Shown here: positions 1-5,808 of the stretch, in pieces | How the letters are laid out: the number at the start of each line of letters is the position of its first letter | Numbering within the stretch: position 1 is the stretch's first letter | DNA from: Deltaproteobacteria bacterium GWA2_38_16 | Lineage (GTDB): Bacteria > Bdellovibrionota > JACOXK01 > 2-02-FULL-40-11 | DNA: 5,808 bases | Direction of reading: 5' to 3' | Assembly: GCA_001797335.1 (NCBI GenBank) | Contig: MGPE01000012.1 | Location: 1 to 5,808, forward strand | Program-made: the position numbers and the translations under genes | The notes under the pieces: model-generated | Databases searched by the model: none | Seen by the model: only the letters and a program-made list of their open reading frames with translations | What the model was told of the DNA's origin: nothing

Positions 1-1
1 C

Positions 2-1447
2 TTGTTCTGCATGTGGATGCAGGAATTTGTTAATCAATCCAAATATTGGCACCCCAAAATGCCGAATATCATTTTTTGTTTTATCAAAAAAGATTTTGTT
101 TACGAAGAAACGCCGGAAAGCCAAAAGCTAAAGATATGGCACTATGTTTGGCGGCAATATTTGCGTCTGCCAAGTATTCAACATTCACGGTATAGGCTAT
201 GGCAGAAGATAGTAAAAGAGCTGGCACAAGAGGGAAATAATTTCATCGGTCAAAAGAGGACAATGTCTGATCACCAGTTGGCTAAATCACTGGAATGCTT
301 TTCTTTTTTAGTCAAAGAACATTGGCGTATTACCTGGGTTCATGAAAGCGCTGATGTCTTTACTACAGAAGAATTACCGCTTTTGCTAATAAAAGATTTG
401 CCTCACATATCAGCCGATAAATTAAACGATTTGGCGTTCACTTTGGCGGCACCGCATCAACATAGCTTTATGGAAGAGGCGCATCAAGACTTATTAAAAT
501 TGGTGATTAAGTGGTATTCTGTCATACGAAAATCGCCCAGTTTAGGCAAGGCGGGCAGTTCGTTACAAAGCGCGGTAGCAGATTACACAGAGCATTATAT
601 TTGGTTACATTCAAATTACCGAGCCGGGGTATCTTTATCCAAAGATTATGTCTGGCGAGAGCTAAAAAGAAAATGCAAAGCGCAGTCCAAACATCAGCTT
701 AGGCAAGATTTAAATAAATTAATAACCAAGGTCGCGCGAATTAAAGCCGCGCAAGTAGAGTTGTATCGCAGTATTGGTTTGTCGGATAAATTTAAAAAAG
801 CCTTCCAATTGCTTTCTTTTTGGTCTGCTTGGACTGATGAGCGTAAGCGAGCAGCTTTGATAGCGGATTGGTATTTGGAAGCATATGCTAAGGAAATAGC
901 TAAGCGTCTTGGCATGAGTATTTGGCAGGTAAAATATCTGACTGCTCCAGAGGCCATAACTGCGCTTTTAGGCGGCAAGAGACCGGGTGTTGGCGAATTA
1001 AAAAAGCGCCGCCGTTTGGCATTATTTTTGACTGTTAAGAGTGGTTCGCGTGTAATTGATCAAGTTATAACAGGCAGAAAGGCTCAAATCCTGTGGCGGG
1101 CTATGTTCCCGCCTAAAAAAAGTTCGCAAATAAAAGGCCAGGTAGCTTGGGCGCCGGTTAAGCAGATTCAGGGTGTAGTGCAGATTGTGTTTAATCCTCA
1201 TACTGAAAAATTTAAGAAGGGTAGAATTTTAGTAACCACTATGACCAGGCCGGATTTTGTGCCTATAATGAGAAAGGCTAAGGCGATTATTTGTGATGAG
1301 GGTGGAATAACTAGCCATGCCGCTATTATTAGTCGTGAATTGGGGATACCTTGCATAATAGGTACAAAAAATGCTACGAAGGTATTAAAGAATGGAAATT
1401 ATATAAAAATTGACGTAAAGAATGGGATTATTAAGAAGGTTAAATAA
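2..1447 (+). CDS. PEP-utilising enzyme mobile (phosphohistidine) domain protein, 5' partial
   Basis: The frame is open at the window edge, so the true start lies upstream and the 481 visible residues are a C-terminal part. The last 100 or so residues (about 378-480) are a PEP-utilisers mobile domain. They show TRPDFVPIM and then GGITSHAAIISRELGIPCI, where His439 is the expected phosphorylated histidine, followed by IGTKNAT. This domain swings a phosphoryl group between active sites in PEP synthase, pyruvate phosphate dikinase and rifampicin phosphotransferase. The preceding region (about 190-365) is helical and charged. It resembles the linker or central part of rifampicin-phosphotransferase-like proteins, with HYIWLHSNYRAG and an RLGMSIWQVKYLTAPE stretch. 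No PEP/pyruvate TIM barrel follows: the protein stops right after the mobile domain. No ATP-binding motif is visible in the window portion. The substrate is unknown. The next gene begins 10 bases after the stop, suggesting co-transcription. Confidence 0.85.
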   Translation: MFCMWMQEFVNQSKYWHPKMPNIIFCFIKKDFVYEETPESQKLKIWHYVWRQYLRLPSIQHSRYRLWQKIVKELAQEGNNFIGQKRTMSDHQLAKSLECFSFLVKEHWRITWVHESADVFTTEELPLLLIKDLPHISADKLNDLAFTLAAPHQHSFMEEAHQDLLKLVIKWYSVIRKSPSLGKAGSSLQSAVADYTEHYIWLHSNYRAGVSLSKDYVWRELKRKCKAQSKHQLRQDLNKLITKVARIKAAQVELYRSIGLSDKFKKAFQLLSFWSAWTDERKRAALIADWYLEAYAKEIAKRLGMSIWQVKYLTAPEAITALLGGKRPGVGELKKRRRLALFLTVKSGSRVIDQVITGRKAQILWRAMFPPKKSSQIKGQVAWAPVKQIQGVVQIVFNPHTEKFKKGRILVTTMTRPDFVPIMRKAKAIICDEGGITSHAAIISRELGIPCIIGTKNATKVLKNGNYIKIDVKNGIIKKVK

Positions 1448-1457
1448 TTTTATTCAT

Positions 1458-2297
1458 ATGATTGAACTAACTAATATAATTTTACAACGCGCTAAGTTAA
1501 ATAAGCGTAAGATTGCAATCGGAATTATCAGACCAATACCTGAAACAATAGAAAGCTTGAAAAAAGCTTCTGAATTTGCGGATTTAGTGGTTGTGGGCGC
1601 TAAAGTGGATGGTTTTAATAATATAGTTGAAGAGAATGATGATGAAGCTAGTCGCATTATTATTAAATTGCTTAAAGAGGGTAAGGTAGATGGTATAGTG
1701 CGCGGGCAAGTTAAAGATTCCTTTACCTTAGACGAGTTCCATAGACAGTTTGGTAAAGAACCCTTGCCGAGTAATCGTAAGGTTGCTTTTGCTTTACTGC
1801 AAAAAGGAGACTATTGTTTTTCAGTTAGTACCTGCTCTATTTATCAAGGCATGACCCTGGAAGATAAAATATATGAAGTGGATTGCATAATTGAGTATAT
1901 GGTTAAAATGGGTATTAAACCAAAAATAGGAGTAATGTCCAGCCTTAGGCCTACTAGTAAAGTGGGCAAGTATTCATCACTTGATGAGATTGCAGCAATA
2001 AATAGGCAATTAACAAAGTATTTACAAGATAAAGGTTATGACACCAAAGAATACTATTTTGAGTATGAAACAGCAGTTTGGGAGGGTTGTAGTTTGATTA
2101 TTCCAGCCACAGGATTAGTGGGTAATGCTTGGATGAAAGCTTTAATGTATTTGGGTGAGTGGAAATTATTGGCTTGCCCTTACCTTAACATGGGGGTTAT
2201 TTATGAAGATGGCAGCAGGAATGAAAAAGATTTTTATTGGCACATTGTACATTGCGTGGCAATGGCAAATGGTTTTGGTAGGATTGGTAAGGCTTGA
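1458..2297 (+). CDS. MtxX-like protein (methanogen marker 4 / phosphate acyltransferase superfamily)
   Basis: A 279-residue protein starting MIELTNIILQRA. The ATG at 1458 is preferred over an in-frame ATG at 1422, because 1422 lies inside the upstream gene and adds residues (GLLRRLNNFIH) that do not look like the family. No good Shine-Dalgarno precedes 1458; translation may be coupled, as the upstream stop is 10 bases away. Features recalling MtxX and phosphotransacetylases are an N-terminal GIGIIRP-like strand region, VDGIVRGQVKDSFTLDEF (78-94), a central KIGVMSSLRPTSKVGKY (156-171), and the C-terminal block CSLIIPATGLVGNAWMKAL (211-229). After these comes GVIYEDGSRNEKDF, whose Ser253-Arg254 matches the SR pair in the active site of phosphotransacetylases. 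MtxX is known mainly from methanogens and its reaction is unsettled, so no enzyme activity is claimed. The assignment rests on pattern recognition, not on a search. The stop codon TGA overlaps a TTGACA box that may serve the next gene. Confidence 0.65.
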   Translation: MIELTNIILQRAKLNKRKIAIGIIRPIPETIESLKKASEFADLVVVGAKVDGFNNIVEENDDEASRIIIKLLKEGKVDGIVRGQVKDSFTLDEFHRQFGKEPLPSNRKVAFALLQKGDYCFSVSTCSIYQGMTLEDKIYEVDCIIEYMVKMGIKPKIGVMSSLRPTSKVGKYSSLDEIAAINRQLTKYLQDKGYDTKEYYFEYETAVWEGCSLIIPATGLVGNAWMKALMYLGEWKLLACPYLNMGVIYEDGSRNEKDFYWHIVHCVAMANGFGRIGKA

Positions 2298-2322
2298 CAA
2301 ATATTAGTTAATGGATTAATCT
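2294..2322 (+). promoter_or_regulatory. Candidate promoter for the M29 peptidase gene
   Basis: A perfect TTGACA (2294-2299) overlaps the stop codon of the MtxX-like gene. Seventeen bases later lies a poor -10 candidate, TAATCT (2317-2322). A better-looking TAAAAT (2331-2336) is too distant to pair with this -35. The 72-base intergenic gap has room for a promoter, so independent expression of the peptidase is plausible, but read-through from upstream is equally possible. Confidence 0.35.
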
Positions 2323-2358
2323 AAATACGATAAAATAAATAATACTAAAATAATTAAT

Positions 2359-2363
2359 AGGAG
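2359..2363 (+). promoter_or_regulatory. Shine-Dalgarno sequence AGGAG of the M29 peptidase
   Basis: AGGAG sits 6 bases before the ATG at 2370, a typical spacing. It is the only clear ribosome binding site in the window and it fixes the start of the peptidase gene. The other four internal starts lack one. Confidence 0.8.
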
Positions 2364-2369
2364 TTAACC

Positions 2370-3668
2370 ATGGAAAAAACTAATTCAGAAATAACGGACT
2401 TTGAAAAAAGAGAGCGTCTTAATTTTATCGCAAAAAATGTGATTGATTGTTTCAATTTTGTACCTGATAAAGAAAGCTTGCTTTTTATTACCGACGGAAA
2501 GGTTGTCGAACAAAATCCGATGTTTGTTCAAGCCATTAACGACGAATTGGAACAAAGGACCAATAAGGATCAGCATACGCGAGGTAATTTTGAACGCATT
2601 ATAGTTAAGGCTTCGCCTAAATCCGCTGAGCCCTTTGGTGAGAAAATCGGCGAAAAAATGAAAGATCGCCCCGTTCTTATTGTAACTTCAATGTCGCGTT
2701 CTCACTCACAAGAAACTGGCGCGGCCCTTAGAGCTGATATCCGCGATAAAACGGTATTTGATGAGATATTGTCGTCTGAGGAATTATTACAAACAGCTAG
2801 CAAGGGCTGGTCCGGATTCACACCGGAACGTTTAGCCTCGTTGGGAGGAAAAATGCCTGACTCAACCTATGAAAAAATGAAAGCTTTCGCTAAAGTCCGG
2901 CGGATTAGGTTAATTTCTATAACCAAAGGGCATAACCCCTATGAGATATTAACTAAGGGTGCGGTTGAGGAATCAGTTGAAGTGCTTCGGCGGCGGGCAG
3001 AAATTGTGAGTAAACTGATGAGAGATGTAACAAAAGTTCACATAACCTCTGGTTTAGGAACTGACCTGTGGCTTAGTCCTCGTACTGATAAAACAGAGGT
3101 CGAAGATGGTTTAGTTGATAAGCCAGGTAAGCTCAGCAATTTTCCCATAGGAGAATGGTCGACTAGCCCGTTTATTGAGGGAGCTAATGGCCTCATGGTA
3201 GTGGATGGGCCGATCGGAGGAAATCATAACTTAGATATGATAGAAGATTATGGACCAATTACCCTTGTAGTGAAAGAGGGAAATATTACTCACGTCAATA
3301 ATATTCCACTCAAAGAAAATACAGGTAATTCATTAGCTGAATCAGTTAAATCATATTTAGGCAGCGGTAATAACGCTGAAGGTCATGCCTTCCGAATCGC
3401 GGAACTAGGTATCGGTATTAATGGCAAGGCCTGCCAAAGTAAAGCACCGAAGGATATTGGCTCATCAGAGGGTGAGAAAATATACGGAACGTGTCATATA
3501 GCGTTTGGCAGTAATGGCTCGTTTGGTGTTGAACCGGGTGATCCGAATTTAAATGCTGTGCCAATTCATTGCGATATGGTACTAATGAATGGCCTAAATG
3601 TTGATTGTGAGCGTAAAGATGGTACAAATTTTAGTCTAATTCACGAAAGTGAACCGCAAGGTTATTAA
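2370..3668 (+). CDS. M29-family (AmpS/AmpT-like) metallo-aminopeptidase
   Basis: A 432-residue protein, close to the roughly 410-residue length usual for clan M29 aminopeptidases, which remove N-terminal residues from peptides using two metal ions in the cytoplasm. The N-terminal half (about 35-230) carries family-like patterns: SLLFITD, VLIVTSMSRSHSQETGAAL, where the SHS..T..A part recalls the usual SHT motif, and HITSGLGTDLWL. The C-terminal catalytic half shows NFPIGEWSTSPFIEG with Glu262, RIAELGIGIN with Glu345, KIYGTCHIAFG with His376, and PIHCDMVL with His400 and Asp402. These five match the metal-binding Glu, Glu, His, His and Asp of the family, so the enzyme is probably active. There is no signal peptide or membrane segment. 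The start is fixed by a good Shine-Dalgarno, and an intrinsic terminator follows 10 bases after the stop. Substrate preference cannot be read from the sequence. Confidence 0.88.
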   Translation: MEKTNSEITDFEKRERLNFIAKNVIDCFNFVPDKESLLFITDGKVVEQNPMFVQAINDELEQRTNKDQHTRGNFERIIVKASPKSAEPFGEKIGEKMKDRPVLIVTSMSRSHSQETGAALRADIRDKTVFDEILSSEELLQTASKGWSGFTPERLASLGGKMPDSTYEKMKAFAKVRRIRLISITKGHNPYEILTKGAVEESVEVLRRRAEIVSKLMRDVTKVHITSGLGTDLWLSPRTDKTEVEDGLVDKPGKLSNFPIGEWSTSPFIEGANGLMVVDGPIGGNHNLDMIEDYGPITLVVKEGNITHVNNIPLKENTGNSLAESVKSYLGSGNNAEGHAFRIAELGIGINGKACQSKAPKDIGSSEGEKIYGTCHIAFGSNGSFGVEPGDPNLNAVPIHCDMVLMNGLNVDCERKDGTNFSLIHESEPQGY

Positions 3669-3678
3669 AAAATAATAG

Positions 3679-3714
3679 ATGGGGTATGGTATTTATCATA
3701 TCCCATTTTTGTTT
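3679..3714 (+). terminator. Rho-independent terminator after the M29 peptidase
   Basis: ATGGGGTATG (3679-3688) pairs with CATATCCCAT (3697-3706) over 10 bp with one G-U wobble and an 8-base loop. A T-rich tail follows (TTTTGTTT, 3707-3714). It separates the left transcription unit from the ATP-binding-domain gene. Confidence 0.82.
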
Positions 3715-3746
3715 ACTCAAATTCATATCTTTGTTAGCATTAACAT
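3712..3746 (+). promoter_or_regulatory. Promoter of the standalone PPDK_N gene, probably leaderless
   Basis: TTTACT (3712-3717, four of six matches to TTGACA) lies exactly 17 bases before TAGCAT (3735-3740, four of six matches to TATAAT). The ATG at 3747 begins 6 bases after the -10 box, where transcription itself would be expected to start. No Shine-Dalgarno is present. The -35 box overlaps the T tail of the preceding terminator, so termination and re-initiation are packed back to back. Confidence 0.5.
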
Positions 3747-4754
3747 ATGTCTGATTTTGTTTTAAAATTTGATAAATTATCAAAACACGATGTTCAGCTA
3801 GCTGGAGGCAAGGGAGCAAGCCTGGGCGAGATGAGCCAGGCCAAGATTCCCGTGCCACCTGGATTTGTGGTGCTAGCGAGTGCCTTTGATCGCTTTCTGC
3901 ACGAGACGGATTTAGAGGTGGATGTTGAGGCACAGCTTAAAAAGGTGAACCATAGGGATATTAATTCAGTGGAAAAGTATTCAGTGGTAATTCGTGATCT
4001 TATCCACGATTCCAGGATGCCCCAAGACTTGCAACGCGAAATTATGAGCGCGTATGCAAGTCTAGCCAAGAGCCAAGGGCAAATAGCGAATAGTATAAAA
4101 AGCCATAAGCTATTAGCCATTAGCCACGAGCTATTTTACGTAGCCGTGCGTTCCAGCGCTACAGCTGAAGACTCCAGCCAAGCTTCTTGGGCCGGGGAGT
4201 TGGAGAGTTACCTGAACACTACGGAAAAGAATCTGCTGGGTCGCGTGAAGCAGTGCTGGAGTTCACTCTTCACCCCGCGCGCCATATTTTACCGTCATGA
4301 GAAAAAATTGCACAAGGCTAAGGTTTCAGTGGCGGTGGTGGTGCAAACTATGATCCAATCAGAAATATCCGGTATAGCTTTCACAGTGCACCCCGTTACT
4401 AAAGATAAGAATCAAATGATTATTGAGGCGGGCTTTGGTTTGGGCGAAGCCATCGTCTCCGGACAAATCACGCCCGATTCTTATGTGGTAGGAAAAAAGA
4501 AACTTGATCTGATGGACATAAACGTATCAGAGCAGGGCCGGGCTTTATATGGCAAGCCCGGCGGCGGCAACGCGTGGAAAAATTTAACCAAAGCCCAGGG
4601 CGGCAAACAAAAGCTCACGGGTAGGCAAATACAAGAGCTGGCTAAAATCTGCCTCACGATAGAAAAGCATTATGGTTTCCCTTGCGATATTGAATGGGCT
4701 TGGAGCAAGGGCAAATTCTACATCACCCAATCCCGCCCCATCACGACATTATAG
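3747..4754 (+). CDS. Standalone PEP synthase/PPDK-type ATP-binding domain protein
   Basis: A 335-residue protein covering the pyruvate phosphate dikinase N-terminal (ATP-grasp-like) domain from end to end. Motifs in order are GGKGASLGEM (20-29), PVPPGFVV (35-42), VAVRSSATAEDSSQASWAGE (132-151), SEISGIAFTVHPVT (205-218), EAGFGLGEAIVSGQITPDSY (227-246) and CDIEWAWSKGKFYITQSRP (313-331). In full-length PEP synthase (about 790 residues) this domain binds ATP and phosphorylates a histidine in the following mobile domain. Here the protein ends at QSRPITTL, the natural domain boundary, with no histidine or PEP/pyruvate domain after it. It must therefore act with a phosphohistidine partner encoded elsewhere, have another role, or be a remnant. 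The reading frame is intact and the key motifs look sound, which argues against decay. Residues about 106-130 are encoded by a seven-base repeat and look like an insertion before the VAVRSSATAED motif. Confidence 0.85.
   Translation: MSDFVLKFDKLSKHDVQLAGGKGASLGEMSQAKIPVPPGFVVLASAFDRFLHETDLEVDVEAQLKKVNHRDINSVEKYSVVIRDLIHDSRMPQDLQREIMSAYASLAKSQGQIANSIKSHKLLAISHELFYVAVRSSATAEDSSQASWAGELESYLNTTEKNLLGRVKQCWSSLFTPRAIFYRHEKKLHKAKVSVAVVVQTMIQSEISGIAFTVHPVTKDKNQMIIEAGFGLGEAIVSGQITPDSYVVGKKKLDLMDINVSEQGRALYGKPGGGNAWKNLTKAQGGKQKLTGRQIQELAKICLTIEKHYGFPCDIEWAWSKGKFYITQSRPITTL
4064..4135 (+). repeat. Degenerate heptanucleotide tandem repeat (AGCYATT-like) inside the PPDK_N gene
   Basis: Ten seven-base units in two runs separated by two extra bases at 4099-4100. 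The second run (4101-4135) is cleanest: AGCCATA, AGCTATT, AGCCATT, AGCCACG, AGCTATT. The first run (4064-4098) begins with AGCCAAG twice and then degenerates through GGCAAAT, AGCGAAT and AGTATAA. Total length is 72 bases, a multiple of three, so the frame is kept. It encodes roughly residues 106-130, including SHKLLAISHELF. This is unlike the usual short loop before the nucleotide-binding motif. Confidence 0.65.
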
Positions 4755-4774
4755 CTATTCGTATCTTTGCTCTA

Positions 4775-4802
4775 TTGACGAATTCGCGCGAATTGGTAGA
4801 AT
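4775..4802 (+). promoter_or_regulatory. Promoter of the ArsR-type gene
   Basis: TTGACG (4775-4780, five of six) and TAGAAT (4797-4802, five of six) are 16 bases apart, giving a predicted start near 4809 and a leader of about 13 bases. No well-placed Shine-Dalgarno lies before the ATG at 4822; AGGA at 4803-4806 is too far upstream. The spacer holds a palindromic operator candidate. Confidence 0.65.
4781..4794. promoter_or_regulatory. Operator candidate: 14-bp perfect palindrome AATTCGCGCGAATT
   Basis: The palindrome begins directly after the -35 box and ends two bases before the -10 box of the ArsR-type gene, the classic place for a repressor to block RNA polymerase. Its 12-bp core ATTCGCGCGAAT recurs at the centre of the 42-bp palindrome behind the same gene. 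Autorepression by the ArsR-type protein is the natural inference. Confidence 0.65.
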
Positions 4803-4821
4803 AGGATATATACCCAATACT

Positions 4822-5100
4822 ATGCGCTATCAAGACCTAGTTAAGCTATTTCGCGTATTGGCTGGTCGTAAGCGGCTGGAGATTTTAAGCCTACTGGCTG
4901 ATGGCCGCGAGCGGTCAGTCGGCAGCATAGCTGAGGCTATTAAGCTTTCCCTAAAGTCAACATCTAAGCACTTACTTTTACTAGCCCAAGTAGATTTACT
5001 TGAGTATCGTCGACAAAAGAATGTTGTTTGGTACCGTGCGGTGGAGCATGAGCCGAGTTTTCTGCGACCAGTTATGCACAAAGTTCGTTCTGCGCGCTAG
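4822..5100 (+). CDS. ArsR-family winged-helix transcriptional regulator, cysteine-free
   Basis: A 92-residue protein, normal for small ArsR/SmtB regulators, which bind DNA as dimers and usually repress. The ATG at 4822 places MRYQDLVKLFRVLAGRKRLEILSLL at the family's typical N-terminus; the open frame runs further upstream but only into the previous gene and the promoter. Visible parts are the RLEILSLLADG helix (18-28), the helix-turn-helix at about 33-58 (VGSIAEAI, then LKSTSKHLLLLAQVDLLE) and a beta wing (61-73, YRRQKNVVWYRA). There is no cysteine, so the CXC metal site of ArsR/CadC sensors and thiol switches are absent. His76 and His86 near the C-terminus faintly recall the alpha-5 zinc site of CzrA/SmtB but the spacing does not fit well. 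The ligand is unknown. The gene is flanked by two palindromes with a common core, which are probably its binding sites. Confidence 0.85.
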   Translation: MRYQDLVKLFRVLAGRKRLEILSLLADGRERSVGSIAEAIKLSLKSTSKHLLLLAQVDLLEYRRQKNVVWYRAVEHEPSFLRPVMHKVRSAR

Positions 5101-5101
5101 C

Positions 5102-5143
5102 TTTGTTATTCACCCTATTCGCGCGAATAGGGTGAATAACAAA
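5102..5143. repeat. 42-bp perfect palindrome between the ArsR-type and Rrf2 genes
   Basis: Every base from 5102 to 5143 pairs symmetrically about 5122/5123, giving two 19-base arms (5102-5120 and 5125-5143) around a GCGC centre. Symmetry breaks at 5101/5144. The central ATTCGCGCGAAT (5117-5128) equals the core in the ArsR-type promoter. As RNA it would form a 19-bp hairpin directly after the arsR-type stop, but no T run follows, so it is not a standard intrinsic terminator. An extended regulator site, a transcript-end hairpin, or both are possible. Confidence 0.8.
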
Positions 5144-5175
5144 TGAGTATTTTGGGTAAAGTACTAACGGCAGCT

Positions 5176-5198
5176 ACTCCTACCTATTTGGTAGGAGT
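5176..5198. promoter_or_regulatory. Operator candidate: 9-bp inverted repeat in the Rrf2 gene promoter
   Basis: ACTCCTACC (5176-5184) and GGTAGGAGT (5190-5198) are perfect inverted copies around TATTT. The repeat ends 5 bases before the -10 box and covers the place where a -35 element would lie, like IscR sites in iscR promoters. It is probably bound by the Rrf2-type protein encoded just downstream. It is unrelated in sequence to the ATTCGCGCGAAT sites. Confidence 0.65.
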
Positions 5199-5203
5199 TA
5201 GGG

Positions 5204-5215
5204 TATACTGGGAAT
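5204..5215 (+). promoter_or_regulatory. -10 element of the Rrf2 gene, probably leaderless
   Basis: TATACT (5204-5209, five of six) ends 6 bases before the ATG at 5216, so transcription should start at or next to the start codon. No Shine-Dalgarno is visible. No recognisable -35 is found at 16-18 bases; the inverted repeat lies there instead. The same 6-base distance is seen at the PPDK_N gene. Confidence 0.55.
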
Positions 5216-5647
5216 ATGCTGAAATTAAGCTCCGGTGGTGATTACGGCCTGATGTTTTTGGCTTACCTGGCAAGCATACCGCAAGGCAGCTATGCCAGTC
5301 TGACCCAAGTGGCGCAGCAACAACACTTGCCAGTTAAGTACTTAGAACATGTGGCCAAGTCGCTTACGCGAGCTGGCGTTATCAAGAGTCGGCACGGCAA
5401 GAAAGGCGGCTATACTCTAGCTGTCAGTCCGACCAAACTAAGGCTGACCCAAGTGCTTAGGGCACTGGAGGAGGGAGTGGAACCGATACGTTGCACGCAT
5501 AATGGTCGGTGCTGTGAGCGTCGGGTAGCTTGTGAGCTTAAAACAGGTTATCAAAAAGTGCACGTCAAACTGTATGAGCTCTTAGCTGGTTATTCCTTGG
5601 CTGACTTGTTGCCCACAGTCAAAGGTATTAAATGCCCTAAAAATTAA
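5216..5647 (+). CDS. Rrf2/IscR-family transcriptional regulator with putative Fe-S cysteines
   Basis: A 143-residue protein, the standard length for Rrf2 regulators. The N-terminus LKLSSGGDYGLMFLAYLA is the family's first helix. The helix-turn-helix spans about 28-56 (SLTQVAQQQHLPVKYLEHVAKSL). The wing RHGKKGGYTLAV (59-70) has the typical GGY. The dimer helix then leads to RCTHNGRCCERRVAC, with Cys93, Cys99, Cys100 and Cys106. This matches the three-cysteine cluster-binding loop of IscR and NsrR (C-X5-C-X5-6-C), with one extra adjacent cysteine. A cluster sensing iron, oxygen, superoxide or nitric oxide is therefore likely. A superoxide dismutase gene starts 24 bases after the stop, which supports a redox role and co-transcription. 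It is probably autoregulated through the inverted repeat at 5176-5198. IscR, NsrR and RsrR subtypes cannot be separated from sequence alone. Confidence 0.88.
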   Translation: MLKLSSGGDYGLMFLAYLASIPQGSYASLTQVAQQQHLPVKYLEHVAKSLTRAGVIKSRHGKKGGYTLAVSPTKLRLTQVLRALEEGVEPIRCTHNGRCCERRVACELKTGYQKVHVKLYELLAGYSLADLLPTVKGIKCPKN

Positions 5648-5671
5648 TTTTTACTATTAACTAACTAAATC

Positions 5672-5808
5672 ATGTTCGAACTTCCTAAATTACCTTATTC
5701 GTTTGACGCCCTGGAGCCGTATGTGGATGCCAAGACTATGGAGATACACCACGCTAAACATCATGCTGCTTATGTAGCTAAGCTTAACGAGGCGCTAGCG
5801 CAATCGCC
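5672..5808 (+). CDS. Fe/Mn superoxide dismutase, N-terminal part (cut by window end)
   Basis: The first 45 residues begin [20 protein letters not shown], the standard iron/manganese superoxide dismutase N-terminus, followed by [21 protein letters not shown]. His26 is the first metal ligand, His30-His31 are the conserved pair, and Tyr34 is the active-site gateway tyrosine. The enzyme converts superoxide to oxygen and hydrogen peroxide. The other metal ligands and the residues that separate iron from manganese types lie beyond the window, so metal use cannot be stated. No signal peptide is present, indicating a cytoplasmic enzyme. No Shine-Dalgarno is visible in the 24-base gap after the Rrf2 gene; translation is probably from the shared transcript. 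Confidence 0.92.

Follow-up and report, generated by a model that had tools for sequence, protein, structure and literature searches.

Why would a gene for a small regulator be bracketed by two palindromes with the same core? The question is raised by a 5808-bp stretch of DNA (the window), which is the entire contig C12 of a 2.0-Mb genome bin (G000). The preliminary description had placed an ArsR-type gene between a palindrome that fills the spacer of its own promoter and a perfect 42-bp palindrome, centred on ATTCGCGCGAAT, just behind it. This layout proved correct in each of its coordinates. Positions 4782-4793 and 5117-5128 carry one and the same core, ATTCGCGCGAAT. The first palindrome, AATTCGCGCGAATT, takes up 14 of the 16 bases between the -35 box (TTGACG, 4775-4780) and the -10 box (TAGAAT, 4797-4802), while the second starts one base (a C) after the TAG stop codon (5098-5100) and leaves 72 bases to the ATG of the following Rrf2 gene at 5216. 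We refer to the two palindromes as site 1 and site 2 (Table 1).

Table 1. Features of the regulator gene and the unit that follows it, in positions of the window
Feature	Positions	Strand	Remarks
Sigma-70-type promoter of the regulator gene	4775-4802	+	TTGACG, 16-bp spacer, TAGAAT; 10 of 12 consensus positions
Site 1, proposed autorepression operator	4781-4794		AATTCGCGCGAATT, a perfect palindrome of 14 bp between the -35 and -10 boxes
Site 1 plus -10 box stretch	4782-4803		22 bp; 19 of 22 positions match 5117-5138 (ATTCGCGCGAAT-n-GG-nn-GAATA)
ArsR/SmtB-type winged-helix regulator	4822-5100	+	92 aa, no cysteine
Site 2, proposed second operator	5102-5143		Perfect 42-bp palindrome TTTGTTATTCACCCTATTCGCGCGAATAGGGTGAATAACAAA; ATTC-N5-ATTC-N4-GAAT-N5-GAAT
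Separate inverted repeat	5176-5198		ACTCCTACC-TATTT-GGTAGGAGT; a -10-like box, TATACT (5204-5209), follows closely
Rrf2-family regulator	5216-5647	+	C-x5-CC-x5-C, Fe-S type cysteines
Fe/Mn superoxide dismutase gene, start only	5672-5808	+	Cut by the contig end

The protein encoded between the two sites scored above the cut-offs of Pfam HTH_5 (PF01022, 30.5 bits; cut-off 22) and NCBIfam HTH_metalloreg (NF033788, 58.9; cut-off 55). Its AlphaFold model (pLDDT 86.5) matched 54 PDB entries at E<=0.001, and those listed, which include NolR, HlyU, CzrA, SmtB, BigR and SqrR, are mostly named ArsR-family proteins. By sequence, the best solved relatives were SmtB (the best PDB match, 1.5e-8), HlyU and CzrA. 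Judged by profile and predicted structure, the gene product is a genuine ArsR/SmtB-fold protein, and the ArsR-type identity first assigned to it stands. Two subfamily assignments were rejected, SdpR (score 42.9 against a cut-off of 100) and BigR (NCBIfam score 30.6 against a cut-off of 155). As the protein has no cysteine, the known cysteine metal or persulfide sensor sites (alpha3, alpha3N, alpha5 or persulfide cysteines) are absent. The alignment with SmtB stops at EHE under DHH, near the first alpha-5 ligands, and the C-terminal helix is unaligned. Many ArsR-fold regulators have no metal or thiol sensor site; its absence here rules out the known cysteine sensors, not the ArsR fold family.

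A palindromic operator within the regulator's own promoter is a mark of ArsR/SmtB systems, and the 14-bp palindrome in the spacer qualifies by its sequence as a putative one. Autorepression through a spacer operator would fit both the geometry of the promoter and the habits of the ArsR family. The right half of site 1 reads GAAT-N5-GAAT, as in site 2; the left reads ATTG-N4-ATTC, at the -35 box, and this arm fits site 2 only when shifted by one base. Site 1 looks as if it were a compromise between promoter and operator. We propose that a dimer of the 92-aa ArsR-type protein would bind ATTCGCGCGAAT-type palindromes and repress its own gene. Because the palindrome occupies the spacer and the outer GAATA overlaps the -10 box, a dimer on site 1 would cover the spacer and touch both the -35 and -10 boxes, which would exclude RNA polymerase.

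Could the shared core be a coincidence? The preliminary description had argued that a 12-bp match at two sites was unlikely to arise by chance. As stated, that argument was rejected: both cores are palindromic, so the match has just six free positions and a probability computed on 12 bases is overstated. For two given palindromes at the base composition of the window, a shared palindromic core has a P of about 1.7e-4. The conclusion itself was upheld by dinucleotide shuffling, since none of 400 shuffles contained two palindromes of at least 12 bp with one core. The shuffles held a mean of 1.96 palindromes of at least 12 bp, the longest being 24 bp; the window holds three perfect palindromes of at least 12 bp, two of them with the common core. 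The likeness also extends beyond the core. GG and then GAATA follow at equal offset in both sites, with the GAATA of site 1 overlapping the -10 box, and 7 of the 10 bp to the right of the core match, a level reached by 0.5% of the 10-mers in the window. Both palindromes and their common core are real and non-random.

A core that recurs throughout the genome would mean little, and in this respect the locus at first appears exceptional: G000 has two copies of the core, both of them here. However, the contig probably does not belong to G000: it is likely to be mis-binned (or recently acquired), because its tetranucleotide profile, codon use and gene relatives do not fit the bin. The tetranucleotide profile correlates with that of the bin at r 0.44, compared with 0.79-0.92 for equal-length pieces of six other contigs. 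Codon preferences also diverge, as with Gly GGA at 0.20 here and 0.46 in the bin. The contig's proteins had no orthologues in the bin's own family: a 432-aa protein was found in none of 38 relatives of the bin, and a PEP-synthase-like protein gave weak fragments at best in family members. The other contigs of the bin, among those listed, are 58-334 kb long. Thus, the count of core copies in the bin is an unfair background, and the bin's relatives are uninformative on the conservation of both sites. Across 58 related genomes the core occurred 15 times, about one copy per ten megabases, and the loci fetched around these copies gave no regulator match. The case shows that a mis-binned contig can make a whole-genome motif count misleading. 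The contig's gene content (split PEP-synthase-like proteins, an MtxX-like protein, Rrf2 and Sod) presumably resembles that of a candidate-phyla bacterium. The PEP-synthase-like domains are divided over two genes, with the ATP-binding domain alone at 3747-4754 and the gene at 2-1447 ending in a PEP-utiliser mobile domain. Between them lie an MtxX-like gene (1458-2297) and an M29-peptidase-like gene (2370-3668).

Relatives of the regulator were distant. Matches were found in 12 of 59 genomes, G000 included, and the others were just 25-37% identical. Among sequenced species there were seven distant matches, the best of which, at 46%, was in an actinobacterial MAG with different neighbours. A search of viral contigs and plasmids found no relatives of the regulator, and no orthologue with conserved synteny was present in the related genomes, sequenced species, viral contigs or plasmids searched. 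In several distant ArsR-type homologues (for example, L044, L046 and L009), inverted repeats directly precede the start codon. Behind the gene, the inverted repeats of these same homologues are short only (arms of at most 7 bp), and site 2 is therefore the unusual part of the layout.

What, then, might site 2 be? It does not lie over any recognisable promoter, and at 42 bp it exceeds the length needed by one ArsR dimer. One option in the preliminary description was an RNA hairpin. A long hairpin here would terminate the regulator mRNA or protect its 3' end, and the core in common with site 1 would then be a coincidence. We consider this rather unlikely. A strong fold is possible, with 19 base pairs closed by a loop of 4 bases (-28.7 kcal/mol, z -8.4), and the position one base past the stop codon would suit such an element. 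A loose terminator scan also includes site 2, with the tail TGAGTATTTT, which was accepted through the tolerant window alone. However, no U-tract adjoins the stem: the 3' arm ends in AACAAA and the T run comes 6 bases further on. At its base the stem is A-T (U-A rich) and not G+C-rich. A canonical intrinsic terminator, with a G+C-rich stem and an immediate U-tract, was rejected on these grounds; an ordinary terminator-like site does exist on the same contig, behind another gene (3677-3708), where the T-run lies directly on the stem. A search of Rfam gave no match. An RNA element also leaves the common core and the GAATA unexplained. In both sites the symmetry reaches the exact centre, as expected for DNA bound by a dimer and unneeded for an RNA loop.

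We also judge it unlikely that site 2 belongs to a family of REP- or MITE-like palindromes, mobile or dispersed in the true source genome, and that site 1 in the promoter is a degenerate relative of it. The pattern ATTC-N5-ATTC-N4-GAAT-N5-GAAT had 48 matches in viral contigs. In all but one of these, L062, perfect symmetry was short or absent, and tblastn matches resembling the regulator in the 48 loci were insignificant only. L062, an unrelated viral contig, has a perfect 48-bp palindrome in a coding frame, with the arm ATTCATCCTATTC compared to ATTCACCCTATTC at site 2, and such an arm can therefore occur elsewhere as a free-standing palindrome. Yet the likeness comes down to 4 of the 5 free positions in the arm, with a chance of about 1.6%, and may itself be accidental, the centre of the L062 palindrome differs, and the half-arm TATTCACCCTATTCGCG had no match in viral contigs. 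CCTATTC-N4-GAATAGG had 77 matches, with strong symmetry in L062 alone; the match in L103 has the same GCGC centre and lies within an integrase-like gene. The MAG contains no second copy of site 2, which would speak against a mobile repeat if the contig came from there, but the contig probably belongs to another genome. L062 contains two perfect palindromes in coding frames, of 48 bp (6127-6174) and 50 bp (4216-4265). The literature on palindromic repeats in candidate phyla and on ArsR double operators yielded nothing specific.

Perfect symmetry over 42 bp is rare, with seven other distinct palindromes of at least 28 bp in 1.4 Mb of fetched loci, and this rarity could point to an assembly or replication artefact, such as template-switch correction of an imperfect palindrome, or to the operator of another protein. 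We regard both as very improbable. An amplification chimera would leave long inverted flanks, none of which are present at site 2, and the common core and GAATA tie site 2 to site 1.

We favour, with somewhat better than balanced confidence, the reading that the regulator is an autorepressor with an operator in its promoter and a second, more symmetric site behind its gene. This two-operator reading is drawn from the observed sequence symmetry, 22-bp similarity, promoter geometry and protein fold; from these we infer that the regulator binds both sites, that binding affects transcription and that an inducer acts on it. Site 2 would be a further site for the same ArsR-type protein, and it is best read as an operator or looping partner. 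It would most likely serve either as a high-affinity auxiliary operator, which could loop to site 1, or as a site that acts from upstream on the Rrf2-sod unit. The centres of the two sites are 335 bp apart, which at 10.5 bp corresponds to 31.9 turns; they therefore lie on the same face of the helix and a loop is sterically allowed, a spacing that would arise by chance roughly one time in four. That two cognate operators in helical phase bracket the 279-bp gene, forming a repression loop and also marking the upstream boundary of the Rrf2-superoxide dismutase unit, is a more ambitious proposal that we think doubtful. The separate inverted repeat upstream of the Rrf2 start is probably the operator of the Rrf2 protein itself. 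A perfect 16-bp palindrome, TAAAAATTAATTTTTA, lies across the Rrf2 stop codon at 5638-5653, upstream of the sod start.

If the two-operator reading is right, it would provide a DNA recognition motif for a regulator that has none of the usual metal or thiol sensor residues. The locus would also show, in compact form, how an operator can lie behind the gene of a regulator and possibly tie that regulator to an oxidative-stress unit.

How does this arrangement compare with known systems? SmtB-type operators are built from 12-2-12 repeats, of which one or two lie close to the start site (PMC8790569). The regulator resembles the SmtB/ArsR repressors with such operators (SmtB, ZiaR and AzuR) in fold, in sequence family and in having a putative palindromic operator at or over the promoter. 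It differs from them in lacking cysteine and in an alignment that stops short of most of the SmtB alpha-5 zinc ligands; the proposed operator here has a GC-rich centre, and a second palindrome lies behind the regulator gene. The persulfide sensors SqrR, BigR and YgaV have the same ATTC/GAAT half-site and the same fold, with BigR and SqrR among our structure matches. SqrR-type sites read ATTC-N8-GAAT (PMC9774250), whereas the spacing here is ATTC-N4-GAAT and the protein lacks the sensing cysteines. In addition to repressing its own gene at the polymerase site, YgaV binds at a distance upstream of katG (PMC9774250). The ArsR-like autorepressor Rv2034 of M. tuberculosis recognises an 8-4-8 palindrome, and the authors of that study suggest activation from sites further away from the gene (PMC3338718). 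The likeness to our locus would lie in autorepression via a palindrome that overlies the promoter and has a 4-bp spacer, and in further sites from which the protein activates; however, the Rv2034 half-site is CCGTAAGT, and the portions of that paper drawn on here report no second palindrome directly behind the gene (PMC3338718). Rv2034 and YgaV are precedents for one ArsR-type protein that represses its own promoter and acts elsewhere from distant sites. Set beside these systems, the locus most likely combines an ordinary ArsR-type autorepression mechanism with an unusual layout, in which a putative second operator lies behind the gene.
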